Below, in pieces: positions 1-41,063 of a DNA stretch of 41,063 bases. The translations under genes and the position numbers were made by a program. Every line of letters begins with the position of its first letter. The first letter of the stretch is position 1. The notes under the pieces were generated by a model. It did not search any database, was not told the origin of the DNA, and saw only the letters and a program-made list of their open reading frames with translations. The stretch covers positions 1 to 41,063 of the forward strand of contig JAUVLC010000006.1 of assembly GCA_030595925.1 (NCBI GenBank). Reading direction: 5' to 3'. The stretch comes from Clostridia bacterium (GTDB lineage: Bacteria; CBDUZB01; JAGLHV01).

Positions 1-142
1 AGAGATGGTGATGCCCGGGGACAACATAGAGATGGATGTGGAATTAATTACTCCGATAGCAATGGAAAAAGAATTAAGGTTTGCTATTCGGGAAGGTGGA
101 CATACAATAGGAGCTGGTGTAGTGAGTGAGGTTGTAAAATAA
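1..142 (+). CDS. tuf: Elongation factor Tu, C-terminal end (partial)
   Basis: Only the last 46 codons are in the window, read from base 2 to the TAA at 140-142. The peptide contains [23 protein letters not shown] and [12 protein letters not shown], which are the characteristic end of domain 3 of EF-Tu, the GTPase that delivers aminoacyl-tRNA to the ribosome. Its place directly before rpsJ is the classic str/S10 operon order (tuf-rpsJ). The stop is followed after only 18 bases by the S10 start, so the two are almost certainly cotranscribed. EF-G and the rest of tuf lie outside the window. Confidence 0.97.
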
Positions 143-160
143 ACTATTCAGGTGGATTCT

Positions 161-718
161 ATGGCTAAAGAAAAAGAAAAGGAAATTAAAAAAGAAGTTA
201 AAAAAATGGCTAAAGAAAAGGTTAAAAAAGAAACCAAAAAAGAGGTCGGAAAAGAAGGTAAAAAAGAAGTTAAAAAAGCGGCTAAAGAAAAGGTTAAAAA
301 AGAAACCAAAAAAGAGGTCGAAAGAGAAGTTAAAAAAGAAGTTAAAAAAGAAATTAAAGAAGAAATTAAAGAAGTAGCTAAAGAAAAGACAAAGAAGAAG
401 GTTGTTGAAAAAGTTACTGAGAAGATAAGAATTTATTTAAAAGCGTATGACCATAAAATGTTAGATCAATCTTTGGCGGAAATTGTGGCTAATAGTAAGA
501 GAACCGGTGCGAAAATTTCAGGCCCCATACTGTTGCCTACAAGAATAAGGAAATATACGGTTTTAAGGTCACCACATGTTGATAAAAAATCAAGGGAACA
601 GTTTGAGATGAGGATACATAAGAGACTTGTGGATATATTGAATCCTACTCCTCAAACTGTTGATGCTTTGATGAAGTTAGATTTGCCGACGGGAGTGGAT
701 ATTCAAATAAAGTTGTAA
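161..718 (+). CDS. rpsJ: Small ribosomal subunit protein uS10 with Lys/Glu-rich N-terminal extension
   Basis: Residues 89-185 are a complete S10 core ([36 protein letters not shown], then the [12 protein letters not shown] helix), close to the usual ~100 aa. Residues 1-88 are an added low-complexity segment made almost only of K, E, V, A and T in KKEVKK / [13 protein letters not shown] units, predicted as a charged helix or coiled coil. The ATG at 161 is preferred because AGGTGG at 150-155 lies 5 bases before it; an in-frame GTG at 152 overlaps that site. S10 sits in the 30S head and also pairs with NusB in antitermination. The reading frame is open through the whole extension, so this is not a misread upstream region. 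The role of the extension is unknown. Confidence 0.95.
209..320 (+). repeat. Direct repeat inside the S10 extension (72-nt period)
   Basis: The 40 bases at 209-248 and 281-320 are identical by eye (encoding [13 protein letters not shown]) and are offset by 72 nt, i.e. 24 codons. The segment between is a looser copy of the same Lys/Glu pattern. In-frame duplication of this kind suggests that the extension grew by repeat expansion and may vary in length between strains. Confidence 0.85.
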
Positions 719-768
719 GAATTAATTAGAAGAGATAAAATAATTATTTTTTGTAAGTGGAGCGAATT

Positions 769-1395
769 ATGACCGGGGAAATTATTGGTAGAAAGATAGG
801 AATGACTCAACTTTTTGATAAAGAAAGAAATGCTGTAGTAGTTACAGCCATTTTAGCTGGACCATGTTGGGTAACGGGGACAAGAACCTCGAAAAAAGAT
901 GGATATTCAGCTGTGCAGTTGGGTTTTGAAGAGGGAAAAGAAAAAAAAATTAATAAACCGCAGAGAGGATATTTTAAAAAGAATAATGTAAAAGCGGCGA
1001 GAGTTCTTAAAGAATTTCGGGTAGATAATTCTCAAGAGTATCAAGTCGGACAGGAAATTAAAGTTGATTTATTTAAAGAAGGAGATGTTGTTACTATTGT
1101 AGGTGTTTCCAAAGGAAAAGGATTTCAAGGGGTAATAAAGAGGCATGGGTTTAAAGGTGGGGGAGCTTCTCATGGATCTACATTTCATCGTGCACCAGGG
1201 TCTATAGGTGCCAGTTCTTCTCCTTCACGGGTATTTAAAGGGACTAAAATGCCGGGAAGAATGGGGGGGGAAAAAGTAACTTTGAAAAAAATGAAAGTAG
1301 TAAAAATAGATATAGAAAATAATCTGATAATGATTAAAGGTGGTATCCCCGGAGTGAGGCGGAGTCTTGTAACGATTGAAAAAGTAAATAAATAA
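769..1395 (+). CDS. rplC: Large ribosomal subunit protein uL3
   Basis: A 208-aa L3. It starts GEIIGRKIGMTQLFDKE and has the conserved loop around KGKGFQGVIKRHGFKGG and HGSTFHRAPGSIGASSSPSRVFKG that reaches toward the peptidyl transferase centre. L3 is an early 50S assembly protein. The ATG at 769 is chosen over an in-frame GTG at 757 because a GGAG at 758-761 gives a normal Shine-Dalgarno spacing and because the family starts at this point. It is second in the S10 operon, 50 bases after rpsJ. Confidence 0.97.
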   Translation: MTGEIIGRKIGMTQLFDKERNAVVVTAILAGPCWVTGTRTSKKDGYSAVQLGFEEGKEKKINKPQRGYFKKNNVKAARVLKEFRVDNSQEYQVGQEIKVDLFKEGDVVTIVGVSKGKGFQGVIKRHGFKGGGASHGSTFHRAPGSIGASSSPSRVFKGTKMPGRMGGEKVTLKKMKVVKIDIENNLIMIKGGIPGVRRSLVTIEKVNK

Positions 1396-1419
1396 GGGTT
1401 ATAATTTTAGGAGATAAAA

Positions 1420-2043
1420 ATGGCAGAAATTGATTTGTATAACAGTAAAGGAAAGATAATAGATAAAGTTTTGCTTCCGGATGAAATTTTTAAGGTGAAA
1501 GTAAAGGATTCTGTTTTAAATGAAGTGGTAAAAATGCATTTAGCTAATTCTCGGATGGGGACTGCTTGTACTAAAACAAAGGGAGAAGTTTCCGGAGGAG
1601 GAAGCAGGCCGTGGAGACAGAAAGGAACCGGAAGGGCAAGAGCGGGAAGCAATAGGTCTCCTCTCTGGAGACATGGAGGAGTAACTTTTGGTCCACGTCC
1701 ACGAAGCTTTAAATATTCTTTACCTAAAAAGAAGAAAAAGTTAGCTTTAAAAGGAGCTCTTTCCAGTAAATTAGAGGCAGGGGAATTGTTGGTAATAGAT
1801 ACTTTAGAGCTTAAAGAGCCCAAAACCAGGATAATGAGTAAATTTTTGGAGGGGTTAAAAGTGAAAAAAAGCTCATTGATAATAGTTGCAAAGATAGATA
1901 AACTTCTCCTACGGGCAGCAAGAAATATTTCCGGAATAAAGGTGATGGTGGGGAAGGATTTAAATGTATACGATGTTTTAAAATATAAAAAAATTGTTAT
2001 TACTAAAGAAGCGGTTTCAATGGTAAAGGAGGTGCTCGGCTGA
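1420..2043 (+). CDS. rplD: Large ribosomal subunit protein uL4
   Basis: A 207-aa protein of the L4 family. The extended loop motif GGGSRPWRQKGTGRARAGS and the following SPLWRHGGVTFGPRPRS are diagnostic; this loop lines the nascent-peptide exit tunnel. AGGAG lies just before the ATG. The TGA at 2041-2043 shares its A with the rplW start, so translation is coupled. In proteobacteria L4 also represses its own operon; nothing here shows whether that holds in this organism. Confidence 0.97.
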   Translation: MAEIDLYNSKGKIIDKVLLPDEIFKVKVKDSVLNEVVKMHLANSRMGTACTKTKGEVSGGGSRPWRQKGTGRARAGSNRSPLWRHGGVTFGPRPRSFKYSLPKKKKKLALKGALSSKLEAGELLVIDTLELKEPKTRIMSKFLEGLKVKKSSLIIVAKIDKLLLRAARNISGIKVMVGKDLNVYDVLKYKKIVITKEAVSMVKEVLG

Positions 2044-2336
2044 TGTTGTTAGATGTTTATCAGATAATTAAAAAACCTCATATTACGGAAAGAAGTAATG
2101 TTTTAAAAAGCAGGGATAACAAATATGTTTTTGTTGTTGATATAAGAGCAAATAAATCTGAAATTAAAAAAGCCGTAGAAGAATTGTTTAAAGTGAGTGT
2201 AACGAAAGTAAATACATTGATTATGCATGGTAAGAAGAGAAGAATGGGAAAACATGAGGGAATGCGTTCAGACTGGAAGAAAGCAATTGTGACTTTAAAA
2301 AAAGGCGAAAGCATTAAAGAATTAGAACAAGCTTAA
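2043..2336 (+). CDS. rplW: Large ribosomal subunit protein uL23
   Basis: A 97-aa L23, normal length. It has the family start [13 protein letters not shown], the [24 protein letters not shown] core and the [21 protein letters not shown] loop. L23 sits at the tunnel exit and is the docking site for trigger factor and SRP. The ATG overlaps the rplD stop by one base (TGATG), a usual sign of translational coupling, and rplB follows after 22 bases. Confidence 0.96.
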
Positions 2337-2358
2337 AAAAAACAGAAAGAAGGGGAAT

Positions 2359-3189
2359 ATGGGAATAAAAAAATATAAACCGACAAGTCCGGCTCGAAGA
2401 TTTGCCAGTCGTACTGTAAATACTGAGTTGACAAAGAAAAAAAGAGAGAAATCTTTAGTTGTTCCTTTGAAAAAATCAGGTGGAAGAAATAACAAAGGGA
2501 GAATTACCGTAAGACATCGGGGCGGAGGAAGTAAACGGGCGTATAGGATTATTGATTTTAAAAGAGATAAATTGGGGATGTCTGCCCAGGTAAAAGCAAT
2601 TGAATATGATCCTAATCGCTCTTGTAGAATTGCCCTTTTAACATATAGTGACGGAGAAAAGAGGTATATTATTCATCCTGTTGGTTTGTCAGTTGGGGAC
2701 ATGGTTTTTAGTGGTTCGGGAGTGGAGGTAGAAGTGGGAAATGCATTACCTCTAAAAGAAATACCGGTGGGTACAGCTATTCATAATATAGAAATGAAGC
2801 AGGGAAGAGGGGGGCAATTAGTAAGAGGTGCTGGTACAGCGGCTCAAATAGTGAGTAAGGAAGAAAAGTATGCTCAGATAAAAATGCCTTCGGGAGAAAT
2901 AAGGCGTATATTTCTGAATTGTATAGCAACAATCGGGCAGGTGGGTAATGTTGATAATGAGAAAATTTCTTTTGGGGGGGCAGGCAGAATAAGACGGTTG
3001 GGAAGGCGTCCGAAAGTTCGGGGAACGGCTATGAATACTTGTGACCATCCGCATGGGGGAGGAAGAGGAAAAAGTAAAGGCAGAAAACATCCTGTATCAC
3101 CATGGGGACAGCCGGCTAAAGGGTATAAAACCAGAAAGAAAAAATATAGCGATAAAATGATTATTAAAAGAAAAAAGAGTAAAAGATAG
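2359..3189 (+). CDS. rplB: Large ribosomal subunit protein uL2
   Basis: A full-length 276-aa L2. It begins [15 protein letters not shown], carries the [16 protein letters not shown] and [22 protein letters not shown] segments of the OB/SH3 domains, and ends with the [18 protein letters not shown] region that includes the conserved histidine near the peptidyl transferase centre, followed by a basic tail. L2 is needed for subunit joining and peptidyl transfer. GAAGGGG precedes the ATG. It lies between rplW and rpsS as in nearly all bacteria. Confidence 0.98.
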
Positions 3190-3229
3190 GTATAATTTGT
3201 AATTCGAAAGGTTTAAAGGAGAGAGGATA

Positions 3230-3517
3230 ATGGGACGTTCGACAGTAAAAGGGCCGTATATAGATGAAAATTTACTAAAAAAGATTACAAAAATGAATAC
3301 ATCCGGTGAAAAGAGAGTAGTGAAGACATGGGCAAGAAATTCAGTTATTTCTCCTGATTTTGTGGGACATACGATAGCTATACATAATGGTAAAAAGTTT
3401 ATTCCGATTTATATGACTGAAAATATGGTGGGGCATAAATTAGGAGAGTTTTCTCCTACCAGATTTTTTAAAGGGCACGGGTCTTCTCATACTAAGGAAG
3501 TAAGCTCGTTAAAGTAA
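3230..3517 (+). CDS. rpsS: Small ribosomal subunit protein uS19
   Basis: A 95-aa S19 with the family start [18 protein letters not shown], the [22 protein letters not shown] block and the [19 protein letters not shown] end. S19 forms a complex with S13 in the head of the 30S subunit and touches the A-site tRNA. A strong Shine-Dalgarno (AAAGGAGAGAGG) precedes the ATG. Unlike in most genomes, rplV does not follow closely: a 713-bp repeat-filled gap separates the two. Confidence 0.97.
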
Positions 3518-4230
3518 TAAAGACAAAGGACAGTCCATAGTCCACAGTCGATAGTCCATAGACGAAAGACGAAAGACGAAAGACGAAAGACAAGGATAGG
3601 CACAAAGGCATCAAGGCACAGAAACTACAGTTATAAGTTATAAGTTAACTACAAAAAAACAAAGACAAAGACCGGCACAAAGTTAAAAGATAAAGGACAG
3701 AGATTAAAGATTGCAAATGGCAAATAGCGAATAGCAAAAGAAAAAAGACAATTTTCCCCCTTTGAAAAAGGGGGTTAGGGGGATTTAGATAAAAGACAAA
3801 AACAAAGGACAGTCCATAGTCCACAGTCGATAGTTCATAGATTACGGAATATAAAAGAAGTTTGTAGTTGCTCAATGAACTTGTACTGAGTGTAATCGAA
3901 GTATTGAGCAGAAATGTTTGGGAGTTTAGATTTGTTTAAATTAATATTTATGAATCAGGAATTAGAACAAGGAAAAATAAAGGCAAAACACATTTTACCT
4001 TCATTTTTTTTGTTTTGAATTTAGTATTTTGGATTTAGAATTTGTTTAGGATTTAGATATTAGGATTTCGGATTTGTCTGTTTGCTTTTATGACAATGTA
4101 TGACACGAATAAATTTCCCCCCTTTGAAAAAGGGGGTTAGGGGGATTTATGACTATTTGTGACATGGTGTTTGTTTAGTTTTGTTGGGTTGAGAAGAAGT
4201 AAGGAATAGTTTGTTTTAAGAGGGAGGAGT
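3518..4230. repeat. Repeat island between rpsS and rplV
   Basis: No gene is visible in these 713 bases. They hold dispersed repeats also found in the other gaps: AGTCCATAGTC-type units at about 3531-3562 and 3807-3842; the ATAAGTTATAAGTTAACTAC unit at about 3629-3650; the inverted repeat CCCCCTTTGAAAAAGGGGG with a TTAGGGGGATTTA tail at 3756-3787 and 4117-4150; a hairpin at 3869-3910; the unit ATAAAGGCAAAACACATTTTACCTTCATT at about 3976-4005; and runs of GGATTTAG/TTTGGATTT at about 4018-4075. There is a GACGAAAGACGAAAGACGAA tandem at about 3562-3590. No terminator with a T-run could be placed with confidence, so whether transcripts cross the island is open. Confidence 0.9.
3864..3910. repeat. 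Hairpin repeat GTAGTTGCTCAATG...ATTGAGCA
   Basis: TGCTCAAT at 3869-3876 and ATTGAGCA at 3903-3910 form an 8-bp perfect stem around an inner sequence AACTTGTACTGAGTGTAAT. The reverse complement of the same element, with compensated stem changes (GCCCAAT/ATTGGGC), lies inside the MITE at 36298-36337. There is no T-run after it, so it is a dispersed hairpin rather than a simple terminator. Confidence 0.8.
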
Positions 4231-4569
4231 ATGAAAGTGAAAGGAAAAGCAATTGCTCGTTTTACCCGTGTAGGGCAACGGAAGGTAAATCAAATATTAG
4301 ATGTAATTAGGGGAAAAAGTGTTTCCCAATCTTATAAGTTACTCGAGTTTACCAAAAAGGCGGCGACACCTATGGTAATGAAAACACTAAAGTCCGCGGT
4401 TGCCAATATTGGTAAACATGTAGATGAGAATAAGATATATGTAAACGAAACTTATGCCGGACAGGGTCCTGTTTTAAAAAGATTGCGGCCCATGGCTATG
4501 GGACGGGGAGCAATATATCGCAGGAAAACCAGTCATGTAACAATAATTGTTGGAGAGCAAGGGAAGTAA
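4231..4569 (+). CDS. rplV: Large ribosomal subunit protein uL22
   Basis: A 112-aa L22, normal length. It has VKGKAIARFTRVGQRKVNQILDVIRGKSVSQ at the start, ANIGKHVDENKIYVNETYAGQGPVLKR in the middle and the tunnel-lining beta hairpin RPMAMGRGAIYRRKTSHVTIIV. L22 reaches from the subunit surface into the exit tunnel, where macrolide-resistance changes are known in the family. GAGGGAGGAG is placed ideally before the ATG. It resumes the S10 operon after the repeat island. Confidence 0.96.
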   Translation: MKVKGKAIARFTRVGQRKVNQILDVIRGKSVSQSYKLLEFTKKAATPMVMKTLKSAVANIGKHVDENKIYVNETYAGQGPVLKRLRPMAMGRGAIYRRKTSHVTIIVGEQGK

Positions 4570-4614
4570 TTATAAAAAAATGTAAGGATAAACAAGCGGA
4601 GGAGGAACAAAAAC

Positions 4615-5361
4615 GTGGGGCAAAAAGTACATCCTAAAGGCTTTCGGTTAGGTTATATTGAAGATTGGAATGCAAAATGGTTTGGAGGAAAGAGATTTCC
4701 TCTTTTATTAGCGGAAGACTTAAAAATTCGAAAATTAATAAAAGAGAAAACAAGATATGGTGAAGTTTCTAAGGTGAAGATAGAACGGGCAGGAGATTAT
4801 GTCCGGGTGAATATTTTTACCGCTCGGCCTGGAATTATAATTGGTAAAAAAGGTCAGGATGTAGAAAATTTAAGGAAAAATATAGAAATATTAATTAATA
4901 AAAAAGCTTTTATAAATATTATTGAAATAAAAGCACCGGAATTAGAAGCTCAGTTAGTGGCAGGAAACGTTGCTTTTCAGTTGGAAAAACAAATAGCTTA
5001 TAGGAGAGCGATAAATCGTGCTATAGAACGAACAATGAGAAGAGGTGCTCTCGGAATTAAAATATGTGTTTCAGGTAGATTATCAGGAGCGGAAATAGCA
5101 CGTAGTGAGTGGATCAAAGAAGGGCGAATTCCGTTGCAGACAATGAGAGCTGATATTGATTATGGTGTTAAAGAAGCTATTACTACTTATGGCCGAATTG
5201 GTGTAAAGGTCTGGATATTCAAAAAAGAAATAATTAAGAAAGAAAGCAAGAAAATAATACCGGACAATAAAGAAATTAATAATATTGAAAATGAAAATAA
5301 AGCGAATGCAACAGCAAAATTGAGTGAGGGAGAAAAAGATGTTGATTCCGAAAAGAGTTAA
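4615..5361 (+). CDS. rpsC: Small ribosomal subunit protein uS3
   Basis: A 248-aa S3 starting [21 protein letters not shown], with a KH domain ([18 protein letters not shown]; GxxG is GKKG) and the C-terminal domain [21 protein letters not shown] and [14 protein letters not shown]3 lines the mRNA entry channel and helps unwind mRNA. The start is GTG, supported by GGAGGAGG just upstream and by the invariant family N terminus. The last ~40 residues are an extra acidic/Asn-rich tail, and the 3' end overlaps rplP by 23 bases. Confidence 0.97.
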
Positions 5362-5752
5362 ATATCGTAAATCACATCGGGGAAGAATGAAGGGAAAGGC
5401 AAAGGGAGGAACGGATGTCTCCTTTGGAGAATATGGCCTACAAGCATTAGAACCGGCATGGATTACAGGTCGTCAAATTGAATCTGCGCGTATATCTTTA
5501 ACGCGTTCAATAAAGAAAGAGGGAAAGGTTTGGATTAGAATTTTTCCGGATAAACCTGTTTCTAAAAAACCGGCTGAAACCCGGATGGGGAAGGGAAAAG
5601 GAATGCCGGAGTTTTGGGTAGCGGTAGTAAAACCGGGAAGAGTTATTTTTGAATTGGAAGGATTATCCCATGCAGATGCGAAAAACGCAATAAAGCGGGC
5701 TTCACATAAATTGCCGATTAAAACTAAGTTTTTAATGCGTAAGGAAATTTAG
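5339..5752 (+). CDS. rplP: Large ribosomal subunit protein uL16
   Basis: A 137-aa L16 starting [19 protein letters not shown], the standard family start, with [24 protein letters not shown] and [22 protein letters not shown], the loop near the A-site tRNA elbow. The ATG at 5339 is preferred over the upstream in-frame GTG at 5324 because GTGAGGGAG lies 6-7 bases before it. The start is inside the end of rpsC, so translation of the two is probably coupled. Confidence 0.97.
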
Positions 5753-5802
5753 TTTTCTGTTTAGTCGTTAAATATAGATTAATAAAGTTGTGGGAGATGA
5801 TA

Positions 5803-6012
5803 ATGGATGTAAAACAAATAAGAGAACTTTCGCTTGTTGAATTGGAAGAAAAATTAAGAGCTGTTAAAGAGCAATTGTTTAAGTTGAAATTTCAGAAAGC
5901 AATGATTTCTCCTAAAAATCCTTTGGTAATCAGGGGGTTGAGAAGGGATATTGCCCGGATGAAAACTATTTTGTCGGAACAAAAAACCGAACAAAAGACT
6001 AAGAAACAATGA
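5803..6012 (+). CDS. rpmC: Large ribosomal subunit protein uL29
   Basis: A 69-aa two-helix protein of the L29 family: MDVKQIRELSLVELEEKLRAVKEQLFKLKFQKAM then LVIRGLRRDIARMKTIL. It lies at the tunnel exit beside L23. The ATG at 5803 is chosen because GGGAG at 5792-5796 gives a 6-base spacing; an ATG at 5797 would touch the site. The C terminus has a short KTEQKTKKQ tail. It is placed between rplP and rpsQ as usual. Confidence 0.94.
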   Translation: MDVKQIRELSLVELEEKLRAVKEQLFKLKFQKAMISPKNPLVIRGLRRDIARMKTILSEQKTEQKTKKQ

Positions 6013-6093
6013 TAAGTGAAAAGAACATAATTATTAATAATGTTTTAGAATGGAAATATTTTAAGGGGTGTTAAAAAGGGAGAGGTAGAGATA

Positions 6094-6354
6094 ATGGAAA
6101 ATAAAACAAAAAAAGTTCGAATAGGAGAAGTCGTTTCTGATAAAATGAATAAATCGCGGGTAGTGAAAGTTTCCCGAAAAGTTAGACATCCTTTATATAG
6201 TAAAGTAATTAAAAGAACAACCTCTTTTATGGTTCATGATGAAAAGAATGAATCGCATTTTGGGGATAAGGTAAAAATTATTGAGTCCAGGCCGTTGAGT
6301 AAAAATAAAAGATGGTATCTGGCTGAAATAATAGAAAAATCAAAAAATATTTAA
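6094..6354 (+). CDS. rpsQ: Small ribosomal subunit protein uS17
   Basis: An 86-aa OB-fold protein with the S17 signature: [40 protein letters not shown], then [24 protein letters not shown]17 is a primary 16S rRNA binder in the 30S body. GGGAGAGG precedes the ATG. An 81-base gap separates it from rpmC, somewhat more than the typical spacing here, and rplN follows after 23 bases. Confidence 0.96.
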
Positions 6355-6377
6355 TTAAAAAGGAAGTGAATTAATCA

Positions 6378-6746
6378 ATGATTCAAGTACAAACCAAATT
6401 GAAAGTTGCGGATAATTCCGGGGCTAAGGAAATAATGTGTATAAAGGCTTTGGGCGGAACAAAAAGAAAATATGCCCGGATAGGGGATATTATTATTGGT
6501 GCCGTGAAAAAGGCTGTTCCGGGAGCAGCGATAAAAAAGGGAGACGTGGTCAGAGCTGTGGTGGTAAGAACGGTTAAAGAATATAGACGGAAAGATGGTT
6601 CGTATATTAAATTTGACGAGAATGGTGCTGTAATAATTGATGATAAAAACGAGCCTAAGGGGACACGTATTTTTGGTCCGGTAGCCAGGGAATTGCGAAA
6701 TAAAAAGTTTATGAAAATAATTTCTCTTGCACCGGAAGTTGTTTAA
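6378..6746 (+). CDS. rplN: Large ribosomal subunit protein uL14
   Basis: A 122-aa L14 of standard length: [27 protein letters not shown], then [35 protein letters not shown] and [14 protein letters not shown]14 forms an intersubunit bridge and is the binding site of the silencing factor RsfS. AGGAAGTG is upstream of the ATG. The order rpsQ-rplN-rplX is canonical. Confidence 0.98.
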
Positions 6747-6812
6747 TCAGGAAAGGAACAATATAAAAAACGCAGGGCAAACACAGGAATTGTTTTTGAT
6801 AGGGGAGAGGTA

Positions 6813-7124
6813 ATGTTACATATTAAAAAAAAGGATAAAGTAAAGGTTTTAATAGGGAAAGATAAAGGAAAGACAGGAGAGGTTCTGAAAGTCTTTCCGG
6901 TTAAGGAGAGGGTAATTATTAGTAAGATAAATTTTATAAAAAGACATACTCGTTCTACTCAAACAGAGCCGGGAGGAATTAGAGAAAAAGAAGCATCAAT
7001 ACATATTTCCAATGTAATGTTGGTGTGTAATAAATGCAATAAACCTACAAGAGTGAGTGTTGATTATTTATCTGATGGAAAAAAAATAAGAATTTGTAAA
7101 AAATGTGGCGAGATTATTGTTTAA
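6813..7124 (+). CDS. rplX: Large ribosomal subunit protein uL24 (Zn-binding form)
   Basis: A 103-aa L24 with the KOW motif DKVKVLIGKDKGKTGEVLKVFP and the FIKRHTRSTQTEPGGIREKEASIHISNVMLV core. The C terminus adds a Cys4 knuckle, C72-x2-C75 and C95-x2-C98 (VCNKC ... ICKKC), expected to bind zinc. L24 starts assembly of the 50S subunit. GGGAGAGG is directly before the ATG. Other C+ proteins (S14, S4, L36) in the same operon agree with a zinc-replete ribosome. Confidence 0.96.
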   Translation: MLHIKKKDKVKVLIGKDKGKTGEVLKVFPVKERVIISKINFIKRHTRSTQTEPGGIREKEASIHISNVMLVCNKCNKPTRVSVDYLSDGKKIRICKKCGEIIV

Positions 7125-7159
7125 GGTAGAAAAGAATTATTTTTTTAAGGGAGATAATG

Positions 7160-7702
7160 ATGGCAGGGTTTTTAGAATTTTATAAAAAAGAGGGTATTTC
7201 CAAATTGAAAGAAAAGTTTGGATATAAAAATGTAATGCAAGTGCCGTGTTTAGAGAAAATAGTTGTAAATATGGGGTTATCGGAAGCCAAAGATGATGTA
7301 AAAATCATTGATAAGGCACGGGAGGAATTATCGGCTATAACCGGACAGGTTCCTTTAATTACTAAGGCAAAGAAATCTATTTCTAATTTTAAATTAAGGG
7401 AAGGCGTTCCTATTGGAGCAAAAGTTACTTTGAGAGGTAATAGAATGTATGATTTTTTGGAACGGCTGATAAAAGCATCACTTCCCAGAATTCGAGATTT
7501 TAAAGGAATTTCACGTAAGGCTTTTGATAAATGGGGTAATTATAATTTAGGCATTCGGGAGCAATCGATTTTCCCTGAGATAAGAGTGGATAAAGTGGAA
7601 AAAACAAGAGGGTTAAATATTACGATTGAGATTAATTCTAAATCGATAGAGGAATCAATGGAGTTGTTGATTTTAATGGGAATGCCTTTTCAGAAAAAAT
7701 AA
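7160..7702 (+). CDS. rplE: Large ribosomal subunit protein uL5
   Basis: A 180-aa L5 with [53 protein letters not shown] and [31 protein letters not shown]5 binds 5S rRNA and contacts P-site tRNA and S13. Two ATGs lie at 7157 and 7160; AGGGAG at 7148-7153 leaves 6 bases to the second, so that one is used here. rpsN follows 12 bases after the stop. Confidence 0.97.
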
Positions 7703-7714
7703 AGGAGTGATTGT

Positions 7715-7900
7715 ATGGCTAAAACATGTTTAATTTATAAACAAAAATGTGAACCGAAGTATAAAACTCGCAAGTATAATCGTTGTAGTGTGTGTGGAAG
7801 GGCCAGGGGTTATATGCGGGATTTCGGTATATGTAGAATATGCTTTAGAGGTTTGGCTCATCAAGGGGAAATCCCCGGGATAACTAAATCCAGTTGGTAA
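7715..7900 (+). CDS. rpsN: Small ribosomal subunit protein uS14, short Zn-binding type
   Basis: A 61-aa S14 of the short (type Z) form. Four cysteines, C24-x2-C27 and C40-x2-C43 (CSVC ... CRIC), make the zinc ribbon, and the protein ends with the usual [17 protein letters not shown]14 sits in the 30S head next to S3 and S10. AAAGGAGTG lies before the ATG. It has no intact long-form counterpart in this window. Confidence 0.97.
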
Positions 7901-7932
7901 ATAAAATAAGTAAATAAAATGAGGTGAAAAAA

Positions 7933-8331
7933 ATGTCCATGACGGATCCAATTGCGGATATGTTAACAAGAATTCGAAATGCTAATAAGGAATTTAAGGA
8001 AAAGGTTGATATTCCTGCTTCAAAAATTAAAAAGGAAATAATAGAGATTTTGAAGCAAGAAGGGTTTGTTGCTAATTATAAATTTATTTCTGACCGGAAA
8101 CAGGGGATTTTGCGTGTTTATTTAAAATATGCTTATCCCAGAGAGAGGGTAATAAAAAAAATAAAACGTATTAGTAGGCCGGGTTTAAGAATTTATAAGA
8201 GTTTTGATCAACTTCCCGTAGTCCTCAATGGGTTGGGAATGGCAGTGATTTCTACTTCTAAAGGAATAATGACTGACCAGAAAGCACGCCAGGCGCGAGT
8301 AGGCGGGGAAGTAGTTTGTTATATTTGGTAA
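7933..8331 (+). CDS. rpsH: Small ribosomal subunit protein uS8
   Basis: A 132-aa S8: [34 protein letters not shown], then [30 protein letters not shown] and the end [23 protein letters not shown]8 is a primary 16S rRNA binder and the spc-operon repressor in E. coli. The GAGGTG at 7921-7926 supports the ATG at 7933 (MSMTDP); 7939 (MTDP) is an alternative in the same frame. Confidence 0.97.
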
Positions 8332-8397
8332 TTTAAAATTCGAACTAAAAACGAAGAAGTAATTTAGAAATTTTTTTATGGCTAAGAGGAGAAAGAA

Positions 8398-8961
8398 ATG
8401 AGTAGAATAGGGAAAAAACCGGTGAAAGTTCCTGCTGGTGTAAAAATAGAAATAAAAAACAGCATAATTGAGGTTACAGGTCCTAAAGGAAAATTGGAGC
8501 AAAAGGTACATCCGACAATGAAAGTGACGCTGAAGGAAAATGAATTATTAGTAAACCGTCCATCAGATGCTAAATTATACAGAGCGATTCATGGAACAAC
8601 ACGGGCAATAATTGCTAATATGGTTAAAGGTGTTACTGAGGGGTTTGAAAAGACTTTGCAGATACAGGGAGTAGGATATCGTGCATCTGTTTCAGGGAGA
8701 AAATTAATTTTACAATTAGGATTTTCTCATCCGGTAGAATTTTCTTTTCCTGAAGATGTAGATGTTTCAGTAGTTCCAAAAAAAAATCAAATAGTTGTTA
8801 GTGGAATTAATAAGCAGATTGTCGGTGAAATTTCAAGTAATATTCGTGCCCTTAAAAAACCTGAGCCATATAAGGGAAAGGGAATTAGGTATTTGAATGA
8901 ATATGTAAGACGAAAAGCCGGTAAAGCTGCCGGGGTAGGTGGTTCAGGGGGCAAGAAGTAA
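8398..8961 (+). CDS. rplF: Large ribosomal subunit protein uL6
   Basis: A 187-aa L6 with two homologous alpha/beta domains: SRIGKKPVKVPAGVKIEI at the start, GVTEGFEKTLQIQGVGYRASVSGRKL in the middle and the signature RALKKPEPYKGKGIRYLNEYVRRKAGKAAG. L6 lies at the factor-binding site of the 50S. The tail GVGGSGGKK is slightly longer than usual. AGAGGAG precedes the ATG. Confidence 0.97.
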   Translation: MSRIGKKPVKVPAGVKIEIKNSIIEVTGPKGKLEQKVHPTMKVTLKENELLVNRPSDAKLYRAIHGTTRAIIANMVKGVTEGFEKTLQIQGVGYRASVSGRKLILQLGFSHPVEFSFPEDVDVSVVPKKNQIVVSGINKQIVGEISSNIRALKKPEPYKGKGIRYLNEYVRRKAGKAAGVGGSGGKK

Positions 8962-8992
8962 AACGACATCTTGAAAAAAATGAGGTAAAGAG

Positions 8993-9355
8993 ATGAAAAA
9001 AGGACGTTTAAAAAAAAGAAAAGAAAGACATGCTCGAATTCGTAAAATTATTTCCGGAGTAGAAGGGTGTCCACGATTGTGTGTATATAAGAGTTTGAAA
9101 CATATTTATGTGCAAATCATAGATGATGAAAAAGGGAGAACTCTGGTGGCTTGTTCTACATTATCTCCTGAAATAAAAGGGGAGATATCCGGTTCCGGAA
9201 ATATTGCCGCAGCGGAAAAGGTAGGTAGCTTGATTGCTGAAAAAGCAAAAAAAGTAGGAATAAAAAAGATAGTTTTTGATAGAAGTGGGTATATGTATCA
9301 CGGTAAAATAAAGACTTTAGCGGATGCTGCGAGAAAAATCGGCCTCCAATTTTAA
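8993..9355 (+). CDS. rplR: Large ribosomal subunit protein uL18
   Basis: A 120-aa L18: [18 protein letters not shown], then [31 protein letters not shown] and the 5S rRNA-binding end [30 protein letters not shown]18 and L5 bring 5S rRNA into the 50S. GAGGT is just before the ATG. The stop is followed by a 145-base gap before rpsE, longer than the neighbouring gaps, with no other gene in it. Confidence 0.97.
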
Positions 9356-9500
9356 TGGAAGATTTATTCCTGAAAAATTAGTTTTTGCTTGTAAAGAAAA
9401 GGTTAATTTAGTGAAATAAAGAGGGTAATTATTAGAATGTATTTGGGGTGTGATAAATTTAGTTTAGAATCCATGGATGTTGTATGAGGAGGAGAAGGAA

Positions 9501-10016
9501 TTGAACAGAGATATTGTTAATAAAAAGGACAAAGGAGAAAAAAAGGTAAAAGGTGATTTGAAGGAAACAGTAGTGTTTGTAAATAGAGTAGCAAAAGTGG
9601 TAAAAGGTGGAAAGCGATTTAGTTTTAGTGCTTTAGTTGTTGTGGGGGATGAAATTAATCGTGTAGGGGTTGGAATAGGTAAAGCAAAGGTAGTTCAGGG
9701 TGCTATCCGGAAGGCGATAACAAAGGCAAAAAAAAATATGGTAAGTATTTGCCTGCGTAATACGACCATACCTCATGAAATAATGGGTAAATTTGGAGCA
9801 GGCAGGGTTTTGTTAAAACCAGCTTCCCCGGGAACGGGTGTAATAGCCGGGGGGCCGGTAAGAGCAGTTTTAGAAGCTTGTGGGATAAAGGATATTTTAA
9901 GCAAGTCTTTGCGTACAAACAATCCTTTTAATGTCGTTTATGCTACTATGAATGGATTGGAAAGTTTGCGTACGAAAGAACAGGTAATGGATCTTAGAAA
10001 AAGAATTACCAAGTGA
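9501..10016 (+). CDS. rpsE: Small ribosomal subunit protein uS5
   Basis: An S5 protein: dsRBD-like [30 protein letters not shown], then [26 protein letters not shown] and the C-terminal [40 protein letters not shown]5 helps in mRNA unwinding and decoding accuracy. I place the start at TTG 9501 (171 aa) because GAGGAGGAG at 9486-9494 is a strong Shine-Dalgarno exactly 6 bases before it; the in-frame ATG at 9477 would give 179 aa but has no such site. The first ~20 residues are a Lys/Asp-rich lead. Confidence 0.95.
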
Positions 10017-10045
10017 AAAAATAATTTTATGGAGAATAAAAGGAA

Positions 10046-10489
10046 ATGAATTTAAATGAACTTAAACCGGCAAAAGGCAGCAGGCAAAATAAAAAACGGG
10101 TAGGGCGTGGCCCTGGTTCGGGAAGGGGATTGCATTGTGGCCGGGGAAATAAAGGACAAAATTCCCGCACAGGCGGAGGGGTTAGGGTTGGTTTCGAAGG
10201 AGGACAGATGCCTTTAACCAGAAGGCTGCCTAAAAGGGGTTTTAGAAACGCACCTTTTAGAAAAGAATATACAATAATAAATGTTTCTGAATTAGATAGA
10301 AGATTTAAAGAAGGAACAGAAGTAACTGTCCAAATTTTAAGAGAAATGAGATTGACGAAAAGAGATTTTTTGGTAAAAATTTTAGGTGGGGGAGAAATAA
10401 AAAAATCTTTACAGGTGAAGGTAAACGCTTTTAGTGAAAGTGCCCGGCAAAAAATAGAGGCGGCCGGAGGAAAGATTCAGATTATTTAA
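10046..10489 (+). CDS. rplO: Large ribosomal subunit protein uL15
   Basis: A 147-aa L15: [28 protein letters not shown] and [35 protein letters not shown], a basic extended arm, then a small globular part ending [10 protein letters not shown]15 is a late 50S assembly protein. It follows rpsE directly; the L30 gene (rpmD) that usually lies between them is absent, as in several phyla. Confidence 0.97.
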
Positions 10490-10552
10490 ATAAGCATTTA
10501 AAAAAACGAAATTCGATTATAATTTAACCGTACGAATAAGAAAGGAATTTTT

Positions 10553-11866
10553 ATGCCAGGTGGGTTTGGAAGTATTTTTAAAGTCCCGGAGTTAAGAAAA
10601 AGAATATTGTTTACTCTGGGGATATTGGTAGTTTATCGGATAGGAGCGGCGATTCCTACTCCCGGGATTGATGGAATAGCCCTGAAAGCTTTTTTTCAAA
10701 CGCAAACAAATACTTTGTTAGGGTTTTTGGATATGTTTTCCGGAGGGGCGTTAAACAGATTATCTATTTTTTCTATGGGGGTTATGCCTTATATTAATGC
10801 ATCTATTATTATGTCTTTATTACAAACAATTATCCCTTATTTGGAAAAATTGTCTAAAGAAGGGGAAGAAGGAAGAAAAAAAATTACCCAGATTACCCGT
10901 TATGCAACGTTGTTTTTGGCTTCGATTCAATCTTATGGATTGACTTTTATGATGCAGGCAATGGAAGCACCGAATAAAGCCCCGGTAGTAATGAATCCCG
11001 GTTTAAACTTTCAGTTATTAACAGTACTGACCTTAACTACGGGAACGGTATTTATTATGTGGTTAGGAGAACGGATTACTGAGCAGGGAATAGGAAATGG
11101 AATTTCTTTGATTATTTTTGCGGGGATAGTTGATAGATTACCGGGTGCTGTAAAAAATATTTTTATTCTTTTGAAAAGTGAGGGGATTTCATTATTTACC
11201 GTTTTAATCCTTTTGGCGATAATATTAATGATTACTGCCGCTGTAGTTTTTGTTCAGCAGGCACAGAGGAGGATTCCCGTACAATATGCTAAAAGGGTTG
11301 TGGGAAGGAAAATGTATGGGGGGCAAACTACTTATTTACCTTTAAAAGTAGATCAGTCGGGAGTAATTGCTGTAATTTTTGCAGTGAGTGTACTTTCTTT
11401 TCCTTTGACGATTGCCCAATTTTTTCCTGATGCAGCGATGGGTAAATTGATTACCAGTTGGTGGTCGAGAGGGAGTTGGATTTATCAATTGGTTTATGTG
11501 TCATTGATTATTTTCTTTTGTTATTTTTATACGGCAATTACTTTTAATCCACAGGATTTGGCGGATAATATGAAAAAATGGGGTGGGTTTGTTCCGGGTA
11601 TTCGTCCGGGAGAAGCTACTGCTAACTATATTGATAGAATTTTAGTAAGAATAACCCTGGTGGGAGCGGTTTTTGTGGCAATAATTGCTGTTTTACCGGA
11701 TTATTTGCGTGCATGGTTGAATGCTCCTTTCTTCTTTGGGGGAACAGCATTGTTAATTGTTGTAGGTGTAGGGTTGGATACAATGGGACAGATAGAATCT
11801 CATTTGATTATGCGACATTATGATGGGTTTGTTAAAAAAGGAAGGATTAGAGGTAGAGGTCGATAG
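10553..11866 (+). CDS. secY: Protein translocase subunit SecY
   Basis: A 437-aa inner-membrane protein with about ten hydrophobic segments. Family marks are RILFTLGILVVYRIGAAIPTPGID at the start, FSGGALNRLSIFSMGVMPYINASIIMSLL (plug and TM2), GERITEQGIGNGISLIIFAGI, the basic cytoplasmic loop QRRIPVQYAKRVVGRKMYGG that docks SecA and the ribosome, and GFVPGIRPGEATANYIDRIL. SecY forms the channel for secretion and membrane insertion. It follows rplO and precedes adk, the usual spc-operon end. Confidence 0.98.
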   Translation: MPGGFGSIFKVPELRKRILFTLGILVVYRIGAAIPTPGIDGIALKAFFQTQTNTLLGFLDMFSGGALNRLSIFSMGVMPYINASIIMSLLQTIIPYLEKLSKEGEEGRKKITQITRYATLFLASIQSYGLTFMMQAMEAPNKAPVVMNPGLNFQLLTVLTLTTGTVFIMWLGERITEQGIGNGISLIIFAGIVDRLPGAVKNIFILLKSEGISLFTVLILLAIILMITAAVVFVQQAQRRIPVQYAKRVVGRKMYGGQTTYLPLKVDQSGVIAVIFAVSVLSFPLTIAQFFPDAAMGKLITSWWSRGSWIYQLVYVSLIIFFCYFYTAITFNPQDLADNMKKWGGFVPGIRPGEATANYIDRILVRITLVGAVFVAIIAVLPDYLRAWLNAPFFFGGTALLIVVGVGLDTMGQIESHLIMRHYDGFVKKGRIRGRGR

Positions 11867-11915
11867 TTTAATGTGAAGTAATTTGTTTTTCAAAAACGGG
11901 AGAAAAAATAAAAAA

Positions 11916-12548
11916 GTGAATTTGATTTTATTGGGAGCACCTGGGTCAGGTAAAGGGACTCAGGCATTTAAATTGTCGGAAAAATATAAAATATCACATA
12001 TTTCTACAGGTGATATATTTCGGGAAGCAATTAAAAAAGAGGATGCTTTTAGTTTAAAAGTGAAACGGATAGTAGAAGGAGGCGGATTAGTTCCTGACGA
12101 AATAGTTTTAGAAATTGTCTTAAGAGAATTACGGCTGGAGTCAAATGCTGCAGGGTTTGTTTTGGATGGATTTCCCAGGACATTATTTCAGGCAGAATCT
12201 TTGGATAAGAATTTTAGAAAACCTTTGAAAGTTTTGTATATAAAATTAGAGGAGAAAGAAGTAGTCAGGAGATTATCCGGCAGGAGAATTTGTAAGCAAT
12301 GCGGAAAAGGATATCATTTGCTTTTTAATCCTTCCAGGGAAGAGAGGGTTTGTGATTCTTGTGGTGGAGAACTTTATCAGAGAAAAGATGATGAAGAGGC
12401 AACGATAAAAAATCGTTTGTTGTTTTATGAAAAACATATAGAGCATGTTCTTTCTTTTTACGAAAAAAAAGGGAATCTTTTTGTCTTTGAAGGAGACAGG
12501 ACAATTGAAGAAATTTTTTCCCGTTTGTGTAAGGTTATAGGTGAATGA
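11916..12548 (+). CDS. adk: Adenylate kinase, zinc-lid type
   Basis: Converts AMP + ATP to 2 ADP. It has the P-loop GAPGSGKGTQ at the very start, ISTGDIFREAI (AMP-binding), FVLDGFPRTLFQAESL and a LID with C-x2-C-x16-C-x2-C (CKQC ... CDSC), the Cys4 zinc form. The GTG at 11916 gives the usual family start (M)NLILLGAPG and 210 aa; GGGAG lies 13 bases before it, which is loose. An in-frame TTG at 11883 would add 11 basic residues and is the alternative. The stop overlaps map by 4 bases. Confidence 0.95.
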   Translation: MNLILLGAPGSGKGTQAFKLSEKYKISHISTGDIFREAIKKEDAFSLKVKRIVEGGGLVPDEIVLEIVLRELRLESNAAGFVLDGFPRTLFQAESLDKNFRKPLKVLYIKLEEKEVVRRLSGRRICKQCGKGYHLLFNPSREERVCDSCGGELYQRKDDEEATIKNRLLFYEKHIEHVLSFYEKKGNLFVFEGDRTIEEIFSRLCKVIGE

Positions 12549-13291
12549 TTATAATAAAATCGAAAAACGAAGTAAATAAGATAAGGGAAAGTTGTCGTAT
12601 CGTTGCGGATGTTTGCCGTGTTTTAAAAAAAGAGATTTTACCGGGAGTGGAGACCCGTCAACTTGATAAGCGGGCAGAAGGGATGATTAGGGAAAAGAAG
12701 GCTGAGCCTGCTTTTTTGGGATATAGAGGATTTCCGGCAAGTATTTGTGTGTCTGTTAATGAAAAGGTAGTTCATGGTATCCCTGAAGGAAAAAAGTTAG
12801 AAGAAGGGGATATTTTAAGTTTAGACATCGGGGTTTTGTATAATGGATACTATGCGGATATGGCATTTACAACGGCGGTGGGCCGGATAAGTAAAAAAGC
12901 GGAAAAATTGATAGAGGTTACTAAAGAGTCTTTGTATTGTGGGATTGAAAAAATGTATTCTGGGAATAGATTAGGTGATATATCGAATGCAGTTCAGGTA
13001 AAAGTCGAATCTAATAATTTTTCGGTAGTGCGGGATTTTGTCGGACACGGGGTTGGTGCTCAGTTGCATGAAGATCCGCAGATACCTAATTATGGTTTAC
13101 CGAATAAGGGCCCTTTTTTGAAGGAAGGAATGGTTTTTGCTTTGGAACCGATGGTCAATTTAGGTGGATGGGAAACGAAAGTTCTTGATGACAATTGGAC
13201 TGTGGTAACTAAAGACGGGAGTTTGTCGGCACATTTTGAACATACAGTGGCTATAACCGCTAATGGTCCGGAAATATTAACTGAATGGTAA
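12545..13291 (+). CDS. map: Methionine aminopeptidase, type I
   Basis: A 248-aa enzyme that removes the N-terminal Met from new proteins. The five metal ligands are visible: Asp in SLDIGVLYNGYYADMAFT (two), His in VGHGVGAQLHEDPQIPNYG, Glu in FALEPMVN and Glu in SAHFEHTVAIT. The substrate-pocket His is in VHGIPEG. The start ATG overlaps the adk stop (ATGA), so the two are translationally coupled. The order secY-adk-map-infA-rpmJ is common in bacteria. Confidence 0.97.
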   Translation: MIIIKSKNEVNKIRESCRIVADVCRVLKKEILPGVETRQLDKRAEGMIREKKAEPAFLGYRGFPASICVSVNEKVVHGIPEGKKLEEGDILSLDIGVLYNGYYADMAFTTAVGRISKKAEKLIEVTKESLYCGIEKMYSGNRLGDISNAVQVKVESNNFSVVRDFVGHGVGAQLHEDPQIPNYGLPNKGPFLKEGMVFALEPMVNLGGWETKVLDDNWTVVTKDGSLSAHFEHTVAITANGPEILTEW

Positions 13292-13321
13292 TTGTTAAAA
13301 AAAAAGAGAAGGAAATTAATT

Positions 13322-13540
13322 ATGACCAAAGAAGCGAAAATTGAAGTAGAAGGCATAATCGTAGAGACATTACCCAATGCAATGTTTTGGGTAAAACTAG
13401 ATAATGGACACAAGGTTTTAGCACACATTTCAGGAAAAATAAGAATGCATTTTATTAGAATATTACCGGGAGACAGGGTTAAAGTGGAATTATCTCCTTA
13501 TGATTTAGCCCGGGGAAGAATTACTTATAGAACGAAATGA
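13322..13540 (+). CDS. infA: Translation initiation factor IF-1
   Basis: With the ATG at 13322 the protein is exactly 72 aa, the family's standard length: [69 protein letters not shown]. This is the complete OB fold that binds the A site of the 30S subunit at initiation. The in-frame region before 13322 (LKKKRRK) is not part of the family. AGAAGGA lies before the ATG. Confidence 0.98.
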
Positions 13541-13570
13541 AAATAATTTAGTTTGATAGGGAGTAATTAA

Positions 13571-13684
13571 ATGAAAGTCAGGTCATCAGTTAAGCCGATG
13601 TGTAAAAAATGTAAAATAATAAAAAGAAAGGGTGTTGTAAGGATTATTTGTACTAATTTACGTCATAAACAGAGACAAGGATAA
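13571..13684 (+). CDS. rpmJ: Large ribosomal subunit protein bL36 (Zn-binding form)
   Basis: A 37-aa L36 read from ATG 13571 to TAA 13682-13684, starting [21 protein letters not shown] and ending LRHKQRQG. The zinc ligands C11, C14, C27 and H32 are all present, so this is the C+ paralogue. L36 is a small 50S assembly protein near the base of the L7/L12 stalk. GATAGGGAG is upstream. It is placed between infA and rpsM as expected and is too short for standard ORF length cut-offs. Confidence 0.97.
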
Positions 13685-13708
13685 AGAAATATTGTGAGGG
13701 AGGATTAA

Positions 13709-14110
13709 ATGGCTCGTATTGCAGGGGTGGATTTACCACGGGATAAAAGGGTTGAAGTAGGGATTACTTATATTTACGGTATTGGAAGGATGTTGGCTCT
13801 TCACATTTTAAAAGTAATAGAGATTGACCCTAATACCCGGGTGAAAAATTTGACCGAGACAGAGATAAGTAAATTAAATAGTTTTATTCAGGATAATATT
13901 AAAGTAGAAGGAGATTTGCGGCGGGAAATTCATCAGAATATAAGAAGGCTGATAGAAATCCGTAGTTATCGTGGTTTACGACATCGCAGAAATTTGCCTT
14001 TAAGGGGGCAGAGAACGCGCACTAATGCACGAACTAAAAGAGGAAACAGAAGAACCGTGGGGTCTGCCCGTGTGGAAAAACAAAAGAGCGGATCATCTGC
14101 AAAAAAATAA
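13709..14110 (+). CDS. rpsM: Small ribosomal subunit protein uS13
   Basis: A 133-aa S13: [26 protein letters not shown] (helix-two-turn-helix region), then [35 protein letters not shown], the basic tail that reaches the P-site tRNA. The last ~20 residues ([17 protein letters not shown]) form an additional tail. S13 makes head bridges to the 50S. GTGAGGGAGG precedes the ATG. It starts the alpha-operon part of the cluster. Confidence 0.97.
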
Positions 14111-14176
14111 TAATAGGTTAAGGTATAAAGAATAGTTGTTTTTAATTTAAATGGATAAAAAAAAAGAGGAGGGGAG

Positions 14177-14569
14177 ATGCCACCTAAGAAAAAGGGCGGG
14201 GTAAAGAAAAAAGTAATTAGAGGTGTAGTTCAGGGGCAAGCTCATATTCAATCAAGTTTTAATAATACAATTATAACTATAACTGATGAACAGGGTAAGG
14301 TTTTGAGTTGCTCAAGTGCGGGGGCTGTAGGATTTAAAGGGGCAAAGAAAGGAACCCCCTTTGCTGCACAAATTGCATCACAAGCTTGTGCTAAAAAGGC
14401 GCAGGAAATGGGTTTAAGACAGGTAGCTGTTCTGGTTAAAGGGCCGGGGTCAGGAAGAGAAACAGCTATTCGGGCTTTACAGTCAGCAGGGTTGATGATT
14501 ACTTCTATAAAAGATATTACTCCTATTCCGCATAATGGGTGTCGTCCGCCGAAACAAAGGCGGGTATAA
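14177..14569 (+). CDS. rpsK: Small ribosomal subunit protein uS11
   Basis: A 130-aa S11: a basic lead [11 protein letters not shown], then [60 protein letters not shown] and the end [22 protein letters not shown]11 lies on the 30S platform near the Shine-Dalgarno helix. GAGGAGGGGAG immediately precedes the ATG. It follows rpsM and precedes rpsD in the standard order. Confidence 0.98.
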
Positions 14570-14593
14570 ATTAAAAGGAGGACATGATTTAAG

Positions 14594-15220
14594 ATGGCTA
14601 GATATACTGGGCCGGTTTGTCGGCTATGTCGTAGAGAAGGAATAAAATTGTTTTTAAAAGGGAGTAGATGTTATACTTCTAAATGTGTTATGGAAAAGAA
14701 AGTAGTGGCTCCCGGACAACGTAGCCGAAGAAGAACCAAGATTTCAGAGTATGCATTGCAATTAAGAGAGAAACAAAAAGCTAAAAGAATGGCTGGTGTT
14801 TTGGAAAGTCAATTTCGTAGATATTTTCACAGGGCAGAGAAGAAAACAGGACTGACCGGAGAAAATCTCTTACTTGAATTAGAATTGAGATTTGATAATA
14901 TAGTTTTTCGCCTGGGGTTTTCGAGTTCAAAAAGAGAGGCACGGCAACTTATTCGGCATAGGCATTTTTTAATAAACGGTAAGACCGTAGATATTCCCTC
15001 TTATGAAGTGAAAGTTCAGGATAAAATTACTCTTCGGGAAAAAAGTAAAGAAAATATTCAAATCAAAAGTGCAGTGGAAGAAAGTAAAAAAAGGGGATTG
15101 CCTTCATGGTTGGAATTTGATGAAAAAAAACTGGAAGGGAATGTCCTTAATTTGCCCAATAGAGAAGAAATGTCGATACCGGTACAAGAGCAATTGATTG
15201 TAGAATTATATTCTAAGTAG
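14594..15220 (+). CDS. rpsD: Small ribosomal subunit protein uS4 (Zn-binding form)
   Basis: A 208-aa S4. The N-terminal domain has cysteines C9, C12, C26 and C31 (VCRLC ... RCYTSKC), the zinc-binding C+ form. The S4 RNA-binding domain follows (LELRFDNIVFRLGFSSSKREARQLIRHRHFLINGKTVDIPSYEVK) and the protein ends with the IPVQEQLIVELYSK helix. S4 nucleates 30S assembly and often autoregulates its operon. AAAAGGAGG sits about 11 bases before the ATG; an ATG nearer to it runs into a stop after one codon. Confidence 0.97.
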   Translation: MARYTGPVCRLCRREGIKLFLKGSRCYTSKCVMEKKVVAPGQRSRRRTKISEYALQLREKQKAKRMAGVLESQFRRYFHRAEKKTGLTGENLLLELELRFDNIVFRLGFSSSKREARQLIRHRHFLINGKTVDIPSYEVKVQDKITLREKSKENIQIKSAVEESKKRGLPSWLEFDEKKLEGNVLNLPNREEMSIPVQEQLIVELYSK

Positions 15221-15282
15221 TAATTTGTAAAACTTATGTAATGAATACAAAATAAATATTTTAAGATGGGGGTATAGAAAAG

Positions 15283-16242
15283 ATGATGTTTAATGATTTA
15301 GTTATCCCTGAAAGGCTTATTATTGATAAAGGGAAAAGTTCTGATGTTTACGGGAGATTTATTGCTGAACCGTTTGAAAGAGGATATGGGCATACAATAG
15401 GCAATTCCTTAAGGAGAATTCTTCTTTCTTCTTTAGAAAGTGCGGCCGTAACGGCAGTGAAAATTAAAGGTGTAATGCATGAGTTTTCTGTTTTGCCGGG
15501 AGTAGTGGAAGATGTAACCAATATAATCTTAAATCTTAAATTGCTGCGTTTTAAACTATATTCTTCCGGCCCGGAGACACTTTATTTGCAAATATCCAGG
15601 GAAGGAAAGGTTACGGCAAAAGACATTAAACCTAATTCTAATGTGGAAATTCTTAATTTAGATCAAACTATCCTTACTTTAGATAATAACGGGAAAATAG
15701 AAATGGAAATAGAAGTAAATAAAGGCCGTGGTTATGTTCCCAGTGAAAAGAACAAAAGTAAAGATCATCCTATTGGAACAATAGCGATGGATTCTATTTT
15801 TAGTCCTGTAATCAGGGTTAATTATGAGGTGGAAGACACTAGAATAGAGCAGGTAACCGATTATAATAGATTAATTATGGAAATATGGACGGATGGGAGT
15901 GTTTTACCTCAGGATGCCCTTGCTTATGCAGCTAAGATTTTGAAAGATTCTTTAACTATTTTTATTAATTTTGACGAAGAAAAAATAGTAGAAAAAAAAG
16001 AAGAAACCAAGGAAAAAGAAAAGGAAGATGGCCCTTCTCAGGAAATGCTTGAGCAATCCGTAGAAATTATTGAGCTTTCCGTGCGGGCGGCTAATTGTCT
16101 GAAAGAAGCAAAGATAAAAACTTTGGGAGATTTAATAAAGAGAAAAGAAGATGATTTATTACAACGTAGAAATTTTGGGAGAAAATCTCTGGAAGAAATA
16201 AAAGAGAAACTTAAGGAATTGGGACTTTCTTTGGGTAGATAG
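15283..16242 (+). CDS. rpoA: DNA-directed RNA polymerase subunit alpha
   Basis: A 319-aa alpha subunit. The N-terminal domain has GRFIAEPFERGYGHTIGNSLRRILLSSLESAAVTAVKI (dimer interface) and RVNYEVEDTRIEQVTDYNRLIMEIWTDGSVLP. A Glu/Lys-rich linker of about 30 residues (EEKIVEKKEETKEKEKEDG) leads to the C-terminal domain with VEIIELSVRAANCLKEAKIKTLGDLI and FGRKSLEEIKEKLKELGL, which binds UP elements and activators. The start may be ATG 15283 or the adjacent 15286. It lies in its usual place between rpsD and rplQ. Confidence 0.98.
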   Translation: MMFNDLVIPERLIIDKGKSSDVYGRFIAEPFERGYGHTIGNSLRRILLSSLESAAVTAVKIKGVMHEFSVLPGVVEDVTNIILNLKLLRFKLYSSGPETLYLQISREGKVTAKDIKPNSNVEILNLDQTILTLDNNGKIEMEIEVNKGRGYVPSEKNKSKDHPIGTIAMDSIFSPVIRVNYEVEDTRIEQVTDYNRLIMEIWTDGSVLPQDALAYAAKILKDSLTIFINFDEEKIVEKKEETKEKEKEDGPSQEMLEQSVEIIELSVRAANCLKEAKIKTLGDLIKRKEDDLLQRRNFGRKSLEEIKEKLKELGLSLGR

Positions 16243-16299
16243 AATATTTGAGTACTATGTGATTAAACTAACTTAATTAGACTTGGAGGGAATGCTTTT

Positions 16300-16653
16300 A
16301 TGGGAAGAGCGAAAGTAGGAAGACAATTGGGAAGAGATAGTGCGCAAAGGAGATCTTTATTGCGTAATCTGGCGAGTGATTTATTTAAATATGAAGAGAT
16401 AAAAACTACGGAAGCTAAAGCAAAGGAATTAAAACGGTTTGCTGAAAAGATTATTACCCGTGCTAAAAAAGGTGATGCTCTTGCGCGTAGAATAATTAAG
16501 AAAGATATAACTAATAAAGAAATAGTAAAAAAACTGATAGATGTTTTAGCTGTTAGATATGCTCAGAGAAATGGAGGGTATACCCGGATTTTAAAACTTA
16601 ATTTTCGTGCCGGGGATGGGGCACAAATTTGTATGATTCGATTGACGGAATAA
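16300..16653 (+). CDS. rplQ: Large ribosomal subunit protein bL17
   Basis: A 117-aa L17: GRAKVGRQLGRDSAQRRSLLRNLASDLFKYEEIKTTEAKAKELKRFAEKIITRAKKGD, then RNGGYTRILKLNFRAGDGAQICMIRL. L17 sits at the tunnel exit side of the 50S. CTTGGAGGG precedes the ATG. It closes the ribosomal block; the following 111 bases hold a pyrimidine-rich stretch and a candidate promoter for mreB. Confidence 0.97.
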   Translation: MGRAKVGRQLGRDSAQRRSLLRNLASDLFKYEEIKTTEAKAKELKRFAEKIITRAKKGDALARRIIKKDITNKEIVKKLIDVLAVRYAQRNGGYTRILKLNFRAGDGAQICMIRLTE

Positions 16654-16712
16654 TTTATTTCTTGATTTTACCCCTTTTCTTTTTTTACCCCTCATTTTCC
16701 GCTTTTATTTTA

Positions 16713-16740
16713 TAGACAATTAAAATATTGACCATAGAAT
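16713..16740 (+). promoter_or_regulatory. Candidate sigma70-type promoter before mreB
   Basis: TAGACA at 16713-16718 and TAGAAT at 16735-16740 each match the consensus boxes at five of six positions and are 16 bases apart. They lie 24 bases before the mreB start in the gap after rplQ. The short distance to the Shine-Dalgarno would give a short leader. This is a pattern match only. Confidence 0.45.
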
Positions 16741-16764
16741 TTAAATTTTACTGTGGAGGCAGGA

Positions 16765-17814
16765 ATGTTTAATTATTTATTTGGAATATTTTCTAATGAT
16801 ATGGGAATTGATTTGGGAACAGCGAACACCCTTGTTTATGTAAAAGGAGAAGGGATAATTTTACGTGAACCTTCTGTGGTAGCGATTGACCGTGAAACAA
16901 GAAATGCTCTGGCAGTAGGATTGGAAGCAAAAAGGATGATTGGGAAAACACCGGCTAACATTATAGCCGTTCGTCCTATGCGTAATGGTGTAATTGCTGA
17001 TTTTGAAATTACGGAAAGAATGATTCGTTATTTTATAAAAAAGGTACATAATCGAAAAGCCTTGCTTCATCCAAGAATAGTAATCGGAGTTCCTTCGGGG
17101 ATTACAGAAGTGGAGCGGAGAGCTGTAAGGGAGTCAGCGTCTCAGGCGGGAGCCAGGGAAGTTCATTTAATTGAAGAACCTATGGCAGCAGCAATTGGTG
17201 CGGATATTCCGGTGTATGAACCGGCGGGAAATATGATTGTAGACATAGGTGGAGGAACTACGGAAGTCGCAGTGATTTCTTTGGGTGGAATGGTGGTTAC
17301 TAAATCAGTGAGGGTGGCCGGGGATGAAATGGATGAATCTATTGTTCAATATTTCAAAAAAAAATATAATCTTTTAATCGGCGAACGTACGGCGGAAGAT
17401 GTGAAAATTAATATTGGTTCGGTTTCTCCTCAATATGCGGAAATGGATGCAGTAGAAGTAAAAGGAAGGGATTTAGTTTCGGGTTTGCCTAAAACGGTTA
17501 AGATTAGCTCGGAAGAAGTGGGTAAGGCTTTGAGTGAACCTATAAAGACTATTGTAGAGGCAATAAAAAACACTTTAGAAGAAACACCTGCTGAATTATC
17601 CGCGGATTTAGTAGATAGGGGAATTATTTTAGCAGGAGGAGGTGCTTTGCTTAAGGGGTTACCGGAACTTATCAAAAAGGAAACGGAACTTCCGGTAAGT
17701 ATTGCTCCTGATCCGTTAACCTGTGTTGCCCTGGGAGCAGGAAAATATCTTGAAGAATTGGATTCTCTTAAAAAAGGCAAAAACATAATGGATGAAGCGG
17801 AGAGAAAAGGTTAA
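16765..17814 (+). CDS. mreB: Rod-shape determining protein MreB (actin homologue)
   Basis: A 349-aa bacterial actin. Phosphate-1 loop [20 protein letters not shown], the [22 protein letters not shown] block, [41 protein letters not shown], phosphate-2 [17 protein letters not shown] and adenosine motif [18 protein letters not shown] are all present. MreB filaments under the inner membrane guide side-wall synthesis. The ATG at 16765 is chosen because TGGAGG at 16754-16759 is 5 bases upstream; an in-frame GTG at 16753 overlaps that site. It leads the operon mreB-mreC-mreD-mrdA-rodA. Confidence 0.98.
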
Positions 17815-18639
17815 ATGGCGGAGTTTATAGAAAAAAAGAAAACGTTGTTTACTTTCTTTTCTTTAATATTCATTTCCGTTATTTTTATGTCTTTGCGGAT
17901 GGATCGGAAAATCGGAGTCTTTAGAAATATTATTTTTTATGTTTTTTCCGCTGCACCTGCGCATATAGATAATGTTTTAAGACAGAGCCAGGGTGTTGCA
18001 GAAAGAATTTATGCTATGGGTTTGGTCTATAAAGAAAATGTTGAATTAAAGAAAGAGATTGGGGTTTTTGTTGAGAAGGAAACATATTTTAAGAAGTTAA
18101 AATTAGAGAATAAACGATTGGAAGAGATAGTTCAATATGAAAGTAATCTGTCTTATAAAAGGCAGGTTGTAGCCAGGATGATTGGGCGGGAACCTAATAG
18201 TTGGTATAATGCGATAATTATCAATAAGGGGACAAAAACCGGGATAAATAATGATGATATAGTAATTACTTATCAACAGGGCCAGGAGGGAGTAATAGGC
18301 AGGGTCATAGAAACCTCTTATTTTTCCTCGAAAGTTCTATTAATTACGGATAGTAATTCTGCAATAGCGGCTTATATAAAAAGAAACGAAGAAGACGGAT
18401 TAATAGAAGGACAGAATAAAGAAGATTTAATAATGAAATATCTTAGTTCTAAAGCAAATGTTCAAATAGGGGATACAATAGTAACTTCAGGGTACGGTGG
18501 TGTTTTTCCGGGACAAATAGTAATTGGAAAAGTGAAAACTGTACTGGTGGAAAATTCTCCCGGGCATTTTAGAGGGGCTCTGATTTCTCCTGTTATAAAT
18601 CTTAATCGAATATCCGATGTTTTAGTAATTAAACGATGA
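17815..18639 (+). CDS. mreC: Cell shape-determining protein MreC
   Basis: A 274-aa protein with one transmembrane helix near residues 12-30 (LFTFFSLIFISVIFMSL), a coiled-coil at about 60-105 (ELKKEIGVFVEKETYFKKLKLENKRLEEIV, rich in heptads) and the periplasmic beta domain with VVARMIGREPNSWYNAIIINKGTKTGI, GVIGRVIETSYFSSKVLLITDSNSAIAAYI and TSGYGGVFPGQIVIGKV. MreC links MreB to PBP2/RodA. The ATG follows the mreB stop with no gap, and the end overlaps mreD by 4 bases. Confidence 0.96.
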   Translation: MAEFIEKKKTLFTFFSLIFISVIFMSLRMDRKIGVFRNIIFYVFSAAPAHIDNVLRQSQGVAERIYAMGLVYKENVELKKEIGVFVEKETYFKKLKLENKRLEEIVQYESNLSYKRQVVARMIGREPNSWYNAIIINKGTKTGINNDDIVITYQQGQEGVIGRVIETSYFSSKVLLITDSNSAIAAYIKRNEEDGLIEGQNKEDLIMKYLSSKANVQIGDTIVTSGYGGVFPGQIVIGKVKTVLVENSPGHFRGALISPVINLNRISDVLVIKR

Positions 18640-19136
18640 AAAGATTTTCCTTTCTGTTTTTTACTTTTATTTTAATGTTAACTTTTCAATTTTCTTTCCT
18701 GTGGCGGTTTTCTTTTTTTGGTGTAATTCCCAATATACTATTGATTTTAATTGTTTGGTTTTCTCTCTACAAAGGTTCCCATAAAGGGCAAATAATGGGT
18801 TTTTTTACGGGGATAGTGGTAGATGCTTTTTCTATAGGCATTTTTGGTGCTAATGCATTTCTTTTTACCGGCGTTGGATTTTTTGTAGGTTTACTAAAGA
18901 AGAAAGTAGATGAAGGGAATATTCTTGTCCAGGGGTTGCTTGTTTTTTTTGTCACTTTTTTTTATTGTTCCGGGTTTTTGCTGTTAACAAAGATTTTTGG
19001 GGAAAGAAAAGTAATAATCTCAGGGAAAACATTATTATTGTTGCCTTTGTATAATGGGTTACTTGCCCCTTTATGTTTCGTCGTTTTAGTTTGGTGGGCG
19101 AAATTATGGAGGGAGAAGATGTATGTGGCAGATTGA
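18636..19136 (+). CDS. mreD: Rod shape-determining protein MreD
   Basis: A 166-aa, very hydrophobic protein with about five membrane segments, as in the MreD family (usual length 160-180). The pattern RFSFFGVIPNILLILIVWFSLYKGSHKGQIMGFFTGIVVDAFSIGIFGANAFLFTG, with GxxxGxxxD in the second or third helix, is typical. MreD is the membrane partner of MreC in the elongasome. The identification rests mainly on hydropathy, that motif and position. The start forms ATGA with the mreC stop and the 3' end overlaps mrdA by 14 bases. Confidence 0.9.
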   Translation: MKRFSFLFFTFILMLTFQFSFLWRFSFFGVIPNILLILIVWFSLYKGSHKGQIMGFFTGIVVDAFSIGIFGANAFLFTGVGFFVGLLKKKVDEGNILVQGLLVFFVTFFYCSGFLLLTKIFGERKVIISGKTLLLLPLYNGLLAPLCFVVLVWWAKLWREKMYVAD

Positions 19137-20964
19137 AAGTAATAGGCTTGAATATCAAAAGTTTAAAAATAGAATTTTTCTTTTTCTGTGTTTTCTGAGT
19201 TTTATTTTTTTTGTTCTCTATTTAAGACTTTTTCAATTGCAAATTATAGACGGACAATATTTTAAAAAAATTTCGAAAGAAAATTGTATTCAAATTCTTT
19301 TTCAACAAGCTCCCCGGGGTACGATTTTAGATAGAAAAGGTGAGATTTTAGCAGGTAACCGCAGTGCTTTTTCACTTCTTTTTTCTCCTTTTAACCTGTC
19401 TGATTCTGATATAGAAAAATCCGTAGATAAAATAAATAATGTTTTAGGTGAAGATAAAAATAAAGATAATTTTATCCGCAAAATTGCCTTTCAAAAGAGA
19501 TATCCTTTTACTTATGCCTGCCTGATGAGAAATATTGGAAGAAAAAAGATGTTTCAATTTGCCGAAGAGAAGCTTAATATTCCGGGGATTAATATTCAAA
19601 CAGAAACCGTAAGATTTTATCCCCGCAAAAATTTTGCTTCTCACGTTTTAGGGTATATAGGGGAAATAAATGCTAATGAATTAATGAAAAGAGGAGATGA
19701 ATGCCGGCAGGGAAATGTTGTAGGCAAAATTGGTCTCGAAAAAGTTTATGATTCTGAATTAAGAGGGGTAGAAGGAGGTAAGCAAATAGAGGTTGATGTC
19801 CTTGGCCGTGAATTGCGCGTATTGCGGGAGATAATACCGGCAAAAGGGAATACATTAATGCTTACTATCGATAATAGGTTACAAATATTGGCTGAAGATG
19901 CTTTAGGGGACGCTGCGGGGGCAATAGTAATTTTAGATCCCCGAAATGGCGAGGTTTTAAGTTTAGTTAGTAAACCGGATTTTGATTCGAATATTTTCAC
20001 TGTTCCTTTAAATGCTAAAGAATGGAATTATTTTTTTACTTCTCCTGATTATCCTTTATTAAATCGTGCAATTCAAGCTCAGTATGCACCTGGTTCGATA
20101 TTTAAAATTTTAGTAACTCTTGCCGCTCTGGAAGAGAAAAAAATTAATCTTAACGATACTTTTTTTTGTAAAGGATTTTTGACCTGTGGGAAAGAAGAAC
20201 GGGTTTTTAGATGCTGGAAAAGGAAAGGACACGGGAGACAGAATCTTATTCAGGCAGTGGCTAATTCCTGCGATGTATATTTTTATGAAATGGGATTGAA
20301 AACGGGAGTAAGGAATATATCCAAGTATGCCAGGAAATTTGGTTTAGGGAAAAAAACAGGAATTGATTTGCCTTCGGAAAAAAAAGGGCTTGTTCCCTCT
20401 CCCGAATGGAAGAAGAAAAAAATCGGCAATCCGTGGTTTGATGGAGACACCTTAAATTTTAGTATTGGGCAGGGGTATCTTTTAGTTACACCGTTACAAA
20501 TGGCTAATCTGGTTTGTGCTGTAGTTAATGGAGGTAAATTATATCGTCCTTATGTAGTGAAAAAAATTTTTGATAATAAAAATAACTTGATAAAGAAAAT
20601 AAAACCTTATAAAATAAGGGATATAGAAATATCGGATAATACTTTAAAGTTTATAAAAAAAAGTTTGAAGGAAACCGTCGAAAAGGGTACGGGACGGGGT
20701 GCTTATATAGAGAATCTTTCTGTTGGGGGAAAGACAGGCACTGCAGAAAATCCTCATGGGGAGAATCATGCATGGTTTGTTTGTTTTACACCAGTGGAAG
20801 ATCCTCAAATAGTAATTTGTGTTTTAGTTGAACATGGTGGAAGCGGAGGAGCAGTGGCGGCTCCTGTAGCGCGTAAAATTTTACAGGGAGCAATTCCTTT
20901 TTTAAATAAAGGGGAAGTAAACAAGGATGTTTTAAAGACAGGAATGAAAAACAATGAGTTTTAA
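19123..20964 (+). CDS. mrdA: Penicillin-binding protein 2 (elongation transpeptidase)
   Basis: A 613-aa class B PBP. One N-terminal transmembrane helix (about residues 18-40) is followed by the pedestal domain (RGTILDRKGEILAGNRSAF; VLGYIGEINANELMKRG) and the transpeptidase domain with S325-I-F-K (nucleophile), S382-C-D384 and K537-T-G539. It cross-links side-wall peptidoglycan together with RodA. The ATG at 19123 is chosen because GGAGGGAG at 19108-19115 lies 7 bases upstream; this start is inside mreD. A cysteine pair around residues 351-370 (FFCKGFLTCGKEERVFRCWKRK) resembles an insertion seen in many PBP2 proteins. Confidence 0.97.
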   Translation: MWQIESNRLEYQKFKNRIFLFLCFLSFIFFVLYLRLFQLQIIDGQYFKKISKENCIQILFQQAPRGTILDRKGEILAGNRSAFSLLFSPFNLSDSDIEKSVDKINNVLGEDKNKDNFIRKIAFQKRYPFTYACLMRNIGRKKMFQFAEEKLNIPGINIQTETVRFYPRKNFASHVLGYIGEINANELMKRGDECRQGNVVGKIGLEKVYDSELRGVEGGKQIEVDVLGRELRVLREIIPAKGNTLMLTIDNRLQILAEDALGDAAGAIVILDPRNGEVLSLVSKPDFDSNIFTVPLNAKEWNYFFTSPDYPLLNRAIQAQYAPGSIFKILVTLAALEEKKINLNDTFFCKGFLTCGKEERVFRCWKRKGHGRQNLIQAVANSCDVYFYEMGLKTGVRNISKYARKFGLGKKTGIDLPSEKKGLVPSPEWKKKKIGNPWFDGDTLNFSIGQGYLLVTPLQMANLVCAVVNGGKLYRPYVVKKIFDNKNNLIKKIKPYKIRDIEISDNTLKFIKKSLKETVEKGTGRGAYIENLSVGGKTGTAENPHGENHAWFVCFTPVEDPQIVICVLVEHGGSGGAVAAPVARKILQGAIPFLNKGEVNKDVLKTGMKNNEF

Positions 20965-22285
20965 GAATAGTGCCAGAAAATTTGATTATTTACTTTTTTT
21001 TTCTACTATATTAATTATTGCTTTGGGGATATTATTTATCTTTAGTGCTGTTTATCATGGGAGAATAACTTCTCCTCTTTGGAGTAAACAGTTAATTGCG
21101 GTAGGTTTAGGACTTGTATTGATGTTTCTTGCTATTGTCGTAAATTATCAGATATTTGGGCAATATGGTTATTATTTTTATTTTTTTTCCTTAATTTCCT
21201 TAGTTTTAGTTCTTTTTTTAGGCAAAACTGTGAGAGGTGCACAGAGTTGGTTTGTTTTTAATAATTTTTCCATTCAACCATCTGAATTTGCTAAAATTCC
21301 TTTTATTTTTGCCTTATCGATATATTTGTCTAAAAATAATCGGCAGATAGAGAGTTTAAAAACTTTAATTGTTCCTCTTTTACTTACGCTAATCCCGATG
21401 ATTTTAATCTTGAAGCAGCCGGATTTTGGTTCAGCGATGATATTACTGCCCGTATGTTTAGCGATGATGTTTGTAGGAGGGGCAAAAAGTATTTATATTT
21501 TATCTGTTCTTCTTTATGGGGTTATTACATTGGGGGTCCCTTTTTTGATTACTTATCTTTCTTTTCATCAGGATATTCTGATTAATTCGGTAATTTTAAA
21601 ATTTATAACTATGGCGGCAACTCATTGGTTGCAGGGAATAGTATTTATTTTAGCAATAGTTCTCATTTTGGCAGTAATTTTTTATCTCTTAATTAATTTT
21701 AAATTTTCAGTGAATTTTAATAATTTTATAATTACTTCTTTGCTGGTTGTTGGAGGATGTATTTCCTCTTGTTTTGTGCAGAATTTTTTTCTGAGAGGAT
21801 ATCAGAAGAAACGCCTTTTGGCTTTTTTAGATCCTCAAATAGATCCGTTGGGGTCCGGTTATCATATTATTCAATCTAAAATTGCTATTGGTTCGGGAGG
21901 GTTTTTTGGGAAAGGTTTTTTGAATGGGACTCAAACGCAATTAGGTTTTTTGCCGGAACAACATACGGATTTTATTCTTTCGGTTGTGGCAGAAGAATGG
22001 GGTTTTTTAGGGGCAGGTTTGGTAATTTTTTTGTTTTTTATTATTATCTGGCGGGGTTTAAAGATTTCTATGGAAGCAAGGGATAGGTTCGGTAGTTTTC
22101 TGGCAGTAGGAATTTCCTGTATGTTTTTATTTTATACGATAACAAATGTAGGAATGGTAATGGGAATTATGCCTATAACCGGGTTACCTTTGCCTTTGTT
22201 TAGTTACGGTGGGTCTGCTTTAGTTTCAGGTATGATAGCCATAGGATTACTGTTAAATATTCATTTAAGACGGTATACTTATTAG
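20954..22285 (+). CDS. rodA: Peptidoglycan polymerase RodA (SEDS family)
   Basis: A 443-aa SEDS glycosyltransferase with about ten to eleven membrane segments. Family marks are GARSW-like RGAQSWFVFNNFSIQPSEFAKI, LKQPDFGSAMILLPV (the essential Asp is in QPDFGSA), FLDPQIDPLGSGYHIIQSKIAIGSGGFFGKG, LPEQHTDFILSVVAEEWGFLG and GLPLPLFSYGGSALVSGM. It polymerises lipid II glycan and works as a pair with PBP2. It is longer than usual (about 370-400) because of an extra hydrophobic hairpin near residues 210-265. Its start overlaps mrdA by 11 bases. Confidence 0.97.
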   Translation: MSFKNSARKFDYLLFFSTILIIALGILFIFSAVYHGRITSPLWSKQLIAVGLGLVLMFLAIVVNYQIFGQYGYYFYFFSLISLVLVLFLGKTVRGAQSWFVFNNFSIQPSEFAKIPFIFALSIYLSKNNRQIESLKTLIVPLLLTLIPMILILKQPDFGSAMILLPVCLAMMFVGGAKSIYILSVLLYGVITLGVPFLITYLSFHQDILINSVILKFITMAATHWLQGIVFILAIVLILAVIFYLLINFKFSVNFNNFIITSLLVVGGCISSCFVQNFFLRGYQKKRLLAFLDPQIDPLGSGYHIIQSKIAIGSGGFFGKGFLNGTQTQLGFLPEQHTDFILSVVAEEWGFLGAGLVIFLFFIIIWRGLKISMEARDRFGSFLAVGISCMFLFYTITNVGMVMGIMPITGLPLPLFSYGGSALVSGMIAIGLLLNIHLRRYTY

Positions 22286-22905
22286 AGAAAAGATAAAAAA
22301 GTCCATAGTCGATAGTCCATAGTCCATAGATAAAGACAAAAGAATAAATACTAAATTCTAAATTCAAAATACAAAATTCAAAACAAGGACAAAAGATAAA
22401 AGACGGTTAACAAAGGTAGTTTAATTGCTTGTTTCGCTAATTAGTAAGGCCAGTTTGTTATGGCGGAGTTTCATTTAGTATTTATGAGTCAGGAGTTTGA
22501 GCAAGGGAAAATAAAGGCAAAATATGTTTTTCTCTAGACGCATAATTTTACCCTGCGGGCACGCAAAAACAAGCTAAAAATGAAAAACTCGCTTTGCTCA
22601 GACAGTTCCATTTTTTTAACGCTTGTTTCTGTTAAAATTTGCTAAGTCGTTCAAAACACATTTCGCCTTCATTTTTTCTGTTTTGAATTTTGAAATTTGA
22701 GTTTGGAAGTTGGGAGTTAGAAATAGGGAAAATAAAGGCAAAACATGTTTTTCTATAGATGCATAATTTTACTCTATGGGCATGCAAAAACAAAATAGTC
22801 CATAGATAGAAACTACAGTTATTAGTTAGTAGTTATGAGTTATGAGTTAAAAAATAAAAGATAATGAATAGCAAAAAATATACTATAATGATGTTATAAA
22901 TAAAA
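22286..22905. repeat. Repeat island between rodA and the radical SAM gene
   Basis: No gene is visible in these 620 bases. It contains AGTCCATAGTC units (about 22301-22330, 22797-22805); two copies of a ~70-bp unit that starts AAAATAAAGGCAAAA and continues through GCATAATTTTA to GGGCA(C/T)GCAAAAACAA (about 22508-22580 and 22728-22804); a unit with AAAATTTGCTAAGTCGTTC and ACACATTTCGCCTTCATT (about 22618-22697); and TAGTTATGAGTTATGAGTTA stretches near 22830. The same units recur in 26905-27630 and partly in 3518-4230. A TATAAT at 22884-22889 could be a -10 box for the next gene, but no good -35 is seen. Confidence 0.88.
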
Positions 22906-25455
22906 ATGAGCAAAATTAATCTGGATAGAATTTTCCCTTTAGTGAGAAAACCTTTTCGGTATACTAATTGCGAATGGAATAGTATACATAAAAAGGGAAA
23001 GGATTTTTTGAAATTTTGCCTATGTTTTCCGGATCTTTATGAAATCGGCATGTCTAATCTGGGGATGCAAATTTTGTATAATATTATTAATTCCCGCGAT
23101 GATGTTTTTTGTGAACGGGTTTATGCTCCGGATGTGGATTTAGAAAAACTTTTATTACAAAAAGATATTCCGCTTTTTTCCGTTGAGACAAAAAAATCCT
23201 TAAGAGAATTTGACATTTTAGGGTTTTCTATTTCTTGCGAATTAAGTTATACCAATATTTTAAATATTCTTACTTTAGGGCAAATACCTTTATATTCCGG
23301 GGAACGGGAAAAAGGATTTCCTTTGGTGATTGCCGGTGGTTTTGCTGTTTGTAATCCGGAACCTTTGGCTGATTTTATAGATGCTTTTGTTTTGGGCGAA
23401 GGAGAAGAAGTAATAGAAGAAATTATCGATGAGATTATTAAAACAGGGTATAAACGGGGAGACGGAAAAAGAGAAATATTAATGCATTTAAGTAAGATTC
23501 CGGGAATATATATTCCTTCTTTTTATAAAATAAATTATAAAAAGAACGGTGTCTTTAAAAATATTATTTCTGATGTAGAAAATGTTCCGAAGAAAATAAG
23601 TAAAAGAGTCGTGAATTTAGAAAAAGCTCCTTTTCCTGTGAGTCCTTTAGTTTCTCTGATGGATGTTGTGCATAATCGGTTAACTCTGGAAATTCAGCGT
23701 GGTTGCACCCGGGGATGTAGGTTTTGTCAGGCAGGAATGATTTTCCGTCCCAGAAGAGAGAGAAGCAAAGAAAAATTAATGCTAATTGCCGGGGAATGTT
23801 TAAAAAACACGGGATTTAAAGATATTTCACTTTTATCATTGTCTACCAGTGATTATACTCAAATTTTGGAACTGGTGGATTCAATGCAGAATAAATATAA
23901 AGATGAGAAGATAGCCATATCACTTCCTTCGTTAAGGAGCGATTCTTTTTTTTCTGTTTTGGCCGGTCATTTAACAAGGAATAAAAAAACAGGATTGACT
24001 TTTGCTCCTGAAGCCGGGAGTCAAAGATTGCGTGATGTTATTAATAAAGGAATTACGGAAGAGGAAATATTTTCTTCCATTCATTCTGCTGTGCAAAATG
24101 GCTGGAGAACGATTAAATTGTATTTTATGATTGGATTACCTTTTGAAAGAGAGGAAGACATAGAGGCGATAAATTTATTAATAAGGAAAATAAAAAAGAA
24201 ACATTCTTCCTTGAATTTAAATTTCACGGCTTCTTTTTTTGTTCCTAAACCGCATACCCCTTTTCAGTGGGTAGCTCAGGAAGGGATGGAAGAATTAATA
24301 AGAAAAAAGACATATTTAAAAAAAGTATTACCCGGGCAGGTAAGAACGCAGAAGGTGGAAAGTAGTTTTTTGGAAGGTGTGTTTGCGAGAGGGGATAGGA
24401 AGTTGGGAAGGGTTATAAAAGAAGCTTATTTTAAGGGGTGCAGATTAGATTTATGGACGGAACATTTTCAGTTTGTTCTTTGGAAAGAAGCATTTGAAAA
24501 AGTAGGGATAGATCCTGCAAGTTATAATCGAAGGGTAAGAGGTGCTAAAGAAGTATTTTGCTGGGACCATTTGGATTTTGGTGTGGAAAAGGAATTTTTA
24601 TGGAAGGAGTATAAAAAAGCCAAGGAGGGGAAAACAACCAGTGATTGTTTTGGGGAAAAATGTAATAATTGTGGGGTAAGCAGGAAAATAAATAAAGATG
24701 TGGTTTGTAATTTAAAAACGAAAAGAAGAAAAACCGGGAGAATATTAGAAACAAGGAAAAAAGAAAAAACCGTAGAAAGTAAAAATTTCGTAGAAAAAAG
24801 AGCACAAAAAATAAGAGTTAAGTTAAAAAAAGGAAAAGAATTAAAATATATTTCGCATTTAGGATTCATAGAAAGTTTACGAAAAGTGTTACGCAGGACA
24901 GGGTTGTCTTTTGTATATTCACATAAATTTAATCCTCAAATAAAAACATCTTTCAGTCCGGCTTTGCCGGTGGGTTATATGAGTGATACGGAATTTATGG
25001 ATGTAGAATTGAAGGAAAAGGTGGGGGTAAGAGAAATAAAGGAAAGACTATTGGGACAATTGCCTATTGGTATAAAGATAGCAGGGATAAAAGAAATTTC
25101 TCTTTCCAGCCCTTCGCTGGAATCATTGGTTGAAATGGCAGAGTATGTTATTAAAGTCCCGGAGAATGAAGATAGAGCAGCGGAAAAGATAAGAGATTTT
25201 TTATTAAAGAAGAAAAGTTTGATAAGCAAGCAGACCAAAAAGGGCCCTAAAAAAATAAATATTTGTCCTTTAGTTTTCAGTATAAATTTAAATAAAGAAA
25301 AGTTGATAAATTTAATTTTATACTGCCGGGGAGGACAACAGGTAAAACCGGAATTGGTTATTAGGAAGATTTTTAACTTGAGTGAGGAAGAGACAAAGAC
25401 TTTAAATATAAAAAGAATACGATTGCTGGATAATTCAGGAATAAATATTTCTTGA
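22906..25455 (+). CDS. Radical SAM protein (TIGR03960-like) fused to DUF2344/TIGR03936 domain
   Basis: An 849-aa protein in two parts. Residues ~1-600 are a B12-binding-type N domain (LCFPDLYEIGMSNLGMQILYNIIN; VIAGGFAVCNPEPLADFIDAFVLGEGEE) and a radical SAM core with C267-x3-C271-x2-C274 (RGCTRGCRFCQAG) for the 4Fe-4S cluster. A Cys-containing stretch with CNNCGV is near residue 590. Residues ~640-849 are a DUF2344-type domain (KIRVKLKKGKELKYISHLGFIESLRKVLRRTGLSFVYSHKFNPQ). Many bacteria encode these as adjacent genes beside rng; here they are one chain. The substrate is not known to me. rng follows after 33 bases. Confidence 0.9.
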   Translation: MSKINLDRIFPLVRKPFRYTNCEWNSIHKKGKDFLKFCLCFPDLYEIGMSNLGMQILYNIINSRDDVFCERVYAPDVDLEKLLLQKDIPLFSVETKKSLREFDILGFSISCELSYTNILNILTLGQIPLYSGEREKGFPLVIAGGFAVCNPEPLADFIDAFVLGEGEEVIEEIIDEIIKTGYKRGDGKREILMHLSKIPGIYIPSFYKINYKKNGVFKNIISDVENVPKKISKRVVNLEKAPFPVSPLVSLMDVVHNRLTLEIQRGCTRGCRFCQAGMIFRPRRERSKEKLMLIAGECLKNTGFKDISLLSLSTSDYTQILELVDSMQNKYKDEKIAISLPSLRSDSFFSVLAGHLTRNKKTGLTFAPEAGSQRLRDVINKGITEEEIFSSIHSAVQNGWRTIKLYFMIGLPFEREEDIEAINLLIRKIKKKHSSLNLNFTASFFVPKPHTPFQWVAQEGMEELIRKKTYLKKVLPGQVRTQKVESSFLEGVFARGDRKLGRVIKEAYFKGCRLDLWTEHFQFVLWKEAFEKVGIDPASYNRRVRGAKEVFCWDHLDFGVEKEFLWKEYKKAKEGKTTSDCFGEKCNNCGVSRKINKDVVCNLKTKRRKTGRILETRKKEKTVESKNFVEKRAQKIRVKLKKGKELKYISHLGFIESLRKVLRRTGLSFVYSHKFNPQIKTSFSPALPVGYMSDTEFMDVELKEKVGVREIKERLLGQLPIGIKIAGIKEISLSSPSLESLVEMAEYVIKVPENEDRAAEKIRDFLLKKKSLISKQTKKGPKKINICPLVFSINLNKEKLINLILYCRGGQQVKPELVIRKIFNLSEEETKTLNIKRIRLLDNSGINIS

Positions 25456-25488
25456 AATATATTGGTTATTTTGCAGAAGGGAGGGGTT

Positions 25489-26904
25489 GTGGATAGGGAA
25501 ATAATAGTTAATTCCACAGAAGAAGAGATAAGGATTGCTGTTTTAGAAAAAGAGAAGCCTGTAGAATTTTTTATAGAGAGAAGGGAAGAAAAAAAAATAG
25601 TAGGAAATATTTATAAGGGGATTATAAAGAACATCCTTCCGGGAATTCAGTCAGTTTTTGTTGATATTGGTTTAGGAAGGAATGCTTATTTGGATTTTTC
25701 AAATATAAAGGAAGGAGATCGTAAGAAATTAGTCCTTGGGAAAGAAATTCTTGTCCAGATAACCAAAGAAGCTATTGGGACCAAGGGGGTTAAGGTTACT
25801 AATATTATTTCTTTGCCGGGAAGATGCCTTGTTTATATACCTGACAGCAAAAAGATAGGAGTTTCTCAGCTTATTACGGATAAAAAAGAAAGAACAAGAT
25901 TAAGAGGAATAATGGGAAAACTTTTATCTGCTAATGATGGCTGTATTATTCGAACCGAAGCAGAGGGTATTAATATAAATGACTTGAAACGTGAGAGTAG
26001 ATTTTTAATTAATTTATGGAAATCTATTACAACCCGATATCGTGTTTTTTCCGCACCTTCTTTAATACACAAGGATTTAGGTCTTATTTTTAAAATAGTA
26101 AGGGATATGCTGTCTTTAAATGTGGATTTGTTTTTAATTGATTCACAAAAAGAATATGAAGATGTTCTGGAGTTTGTTGGTTTGGTTCTTCCTCATTTGA
26201 AAAAGAAAATAATTCTTTATCAGGACAAAATACCTTTATTTGAAAAGTATAATTTGGAAAAAGAAATAAAAAAACTGATAAGGGCCAGAGTAAATTTACC
26301 TTCCGGGGGCTATATTATTATTCAAGAAACAGAAGCGTTATGTGCTATTGATGTAAATAGCGGTCGTTTTGTCGGTAAAAAAAACTCGGAAGAAACAGCA
26401 CTGGCAGTTAATTTAGAAGCGGCAGTGGCGGTGGCCCGTCAGGTAAGATTGAAAAATGTCGGGGGAATTATCATTATTGATTTTGTTAGTATGCGTTACC
26501 GAAAAAATAATGAGAAAATAATTTCCGCTTTAGGAAAAAATATGAAAGCGGATAAAGCAAAAATTAAGATCGTTCCCGTAAGTTCTTTGGGCTTGATTGC
26601 GATGACCAGAGAAAGAAAAAGAGAAAGTATTATGAATGTATTGTGTGATACTTGTTCTTGCTGTGGAGGAACGGGTAAGGTTATTTCGATAAAAACTATA
26701 AGTATGGAAATTAAGAAGGAAATTATTAAAATGGCGATGACCCCGGGAATAATTGGGGTTATGGTAAGTCTCTCTTCTCCGGTAGCAAATTATTTTTCCG
26801 GAGAAAAAATAAAAAAATTAGAAAAAAAGACAGGAAGGAAAATAAAAATTAAGTCTGATTTAAAAATGCATATAGAAGATTACAGAATTAGTCCCTGGAT
26901 ATAG
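25489..26904 (+). CDS. rng: Ribonuclease G/E family endoribonuclease
   Basis: A 471-aa RNase G-type protein. It starts with REIIVNSTEEEIRIAVLEKEKPVEFFIER, then an S1 domain (VGNIYKGIIKNILPGIQSVFVDIGLGRNAYLDF), the DNase I-like catalytic part with CAIDVNSGRFVGKKNSEETAL and GGIIIIDFVSM (metal-binding Asp residues) and a Zn-link-like CDTCSCCGGTG. RNase G cuts AU-rich single-stranded RNA, including the 16S rRNA 5' end. There is no long RNase E scaffold tail. The GTG at 25489 is chosen because AAGGGAGGGG lies just before it. rplU/rpmA, which often follow, are absent. Confidence 0.94.
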   Translation: MDREIIVNSTEEEIRIAVLEKEKPVEFFIERREEKKIVGNIYKGIIKNILPGIQSVFVDIGLGRNAYLDFSNIKEGDRKKLVLGKEILVQITKEAIGTKGVKVTNIISLPGRCLVYIPDSKKIGVSQLITDKKERTRLRGIMGKLLSANDGCIIRTEAEGININDLKRESRFLINLWKSITTRYRVFSAPSLIHKDLGLIFKIVRDMLSLNVDLFLIDSQKEYEDVLEFVGLVLPHLKKKIILYQDKIPLFEKYNLEKEIKKLIRARVNLPSGGYIIIQETEALCAIDVNSGRFVGKKNSEETALAVNLEAAVAVARQVRLKNVGGIIIIDFVSMRYRKNNEKIISALGKNMKADKAKIKIVPVSSLGLIAMTRERKRESIMNVLCDTCSCCGGTGKVISIKTISMEIKKEIIKMAMTPGIIGVMVSLSSPVANYFSGEKIKKLEKKTGRKIKIKSDLKMHIEDYRISPWI

Positions 26905-27630
26905 GGAAAAGACAAAGACAGTCCATAGTCCATCCGCCTTACTGACAGGTGGACTTCCGCTTTGCTTCAGCAGTCGATAGTTCATAGATAGAAATGACAG
27001 TTATAAGTTATAAGTTAACTACAAAAGACAACTAATAGTCCACAGTCAAAAGATAAAAGACTGCAAATAGCAAATGGCGAATAGCAAAAGAAGAAAAACA
27101 ATTTTTCCCCCTTTGAAAAAGGGGGGTAGGGGGATTAAATAAAACAGTTAAATATTGAGATGTTATTGTAGGGGTGAACCTCTGTGTTCACCCGGACGAG
27201 AAAAATAAAGGCGAAAACATATTTTTCACTAGATGCATAATTTTACCCTATGGGCACGCAAAAACAAAATAGTCCATAGTCGACAGTCCATAGTCCATAG
27301 ACAACGGAATAAAGATAACAGATATATGAGTTTGAAGTTTAAATTGATTAAATTGAGGTTTAAAAAAAAGCGGTTTGCAAACGCTTATTTTTGTTAAAAT
27401 TTGCTATATCGTTCGAAACACATTTCGCCTTTATTATTTGGTTATATTTTTAGTTTTTTGTTTTGAATTTAGTATTTTGAATTTTGAATTTGTTTAGTAT
27501 TTTGAATTTAGGATTTAGTATTTATTCTTTTGTCTTTATCTATGGACTGTTCTTTTTCTTTTTCTTTTAACTTTATGCCTGTCTTTAACTGTATTTCGGA
27601 GTGGTCTATTTTTCCATTAGTGTTGTCCGT
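26905..27630. repeat. Repeat island after rng
   Basis: No gene is visible. Repeats shared with the other islands: AGTCCATAGTC units (about 26918-26931, 26970-26990, 27270-27302); ACAGTTATAAGTTATAAGTTAA (about 26996-27017); CCCCCTTTGAAAAAGGGGGG with a TAGGGGGAT tail at 27107-27135, preceded as at 3703-3755 by a GCAAATAGCAAATGGCGAAT-like stretch; the ATAAAGGCGAAAACAT/GCATAATTTTA unit (27201-27268); and the AACGCTT.../TTTCGCCTTTATT unit (27379-27440) followed by GTATTTTGAATTT runs to about 27530. A hairpin GGGTGAAC/GTTCACCC lies at 27172-27193. Confidence 0.88.
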
Positions 27631-28128
27631 TCATTTTTTTTTGTAATTACTGATGTTAAAAGTTTGAGCATAGTTTTTCATCTCTTTGGACGCAGATAAT
27701 ATTTCAATAGGGTTGGTGAATTCATAGTGCTGGTTGGTTATTACTCCGATTGCTACAAAAAGAACAGGAAACTGTAATTTATTTCCCTGATGATTTATGT
27801 TTTCAATAAAACCCTGTTTTTTATCCTCCAACGCATAAAAAGAAGAAATATTTTCGTCGAAATCTTCAATAATGGAAGAACATATATTATCTGCTTTTTT
27901 AGGTGTGGTTATTATAATAAACTTATTTTTGCCGGGATAGCCAACGAAGTCATCAAAAGTTTTTTTCTGATTGATAATTTTTGCTGTCTGGCAGATAAGT
28001 CTGTCACTTTTTAAATACCCATATTTATCATTGTAGCTTTTAAAATTATTTAAATCCGTATAACAGACTGCATATTTTAAATTTATAGCTAATAATTTTT
28101 CCGCTAAATTTTTTACGCAGTAATGTGG
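27631..28128 (-). pseudogene. Remnant of a degenerate GGDEF-domain protein
   Basis: Reading the minus strand from 28128 down to the stop at 27631 gives 165 codons with no stop and no ATG at the 5' end. The translation contains KYAVCYTDLNNFKSYNDKYG, then YLKSDRLICQTAKIINQ, FVGYPGKNKFIIITTP and FPVLFVAIGVITNQHYEF. This is the fold order of a diguanylate-cyclase (GGDEF) domain, but the signature loop reads PGKNK in place of GGDEF, so catalysis is not expected. A TAG in frame at 28129-28131 cuts off everything upstream. Catalytically dead GGDEF domains of this kind occur at the end of regulator proteins. I read it as a decayed gene fragment. The part from 27831 down can look like a 66-aa gene starting at TTG. 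Confidence 0.75.
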
Positions 28129-28402
28129 CTAAAAATTTATATTGCAATTTTTTTTGGATAATGTTATTATAAATTACCTTATTTGCAATGATGCATGTAT
28201 TATGTCTAAAAAAATAATGTCTACGAAAAAAAATAAGTTCTTACCTTTTATAGTCAGGTCTTTATAATTAAAATAAAATTGATAAAAAATTGTATTGAAA
28301 AAGCTTTTGAATATTTGTTGTTATAAATCGTATTCTTGGCGATGATATTTGAAATAATTTCATTTTTTGTATCTTTAAGAAACATTTATAGAGTTATGCA
28401 AA
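28129..28402. other. AT-rich spacer, nothing recognised
   Basis: About 270 bases of very AT-rich DNA upstream of the GGDEF remnant. I see no reading frame with a family resemblance, no clear hairpin and none of the dispersed repeat units. It may be the further decayed 5' part of the remnant, but the translation gives no support. Confidence 0.5.
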
Positions 28403-28545
28403 ATGACACATTCTGTCATTCCGCACTTGATGCGGAATCTATAATGTGCTTAAAATATCAATAGATTTCTGCTTTCGCAGGAATGACCCGCCTTACAAAC
28501 TGGCGGACAGGCAATAAAGGTAAAAAGGCTATTTTGCAGAAGTCT
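28403..28545. repeat. Left copy of a composite hairpin repeat
   Basis: Contains ATTCCGCA-CTTGA-TGCGGAAT (8-bp stem, 28418-28438), then ATATCAATAGATTT, TTTCTGC-TTTC-GCAGGAA and CCGCC-N9-GGCGG (about 28488-28506). Its reverse complement matches the right flank of the gene cluster at about 36117-36218 plus 36364-36384. It directly precedes the promoter region of the 28573 gene. Confidence 0.8.
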
Positions 28546-28572
28546 AAAACATTTAAGAAAAGGAGGTTGAAT

Positions 28573-29199
28573 ATGTGTCCTGGAGATAAAAAGGTTAATA
28601 AAAAAATTGAAAATTTTAAAGATTTTCATCGGCTTATACCTGAATTTGTAAAAGAGATTAATAAAAATCAGCAATTAGCTATTCGTGCGGCAGTGAATCC
28701 TTTGCTGGCTTTTGAGGAATTGGGATATGATTTACCGCCCGAAGTTCAAAAAAAAGTGGGAAGATTTATTCGTTTTCGCACTAAAGATCGCAAGCGTTTG
28801 ACAGAATTAGAGGCGGAGATTTATAAAACAGCAGGATGCACTTTTGATCTTGATTCTCCTAAGGAAGTGGAAACGGTTTTATTTGAAACTTTAAAGATGC
28901 GCAAACCTAAGGGGATGGAAGAAATGGTTACTTTAAATGTGATTGAAAAATGGATGACAATAGCAAAGAAGAAGAAAAAGAAAAAAGTAGAAAAAGGTGA
29001 TCCTCTGGAAGGATTAAAAGAAAAACATGCTATTATTGCTCCCTTATTGTCTTATCGTAAAATCCAGGCAGGTAGCTCTGGTTTTGCTCCCCGGTCTCTT
29101 TATGAAGAACTCAAAGCGGGGAAAAAGAAATTTCCTATAAGTAAAATGCGCGTGCGTTTTCCCGAACAGCACAAGCATGAGGAGGTGGAAGATGCCTAA
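28573..29199 (+). CDS. Protein resembling a stand-alone family A DNA polymerase thumb segment
   Basis: A 208-aa soluble protein. The start is fixed by AGGAGG at 28561-28566. Residues ~34-62 (QQLAIRAAVNPLLAFEELGYDLPPEVQKK) look like a short helical lead. Residues 78-112 (LEAEIYKTAGCTFDLDSPKE then VETVLFETLKM) strongly recall the PolA stretch of the type LEEEIYxLAGxxFNLNSPKQLGxxLFExL, and residues 152-180 (HAIIAPLLSYRKIQAGSSGF) recall the following HPLIxLILEYRxLxKLxSTY helix. The palm and finger motifs A, B and C are absent, so it cannot be a polymerase. A Lys run at 132-138 separates the parts. It is first of a five-gene cluster and its stop overlaps the next start by 8 bases. The function is unknown. 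Confidence 0.6.
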   Translation: MCPGDKKVNKKIENFKDFHRLIPEFVKEINKNQQLAIRAAVNPLLAFEELGYDLPPEVQKKVGRFIRFRTKDRKRLTELEAEIYKTAGCTFDLDSPKEVETVLFETLKMRKPKGMEEMVTLNVIEKWMTIAKKKKKKKVEKGDPLEGLKEKHAIIAPLLSYRKIQAGSSGFAPRSLYEELKAGKKKFPISKMRVRFPEQHKHEEVEDA

Positions 29200-32100
29200 T
29201 ACCCGAGGTTTTGAAGTAGTAGCAGAGGTTGTAGTATCAGTTTTAAGGGAAATTTTCAAAGCAGCCTGGGATAACGGAGGGACGGGTGACCCGGGGTCTA
29301 TTCCCCACGAGGTTGTTATAGAGGAAGGTTTAATGTTTGGGGCATACCAGGTAACCAGTGGTCAGGTTAGTATTCCCCAGGATGGTCTTGGTCTGAATAT
29401 GGCACCGGCTGATAACGGAATAACCGTAAGATTAGCAACAGGGATTCAGGTAGATCTGGACCCGGCTACCATACCGGTACCTTCTCTATCTCAATTTAAT
29501 ATGACCGCAGACATTGATATAACCGCTCCTTTTGGAATTATTCCGGAAACAGAGTTTAATGTAGGGGTTATTTTTGAGGGGTTGCCCCGGGATAAGGTGA
29601 GTGTTGCCCTTACTAGTGGAGACCCTATCGAACCAATCTCAGATACCCTTATTGCCGAGTATATACATAATCTTTATGAACAGAACGGAGATACTTTTCC
29701 GCATACTATTACCCTGGAGGATCAGAGCTGGGGTGCTTTTACTTTTGATGTCTTTATTGAACTTTTTGATGATCTTTCTGACCCGGCGCGACGGATTGAT
29801 GTACAACGTCCTGATCCCCATCATGTGGCCATATCTATACCCATTCATTTAAGGTTGAGTGATATAGAGTCTGCTTTGCCTGTCCTTTCTCCTATGGGAG
29901 TAAACGCCAGAATAATTATTACTGCCCCTTATGAGCAGACCTCAGGAAGAATTACCGCTAATTTAAGTGCGGCAGTAGTTACCGTAGAAGATTTAGCTTC
30001 TGCTTCAGGAATTGAAGGAAGTAATTATGATGCAAATAAAGCAGGAGCTGCTGCTTTTGGAATAGATCTTGATCAATTATTTATAACTCAGATCACTATA
30101 CAAGGTGCAGCGCTGGTTCAGGGAATAGGAGACGATGACGGAGAAATAAAAATTGATTATCCTACCGTAGCTCAAATAGAACAGTTTATCGGTGATCAGG
30201 TGCATCAGGAGTTGCTCAATCGTCGCTACATAGGAGCCTGGACACCGGAAAGCCCGGAAGGTTCTCCTGTAGAAATCGTAGAGGTTCGTCCCAAGGCTTT
30301 AGCCGATGCTTTGGCTATTGGAATCAATCCGGGAACGGGTGCTGATGAAAATCTTTTGATTAATTTTGTTCCTGCTGCTCAGGGTTTTGCTATTGCTCTG
30401 GATGCGGATTTTGTTAACCAGACAATTGACGAGATTATTGCTGCTCCTGAACCTGACGGTTTCGGAGGGGTTCCCCAGGATTTCAATAATATAGAAGGGC
30501 ATGATGCAAGGTTGAAATCGCTTAAGCATGCATTACAATCCGGTGTTATCCATTTCTGGGGGGACGTAACGGTTTATGATGTTTTTTGCAAAGCCGATGC
30601 AGATTGCAGTTTTTGGGCAGATATAAAACTTAGATGGATTCCTTCGGTTGATGGCTCCGGCGGTCAAACCCTGGAACCATATATTCATGATGATGATGTG
30701 GATTTACCCTGGTGGGCATGGCTTATTGCCGTATTGGGTTTTATTTTTGGATTGATTATCGGGATTATTATGATAGTTATTACTATAGTAATTGAACGTG
30801 TTGCTGAACGTGTTGGTGGAGCAGTGATGGAAGGCGAGGTGGCTGAGGAATTACAGGTATTTAGCGCTTGGCCCCAGGAATTGCAAGGAATCGGGACAGT
30901 TATCTCTACCTTTCAGGAAGCAGTAGGTATTGATTCTGACGGCCTTTTATTTTCAGGTTCGATATTTGTGACCGCTGCTTATAGTCTTACTTTAACTGAT
31001 CCGGCTTGTGCCGGTGGTCCTTATTCGTGTTTTGCCGGGGGGCTTCCTATTGATTTTTTTGCCGGCCCCAGCAATCCAAAAATTGATTATCACTGGAATC
31101 TTGGATCAGGAATTACTGCTCTGGGACATAATGCAAGCCGTAAATATGATGATAATGGTTTATATCGTGTTCGTTTAACTTCTACGGTTAATGAACCCGG
31201 GGGAGCAATTACTCATAATTCTGTTTTAGTTCGTGCGGAAAATGTACCGCCGGTAGTTGATGCCGGCGAGGATAAAGTGGTAAACGAGGGAGAAGAGGTT
31301 TTATTCTCCGGTAAATTTACCGATCAGGAGTGGCCGGATACCCATGAAGCTATTTGGGATTTCGGAGATGATTCGCTTCCCATAGAAGGAATGATTACCG
31401 AAACCAATAATCCTCCTCAGGCGGAGGGTGTAGTGACTGGCAGTCATGCCTATTGTGATCAGGGAGAATATACCGTAACCTTGCGTATGCGTGATGATAA
31501 CGGTGGGGTTAGTGAAGATACGCTTAAGGTTACTGTACTTAACGTAGCACCGACAGTGGATGCCGGGGAGGATATGTTTGCTTATGCTTGTACGCCGATT
31601 ACTCTGGTAGGGCGTTTTTTTGATCCCGGTTGGTGTGATACGCACATTGGTTCGTGGAATTTCGGTGATTGTACGCCTACTCATCCGGCTATTATCCGGG
31701 AGAAAAATGAACCGCCTATGGGTACGGGTATTGTGGTAGCTACTCACACTTATAATCGTTGTGGAACTTATTGGGTAGAGTGTGTGGTTATTGATGACGA
31801 TGGAGGAGTCGGTAGAGATGTTATTACGGTGCGGGTAGTGGATGTATTAAACCGTGATTTTGAATCTGGTTTTCGTAACCTTAAGATGGGAACGGTAGCC
31901 AATCATTGGGAACCTTACCCGGATAGTACCTCTACACATACATTGGGAATGGTAGAAGCGGTAGATGTTAGTACAGCATTTTTTAATGCCGAAGAATTTG
32001 TTGTTCACGGTGGACAGCGTTCTCAAAAAATAGAAGGAGTGGGTAAATTTAGTGCAGGTATTTATCAACGGGTAGGTGCTAATCTTGATTGGGATTATCA

Positions 32101-32935
32101 GGTATCGGTTTGGTATCACATAGATGAAAGAACTGGGGGCAAGTGCCGGTTGGGAATAGATCCTTTAGGGGGTACCAATCCTGCTTCAGCTGATGTGGAA
32201 TGGGTTGAAGGAAATCAACGGCACAATTGGGCACAGTTGGTCTGGCGGGTGACAGCGAAAAAGCGGGCTATTACCATTTTTCTCGAAGTAGTCGGTGAAA
32301 CACAAAATACGGCTGCTTATTTTGACGATGTTGTTTTGAGTCCGTATCCCTGTCCGTTAAAAGAACCGGAAATAATAGAACAACCCGAGCCGGAATCACG
32401 GGAAATATGTGTTAATTGGGCGGAGGAGAAAAAAGGCGGGGACGTGGGTACTGTTTATGAAAAAAACGGTTTTATTTTTAAGTCTGTGAGTCAGGAAACG
32501 TTACGCATTATAATTTGGGGTTCGCCGGAAGGTCAGGGTAAATTGGCTATTCTGCAGGAGGGAATGCAGGTTTTATTACCCTTTGTAGCTGATGCTGTTA
32601 TTGCTCATGTTGGACTTTATAGCCGGCATGCTATTATCCTAAAGGCTTTGGATGCTCAAGGTAATACCGTGGGAGAGGCGCTTACACCTGCAGCCCCGGG
32701 GGAATCTTATACCCTGGAAATAAATACAGGGGGGATTGCATCTCTTTTCTTTTCCGGAGGAGGCGGTGAAGGGTTGTTGCTTAATCTGTGTATTTCAGAG
32801 GGAGCAGAAGGAAAAAAGAGTCCGCTTAAACAAATTGAAGATGTCAAGAAAGAATTGACTCGGGTAACAGGGAAAATAGATGCTAAATTAAAGAGAAAAA
32901 GAATGAAGATAAAAAATAAAAGTAAAAGAAAATAG
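29192..32935 (+). CDS. Large PKD-domain membrane-associated protein
   Basis: A 1247-aa protein, start set by GGAGG at 29181-29185. There is no N-terminal signal peptide. Residues ~1-500 are beta-rich and unrecognised, with blocks such as MTADIDITAPFGIIPETEF and GFAIALDADFVNQTIDEII that loosely recall lipid-binding TULIP proteins (weak). Residues ~506-536 (WWAWLIAVLGFIFGLIIGII...) are one long hydrophobic segment. PKD-like domains follow at about 616-680, 687-783 (VVDAGEDKVVNEGEEVLFSG; WDFGDD) and 787-882 (VDAGEDMFAYACTPITLVGR; WNFGD). A jelly-roll, carbohydrate-binding-like module is at about 886-1052 (FESGFRNLKMGTVANHWEPY; AYFDDVVLS). The C terminus is a strongly basic tail. PKD domains usually mediate surface contacts. 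Function unknown. Confidence 0.75.
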   Translation: MPNTRGFEVVAEVVVSVLREIFKAAWDNGGTGDPGSIPHEVVIEEGLMFGAYQVTSGQVSIPQDGLGLNMAPADNGITVRLATGIQVDLDPATIPVPSLSQFNMTADIDITAPFGIIPETEFNVGVIFEGLPRDKVSVALTSGDPIEPISDTLIAEYIHNLYEQNGDTFPHTITLEDQSWGAFTFDVFIELFDDLSDPARRIDVQRPDPHHVAISIPIHLRLSDIESALPVLSPMGVNARIIITAPYEQTSGRITANLSAAVVTVEDLASASGIEGSNYDANKAGAAAFGIDLDQLFITQITIQGAALVQGIGDDDGEIKIDYPTVAQIEQFIGDQVHQELLNRRYIGAWTPESPEGSPVEIVEVRPKALADALAIGINPGTGADENLLINFVPAAQGFAIALDADFVNQTIDEIIAAPEPDGFGGVPQDFNNIEGHDARLKSLKHALQSGVIHFWGDVTVYDVFCKADADCSFWADIKLRWIPSVDGSGGQTLEPYIHDDDVDLPWWAWLIAVLGFIFGLIIGIIMIVITIVIERVAERVGGAVMEGEVAEELQVFSAWPQELQGIGTVISTFQEAVGIDSDGLLFSGSIFVTAAYSLTLTDPACAGGPYSCFAGGLPIDFFAGPSNPKIDYHWNLGSGITALGHNASRKYDDNGLYRVRLTSTVNEPGGAITHNSVLVRAENVPPVVDAGEDKVVNEGEEVLFSGKFTDQEWPDTHEAIWDFGDDSLPIEGMITETNNPPQAEGVVTGSHAYCDQGEYTVTLRMRDDNGGVSEDTLKVTVLNVAPTVDAGEDMFAYACTPITLVGRFFDPGWCDTHIGSWNFGDCTPTHPAIIREKNEPPMGTGIVVATHTYNRCGTYWVECVVIDDDGGVGRDVITVRVVDVLNRDFESGFRNLKMGTVANHWEPYPDSTSTHTLGMVEAVDVSTAFFNAEEFVVHGGQRSQKIEGVGKFSAGIYQRVGANLDWDYQVSVWYHIDERTGGKCRLGIDPLGGTNPASADVEWVEGNQRHNWAQLVWRVTAKKRAITIFLEVVGETQNTAAYFDDVVLSPYPCPLKEPEIIEQPEPESREICVNWAEEKKGGDVGTVYEKNGFIFKSVSQETLRIIIWGSPEGQGKLAILQEGMQVLLPFVADAVIAHVGLYSRHAIILKALDAQGNTVGEALTPAAPGESYTLEINTGGIASLFFSGGGGEGLLLNLCISEGAEGKKSPLKQIEDVKKELTRVTGKIDAKLKRKRMKIKNKSKRK

Positions 32936-32974
32936 GTTTAAAGAAATAAAATTTATTGTTGGAAAGGAGAAATT

Positions 32975-33322
32975 ATGCCCGAAGAAAGAATAGTTAAAAT
33001 TGTCGCCTGGCCTAAAGAACCGGCAAAATTGGAGCATCGTTTTAATAGTGAAAAACCCTGTCCTGTTTCTATTTCTTTTGAAAAAACTCCGGCTAATGTA
33101 ATCGTTCATTCTAATCCCAAAGAACCGCTTTATGTAGATATGGCGATGAATGTTATAGCGAGGGAAACAATTCCTGTATGTATTAAAATGTGTGAACCAA
33201 TCTGTGTAAAAAGCAAATATGCTATTGCTATCGACATTTTTGACCGTCCGGTGGCCAACATTGTTTTGCAGGGTGAGACCAGAATATCTAATTGTCAAGA
33301 GGAGGGGAAAGAAGTTGAATAA
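32975..33322 (+). CDS. Small beta-rich hypothetical protein with Cys motif
   Basis: A 115-aa protein I do not recognise. AAAGGAG sits before the ATG. The sequence alternates hydrophobic and polar residues as in a beta sandwich, with IPVCIKMCEPICVKSKYAIA near residues 67-86 holding three of its cysteines, and FDRPVANIVLQGETRISNC near the end. There is no signal peptide or membrane segment. It lies 39 bases after the PKD gene, and its stop overlaps the next start by 8 bases, so it is part of the same operon and probably acts with its neighbours. Confidence 0.7.
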   Translation: MPEERIVKIVAWPKEPAKLEHRFNSEKPCPVSISFEKTPANVIVHSNPKEPLYVDMAMNVIARETIPVCIKMCEPICVKSKYAIAIDIFDRPVANIVLQGETRISNCQEEGKEVE

Positions 33323-34100
33323 AAGTAAGAAAACACCAAAAAGCAGATTAAACATGACCGAAGAAGATTCGACAACAAAGTTTCAAACAGGTGGTTTGGG
33401 TTCTAAAAAAGGAAACAAAGAGTGGACAGGAACAGGTGCAGGGGAAAAGAAGAAAATAAGCCAGGATGTAATTAAAGGATTAGCCAATGCTACCTCTCGT
33501 GTAGTACGGCAGGCGGCTTCCATTTTGGAAGAAGAAGTCGCTGCCGGTATTGTGGCGGCAAAGGATGTAGAAGACCGTTTGGTTAATGTAAAGGACTTAC
33601 GTTCCGGGAAACCGGACGAGGTAATACACCGCTTTCGGCGTGATGCACACGAGGTAGTGGACATTTTTATTGATTTAGCTCATGCTGCTACTCAGTATGT
33701 CGGAGGGCTTGCTCAACGGGTAGTTACTATCCGGGGATCAGAAAAAGAAAAAAAACCGGAATATACGGCTTCCGGGCAATTACCCACGCTTAAAACCAAT
33801 AAAGCAATGAAACCGGGTGAGAGGGCTAAAATCCCGATGAATTTAGAAAATAACAGTGATAAAATAATGGATAAATTCGGTTTTCACAGTACCGATTTAG
33901 TAGATGCTTCCGGTCGTAGGATTGCAGCTGAAAAGATAACATTTACTCCTTCTGCTCTTTCCCTGGCTCCATATAAAACCCAGAAGGTAATTGTATCGGT
34001 AAATATTCCTGCCAAAACCTCCGCTGGTATTTATTCCGGTTTAATTCGGGCTACAAAGATGGACCAATTACAGGCGATATTGGTAATTCAAGTCGATTGA
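33315..34100 (+). CDS. Helical (phasin-like) plus Ig-like domain protein
   Basis: A 261-aa protein read from TTG 33315; GAGGAGGGG directly upstream and the 8-base overlap with the previous stop support this start over the unsupported ATG 33354. The N-terminal ~40 residues are polar. Residues ~50-140 are long amphipathic helices (ISQDVIKGLANATSRVVRQA; FRRDAHEVVDIFIDLAHAAT) that loosely recall phasins or other surface-coating helices. Residues ~160-261 form an Ig-like domain of the NEW3/CARDB kind (KPGERAKIPMNLENNS; FTPSALSLAPYKTQKVIVSV; IPAKTSAGIYSGLIRATKM). There is no signal peptide. Function unknown. Confidence 0.7.
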   Translation: MNKSKKTPKSRLNMTEEDSTTKFQTGGLGSKKGNKEWTGTGAGEKKKISQDVIKGLANATSRVVRQAASILEEEVAAGIVAAKDVEDRLVNVKDLRSGKPDEVIHRFRRDAHEVVDIFIDLAHAATQYVGGLAQRVVTIRGSEKEKKPEYTASGQLPTLKTNKAMKPGERAKIPMNLENNSDKIMDKFGFHSTDLVDASGRRIAAEKITFTPSALSLAPYKTQKVIVSVNIPAKTSAGIYSGLIRATKMDQLQAILVIQVD

Positions 34101-34141
34101 TTTTGGCGTGATTAAGGGAGAATAATTAAGGAGTCTTATCT

Positions 34142-35182
34142 ATGCCTGAGGTTAATCGTTTTGAATTAGTGGAAACAGCCTTAAAACATTATAAAGATAT
34201 TACGATGGAGACTCTTTTGACTTTTTTACCGTCAAAAGAGCCCAGGCGGCATCTTTACGATTTAATCCCTTCTTATCCTCTGCGTCCGGGAAAAGGTTTA
34301 CGTCCCGGATTATGTATGGCTACCTGTGAAGCTTTTGGGGGAAATGTCCGTAATGCTCTCAGGTCGGCTGTGGCGATTGAATTGTTTCACAATGCTTTTT
34401 TAATTCATGATGATGTGGAAGACGGGAGTGAATATCGCCGGGGAGAGAAGACTTTACATGCTAAGTATGGAATGGAAATTGCCGTGAATGCCGGTGATGC
34501 GATGAATGTTCTCAGCATTCGACCCTTAATGGAAAATCTTACCGTTCTCGGTCCGGAACTAACCTGGCAAATTTTTACTGAGATTGAACATATGGTTCGA
34601 CAGTCGGTAGAGGGACAGGCTATGGAGCTGGGTTGGGTGCATGATAATATTTGTGATTTAACCGAAGAAGATTATTTGCGTACGACCCTTAAAAAGACCT
34701 GCTGGTATACCTCTATTCATCCCTGTCGAATCGGAGCATTGATTGCCAGAGGTGGAGAAACGAATTTAGACCGTTTTAATCGGTTTGGCTTTTATATGGG
34801 AGCGGCTTTTCAAATCCAGGACGATATTCTTAATCTTGTAGGACAGCGTAAAAAATACGGCAAGGAAATTGGTGGAGATATCTGGGAAGGAAAGCGCACG
34901 GTAATGTTAATTCATTTACTAAACAATTGTACTAAAAGGGAAAAGGAAAAAATAAAAATATTTTTGTCCCTGCCGCGCAAACAGCGCTTGCCAAAAGATG
35001 TTAAATGGGTATATTCTTTAATGTCCAAATATGGGAGTATCGAATATGCCCGCAAGAATGCCAGCCAATTGGCTGGAGCAGCTTTACGCGAATTTTTCGT
35101 GGCCTATGGGGATTTGCCGGACACCCAGGCTAAGCAGTTTATTTACGACATTGTGCTGTATATGATTGGGCGGGAGATTTAA
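34142..35182 (+). CDS. Trans-polyprenyl diphosphate synthase family protein
   Basis: A 346-aa all-helical isoprenyl diphosphate synthase. RPGKGLRPGL binds the pyrophosphate; the first Asp-rich motif is D90-D-V-E-D94 in IHDDVEDGSEYRRGEKTLH; the second is D227-D-I-L-N231 in AAFQIQDDILNLVG, where the usual last Asp is Asn, as in some GGPP synthases. Both Mg-binding sites are otherwise intact, so it is probably active in making a C15-C20 or longer prenyl diphosphate. Chain length cannot be fixed by eye. AAGGAG precedes the ATG. It is not beside ubiquinone, menaquinone or carotenoid genes but ends the five-gene cluster. Confidence 0.88.
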   Translation: MPEVNRFELVETALKHYKDITMETLLTFLPSKEPRRHLYDLIPSYPLRPGKGLRPGLCMATCEAFGGNVRNALRSAVAIELFHNAFLIHDDVEDGSEYRRGEKTLHAKYGMEIAVNAGDAMNVLSIRPLMENLTVLGPELTWQIFTEIEHMVRQSVEGQAMELGWVHDNICDLTEEDYLRTTLKKTCWYTSIHPCRIGALIARGGETNLDRFNRFGFYMGAAFQIQDDILNLVGQRKKYGKEIGGDIWEGKRTVMLIHLLNNCTKREKEKIKIFLSLPRKQRLPKDVKWVYSLMSKYGSIEYARKNASQLAGAALREFFVAYGDLPDTQAKQFIYDIVLYMIGREI

Positions 35183-35191
35183 AGGTTTTTA

Positions 35192-36019
35192 TTATTTTTG
35201 CTGCATCATTTGCTGCATCATTTCCTGCATATTGGGCATACCGGCCGGCATGGCACTTCCTTTTGTTTCTACCTTGTCCGGGTCAAACAAATCATCGGAT
35301 AATCCCTTGTTTAGTTTTAAAGACCGTACTAATAAAGTAGAGCTAAGCTGTTTACCTGAATATATTTGGGTTTTATAAGGTATTTTCCATATACCTTTTA
35401 TTTTCTTGAAATCAGAGTTTATTATGGATAATACCCTTTCTTTTTCTCCCTGACCTAATGCTTTAATTAAAAGCAGATTTTTCTTTTCGAGCCATATTTT
35501 AGTGAAAGAAAATGAATCAGTAGGTTTGAATTCAACTACATAACAGTTATGTTTGCCTATTTTTTCAGTGCCGGTAATTTTTGCTTTTGTCGGTAATTGG
35601 TCGTACCAGTTTGCACCTGTTTGATAATTTTTTTGTTCTTTCGGGGAAAGTTTTTTCTTGCCCATAAAAGGTGAAATTACCCACTCGTTCCGGCCATCGG
35701 AAATAAAGATTGTTTTCATTGTTTTCATTCCCGCTGGATTTTCTGCGTCAGCCGGTGTCGGTATGCTTGTTTCTACACGGTGCTTTTTGCCTTTACTATA
35801 GACTTTATTTTTTGAGACTACCTGGTTTTTGTCATGATGGATTTGCATTTCCTGAACGATAGTCATATCTTTGACCTCTTTTTCAAAAGAGGCATATTTT
35901 CCCTTTAATTTTTTATGAATGCTTGACCATTCTGCGGCAAATCCTTGATTAATTCCTACGCTTAGACTTAAAAATGCCATTAATAATACAATTTTTCCCG
36001 GGCTGAATTTTTTTATCAT
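35192..36019 (-). CDS. LolA-like outer-membrane lipoprotein-sorting protein
   Basis: A 275-aa secreted protein. Residues 1-29 form a signal peptide with cleavage likely after FAA. The rest has the half-barrel pattern of LolA/RseB-like proteins: DMTIVQEMQIHHDKNQVVSK, KTIFISDGRNEWVISPFMGKK, KIGKHNCYVVEFKPTDSFSFTKIWLEKKNLLLIKA and FKKIKGIWKIPYKTQI. Family members carry lipoproteins or other lipids across the periplasm. The last ~20 residues are an unusual Met/Gln tail (MPNMQEMMQQMMQQK). The gene converges on the polyprenyl synthase with 9 bases between the stops. GGAGG lies 11 bases before the ATG. Confidence 0.75.
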   Translation of the reverse strand: MIKKFSPGKIVLLMAFLSLSVGINQGFAAEWSSIHKKLKGKYASFEKEVKDMTIVQEMQIHHDKNQVVSKNKVYSKGKKHRVETSIPTPADAENPAGMKTMKTIFISDGRNEWVISPFMGKKKLSPKEQKNYQTGANWYDQLPTKAKITGTEKIGKHNCYVVEFKPTDSFSFTKIWLEKKNLLLIKALGQGEKERVLSIINSDFKKIKGIWKIPYKTQIYSGKQLSSTLLVRSLKLNKGLSDDLFDPDKVETKGSAMPAGMPNMQEMMQQMMQQK

Positions 36020-36095
36020 TTTACTTTTTTCCTCCTTTTAATGATTTTGAATAGATTTTTGTGAAATAACCTTTTTCCCTCTTTTGTCATTCCTC

Positions 36096-36390
36096 TCCGC
36101 CTGAGGCGGATAAGGATGGTCATTCCTGTCCCCTGCGGAAGCAGGGGTAAACTTGTCCCCGTGAAAACCGGGAGCAGGAATCTATTGATATTTAAAAACA
36201 TTATAAATTTCGCATCAACAGACTGTGTCACAACTCTGATTTTTAAAACAATTGTAGTGGCGGCATTTATGACGCCCGTCGGAAAAGCTATTCATTAGCC
36301 CAATACTTCGATTATACTCAGTACAAGTTCATTGGGCAACTACATTGATTATGACACAGTCTGCAAGTGCGGAATGACAGAATATTGTAT
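36096..36390. repeat. Right copy of the composite repeat, split by a MITE
   Basis: Begins with the hairpin TCCGCCTGAGGCGGA, then GGTCATTCCTG, a CCCTGC-GGAA-GCAGGG hairpin (about 36131-36146), GCAGGAATCTATTGATATTT and TTTCGCATCAA up to 36218. It resumes at 36364 with CAAGTGCGGAATGACAGAAT. Joined without the insert and with one CAA removed, it matches the reverse complement of 28403-28500. The stretch 36391-36519 beyond is AT-rich with nothing recognised. Confidence 0.82.
36219..36363. mobile_element. 145-bp MITE with 12-bp terminal inverted repeats
   Basis: CAGACTGTGTCA at 36219-36230 and TGACACAGTCTG at 36352-36363 are perfect inverted repeats, flanked by the direct repeat CAA at 36216-36218 and 36364-36366. 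The element codes for nothing. Inside are a GGCG...CGCC hairpin (about 36259-36277) and the hairpin GCCCAAT/ATTGGGC (36298-36337), the latter homologous to 3864-3910. It interrupts the loop of a dispersed hairpin repeat, which gives a clear empty-site comparison at 28418-28438. The transposase that moves it is not in the window. Confidence 0.85.
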
Positions 36391-36519
36391 TTTGAATAAG
36401 TCTATAATAAAGAAAAACAATTAATGATTTTTTTGACCTTAAATATTATCTTAATTATTTATAAATAATTTTACCATAACCGAAAAATAAAGTCAATGTA
36501 AAAAGATATGTGTTTTTTA

Positions 36520-36551
36520 TTGACTTGACCGGGAATAAATGTTAATATAAT
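36520..36551 (+). promoter_or_regulatory. Candidate sigma70-type promoter before the FKBP gene
   Basis: TTGACT at 36520-36525 and TAATAT at 36543-36548 are 17 bases apart; an alternative pair is TTGACC at 36525-36530 with TATAAT at 36546-36551 at 15 bases. Either would start transcription about 35-45 bases before the ATG at 36594. Pattern match only. Confidence 0.5.
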
Positions 36552-36593
36552 TTTAGTCACAGTAAACAAATTGGTATGGAAAAAGGAGAGAAG

Positions 36594-37208
36594 ATGAGGA
36601 AAATTAAGGGTTCAATGAGGTTAAGTTTGATTATTACGGGGTTGTTTTTAGTGATGGGATTAGTTGTAGTTAGTGGGTGTGGTAAAAAAGAAGAACTGAT
36701 GAAAGAGGAGGAACCATTGGTTGAAGGGGAGAGAAAGGAAAATGCAGCGGAAATAATACCTTTGGAAGAAGGGGGGCAGAAAATGGTGGTTACTAAAGGA
36801 GATAAAGTCAAAGTGGAATATGTAGGAAGTCTTGAAGATGGAACTGTTTTTGACCGGTCGAAGGAAGGGAATCCATTACTGTTTTCCATAGGGAGCAGAC
36901 AGGTAATTCCCGGGTTTGAACAGGCAGTGAAAGGAATGAAATTAAATGAAGAAAAAAAAGTAAATATAAAAATAGAAGATGCTTATGGCCCCAGAAGAAA
37001 AGATTTAGTAAGAGATTTACCAAAAACTTCTTTGCCCGAAGATTTAAAGATGGAAAAAGGAAAAATATTGAGGCTAAAAACCGAAGAAGGAAGAATAGTA
37101 ATGGGAAAAATAGTAGATATAAAAGAGGATAAACTGATGGTTGACTTTAATCATCCTTTAGCCGGGAAAAATCTTATTTTTGAATTGAAAGTTGTTGGTA
37201 TTGAATAA
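36594..37208 (+). CDS. FKBP-type peptidyl-prolyl isomerase, lipoprotein
   Basis: A 204-aa protein, start set by AAGGAG at 36583-36588. The first ~26 residues are a lipoprotein signal (LFLVMGLVVVSGC, lipobox VSGC). A Glu/Lys-rich linker leads to the FKBP domain: GDKVKVEYVGSLEDGTVFDRSKEGNPLLFSIGSRQVIPGFEQAVKG, then an insert-in-flap part EKKVNIKIEDAYGPRRKDLVRDLPKTSLP and the closing strand LIFELKVVGI, as in SlyD-type enzymes. It is probably a membrane-anchored periplasmic folding helper. It lacks the His-rich metal tail of E. coli SlyD. Confidence 0.92.
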   Translation: MRKIKGSMRLSLIITGLFLVMGLVVVSGCGKKEELMKEEEPLVEGERKENAAEIIPLEEGGQKMVVTKGDKVKVEYVGSLEDGTVFDRSKEGNPLLFSIGSRQVIPGFEQAVKGMKLNEEKKVNIKIEDAYGPRRKDLVRDLPKTSLPEDLKMEKGKILRLKTEEGRIVMGKIVDIKEDKLMVDFNHPLAGKNLIFELKVVGIE

Positions 37209-37300
37209 TTACTTGGGGATTTTGTTTTTCGTAAGGAGATTAAAAGAGTTAATTTTACAGAATTGTAGAAAGAATTAAAAAGAAAGGAGGGGGATGAGAA

Positions 37301-37588
37301 GTGGATATTTATGTGGGTAATTTGCCGGAAAAAATTACCGAAGAGGATTTACAAAAGGTTTTTGAGTTTTTTGGAGAAGTGGAAATTATTAGTATTATTA
37401 GGGACAAACTAACGGGTAAATCGAAAGAGTTTGGTTTTATTGAGATGTCCCATAGAGCAGAAGGGGAAGCGGCGATTAAAGCTATGGATGGAAAAGAATT
37501 CAAAAAACGAATACTTAAAGTAAGAGAAGTTGTTCCCCGTTCCGGAGAGCGTAGAAGCGGCAGCAGTGGAAGGCGGCATTTGCTATAA
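37301..37588 (+). CDS. RRM-domain RNA-binding protein
   Basis: A 95-aa protein with one RRM. RNP2 is IYVGNL at residues 3-8 and RNP1 is the KEFGFIEM segment, with KAMDGKEFKKRILKVREV closing the fold. A short basic Gly/Ser/Arg tail (GERRSGSSGRRHLL) follows. Such bacterial RRM proteins are often cold-induced RNA chaperones; that role is inferred. The start is GTG 37301, behind AAAGGAGGGGG; the ATG at 37294 is in another frame. The stop touches the rlmD start with no spacer. Confidence 0.92.
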   Translation: MDIYVGNLPEKITEEDLQKVFEFFGEVEIISIIRDKLTGKSKEFGFIEMSHRAEGEAAIKAMDGKEFKKRILKVREVVPRSGERRSGSSGRRHLL

Positions 37589-38971
37589 ATGGAAATAGGT
37601 GATAGAGTAAAAATAGAGATAGAAAAATTAGTTTTAGGGGGAGACGGATTAGGCCATATTGGGCGTTTAGTTGTTTTTGTCCCTTATAGTTGTCCGGGAG
37701 ATGAATTATTAGTAGAAATTATTAAATTAAAGTCAAATTATGCAACCGGAAGAATAGTAGAAATTATTAAACCCTCCAAAGAAAGACAAATTCCTCAGTG
37801 TCCTTATTTCTTTCAACCGGGAAAAACAGATTTTTGTGGCGGATGTAATTGGCAGCATCTGGAGTATTCTATTCAATTAAAATATAAACTGGAATTAATG
37901 CAGGAAGCCCTTCAGCAGTTAGGTGGTGTAAATTTTAAAAAGGTGGAAATTAAATCATCCATTCCTTCCTCTTGTATCTGGCGATACCGTAATAAAATGC
38001 AGCTTCCGGTTAGGAAACAGGAAGGGAAAATTATAACCGGTTTTTATACTCCCGGGACCCATGAAATAGTAGATTTTAGCGATTGCTTGTTACATTCTTC
38101 GTTAATGAATAAAATTGTGCAATATTTTAAGGGGATAGTTACTGCTTCTACTGTTTCTATTTATAATGAGACTACAGAGGAAGGGTTATTGCGTCATTTA
38201 GTTTTACGTCAATCATTTTTTAAAGACGAAATTGAGTTGAATTTAGTAATAACAAAAAAAAAGATGACGTCAATAAATGTAATTATTAAAAAAATGCTCG
38301 ATAGATTTCCCTCGATTAGTGGGATTTTTATAAATATAAATCCGGTAAAGAGTAATGTTATTTTAGGAAATCAGACAATAAAAATTTATGGAAAAGATTA
38401 TTTGATGGAGAAACTTGGAAAAAAGAAATATTTTATTTCTCCTACATCATTTTTTCAGGTAAATAAATCGCAGATAGAAAATCTTTATAAGTTGGTAGCC
38501 GAAGAGGTTAGAGATGAACAGGCAACTTTGTGGGATATTTATTGTGGCTGCGGAACGATTGGATTGTGGTGTGCACCGTTGGTTAAGAAAGTTTATGGCA
38601 TAGAAGAAAATAAATCTGCTATTCGAGATGCTGAAAATAACGCACGTGCAAATAATATTACCAATGCCAGTTTTTTTCAAGGTAAAGCTGAAGAAGTTTT
38701 ATCCCGTTTTTTTAAAAACAAACATCAAAAGCCTATTAAAAATTCAATAGTGATTGTGGATCCTCCTCGTGCCGGTTGTTCCCGTGCAGTTTTAGAAAAG
38801 ATTAGTAAACTTTATCCCTGGAAAATAGTTTATATTTCCTGTAATCCGGCTACTTTAGCCAGGGATATTAAGTTTTTAAAAGGAAAAGGATATTTTTTAA
38901 AAGAAATACAGTTAGTAGATATGTTTCCTCAAACCTCACATATTGAATGTTTGACCGTTTTGGAAAGGTAA
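37589..38971 (+). CDS. rlmD: 23S rRNA (uracil-5)-methyltransferase, RlmD/RumA family
   Basis: A 460-aa SAM-dependent RNA m5U methyltransferase. An N-terminal TRAM domain (VKIEIEKLVLGGDGLGHIGRLVVFVPYSCPGDELLVEI) is followed by the iron-sulfur cysteines C71, C83, C86 and C166 (QCPYFF, FCGGC, DFSDC), the SAM motif WDIYCGCGTIGLWCAP, VDPPRAGC and the catalytic loop YISCNPATLARD with nucleophile C418. RlmD and related RlmC/RlmCD act on U1939 and/or U747; I cannot tell which site here, so the symbol is the family's. It is directly joined to the RRM gene, suggesting a shared RNA role. Confidence 0.9.
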   Translation: MEIGDRVKIEIEKLVLGGDGLGHIGRLVVFVPYSCPGDELLVEIIKLKSNYATGRIVEIIKPSKERQIPQCPYFFQPGKTDFCGGCNWQHLEYSIQLKYKLELMQEALQQLGGVNFKKVEIKSSIPSSCIWRYRNKMQLPVRKQEGKIITGFYTPGTHEIVDFSDCLLHSSLMNKIVQYFKGIVTASTVSIYNETTEEGLLRHLVLRQSFFKDEIELNLVITKKKMTSINVIIKKMLDRFPSISGIFININPVKSNVILGNQTIKIYGKDYLMEKLGKKKYFISPTSFFQVNKSQIENLYKLVAEEVRDEQATLWDIYCGCGTIGLWCAPLVKKVYGIEENKSAIRDAENNARANNITNASFFQGKAEEVLSRFFKNKHQKPIKNSIVIVDPPRAGCSRAVLEKISKLYPWKIVYISCNPATLARDIKFLKGKGYFLKEIQLVDMFPQTSHIECLTVLER

Positions 38972-39129
38972 ATCCCGAGGGACAGTGAATATTGTTCTGT
39001 TTTTGTAGCCGCAACTTTTAAGTTGCGTAGGGTTTAAGTCGCTATTTACGTCCGCCTCAGGCGGACAGCTACCAATAATATCTTATTATGTAATATTTGT
39101 CACAAATATGAGTAGGTTTCGAAAAAGTT
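38972..39129. repeat. Intergenic hairpins after rlmD
   Basis: CGCAACTT-TT-AAGTTGCG at 39011-39028, introduced by TGTAGC, and TCCGCCT-C-AGGCGGA at 39052-39066 are perfect hairpins. Neither is followed by a T-run on the + strand, so they look like dispersed repeats rather than simple terminators. The second hairpin also occurs, with one base changed, at about 36096-36110. Confidence 0.75.
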
Positions 39130-39600
39130 TTAGTATGCTTTTTTGTTTTTTTGACCAAACCATAATTTAAACAGGGATATATTTTCTTCCCGAAGAAAAT
39201 CTCCTATTATTTCTATTGGACTCTTACCTGACTGTTTCATTTTTTTGTTGGAAATAGCGCATTCATTAAATCCAAATTTTTGGGCGTCCTTTATTCGTGC
39301 CCCGAAAATTATTTTATCAATTTTTGCCCAGTGGCAGGCAGTAAAACACATTGGGCAGGGTTCGCAGGTAGAGTAGATTGTGCATTCGGATAGGTCAATA
39401 CCCTTTAATTTCCTGCAGGCAGTTCTGATAGCATTAATTTCAGCATGAGCAGTGATGTCATTGTTTTTCCAGACAACATTATGGGTACAACTGATAATAT
39501 TTACATTTTTTACAATACAGGCTCCAAAAGGGGTTTGCCCTTTTTTTATTCCCTGCTTTGCCTTGTTAATAGCAAGTCTCATAAATTTTTCATTGTTCAT
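39130..39600 (-). CDS. Cytidine/deoxycytidylate deaminase family protein, guanine deaminase-like
   Basis: A 156-aa zinc deaminase. TAHAEINAIR gives the zinc His and catalytic Glu, and CEPCPMC gives the two zinc cysteines. The overall order, including NNDITAHAE and the C-terminal LFKLWFGQKNKKAY, is close to the Bacillus-type guanine deaminase (GuaD), whose C terminus completes the neighbouring active site. A tRNA adenosine deaminase (TadA) is the main alternative, but TadA proteins lack this tail. The ATG has GGAG 8 bases upstream. It stands alone on the minus strand. Confidence 0.82.
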   Translation of the reverse strand: MNNEKFMRLAINKAKQGIKKGQTPFGACIVKNVNIISCTHNVVWKNNDITAHAEINAIRTACRKLKGIDLSECTIYSTCEPCPMCFTACHWAKIDKIIFGARIKDAQKFGFNECAISNKKMKQSGKSPIEIIGDFLREENISLFKLWFGQKNKKAY

Positions 39601-39665
39601 TTTAGTTTTCTCCGGAAAAATAAAGCGTAGATATTATTTTATTTGTCTTATTTTCTTATCAGCTA

Positions 39666-39699
39666 CAACCTGTTCCATTTTGGAACAGGTTGATTTTTT
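39666..39699 (+). terminator. Strong intrinsic terminator-like hairpin
   Basis: CAACCTGTTCCA (39666-39677), loop TTT, TGGAACAGGTTG (39681-39692): a perfect 12-bp stem followed by six T (39694-39699). It would stop + strand transcription, but the nearest + gene upstream is rlmD, almost 700 bases away and past a minus-strand gene. It may instead be a dispersed hairpin or an end for antisense transcription across the deaminase gene. Confidence 0.6.
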
Positions 39700-39765
39700 A
39701 ACAAATTCGCCTATTCTATATATTTATATTACATAAAACAGCTAATTTTATCAATATTTTTTTAT

Positions 39766-39819
39766 GTTAACCTCTATGTGTGTAGTTAACCAAAGTTAAC
39801 TATGTTTAATGAGGTTAAC
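39766..39819. promoter_or_regulatory. Nested GTTAAC palindromes upstream of the Doc gene
   Basis: Outer arms GTTAACCTC (39766-39774) and GAGGTTAAC (39811-39819) enclose inner arms TAGTTAAC (39783-39790) and GTTAACTA (39795-39802) with a CAAA loop. Four GTTAAC sites in 54 bases and two nested perfect inverted repeats suggest an operator for a dimeric repressor, as in autoregulated toxin-antitoxin promoters. The outer right arm overlaps the first ATG of the Doc frame. Confidence 0.5.
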
Positions 39820-40093
39820 AAGAAGAATGTATTTTTATCCGACTTTTATCGCTAAAGCAAGTATTCTGTTTTATCTTATGATTAAAAATCATCCTTTTCA
39901 AAACGGCAATAAAAGAATTGCTATAACCACTTTATTATTTTTTTTCCATAAAAATAAAAAATGGATAAGGGTAGATATTCAAGAATTCTATAATTTTACG
40001 ATGTGGGTTACGCAAAGTCCTCGTATAGCCAAGGAAGAGACAATAAAGGCAATAGAAAAGTTTTTTAAAAAGTATATGATAAATCTTGAATAA
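39809..40093 (+). pseudogene. Truncated Doc/Fic-family toxin-like protein
   Basis: A 94-aa frame with the Fic active-site motif HPFQNGNKR (family HPFxxGNKR/HxFx(D/N)GNxR), preceded by the helix AKASILFYLMIKNHPF and followed by a helix bundle. This equals the C-terminal two thirds of Doc (death-on-curing, ~125 aa). The N-terminal ~50-60 residues, with the first helices and an antitoxin contact, are missing, and I see no matching sequence in the other frames upstream. No antitoxin gene (Phd-like) precedes it. It may be a relic, or a short active form starting at ATG 39809 or 39827 under the palindromes. Confidence 0.7.
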
Positions 40094-40154
40094 AATTAAT
40101 TATGCAATGTTCCCCATGTTTCCTTAAACCTGTCCGTTTTTTCTTATTTCCAGA

Positions 40155-40183
40155 TTGACTTTAGTTTGCGTTTATTATATAAT
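40155..40183 (+). promoter_or_regulatory. Near-consensus sigma70-type promoter
   Basis: TTGACT at 40155-40160 and a perfect TATAAT at 40178-40183, exactly 17 bases apart. It points to the gene at 40298 and would leave a leader of about 105 bases. This is the best promoter match I found in the window. Confidence 0.7.
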
Positions 40184-40297
40184 TAAAATGAATGAATGTA
40201 GAAAACTAGGAAAAAGGAATTCCTATATTAATCGTTAGGCCACAATTTATTCCTATATCGAAACTAAGAAATCTGATATCAATGATGGGTGTAGGTT

Positions 40298-40918
40298 ATG
40301 TTTAAAAGGCTACTTTTTTCCCTTCTCTTATTTATCGGTTTTGTTCCATTCTCATCTACACAACTTTACGCACAGGATGAAAAAAATCATACAAAATATT
40401 CTCATACAGAAACTGACATGCCTAAGGAGAAAAAAGTCGACTTCATCTTGCGATTAGGCCAAGGAGGCTTTAAAGATAGCCGATCTCCAATGGGCAAATT
40501 AGGTGGAAAGCAAATTGCGCTCGATATCAAGCTAAGAACACTACCTATTGCTCTTTCTATTTCCAGTGAATATTACAAAAACAATCGCTTTCCAATCCAT
40601 TCTTATGAAATAGAGCCTATGCGTTCTGTAAATATACTTTACATGGCACAATTATTCAATATCGAAAGGGTAAATTATTTTTTGGGAGGTGGCATTGGTT
40701 GGCTCGAAGTCCCAAAAGGTGAAGATTATCCTGATGCAAAAGTGAAAGGCAATCTTTATAACCTGGTAGCAGGAATTAATGTGAGGGCTTTTCGGAAGAT
40801 TGGATTCTACGGTGTTGCAAAATATTTGAACGCTCAAAAGAAAGTGAATAATATAAAAGTGATAGATTTCGATGAATGCATTATCCTATTGGGTATTACT
40901 TTTAATTTTAGTTTGTAG
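40298..40918 (+). CDS. Predicted small outer-membrane beta-barrel protein
   Basis: A 206-aa protein. Residues 1-25 are a signal peptide (RLLFSLLLFIGFVPFSSTQLYA, cleavage likely after YAQ or LYA). The mature part alternates hydrophobic and polar residues in strands separated by Gly/Asn/Asp turns (FILRLGQGGF; NYFLGGGIGWLEV; YNLVAGINVRAF; KIGFYGVAKYL) and ends with a strand closing near the C-terminal FNFSL, as in 8-strand barrels of the OmpA/OmpW size class. The family is not identified. The ribosome site is weak (GTAGGTT). Codon and base use look less AT-extreme than the ribosomal block. Confidence 0.65.
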   Translation: MFKRLLFSLLLFIGFVPFSSTQLYAQDEKNHTKYSHTETDMPKEKKVDFILRLGQGGFKDSRSPMGKLGGKQIALDIKLRTLPIALSISSEYYKNNRFPIHSYEIEPMRSVNILYMAQLFNIERVNYFLGGGIGWLEVPKGEDYPDAKVKGNLYNLVAGINVRAFRKIGFYGVAKYLNAQKKVNNIKVIDFDECIILLGITFNFSL

Positions 40919-40984
40919 GTTCCTTTAAAGACTGATAGGGGAGCTTTTTGTTTTTTTACTTATTGACATTTGTTATAGTATTGT

Positions 40985-41050
40985 CCCCTATATTTCCCCT
41001 ATATTTCCCCTATATTTCCCCTATATTTCCTATATTTTTCCCTATATTTT
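40985..41050. repeat. 11-bp tandem repeat CCCCTATATTT
   Basis: Four perfect head-to-tail copies of CCCCTATATTT from 40985 to 41028, then imperfect copies to about 41050. It lies after the outer-membrane protein gene and runs toward the window end, so its full length may be greater. Confidence 0.9.
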
Positions 41051-41063
41051 TAACTTATTATCT

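Follow-up and report, generated by a model that had tools for sequence, protein, structure and literature searches.

In family 2B encapsulin systems, the cargo is a polyprenyl transferase or a terpene cyclase (PMC8346489). The TULIP proteins include BPI/LBP/CETP and JHBP and, in bacteria, P47, OrfX2, YceB, DUF4403, DUF2140 and DUF2993 (PMC6791001). Here, we describe a transferable unit that joins a prenyl-lipid synthase to a helix-Ig protein that is a putative scaffold, a giant bacterial protein with a predicted TULIP domain and an apparently exapted polymerase thumb. No description of this system was found in the open-access papers searched, and it recurs in cultured laboratory organisms such as Chitinophaga, Massilia, Marinilabilia and Archangium.

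Gene content of the locus

The window, a stretch of 41,063 nucleotides from contig JAUVLC010000006.1 of a Clostridia bacterium, contains five closely packed open reading frames, P1 to P5, on the forward strand between positions 28573 and 35182. P1 (28573-29199) encodes 208 aa, with AAGGAGG 5′ of its ATG and a longer alternative from an ATG at 28483, and P2 (29192-32935) encodes 1247 aa. P3 (32975-33322) is a small beta protein of 115 aa with the pattern CxxxCEPIC...C. P4 (33315-34100, 261 aa) has a TTG start preceded by AGAGGAGG, and is followed by P5 (34142-35182, 346 aa). The 8-base overlaps of P1 with P2 and of P3 with P4, which an earlier note on this DNA had claimed, are both present; the intergenic gaps measure 39 bp between P2 and P3 and 41 bp between P4 and P5.

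The base composition of the cluster is less AT-rich than its surroundings, as had also been suspected. Its GC content is 0.42-0.45, as against 0.40 or less in the rest of the window, and the six 1-kb intervals from 29001 to 35000 (GC 0.415-0.454) rank as the top six of 41. Pfam matches, together with an alignment of P4, confirmed the initial assignments of PolA thumb, PKD, helix/Ig and polyprenyl synthase. Hydropathy analysis of the P1 to P4 families revealed no signal peptides, in agreement with what the earlier note had stated for these four proteins.

Recurrence, modularity and transfer

A genome scan with P5 returned 80 loci. In 18 of them (19 counting the window) each of the five genes has a homologue, and the spacing between the genes is mostly a few tens of bases. 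The five-gene system is found in at least six bacterial phyla, and these 18 loci belong to Bacteroidota, Gemmatimonadota, Pseudomonadota, Actinomycetota, Thermodesulfobacteriota and 'Deltaproteobacteria'. The earlier note had proposed scoring neighbourhood co-occurrence over genomes, and the set was found to recur in tight order in distant phyla rather than as scattered genes that are never adjacent. That the five genes constitute a conserved system, beyond chance association, is well supported, and so is their physical coupling. The 18 other five-gene loci, together with the natural gene fusions described below, leave a practically negligible probability that unrelated genes are chance neighbours in one genome.

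The five genes had been read as one operon. They do represent one system, but not a single unit, since two modules, P1-P2 and P3-P4-P5, are found apart. The order of these modules swaps between loci and their pairs evolve together, with distance correlations of 0.80 for P1-P2 and 0.71 for P4-P5, as against 0.41-0.49 across modules. P1-P2 is present without the synthase in one genome (G125), and P2 therefore need not carry this prenyl lipid.

Spread of the system between bacteria by transfer, suggested from the outset as a possibility, is supported, and such transfer has been repeated. Scans for a viral, phage or plasmid origin yielded nothing for the cluster in viral contigs, and tblastn gave no match to P2 on phages and plasmids. 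When plasmids were searched for close homologues of the single proteins, just genuine polA genes matched; on megaplasmids, the synthase core alone turned up.

The synthase core and its variable partners

P5 is a polyprenyl synthase (PF00348, 3.7e-59) of a subfamily that bears the motif KKTCWYTxxxPCRIGA and shares 42-99% identity across the 80 loci. The first Asp-rich motif, DDVED (34409-34423, forward strand), conforms to DDxxD in 76 of 76 family members, and the second, DDILN (34820-34834, forward strand), to DDxxN in 70 of 76. The best curated models are of short-chain or GGPP synthases, with no score above a cut-off and P5 below every equivalog cut-off. P5 belongs to a distinct subfamily and probably makes geranylgeranyl diphosphate. 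A housekeeping role is unlikely because a second prenyl synthase, 29% identical, is encoded on another contig.

P4 is the core partner of this synthase. Across an alignment of 31 members, it consists of a helical region (ILEEExAxG...RFRxDAHE) and an Ig/NEW3-like domain, which together span 33315-34100 on the forward strand, and it is homologous to the ph11, ph25 and Ig17 proteins of other architectures. In 72 of 85 loci, a member of this superfamily is encoded no more than 300 bp from P5. Conversely, a search that started from P4 in 200 Chitinophagaceae-centred genomes gave five matches, all five beside a synthase and two of them new, and the strong P4 copies in 15 cluster genomes were in each case the cluster's own copy. 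Natural fusions join P4 to P5 (L087), to P3 (L026) and to a desaturase-like enzyme (desaturase::P4, L094). P4 was also considered as a phasin or PHA granule protein, which was ruled out by Pfam, with just weak Ig-type matches among the 31 members.

In P3, four cysteines (69, 73, 77 and 107) are invariant in an alignment of 22 sequences; its structure model is poor (pLDDT 49.6). The protein resembles by eye the b10 protein of other architectures, but a profile comparison was not significant (0.8%) and therefore no homology is claimed.

The partners of the synthase core vary by host, and comprise a geranylgeranyl reductase (GGR), CrtC-like or phytoene-desaturase-like enzymes, a methyltransferase, additional Ig proteins, or an encapsulin shell. 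SCP2-like, IDI and CrtC-like genes occur together at one locus (L009). In the genus of the window, no GGR above the cut-off was found. Genes for phytoene synthase, archaeal lipids or chlorophyll do not recur beside synthases of the P5 type. An encapsulin gene is present at only four loci (L050, L051, L091 and L147), where it matches the family 1 model and not family 2B.

The P1-P2 pair

The N-terminal 612 aa of P2 (29192-31027, forward strand) were modelled with AlphaFold2 as a single model built from 20 sequences (pLDDT 80.5, pTM 0.67). The model has two lobes and ends in a long hydrophobic helix. Foldseek matched it to OrfX3 (2.8e-10), BPI (4.8e-10) and CETP (9.1e-10) with a probability of 1.00 each; the global TM-scores are low at 0.22-0.37, despite the E-value of 2.8e-10. 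The P2 N-terminus is thus predicted, on the strength of this model, to be a TULIP lipid-binding domain of the BPI/CETP/OrfX-like kind, while the P2 of the window has no Pfam match to any TULIP family. The earlier note had stated that none of the first four proteins has a known job, which no longer applies to P2 if this prediction is right. The helix, at model residues 507-558 (30710-30865, forward strand) by hydropathy and in the model, had escaped that note. Such a helix, strongly hydrophobic (hydropathy >1.6) and situated close to residue 510, is found in 19 of 19 P2 proteins and is a possible membrane or lipid-body anchor.

Further along the forward strand, P2 contains PKD repeats in three stretches (30989-31861; PF18911, 7.7e-35), a MAM-like jelly-roll segment (32102-32356; PF00629, 0.0017, below the Pfam cut-off) and a C-terminal domain with approximate limits of 32405-32797. 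The latter shows homology to the extension that long-form P3 proteins elsewhere carry at their C-terminus (hhalign probability 97.4%).

P1 has three parts, all on the forward strand. An N-terminal module (28573-28779), which bears the family motif NPLLAxExxGY...RF, is kept in 19 members and precedes a segment homologous to the DNA polymerase I thumb (28780-29079; PF00476 8.9e-10, above its cut-off), which is followed by a conserved C-terminal tail, YEELKxGKxKxPIxxxRxRF (29080-29199). The PF00476 match is present in 15 of 19 family members, and the family profile matches the Taq Pol I thumb at 7.8e-10. Palm, fingers and catalytic residues are absent from the 208 aa of P1, the match ending at profile position 90 of 381. 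In a minimal P1-P2 pair (L111), P1 is without the thumb and retains both the N-terminal motif and the tail. By homology, the thumb of P1 is an exapted piece of DNA polymerase I.

Proposed function and alternative explanations

We tentatively favour, at somewhat short of an even chance, a modular, horizontally shared isoprenoid system with a P4-scaffolded synthase and P2 as a lipid carrier. P3-P4-P5 would form its core, in which P5 would make a medium-chain prenyl diphosphate, most likely GGPP, and P4 would hold P5 and partner enzymes in a protein assembly that is probably cytosolic. The fusions of P4 with P5, P3 and the desaturase, together with the paired divergence, indirectly support a multiprotein assembly. 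P1-P2 would provide a carrier for the lipid. In P2, the TULIP domain would take up the prenyl lipid, and the hydrophobic helix and PKD/jelly-roll part would tie the carrier to a membrane or a lipid particle. P1 would be a dedicated partner of P2 that reuses the PolA thumb as a structural adaptor. The chemistry of the prenyl product would vary between hosts, because the core pairs with different enzymes, Ig proteins or an encapsulin shell. We infer the assembly and its location, the chemistry, the prenyl-lipid cargo and the roles of P1 and P3. The lipid link and the isoprenoid theme of the earlier note have held up, whereas an isoprenoid anchor is not supported.

A bolder reading, which we consider possible but doubtful, is a prokaryotic, protein-built prenyl-lipid body, in which a P4-scaffolded synthase core would be combined with exchangeable handling modules (the TULIP-PKD giant with its PolA-thumb adaptor, sets of Ig proteins, or an encapsulin shell) and spread by transfer across bacterial phyla and possibly into archaea. 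A lipid-making particle of this sort would join encapsulins and microcompartments as another type of compartment in bacteria.

The changing GGR, desaturase-like, CrtC-like and methyltransferase enzymes around a constant synthase would also fit a terpenoid (secondary-metabolite) pathway, in which P5 feeds the tailoring enzymes of the host and accessory proteins help a hydrophobic product to exit or to reach the envelope. Megaplasmid copies of the core and a TULIP carrier in P2 agree with this. However, no terpene cyclase is found among the conserved neighbour families, no transporter family recurs, and P4, which is not an enzyme, varies far less than any of the tailoring enzymes; we regard such a pathway as rather unlikely. 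A surface or envelope structure, in which PKD/Ig proteins would be exported along an unrecognised route and a prenyl lipid would tether them to the membrane, appears improbable. Domains of the PKD, MAM-like and NEW3-like kinds normally lie outside the cytoplasm, which counts against a cytosolic reading, and every P2 has its hydrophobic helix. Nevertheless, a surface position is not supported, as signal peptides are lacking, no secretion or lipidation gene is recurrent, and four relatives have an encapsulin, which is a cytosolic shell. Finally, the best fold matches of P2 include OrfX3, OrfX2 and BPI, which could point to an antagonism-related accessory system like the OrfX/P47 TULIP proteins; the prenyl lipid would then be a membrane-active cargo. 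This is very improbable: no toxin gene and no orfX-p47 cluster recurs in the 80 loci, and the likeness is at fold level only, with no match to P47/OrfX Pfam families in the window P2 or 20 homologues. With regard to anti-phage defence, no PADLOC model matched P1 to P5.

Comparison with known systems

The locus resembles family 2B encapsulin systems in that P5 is related to their trans-prenyl synthase cargo (NF041169, E 2.8e-52) and is encoded in a protein-assembly operon; IDI, methyltransferase and dehydrogenase genes occur as neighbours, and the four relatives of the core with an encapsulin gene extend the likeness. In contrast, there is no HK97-fold shell gene among the window's open reading frames or in loci with P1-P2, P5 scores 178 bits against a cargo cut-off of 450, and a P4 partner is not described for those systems (PMC8346489). 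With the GGPP synthases IdsA and CrtE, P5 shares catalytic motifs and fold family, but it forms a separate subfamily. A GGR above the TIGR02032 cut-off adjoins the synthase in many loci, and the system offers a hypothesis for the function of these bacterial reductase genes.

About 100 residues of P1 correspond to the thumb subdomain of DNA polymerase I (family A). P1 differs from that enzyme in having no polymerase or nuclease domain and in its extra N- and C-terminal segments, and its thumb is dispensable in G125. P1 would be a rare example of a polymerase subdomain put to non-replicative use. The likeness to TULIP proteins lies in the two-lobed tubular fold at the P2 N-terminus, which is a prediction and not a solved structure. 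Unlike them, P2 joins this domain to a hydrophobic helix and to PKD and jelly-roll domains, and its gene is accompanied by that of P1 and, in most cases, by one for a prenyl synthase.

Occurrence and layout of the five-gene cluster

Five co-directional forward-strand genes at 28573-35182 encode a protein with a polymerase-like thumb (P1, 28573-29199), a giant PKD/TULIP protein (P2, 29192-32935), a small Cys protein (P3, 32975-33322), a helix-Ig protein (P4, 33315-34100) and a polyprenyl synthase (P5, 34142-35182). The gene overlaps and ribosome sites described in an earlier note were borne out in the window, as was its impression of lower AT content: GC in 1-kb windows is 0.42-0.45 across the operon, above all others in the 41 kb (maximum 0.40). 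By gene, P2 (0.441), P4 (0.422) and P5 (0.424) stand against neighbours at 0.33-0.36, with P1 (0.368) and P3 (0.382) nearer the background. The operon's 3′ end abuts a convergent gene (35192-36019, reverse strand) for a LolA-like outer-membrane lipoprotein-sorting family protein (PF17131, 2.3e-12; synteny across the genus). On the 5′ side lies an AT-rich gap (26905-28572; 1.67 kb, GC 0.30), in which a search for Rfam matches gave none; within it, GACAGTCCATAGTCCAT occurs at both 26917 and 27282 as a short direct repeat, and CCGCCTTAC...GCGGAC recurs in near-identical form at 26934 and 28488. Both further genomes of the genus, the only others of the phylum covered by the analysis, show the same operon context.

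Searching 60 genomes, almost every one from a separate family, with P4 alone gave one match beyond the genus. In this Tectomicrobia bin, P4-type proteins lie beside a synthase 52% identical to P5, with an IPP isomerase, Ig proteins, an SCP2-like protein and a protein that by eye looks like a CrtC-type hydratase but has no Pfam match. Alignment of P5 against 84,980 species genomes gave at least 80 loci (42-99% identity among the matches listed). Neighbour families were obtained by clustering mechanically called ORFs, the window's other genes not serving as bait; the commonest among the matches listed were P4 (54 loci), geranylgeranyl reductase (GGR)-like FAD proteins (38), P3 (24), P2 (19) and P1 (19), frequencies that are not population estimates, the scan having been seeded with two peptide patterns. 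All five genes occur together in at least 18 loci besides the window, labelled Bacteroidota, Gemmatimonadota, Pseudomonadota, Actinomycetota, Thermodesulfobacteriota and Myxococcota/Deltaproteobacteria. The set is thus not peculiar to one genome, and bin contamination cannot explain it, since the hosts include isolates (Chitinophaga, Marinilabilia, Pinibacter, Lewinella and Desertimonas). The exact order P1 P2 P3 P4 P5 is found in six loci, window included, and P3 P4 P5 (GGR) P1 P2 in others, with intergenic gaps mostly of a few tens of bases.

A P4-P5 core and two modules

The core of the system is P4 with P5. Profile comparison unites P4 with the neighbour families ph11, ph25 and Ig17 in one superfamily (98.4, 95.5 and 94.8% probability); in 72 of 85 loci a member is no more than 300 bp away from P5. 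In the reverse search, starting from P4 in 200 Chitinophaga-family genomes, all five matches adjoin P5; in 15 cluster-bearing genomes strong P4 matches fall without exception on the cluster copy, weaker second matches being confined to the neighbouring ph11 gene. Three natural fusions, P4::P5 (L087, 548 aa), P4 helix::P3 (L026, 156 aa) and desaturase::P4-Ig (L094, 844 aa), are good evidence that P4 is physically coupled to its partners.

The cluster comprises two modules, P1-P2 and P3-P4-P5. Across 18 loci, sequence distances correlate at 0.80 for P1-P2 and 0.71 for P4-P5, against 0.41-0.49 between modules, all exceeding permutation. In Massilia, among others, P3-P4-P5 is found without P1-P2, and a stand-alone P1-P2 pair (L111, 7969-9738), its P1 lacking the thumb and its P2 reduced to the TULIP part, lies in a genome of another phylum (G125) in which no P5-subfamily synthase was found.

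Other architectures combine b10-Ig9-Ig17-ph11-P4-P5-GGR (flavobacteria and relatives); an HpnE/phytoene desaturase-kind oxidoreductase with ph25 and P5 (Myxococcota); b10, Ig proteins, a methyltransferase, P5 and CrtC-like proteins (Cyanobacteria, Dormiibacterota, Roseobacter and others); or an encapsulin shell, DUF3237-like and desaturase-like proteins, P5 and P4 (Acaryochloris, Geodermatophilaceae and a Ruegeria megaplasmid). A further family without a Pfam match (f31, ~400 aa), present in L074 (4503-5744) and other Myxococcota loci, lies beside the synthase in 11 loci among the matches listed.

Predicted properties of the proteins

Residues 1-612 of P2, with 20 members aligned, gave a confident fold prediction (pLDDT 80.5, pTM 0.67). 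Foldseek matched the model to OrfX3, BPI, CETP, LBP and OrfX2 in the PDB (E 2.8e-10 to 2.1e-7, probability 1.00), and also to SPLUNC1, a beta-carotene-binding protein and a juvenile-hormone-binding protein, all of them proteins of the lipid-binding TULIP fold. Global TM-scores are low (0.13-0.37), which we read as a lobe hinge that may differ from that of known TULIP proteins. Because this N-terminal region matches no Pfam family and no PDB sequence, it would add a new family to the bacterial TULIP proteins already listed (PMC6791001). A hydrophobic helix follows in 19 of 19 members; after it come PKD repeats and, at the C-terminus, a domain that long P3 proteins also carry. In P1, the homology to DNA polymerase I is real (profile 7.8e-10 against the Taq Pol I thumb); the thumb is a single insert flanked by two conserved stretches, an NPLLALEELGY segment and a tail, and P1 is a putative adaptor.

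P5 retains DDxxD and DDxxN motifs and so should be active as a prenyl synthase. We infer, as for the function and location of the system, that its product is most likely GGPP, because the curated models that it matches best describe short-chain/GGPP enzymes and GGR adjoins P5 in about half of the loci among the matches listed; in the window's genus no GGR scored above cut-off.

Horizontal spread

The earlier note's suggestion of transfer between bacteria gains support from the P5 tree, the GC contrast and megaplasmid copies of the synthase core, which together argue for horizontal spread. Phyla are intermixed on the tree, 13 group labels taking 20 changes (minimum 12; L085, a paralogue picked by mistake, left out of account), and a Chlorobi bin and Syntrophobacterales lie closest to the window's P5. 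P4-P5 is also present in two Bathyarchaeota-labelled bins (L027 and L029), on contigs of up to 256 kb (L029); bacterium-to-archaeon transfer is possible, or the bins may be misassigned. If they are correct, the system would reach archaea.

Comparison with known systems

No described system fitting this cluster was found in the open-access literature. In the encapsulin architecture, the Ruegeria shell scores 105.7 against the NCBIfam cut-off of 100 for family 1 encapsulins, and two other shells match family 1 under cut-off. P4 starts alike in two encapsulin loci, L050 (11058-11819, MKHYRRKP) and L147 (13020-13490, MPYFERKP), possibly as a targeting peptide; no similar start was seen in encapsulin loci L051 or L091. 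The Ruegeria plasmid cluster (L147, NZ_CP031947, 8115-13490) joins a family 1 shell to a DUF3237 protein, a desaturase-like FAD protein, a P5-type synthase and an Ig-only P4, and may be an isoprenoid encapsulin that does not belong to family 2B.
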